Source: Deltaproteobacteria bacterium (GTDB lineage Bacteria > Desulfobacterota > Desulfobacteria > Desulfobacterales > JAFDCJ01). From it: a DNA stretch of 5,106 nt. Below, in pieces: positions 1-5,106 of this stretch. Both the position numbers and the translations under genes were made by a program. Position 1 is the stretch's first letter, and each line of letters begins with the position of its first letter. The DNA lies in assembly GCA_024277475.1 (NCBI GenBank), contig JAJRVC010000013.1, forward strand, positions 1 to 5,106, read 5' to 3'. The notes below the pieces were generated by a model. That model was not told where the DNA came from. It did no database searches and saw only the letters and a program-made list of their open reading frames with translations.

Positions 1-111
1 ATTCAGGCACTACATTGGCCTTCCGGCCTATCGCGATCAATAATATCAGTAGGTTATAACCGTGATAACGCTGTTTTTAGGCTTTTTGGGGAAAAATTTG
101 TCGAACTTGGG
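1..111. other. Downstream flank of the E1-alpha gene, no clear gene
   Basis: This stretch follows the E1-alpha stop codon. I see no confident coding region and no hairpin followed by a T run that would make a convincing intrinsic terminator. It holds a perfect 10-base palindrome GGTTATAACC (52-61) and a small GGCC-TTCC-GGCC hairpin (17-28). At the very edge, the minus strand shows GGAAGG (24-19) followed eight bases later by GTG (10-8) and codons for P and E. This could be the first codons of a next gene, with E1-beta the expected partner, but three codons are too few to call it. Confidence 0.5.
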
Positions 112-1080
112 TTAAGGGTAATTGACATAAACGTCGGTTAAGACTTCTTCTGGTTTGGGCCAGGAACTTTCCTCGGCAAATTTGACCGCTGCTTCGATTA
201 TTGCGGACGCCTTGGCATCGACCTCGGCGAGTTGAGATTCGGTGGCAAGACCGCGCTCTATCGCTCGCTTTCTGACGTTCTCGATCGGGTCCCGGGCGCG
301 GTTGCGTTCTTTTTCTTCTTTGGTCATATAGAGCATGGCGTCGCCCTCAAAGTGGCCATAGTAGCGGAAAGCGCGGCATTCCATGAGGGCAGGGCCTTCA
401 CCTCTGCGCGCTCTGCCGATGGCTTCTTCAGCGGCCTCGTAAACGGCGAAAAAATCGGTGCCGTCCACCGTAATTCCCGGCATGTCATAGGCCACCGCCC
501 GGTCGACGATACTCTTGGCGGCGCAGTGGTAACCCCATGGCGTGCTCTCGGCGTAGCCGTTGTTTTCACAGACGAAGACCACCGGCAGGTTCCAGCAGCA
601 GGCCAGGTTCATGGCCTCGTGCATCGTGCCCTGCTCAGCGGCGCCGTCACCGAAGAAACAGACCGTCACCTGGTCGGTTCCCAGGGTTTTGGCCATCAGG
701 CCCGATCCACAGGCCAGGGGACCGCCAGCGCCTACAATCCCGTTGGCACCCAACATGCCCTTGTCCACATCGGCTATGTGCATTGAGCCGCCTTTACCTT
801 TACAGGAACCGGTGGCCTTGCCGTATATTTCGGCCATCATCGAGTTTATTTCCACCCCCTTGGCGATGCAGTGACCGTGGCCCCGGTGGGTGGATGTGAT
901 ATAATCGCAATCCGTCAGGTGGGCACACACGCCTACGCCAATTGCTTCTTCACCGGCATACAGGTGGACAAAGCCCGGCAACTTGTCGGCTGCAAACAGC
1001 TCGGCCGCCTTCTCTTCAAACAATCGAATTTTTATCATGGTGGCATACAAATCGATCATTTTCTCTTTGGTGAGACTCAT
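112..1080 (-). CDS. acoA: Acetoin dehydrogenase-type E1 alpha subunit (thiamine diphosphate-dependent)
   Basis: This is a complete 322-residue E1-alpha subunit, the usual length for AcoA/PdhA-type alpha chains. With an E1-beta partner it would bind thiamine diphosphate and Mg2+, decarboxylate a 2-oxoacid or cleave acetoin, and transfer the acyl unit to the E2 lipoyl group in the cytoplasm. The thiamine diphosphate motif is intact: GDG at 144-146 and NN at 173-174. The conserved HRGHG (65-69) and CKGKGGSMH (93-101) segments are present. The stretches LPGFVHLYAGEEA (34-46), HIADVDKGMLGANGIVG (101-117) and RYYGHFEGD (239-247) resemble acetoin dehydrogenase alpha subunits more than pyruvate dehydrogenase, so acetoin is the favoured substrate, though this rests on motif memory. 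The ATG start is set by AAGGAGG eight bases upstream. The gene lies last in the visible cluster, 400 bases after the Lin0512-family gene, and may have its own promoter. No E1-beta follows directly. Confidence 0.9.
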   Translation of the reverse strand: MSLTKEKMIDLYATMIKIRLFEEKAAELFAADKLPGFVHLYAGEEAIGVGVCAHLTDCDYITSTHRGHGHCIAKGVEINSMMAEIYGKATGSCKGKGGSMHIADVDKGMLGANGIVGAGGPLACGSGLMAKTLGTDQVTVCFFGDGAAEQGTMHEAMNLACCWNLPVVFVCENNGYAESTPWGYHCAAKSIVDRAVAYDMPGITVDGTDFFAVYEAAEEAIGRARRGEGPALMECRAFRYYGHFEGDAMLYMTKEEKERNRARDPIENVRKRAIERGLATESQLAEVDAKASAIIEAAVKFAEESSWPKPEEVLTDVYVNYP

Positions 1081-1088
1081 TTTCCAGA

Positions 1089-1095
1089 CCTCCTT
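1089..1095 (-). promoter_or_regulatory. Ribosome binding site of the E1-alpha gene
   Basis: The minus strand reads AAGGAGG with an eight-base gap to the ATG at 1080. It is a strong Shine-Dalgarno match and fixes the start of the E1-alpha gene. Confidence 0.85.
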
Positions 1096-1168
1096 GAATT
1101 AAAAGTTAGATTGGAGAAACGATATAAACGAATACCTAAATTTCCTAAGATGTCTAAAATTTCCGAAT

Positions 1169-1196
1169 AAGATATTTTGCTCTGATAATGTGACAA
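1169..1196 (-). promoter_or_regulatory. Possible sigma-70-type promoter for E1-alpha
   Basis: On the minus strand TTGTCA (1196-1191, five of six to the -35 consensus) is followed after 16 bases by TATCTT (1174-1169, four of six to the -10 consensus). It lies in an AT-rich stretch about 90 bases before the E1-alpha start. I looked for the GG-N10-GC spacing of sigma-54 promoters, which drive many aco operons, and did not find it here. The region is AT-rich enough for chance matches. Confidence 0.25.
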
Positions 1197-1257
1197 AATA
1201 GGACTAAAAAATATTGCAAATTCCTGGAGTTAACCACCTCCTTCCGTGACCGTTCCC

Positions 1258-1288
1258 AGGTTCAGGGTTCAACGTTCAAGGTTAAGGG
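1258..1288. repeat. Heptad repeat cluster A (GTTCA orientation on the plus strand)
   Basis: Consecutive seven-base units AGGTTCA, GGGTTCA, ACGTTCA and AGGTTAA run without gaps. Three carry GTTCA in the same phase and the last is degenerate. This cluster is an imperfect inverted match to cluster B at 1444-1466: its plus strand and the minus strand of B share AGGTTCAG, then GTTCA, then TTCAA. The pair encloses about 155 bases. Confidence 0.7.
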
Positions 1289-1443
1289 CAAAGAAGCCCC
1301 TAAAGATCCGAAGTCATAGTTAAAAATGCTCATTTTCCTAAATAATTGCCAATTTGACTCCAAATTTTGGAATAGGCCTATCGAAGCTGACGCTTTTCCC
1401 GTAAATGCGTATCCCAAATGCAATCCAAGATGAGAATGGAACT

Positions 1444-1466
1444 TTGAACCCCTGAACGCTGAACCT
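1444..1466. repeat. Heptad repeat cluster B (TGAAC orientation on the plus strand)
   Basis: Three seven-base units, TGAACCC, CTGAACG and CTGAACC, contain TGAAC at a spacing of seven to eight bases. On the minus strand the cluster reads AGGTTCAGCGTTC and follows shortly after the Lin0512 stop codon. The same string occurs in cluster D just after the E3 stop codon. It forms an inverted pair with cluster A. Confidence 0.7.
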
Positions 1467-1488
1467 GTTAACAGTTTCTTTCAGGGTT
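1447..1488. other. Stem-loop at the 3' end of the Lin0512 gene
   Basis: AACCCCTGAA (1447-1456) pairs with TTCAGGGTT (1480-1488) with one bulged base. Between them lies the perfect palindrome CTGTTAACAG (1465-1474). One arm overlaps the Lin0512 stop codon and the other is part of repeat cluster B. There is no T run after it on the minus strand, so I do not call it an intrinsic terminator. It could affect mRNA stability or be a by-product of the repeats. Confidence 0.4.
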
Positions 1489-1849
1489 TGATAAAGACGG
1501 TTACGGCCGTATTGGCGACCATAATTTGATCGCATTGGGGGGCAAAGCGGGGCACGCAAAGTCCCTGGGCGATCATCCCGCCCTCTACCGCACGGGCTGT
1601 TTTACGGCCGATGGGGACTTCGGCCATTACCTGATTAAGGTCTACCTGGTCGGGGTTTGGTGTTGCCACCAGGATGTCCACCAATACATCTTCCAGGTTC
1701 TGAAGCGCAACGATTTCGAAAAGTCCACACAGACAACTTCTTGAAACCGCATCCTTGACGGCTCGACAGGCGGCTTTGGTGGCATTTTCCCCGTGAATGT
1801 CGATTCCCGTTCCGATTTCGACAATAAAGCGTTTGCGTTCTTTGTCCAT
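1481..1849 (-). CDS. Lin0512-family conserved protein of unknown function
   Basis: This is a 122-residue protein. Its N-terminal region has GTGIDIHG (13-20), which matches the GxGxDxHG signature I recall for the Lin0512 family (TIGR02058/PF09585), a small widely scattered family without known function. The length fits the family. Other visible traits are a TKAACRAVKDAV helix-like stretch (24-35), the cysteines C39, C41, C98 and C106, and no signal peptide or membrane segment, so it is probably cytoplasmic. The ATG start is preceded by AAGGGA about ten bases upstream, a moderate ribosome binding site. It sits between E3 and E1-alpha on the same strand, with 276 and 400 bases of spacer on either side, which hints at a role linked to the complex. 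That link rests on position only. Family assignment is fairly sure; function is unknown. Confidence 0.8.
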   Translation of the reverse strand: MDKERKRFIVEIGTGIDIHGENATKAACRAVKDAVSRSCLCGLFEIVALQNLEDVLVDILVATPNPDQVDLNQVMAEVPIGRKTARAVEGGMIAQGLCVPRFAPQCDQIMVANTAVTVFIKP

Positions 1850-1879
1850 TTTCGATTTTTCCCTTTAAATATTGGATTT

Positions 1880-1931
1880 AGTTCAAGCGTTCATAGGTTC
1901 AGAAACTCAGGGCTCAAAAGCAATGGGTTCA
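1880..1931. repeat. Heptad-like repeat cluster C (GTTCA orientation on the plus strand)
   Basis: GTTCA occurs at 1881-1885, 1889-1893, 1897-1901 and 1927-1931. The first three are spaced by eight bases, and degenerate CTCA units lie in between. It is more eroded than cluster A. Its plus strand (GTTCAAGCGTTCATAGGTTCA, split as GTTCA at each start given) is an imperfect inverted match to cluster D. It lies about 30 bases before the Lin0512 start. Confidence 0.6.
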
Positions 1932-2095
1932 AAAATTCGCCCTTCCCGCCAAACGGTATGTCCTCTTTGTTGGAGGCAAAGGTACCTTACGGCAATATCG
2001 TCAAATCGTATTATTTGCATGTATTTTCCATCATGCCTTGACACAGAAATGGCAAGGCTGGACAGTGTTCACCAATCAACGGAGTAAAGTCTACA

Positions 2096-2116
2096 TGAAC
2101 CCGGAACGCTGAACCT
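2096..2116. repeat. Heptad repeat cluster D (TGAAC orientation on the plus strand)
   Basis: Three exact seven-base steps, TGAACCC, GGAACGC and TGAACCT, run next to the E3 stop codon. On the minus strand it reads AGGTTCAGCGTTC and then GGGTTCA, nearly the same as cluster B. It is the inverted partner of cluster C. Confidence 0.65.
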
Positions 2117-2125
2117 TGCACGTGT

Positions 2126-3496
2126 TCACCGTTTTGGCAGATACAAGGCCCGGTCCAGACAATCCCGGCCGGCTTCCACCACCGACTCTGAAAATGTGGG
2201 GTGGATCCGGATGCTGTGAGCCAGTTCCTTGACGGTGGCTTCCAATTGCATCGCCAGAACAGCTTCAGCGATCATATCCGTCGCATTGGCGCCGACGATA
2301 TGAACCCCCAAAATTTCTCCATAGCGGGAATCTGAAATGATTTTCACCGCACCGGTCATCTGGTTGCAGGCCATGGCCATGCCGTTGATGGCATAAGGAA
2401 AATCGCCAACTTCTATATCGATTCCTTTTTTTTCGGCTTCTTCCTCGGAAAGACCTACGGATCCCACTTGAGGAATCGTCCAAATACCGCGTGGAACCAG
2501 ATGAAAGTCAAACGTCGAGGCTTCGCCCATGGCATTTTCCGCTGCCGTAACCGCCATGGATGACGCAGCGTGGCTGAGCATCCATCCGCCGGTGGCATCA
2601 CCGATAGCATAGATTCCCGGTACGGATGTCTCCAACTTGTGGTTGACAACAATGCTGCCGTCATCATTCAATCGAACCCCGACCTGGTCCAGTCCGATAG
2701 AGGCAGTATTGGGCCTGCGGGATGAAATCAGAACTTTTTCGACTTCTACAATCTGTTCTTTGGGTCCGGCTAATACAGCTTCAAAACCGTTTTGAGACGG
2801 GCGCAGTGTATCAATACTGTGCTTCAGAAACAGTTCGATGCCCTGTTCCCTGAGAGACTGGGTGACCCGCTGACTGGTGTCATGATCTTCACGGGCAAGA
2901 ATGCGGGAATTGTTGGTAGTAATATATATATTGGATCCAAATATACTGAGTGTATTGGCGATTTCCACCGCCATGGGATTAGACTCCAGGACCAGCACGG
3001 AAGCAGGGATTCGATTCATATCCATAAATTGATCCGTGGTCAAAACTGCTGCTTCGAGACCAGCAATATCAGGAATTTCGAGATGGCTGCCGGTGGCGAT
3101 AATTGTTTTGCCGGTCTCCAGGACCGTACCGTCAACATCTACCTCCTGTGTATTTTTTAAAACCGCATGGCCCCTGACAGCTTCCACCCCGTTGTTGGCG
3201 AGCAGTCCTTCCATTCCCATGCGAATATCACCGGCTACGCCGTTTTTCCGTGTTACTATGGCGTTTAAATCCAGCTCTTCCACCACCGCCTTGATGCCAA
3301 ATTCATTTGCCTGTCGAATATTGTACAGCAGGCCGGCACTGTGCTGCCATACCTTGGAGGGTATACATCCGCGGTTGACGCAGGTTCCACCGATCTCACC
3401 GGCTTCTGCCAAAGCAACCTTACCGCCCAGCTCGGAAGCGCGAATAGCGGCTGCATATCCGCCGGGTCCGCCACCGATCACCACTAGATCGTACAT
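2126..3496 (-). CDS. lpdA: Dihydrolipoamide dehydrogenase (E3) homologue with degenerate NAD site
   Basis: At 456 residues it has the normal E3 length. The family enzyme reoxidises the dihydrolipoyl group of E2 through a disulfide and FAD and passes electrons to NAD+. Visible sites: the FAD-binding GGGPGG (8-13) with E31, the redox pair C39 and C44 in GGTCVNRGCIPSK (36-48), ATG (135-137), the second FAD motif YAIGD (296-300), and the dimer-domain H432 and E437 in HPTFSE. These support dihydrolipoamide oxidation. The second nucleotide fold is odd. The usual GGGxIG is ESNPMA (171-176), the acidic residue expected at the end of the next strand is T194, and the glycine before RRPN is S259. NAD binding may therefore be weak or lost. 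The ATG start has AGAGGTGA five bases upstream. It follows E2 after a 155-base spacer. The symbol reflects family, not proven activity; acoL would be the operon-specific name. Confidence 0.88.
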   Translation of the reverse strand: MYDLVVIGGGPGGYAAAIRASELGGKVALAEAGEIGGTCVNRGCIPSKVWQHSAGLLYNIRQANEFGIKAVVEELDLNAIVTRKNGVAGDIRMGMEGLLANNGVEAVRGHAVLKNTQEVDVDGTVLETGKTIIATGSHLEIPDIAGLEAAVLTTDQFMDMNRIPASVLVLESNPMAVEIANTLSIFGSNIYITTNNSRILAREDHDTSQRVTQSLREQGIELFLKHSIDTLRPSQNGFEAVLAGPKEQIVEVEKVLISSRRPNTASIGLDQVGVRLNDDGSIVVNHKLETSVPGIYAIGDATGGWMLSHAASSMAVTAAENAMGEASTFDFHLVPRGIWTIPQVGSVGLSEEEAEKKGIDIEVGDFPYAINGMAMACNQMTGAVKIISDSRYGEILGVHIVGANATDMIAEAVLAMQLEATVKELAHSIRIHPTFSESVVEAGRDCLDRALYLPKR

Positions 3497-3651
3497 AGAC
3501 TCACCTCTTTAGAATTGAATATTGACAATCTCGTAAAAAGTCAAAACTCTCGAATTACGATCTCATAACCTATTGAAATTATTAAGTGTGAAATTTTATT
3601 TTTGTACCTTTTTGCGGCCATATCAATATCGGAGGCAGCCGATTTTTCAAA
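3497..3651. other. AT-rich spacer between E2 and E3
   Basis: No gene is present. The E3 ribosome binding site AGAGGTGA lies at 3501-3508 on the minus strand. TTGAC (3522-3526) and GTCAA (3540-3544) form an inverted pair around 13 bases. A minus-strand TTGACT followed after 17 bases by TATTCA could be a weak promoter, but the -10 match is poor. A five-base stem (3628-3632 with 3639-3643) with TTTTT on the plus strand faces away from all genes here. A perfect palindrome AATCATGTCATGATT (3650-3664) covers the E2 stop codon. Confidence 0.5.
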
Positions 3652-4977
3652 TCATGTCATGATTAAATACGGATTCTCCAAATAACGGGCCAGGGTTTGA
3701 AGAAATTCGGCAGCCGGAGCTCCGTCCACCACCTGATGGTCAAAGGTCAAATTCAAAAACATCATCGACCGAATGGCGATTTCTCCTTTATGGACAGCTG
3801 GTTTTTCCTTCACCCGGCCAACACCGAGAATACCGGTTTCCGGCGGCTTCAATATAGGTGTAAGCCCGTCCACCTGAAACATGCTTACATTGGAAATGGT
3901 AAAGGTTCCCCCCGTGACCTCGTCCACCGTGAGGGTTCCTGCGCGGGCTTTACGGGCCAGGTCCCGGGTCCTGCCGGCAATCTGCAAAAGCCCCATTCTG
4001 TCGGCATCCCGTAACACCGGCACGATCAATCCCTCGGGCAAGGCCACGGCAATTCCCATATTTACCGAATCGTGCAGTAGAATCTCATCACCGACAAGGG
4101 TTGAATTCATGATGGGATAATGTTTCAGGGCTCTGGAGGTTGCCAGAATAATGATGTCGTTATAAGATATTCTCACTGTTTCATCTTTTTTAAATTTTTC
4201 TCTAATCGTGTCACGGAATCGAATCATTTCAGTCACATCGACCTCGGTGAAAGCTGTCAATTGGGCCGTGTTTTGAAGACTGGAGTGCATGTTTTCGGCA
4301 ATCGATTTGCGCATACCACTAAACGGAATCGATTTTGTCGGCAAAGCTGCTTCTGTCTGTTGCAGTAATTCCAGAGCCCGCTCAACATCCTCCCGAGTGA
4401 TTTTACCGCCCTCGCCGGTCCCCTGGATAGCAGCGGCATCCATTGCGGCCTGTCGGATCATTTCGGCTGCCAGGGGTGTCATTTTGGGTGTGGGCGGTCC
4501 CTGCTCATGGTAGCGCATGACATCAGCTTCGGTGACCCGTCCCTTGGGTCCGGTGCCGGTTACCTGCGCCAGGTCGACATCCAGTTCCTTGGCCACCCGC
4601 CGCGCCGACGGCGATGCCGGGATGAATTTTTTTTCGGAAGGCTTTTCGGGCGCAGTCGGCGCAGGCTTTGCGGTGGAAGGTGCCGATTTTTCTACGATTT
4701 CACCGACCTGCAGCCCCTCAATCCGTTCGGGCTTTTCGCCGGGTTCGGCAATAATCGCCACGATGGTTCCCACCGGAACCGTCGTTCCGGCGGCAACCAC
4801 GATCTGAAATAAAATGCCGTTGGCCACCGCCTCTACGACGTTGGTTATCTTTTCCGTTTCTACCTCAAAAAAAAGCTCACCCTTTGTGATGGTGTCGCCT
4901 TCGGATTTAAACCATTTGCTGATTAGACCCTCTTTCATCGTCAGGCCCCATTTGGGCATGGTTACATTCAGCGCCAC
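3652..4977 (-). CDS. acoC: E2 dihydrolipoamide acyltransferase, AcoC-like, with two subunit-binding-like domains
   Basis: This 441-residue E2 core subunit moves an acyl group from E1 to CoA through its lipoyl arm, giving acetyl-CoA if the complex uses acetoin or pyruvate. An N-terminal lipoyl domain (about 3-78) has K43 in VETEKI as the expected lipoylation site. A linker rich in A, P, S and K follows (about 96-117). A peripheral subunit-binding domain is at 118-156 ([13 protein letters not shown], then [13 protein letters not shown]). A second similar segment is at 165-204 ([14 protein letters not shown], then [17 protein letters not shown]). The catalytic domain (about 216-441) ends with H414-QVV-D418-G419, the HxxxDG active site. 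The start is GTG, chosen because AAAGGAGG lies six bases upstream and the ATG at residue 7 would cut the first lipoyl-domain strand. The gene overlaps the end of the broken E1-alpha remnant by ten bases. Confidence 0.92.
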
Positions 4978-5106
4978 TTTGATCCTCCTTTCCCCTTACA
5001 GTAACCGGTGACCTTGCCGAAAATTTCGGCCCGCATGCGCCTGATATCCGCTCCGCGAGCCAAAATCATGCCATGGTCGCGGTGTGTGCTGGAGATCCAA
5101 TCCGTA
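4968..5106 (-). pseudogene. 3'-truncated remnant of a second E1-alpha gene (runs off the right edge)
   Basis: The minus strand is open from the window edge to a TGA at 4970-4968 and gives 45 residues. The first 42 align without gaps to residues 58-99 of the complete E1-alpha in this window, with 26 identities by my count, including STHR, GKxTG and CKGKGGS. Directly after GKGGS the similarity stops: MHIAD is expected, but KWR and a stop follow. The thiamine diphosphate motif GDG...NN and the whole C-terminal half are therefore missing, so it cannot be a working E1-alpha. It is a diverged paralogue, not a copy of the 112-1080 gene. The point where homology ends lies just before the E2 start codon, as expected if a deletion removed the rest of E1-alpha and probably an E1-beta. 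An assembly misjoin is the main alternative. Confidence 0.82.
4984..4991 (-). promoter_or_regulatory. E2 ribosome binding site inside the E1-alpha remnant
   Basis: AAAGGAGG on the minus strand lies six bases before the GTG at 4977. The same bases are the AAA, GGA and GGA codons for K, G and G in the GKGGS motif of the truncated E1-alpha. This site decides the GTG start of E2. Confidence 0.75.

Follow-up and report, generated by a model that had tools for sequence, protein, structure and literature searches.

The window, by which we mean the whole stretch of 5,106 nucleotides analysed here (assembly GCA_024277475.1, contig JAJRVC010000013.1), carries four genes on its minus strand, in the order E2 (4977-3652), a lipoamide-dehydrogenase (E3) homologue denoted E3* (3496-2126), a Lin0512-family protein (1849-1481), and E1-alpha (1080-112). 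The genes, and the residues of E3* on which this study turns, are as follows.

3652..4977, minus strand: E2, with a lipoyl domain (Pfam PF00364), an E3-binding domain matched in two stretches (PF02817), and an acyltransferase domain (PF00198)
2126..3496, minus strand: E3* gene, lipoamide-dehydrogenase homologue, 456 aa, intact open reading frame
1481..1849, minus strand: Lin0512-family protein, 122 aa (PF09585)
112..1080, minus strand: E1-alpha of the PDH type, 322 aa (PF00676)
3365..3382, minus strand: redox disulfide C39/C44 (C-x4-C), kept in 141/141 aligned proteins
2969..2986, minus strand: ESNPMA, residues 171-176, replacing GGGxxG of the NAD-binding fold
2963..2965, minus strand: E178, the Glu after the motif (E178 in 141/141, K48 in 138/141)
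2915..2917, minus strand: T194, at the acidic ribose-binding position (end of strand 2)
2720..2722, minus strand: S259, at the Gly preceding R-x-P-N
2186..2203, minus strand: His-Glu dyad H432/E437, kept in 141/141 (pLDDT below 50 here in the single-chain model)

E3 is the NAD+-reducing end of the oxo-acid dehydrogenases. The closest PDB relatives of the E1-alpha in the window are mitochondrial PDH E1-alpha subunits, and the hints regarding the E1 substrate are this PDH-like sequence and an AcoX-like neighbour in relatives. The two E3_binding stretches reported by Pfam in E2 (3652-4977) suggest that one chain may carry two peripheral-subunit-binding domains. Abutting the start of E2 is a second E1-alpha fragment (4978-5106, minus strand, approximately 41 residues, ending in KGKGGS), with no E1-beta in between. 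It is 63% identical to the E1-alpha of the window and 33-71% identical to twelve other E1-alpha matches, and it may mark a deletion junction or be a truncated copy. In most relatives E3* is followed by a LipB-LipA fusion gene; this gene is absent from the window, and a search for its remnants in the gap at 1850-2125 gave nothing significant. The Lin0512 gene recurs in the operon and lies upstream of E1-alpha in several relatives.

As a whole chain, E3* has the fold of a class I flavin disulfide oxidoreductase. A sequence-only reading of the locus had proposed that it lost the glycine motif of its NAD-binding fold while keeping the other half-reaction, and the residues named there, ESNPMA at 171-176 (2986..2969), T194, and S259, are all exact on re-reading the sequence. 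The FAD motif (GxGxxG, present as GGGPGG at 8-13), the C39/C44 disulfide, and H432/E437 are kept as had been said, and so are K48 and E178, which pair with each other in E3s. The canonical motif, given in that reading as GGGxIG, takes the form GGGxxG in the alignment, and the loss consists of the change of GGG into ESN and of G176 into A. As GxGxxA is normal in NADP enzymes, A176 alone is not unusual; the window protein has no glycine at any of positions 171, 173, and 176, and no acid at 194-195 (N195). The match to Pfam Pyr_redox (PF00070, protein residues 175-241) begins at profile position 10, leaving unmatched the start of the profile, where the dinucleotide motif lies. In the structure model the protein has the E3 fold, with a strand (166-170) and a helix (174-185) flanking the changed loop. 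Because E3* scores 428.5 bits against the NCBIfam model TIGR01350 (lipoamide_DH), above the cut-off of 408.8, automatic annotation hides the loss of the NAD motif.

NAD-site residues across the E3* clade

Of the 7998 candidates scored in the database search, 7983 counted as relatives, and the best 120 of these, at 64-92% identity, have both cysteines, the His, and the Glu in 120/120 and the third glycine of the NAD motif in 0/120. Together with the window protein and 20 genes from genomes, they form an alignment of 141 rows, 139 of them distinct. It was compared with 18 canonical E3 controls (17 taken from E3* genomes and a clostridial one, L014), which are non-E3* matches above the TIGR01350 cut-off with a locus given. 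Six residues, C39, C44, E178, D300, H432, and E437, are invariant in the E3* rows (141/141). At the NAD site, the first glycine is found in 108/141 E3* rows versus 18/18 controls, the second in 53/141 versus 18/18, and the third in 0/141 versus 18/18; the acid at 194 occurs in 1/141 versus 18/18, and Gly259 in 3/141 versus 16/18. The changed residues are thus not common in ordinary E3s, a check that had been proposed from the sequence, and ordinary E3 variation is ruled out for the sampled controls.

Glycine loss within the clade is graded. The basal members L010, L012, and L013 retain GGGP[IW][ED]VE; WGxxGPIE and CGSGYIEVE occur in others, and ESNPMA or ESDPMA in the group to which the window protein belongs. 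Purifying selection maintains the gene within the E1-E2-E3* operon, with dN/dS values of 0.09-0.18 across its length (eight pairs) and 0.08-0.31 in the NAD domain, which is folded and constrained and may have some function. Among pairs with 50-60% overall identity, the NAD domains are 44% alike in E3* (319 pairs) versus 56% in canonical E3s (6 pairs), and among those with 70-80% overall identity, 65% (870 pairs) versus 64% (8 pairs), the E3* rows being thinned to every second for this comparison. Loss of the NAD motif is a family trait, beyond chance or sequencing error. Decay to a pseudogene is ruled out by the intact reading frame, the clade-wide occurrence of the trait, and the low dN/dS, and the earlier view of a selected loss rather than random decay is supported by these data and by the complete retention of the disulfide half.

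A folded and constrained NAD domain also speaks for a different reading, in which the changed residues are tolerated and a rebuilt pocket lets E3* go on using NAD+ or NADP+. The score above the TIGR01350 cut-off, the first glycine in 108/141 rows, and an E or D at position 195, one residue past the lost acid, in 104/141 rows point the same way. We consider this reading quite improbable, since the third glycine is absent from all 141 rows, the window protein lacks both the glycines at 171/173/176 and an acid at 194-195, and an electron module other than NAD, described below, often accompanies E3*. A simple switch to NADP is likewise disfavoured for the window protein by the three missing glycines, but may apply to the type-2 E3s discussed below. 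From these residues we infer that E3* would no longer reduce NAD+.

A canonical E3 is also present in 9/12 E3* genomes in the TIGR01350 search, and in the other three (G001, G004, and G009, possibly incomplete) E3* is the sole match above the cut-off. The suggestion that a standard E3 is encoded elsewhere therefore applies to the nine. The nine genomes are also what one would cite in favour of E3* being catalytically minor or structural, with the standard E3 re-oxidising E2 or the iron-sulfur protein described below acting on E2 directly. This seems very unlikely, given that C39, C44, E178, H432, and E437, which a purely structural role does not require, are invariant in 141/141, and that E3* stands alone above the cut-off in G001, G004, and G009.

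The GcvH-like, iron-sulfur, and cytochrome genes

The sequence-only reading had also suggested looking for homologues with a similar motif in similar clusters, and E1-E2-E3* operons do recur among relatives, the hosts of the clade being mostly uncultured deltaproteobacteria. In the scan of genome contigs (best 80 of 583 confirmed stretches), L001-L013 are E3*, and L014 already has GGGVIG. A frequent gene order in relatives is E2, E3*, LipB-LipA fusion, Lin0512, E1-alpha, E1-beta, and AcoX-like, and then a module of three genes encoding a membrane cytochrome, a 140-aa GcvH-like protein, and a 395-aa two-CCG iron-sulfur (FeS) protein; a lipoate ligase frequently comes next. The membrane protein contains 4-11 CxxCH motifs (nine loci) and a NarI-like domain, which is above the Pfam cut-off in one of the two proteins tested and just below it in the other. 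The 5.1-kb window shows E1-alpha, E2, E3*, and Lin0512, and is too short to reveal the module; the closest genome that carries it, G278, has an E3 77% identical to that of the window.

We surveyed 291 genomes of the class of G001 with thresholds of E <= 1e-110 for E3*, E <= 1e-70 for the FeS protein, and E <= 1e-35 for the GcvH-like protein, and found these in 11, 27, and 26 genomes, respectively. Both module proteins are present in 10 of the 11 E3* genomes, the exception being G001; for the FeS protein, 10/11 against 27/291 overall corresponds to a hypergeometric probability of 8.5e-11, a figure that ignores kinship. Seven of nine further E3* genomes (G002-G006 and G009-G012) have the FeS (E <= 1e-60) and GcvH-like proteins, while G009 has only a motif-bearing GcvH-like protein, and G010 has neither. 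In total, both occur in 17/20 E3* genomes, with G001, G009, and G010 giving no FeS match at the thresholds applied. In all 17 the two-CCG protein stands beside the GcvH-like lipoyl protein, although the FeS matches of G002, G011, and G012 are weak, at only 41-44% identity, and those of G011 and G012 are also put at 37-41%. Fourteen of the 17 have a clear multiheme-c/b cytochrome next to the module; the match is weak in G002, and G011 and G012 have none. The FeS gene is on the same contig as E3*, within approximately 13 kb, in 12/20 genomes (G005, G006, G008, G011, G012, G057, G164, G179, G203, G207, G278, and G290, the G006 entry being a second E3* copy), and 10 of these 12 include the cytochrome. 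The module is located away from E3* in G002, G003, and G234, and in G004 and G007 the operon is probably truncated by contig ends.

Two arrangements deserve separate description. The Olavius-associated Delta 1 genome contains a second, divergent E3* operon (L273, G006:C423), in which E1, E2, cytochrome, GcvH, FeS, and ligase genes are contiguous. In the basal loci L274 (G012) and L275 (G011), the FeS gene and a stretch with weak likeness to GlcD lie between two GcvH-like genes, and no cytochrome is within reach.

The module occurs without E3* in 17 of the 291 genomes. In the stretches around it in 16 of these, the only E3-like genes are five type-2 E3s (G033, G126, G240, G261, and G295) and one fragmented E3* (G188). 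At the latter locus (L212, G188:C192) the entire E3* operon is present but fragmented into numerous short frames, resembling an assembly that is decaying or rich in errors. The type-2 E3s keep CxxxxC and GxGxxA, and have A/V at 194 and D/E at 259 in 5/5; one that was scanned scored 345.1 bits, under the TIGR01350 cut-off of 408.8. They carry GAGPWA with an Arg after strand 2, a combination that resembles NADP enzymes and lends something to the rebuilt-pocket reading. The type-2 group is sister to E3* with SH-aLRT support of 99, or 99.7 with the three motif stretches removed. Most simply, an ancestor common to both would have joined the module and lost the NAD contacts, with the remaining glycines lost later in the window's group; the timing is unsure because G011 and G012 lack the cytochrome.

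In seven other genomes the neighbours of the module are a GlcD-like FAD protein and another CCG protein (loci L197, L198, L200, L201, L206, L207, and L211), the CCG protein alone being seen in G274. Since the module thus also joins the GlcD-like/CCG pair or just its CCG member, what these settings share is the lipoyl carrier and not NAD. The labels GlcD, GlcF, and HdrD denote likeness only (HdrD-like by layout), with no NCBIfam cut-off behind them. At L201, a lipoate ligase, an FAD protein, and a radical-SAM/BATS protein come next, a run that may represent the sLpl/LipT/LipS1 lipoate pathway, the names being given by resemblance to what is described in PMC10332631. Four E3*-free genomes are unassigned: G249, G258, and G301 have the module at contig ends, and G218 has a weak match.

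The lipoyl lysine is kept in all 44 GcvH-like loci, and the GKW motif in 35 of them. In these GKW-type proteins (loci L168-L195 and L257-L272), a near-constant extra Cys (30/35) replaces the Pro of the NQDPYG loop; the other nine loci have Pro there. One GcvH-like protein, L132, lies above the TIGR00527 cut-off (119.4 versus 115.85 bits), so that by score it still counts as a GcvH and may serve glycine cleavage. Identity with LbpA was considered and rejected, as there is one extra Cys in 30/35 and a Cys in the N-terminal region in 2/35, not at both termini.

Most full-length FeS proteins have two CCG domains and two [4Fe-4S] motifs. Across the 39 examined, some of which lie outside the module, the CC of the first CCG is kept in 39/39 and the capping His is absent in 37/39. 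No equivalog cut-off was reached against the NCBIfam models, and the nearest solved relative is mycobacterial EtfD (9ojn, 2.6e-34). According to PMC13083937, EtfD accepts electrons from a flavoprotein and feeds menaquinone, and its Thr539 and His583 make the clusters non-catalytic, unlike those of Hdr, in which bridging cysteines react with disulfides. The FeS protein was rejected as an EtfD, since CC and CPSC replace the Thr and His in L132 and most others, and since it is a soluble protein of 395 aa with a separate cytochrome. With CC kept and the His absent, a disulfide/dithiol substrate, such as the lipoyl arm, is favoured over a flavin donor.

The kinship with EtfD nonetheless gives some ground for another route, in which E3* has lost NAD and its FAD donates directly to the CCG protein, in the manner of ETF and EtfD, with the GcvH-like protein in another role such as scaffold or second carrier; the best solved relative is, after all, fed by a flavoprotein and feeds menaquinone (PMC13083937). 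We regard this direct transfer as unlikely. The Hdr-type CC cysteines, mostly without a capping His, argue for disulfide chemistry over a pure electron relay, a lipoyl protein is conserved beside the FeS proteins, and E3* keeps its full dithiol/disulfide machinery.

A possible electron route and its relation to known systems

Ordinary E3 serves both E2 and the H-protein, and for this reason E2 and GcvH both fit as partners of E3*. We think it somewhat probable, judging from sequence and gene order, that E3* is an E3-like flavin disulfide oxidoreductase without NAD+ as acceptor, the electrons of which would pass via lipoyl-GcvH and the CCG protein to the cytochrome. In such a route, dihydrolipoyl-E2 would reduce the C39-C44 disulfide and FAD of E3*, and the electron pair would leave again through the disulfide, reaching the lipoyl arm on the GcvH-like protein by dithiol-disulfide exchange. 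The CCG protein would then re-oxidise this arm at its Hdr-type clusters and feed the membrane cytochrome, from which electrons could move onward to menaquinone or periplasmic carriers. An oxo-acid (or acetoin) dehydrogenase would thereby be wired to the membrane without NADH. The first of these steps is suggested by the invariant residues, and the later ones by gene association and cysteine patterns. Against the mechanism stands the observation that E3 is unnecessary where the module joins GlcD-like genes. The graded glycine loss, the acid at 195 in most rows, the folded and constrained NAD domain, the TIGR00527 score of the GcvH-like protein, and the E3* genomes in which the FeS protein or the cytochrome is weak or missing also weigh against it. 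The earlier idea of a putative electron acceptor other than NAD+ gains indirect support from the neighbouring GcvH-like lipoyl protein, CCG protein, and membrane cytochrome.

More tentatively, and a little short of probable in our judgement, these genes may belong to a respiratory 'lipoyl wire', in which oxo-acid/acetoin complexes and, elsewhere, GlcD-like/CCG hydroxyacid-type dehydrogenases discharge onto a lipoylated GcvH-like protein, and from there to an Hdr-type CCG protein and a multiheme-c/b cytochrome, with E3* as a lipoyl-to-lipoyl electron transferase. If this is true, some anaerobes oxidise oxo-acids directly into the respiratory chain without NADH, and lipoic acid is a general electron carrier beyond sulfur oxidation. 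In addition, the label supplied by TIGR01350, 'dihydrolipoyl dehydrogenase', which counts as NADH-producing in metabolic models, may mislead for E3* genes.

Compared with dihydrolipoyl dehydrogenase (TIGR01350, e.g., Thermus thermophilus 2eq6), E3* has lost the NAD motif, the acidic ribose residue, and the Gly of GRxPN, and is associated with an FeS/cytochrome module. The sHdr-LbpA system of sulfur oxidation (PMC6067878, PMC10332631) likewise combines a lipoyl protein resembling GcvH with a lipoate ligase and CCG iron-sulfur chemistry of the Hdr type, and differs from the present operons, which are carbon-oxidising and have a single two-CCG protein plus cytochrome. LbpA has paired N- and C-terminal cysteines (PMC6067878), and the GcvH-like protein described here is without them. 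In the LbpA model (PMC6067878), an ordinary E3 passes electrons to NAD+, a step that seems to be lost in E3*.

The menaquinone-linked CCG proteins of the EtfD/HdrDE type (PMC13083937, 9OJN) share with the FeS protein two CCG domains, two [4Fe-4S] sites, and a b-heme type of membrane partner. However, EtfD has its CCG part and membrane domain in one chain, whereas the FeS protein here is soluble, with a separate multiheme-c/b cytochrome, keeps Hdr-like cysteines, and has no EtfD Thr/His. The matches of the GcvH-like and FeS proteins to the NCBIfam models GcvH_rel_desulf (NF045810), diclust_near_Sec (NF045663), TfrB, DsrK, and TmcB are weak, at 48/150, 94/530, 179/385, 106/400, and 87/735 bits (score/cut-off), respectively, all far under cut-off. 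As the names of these models show, NCBIfam curators had already taken note of dicluster and GcvH-related proteins from sulfate reducers in this general setting. In a literature search of open-licence PMC papers, none of the papers listed was recognised as describing an NAD-less E3 or the GcvH/FeS/cytochrome module.

Acetoin dehydrogenase (aco) operons encode E1-alpha, E1-beta, E2, E3, and AcoX. The operons studied here resemble them in E1-alpha, E1-beta, E2, E3, and an AcoX-like protein of the NAD-kinase fold, but differ in the E3 without an NAD motif, the LipB-LipA fusion, Lin0512, and the cytochrome/GcvH/FeS module. Each part has known relatives, and what is new is the company that the E3* clade keeps with the CCG/GcvH/cytochrome module.
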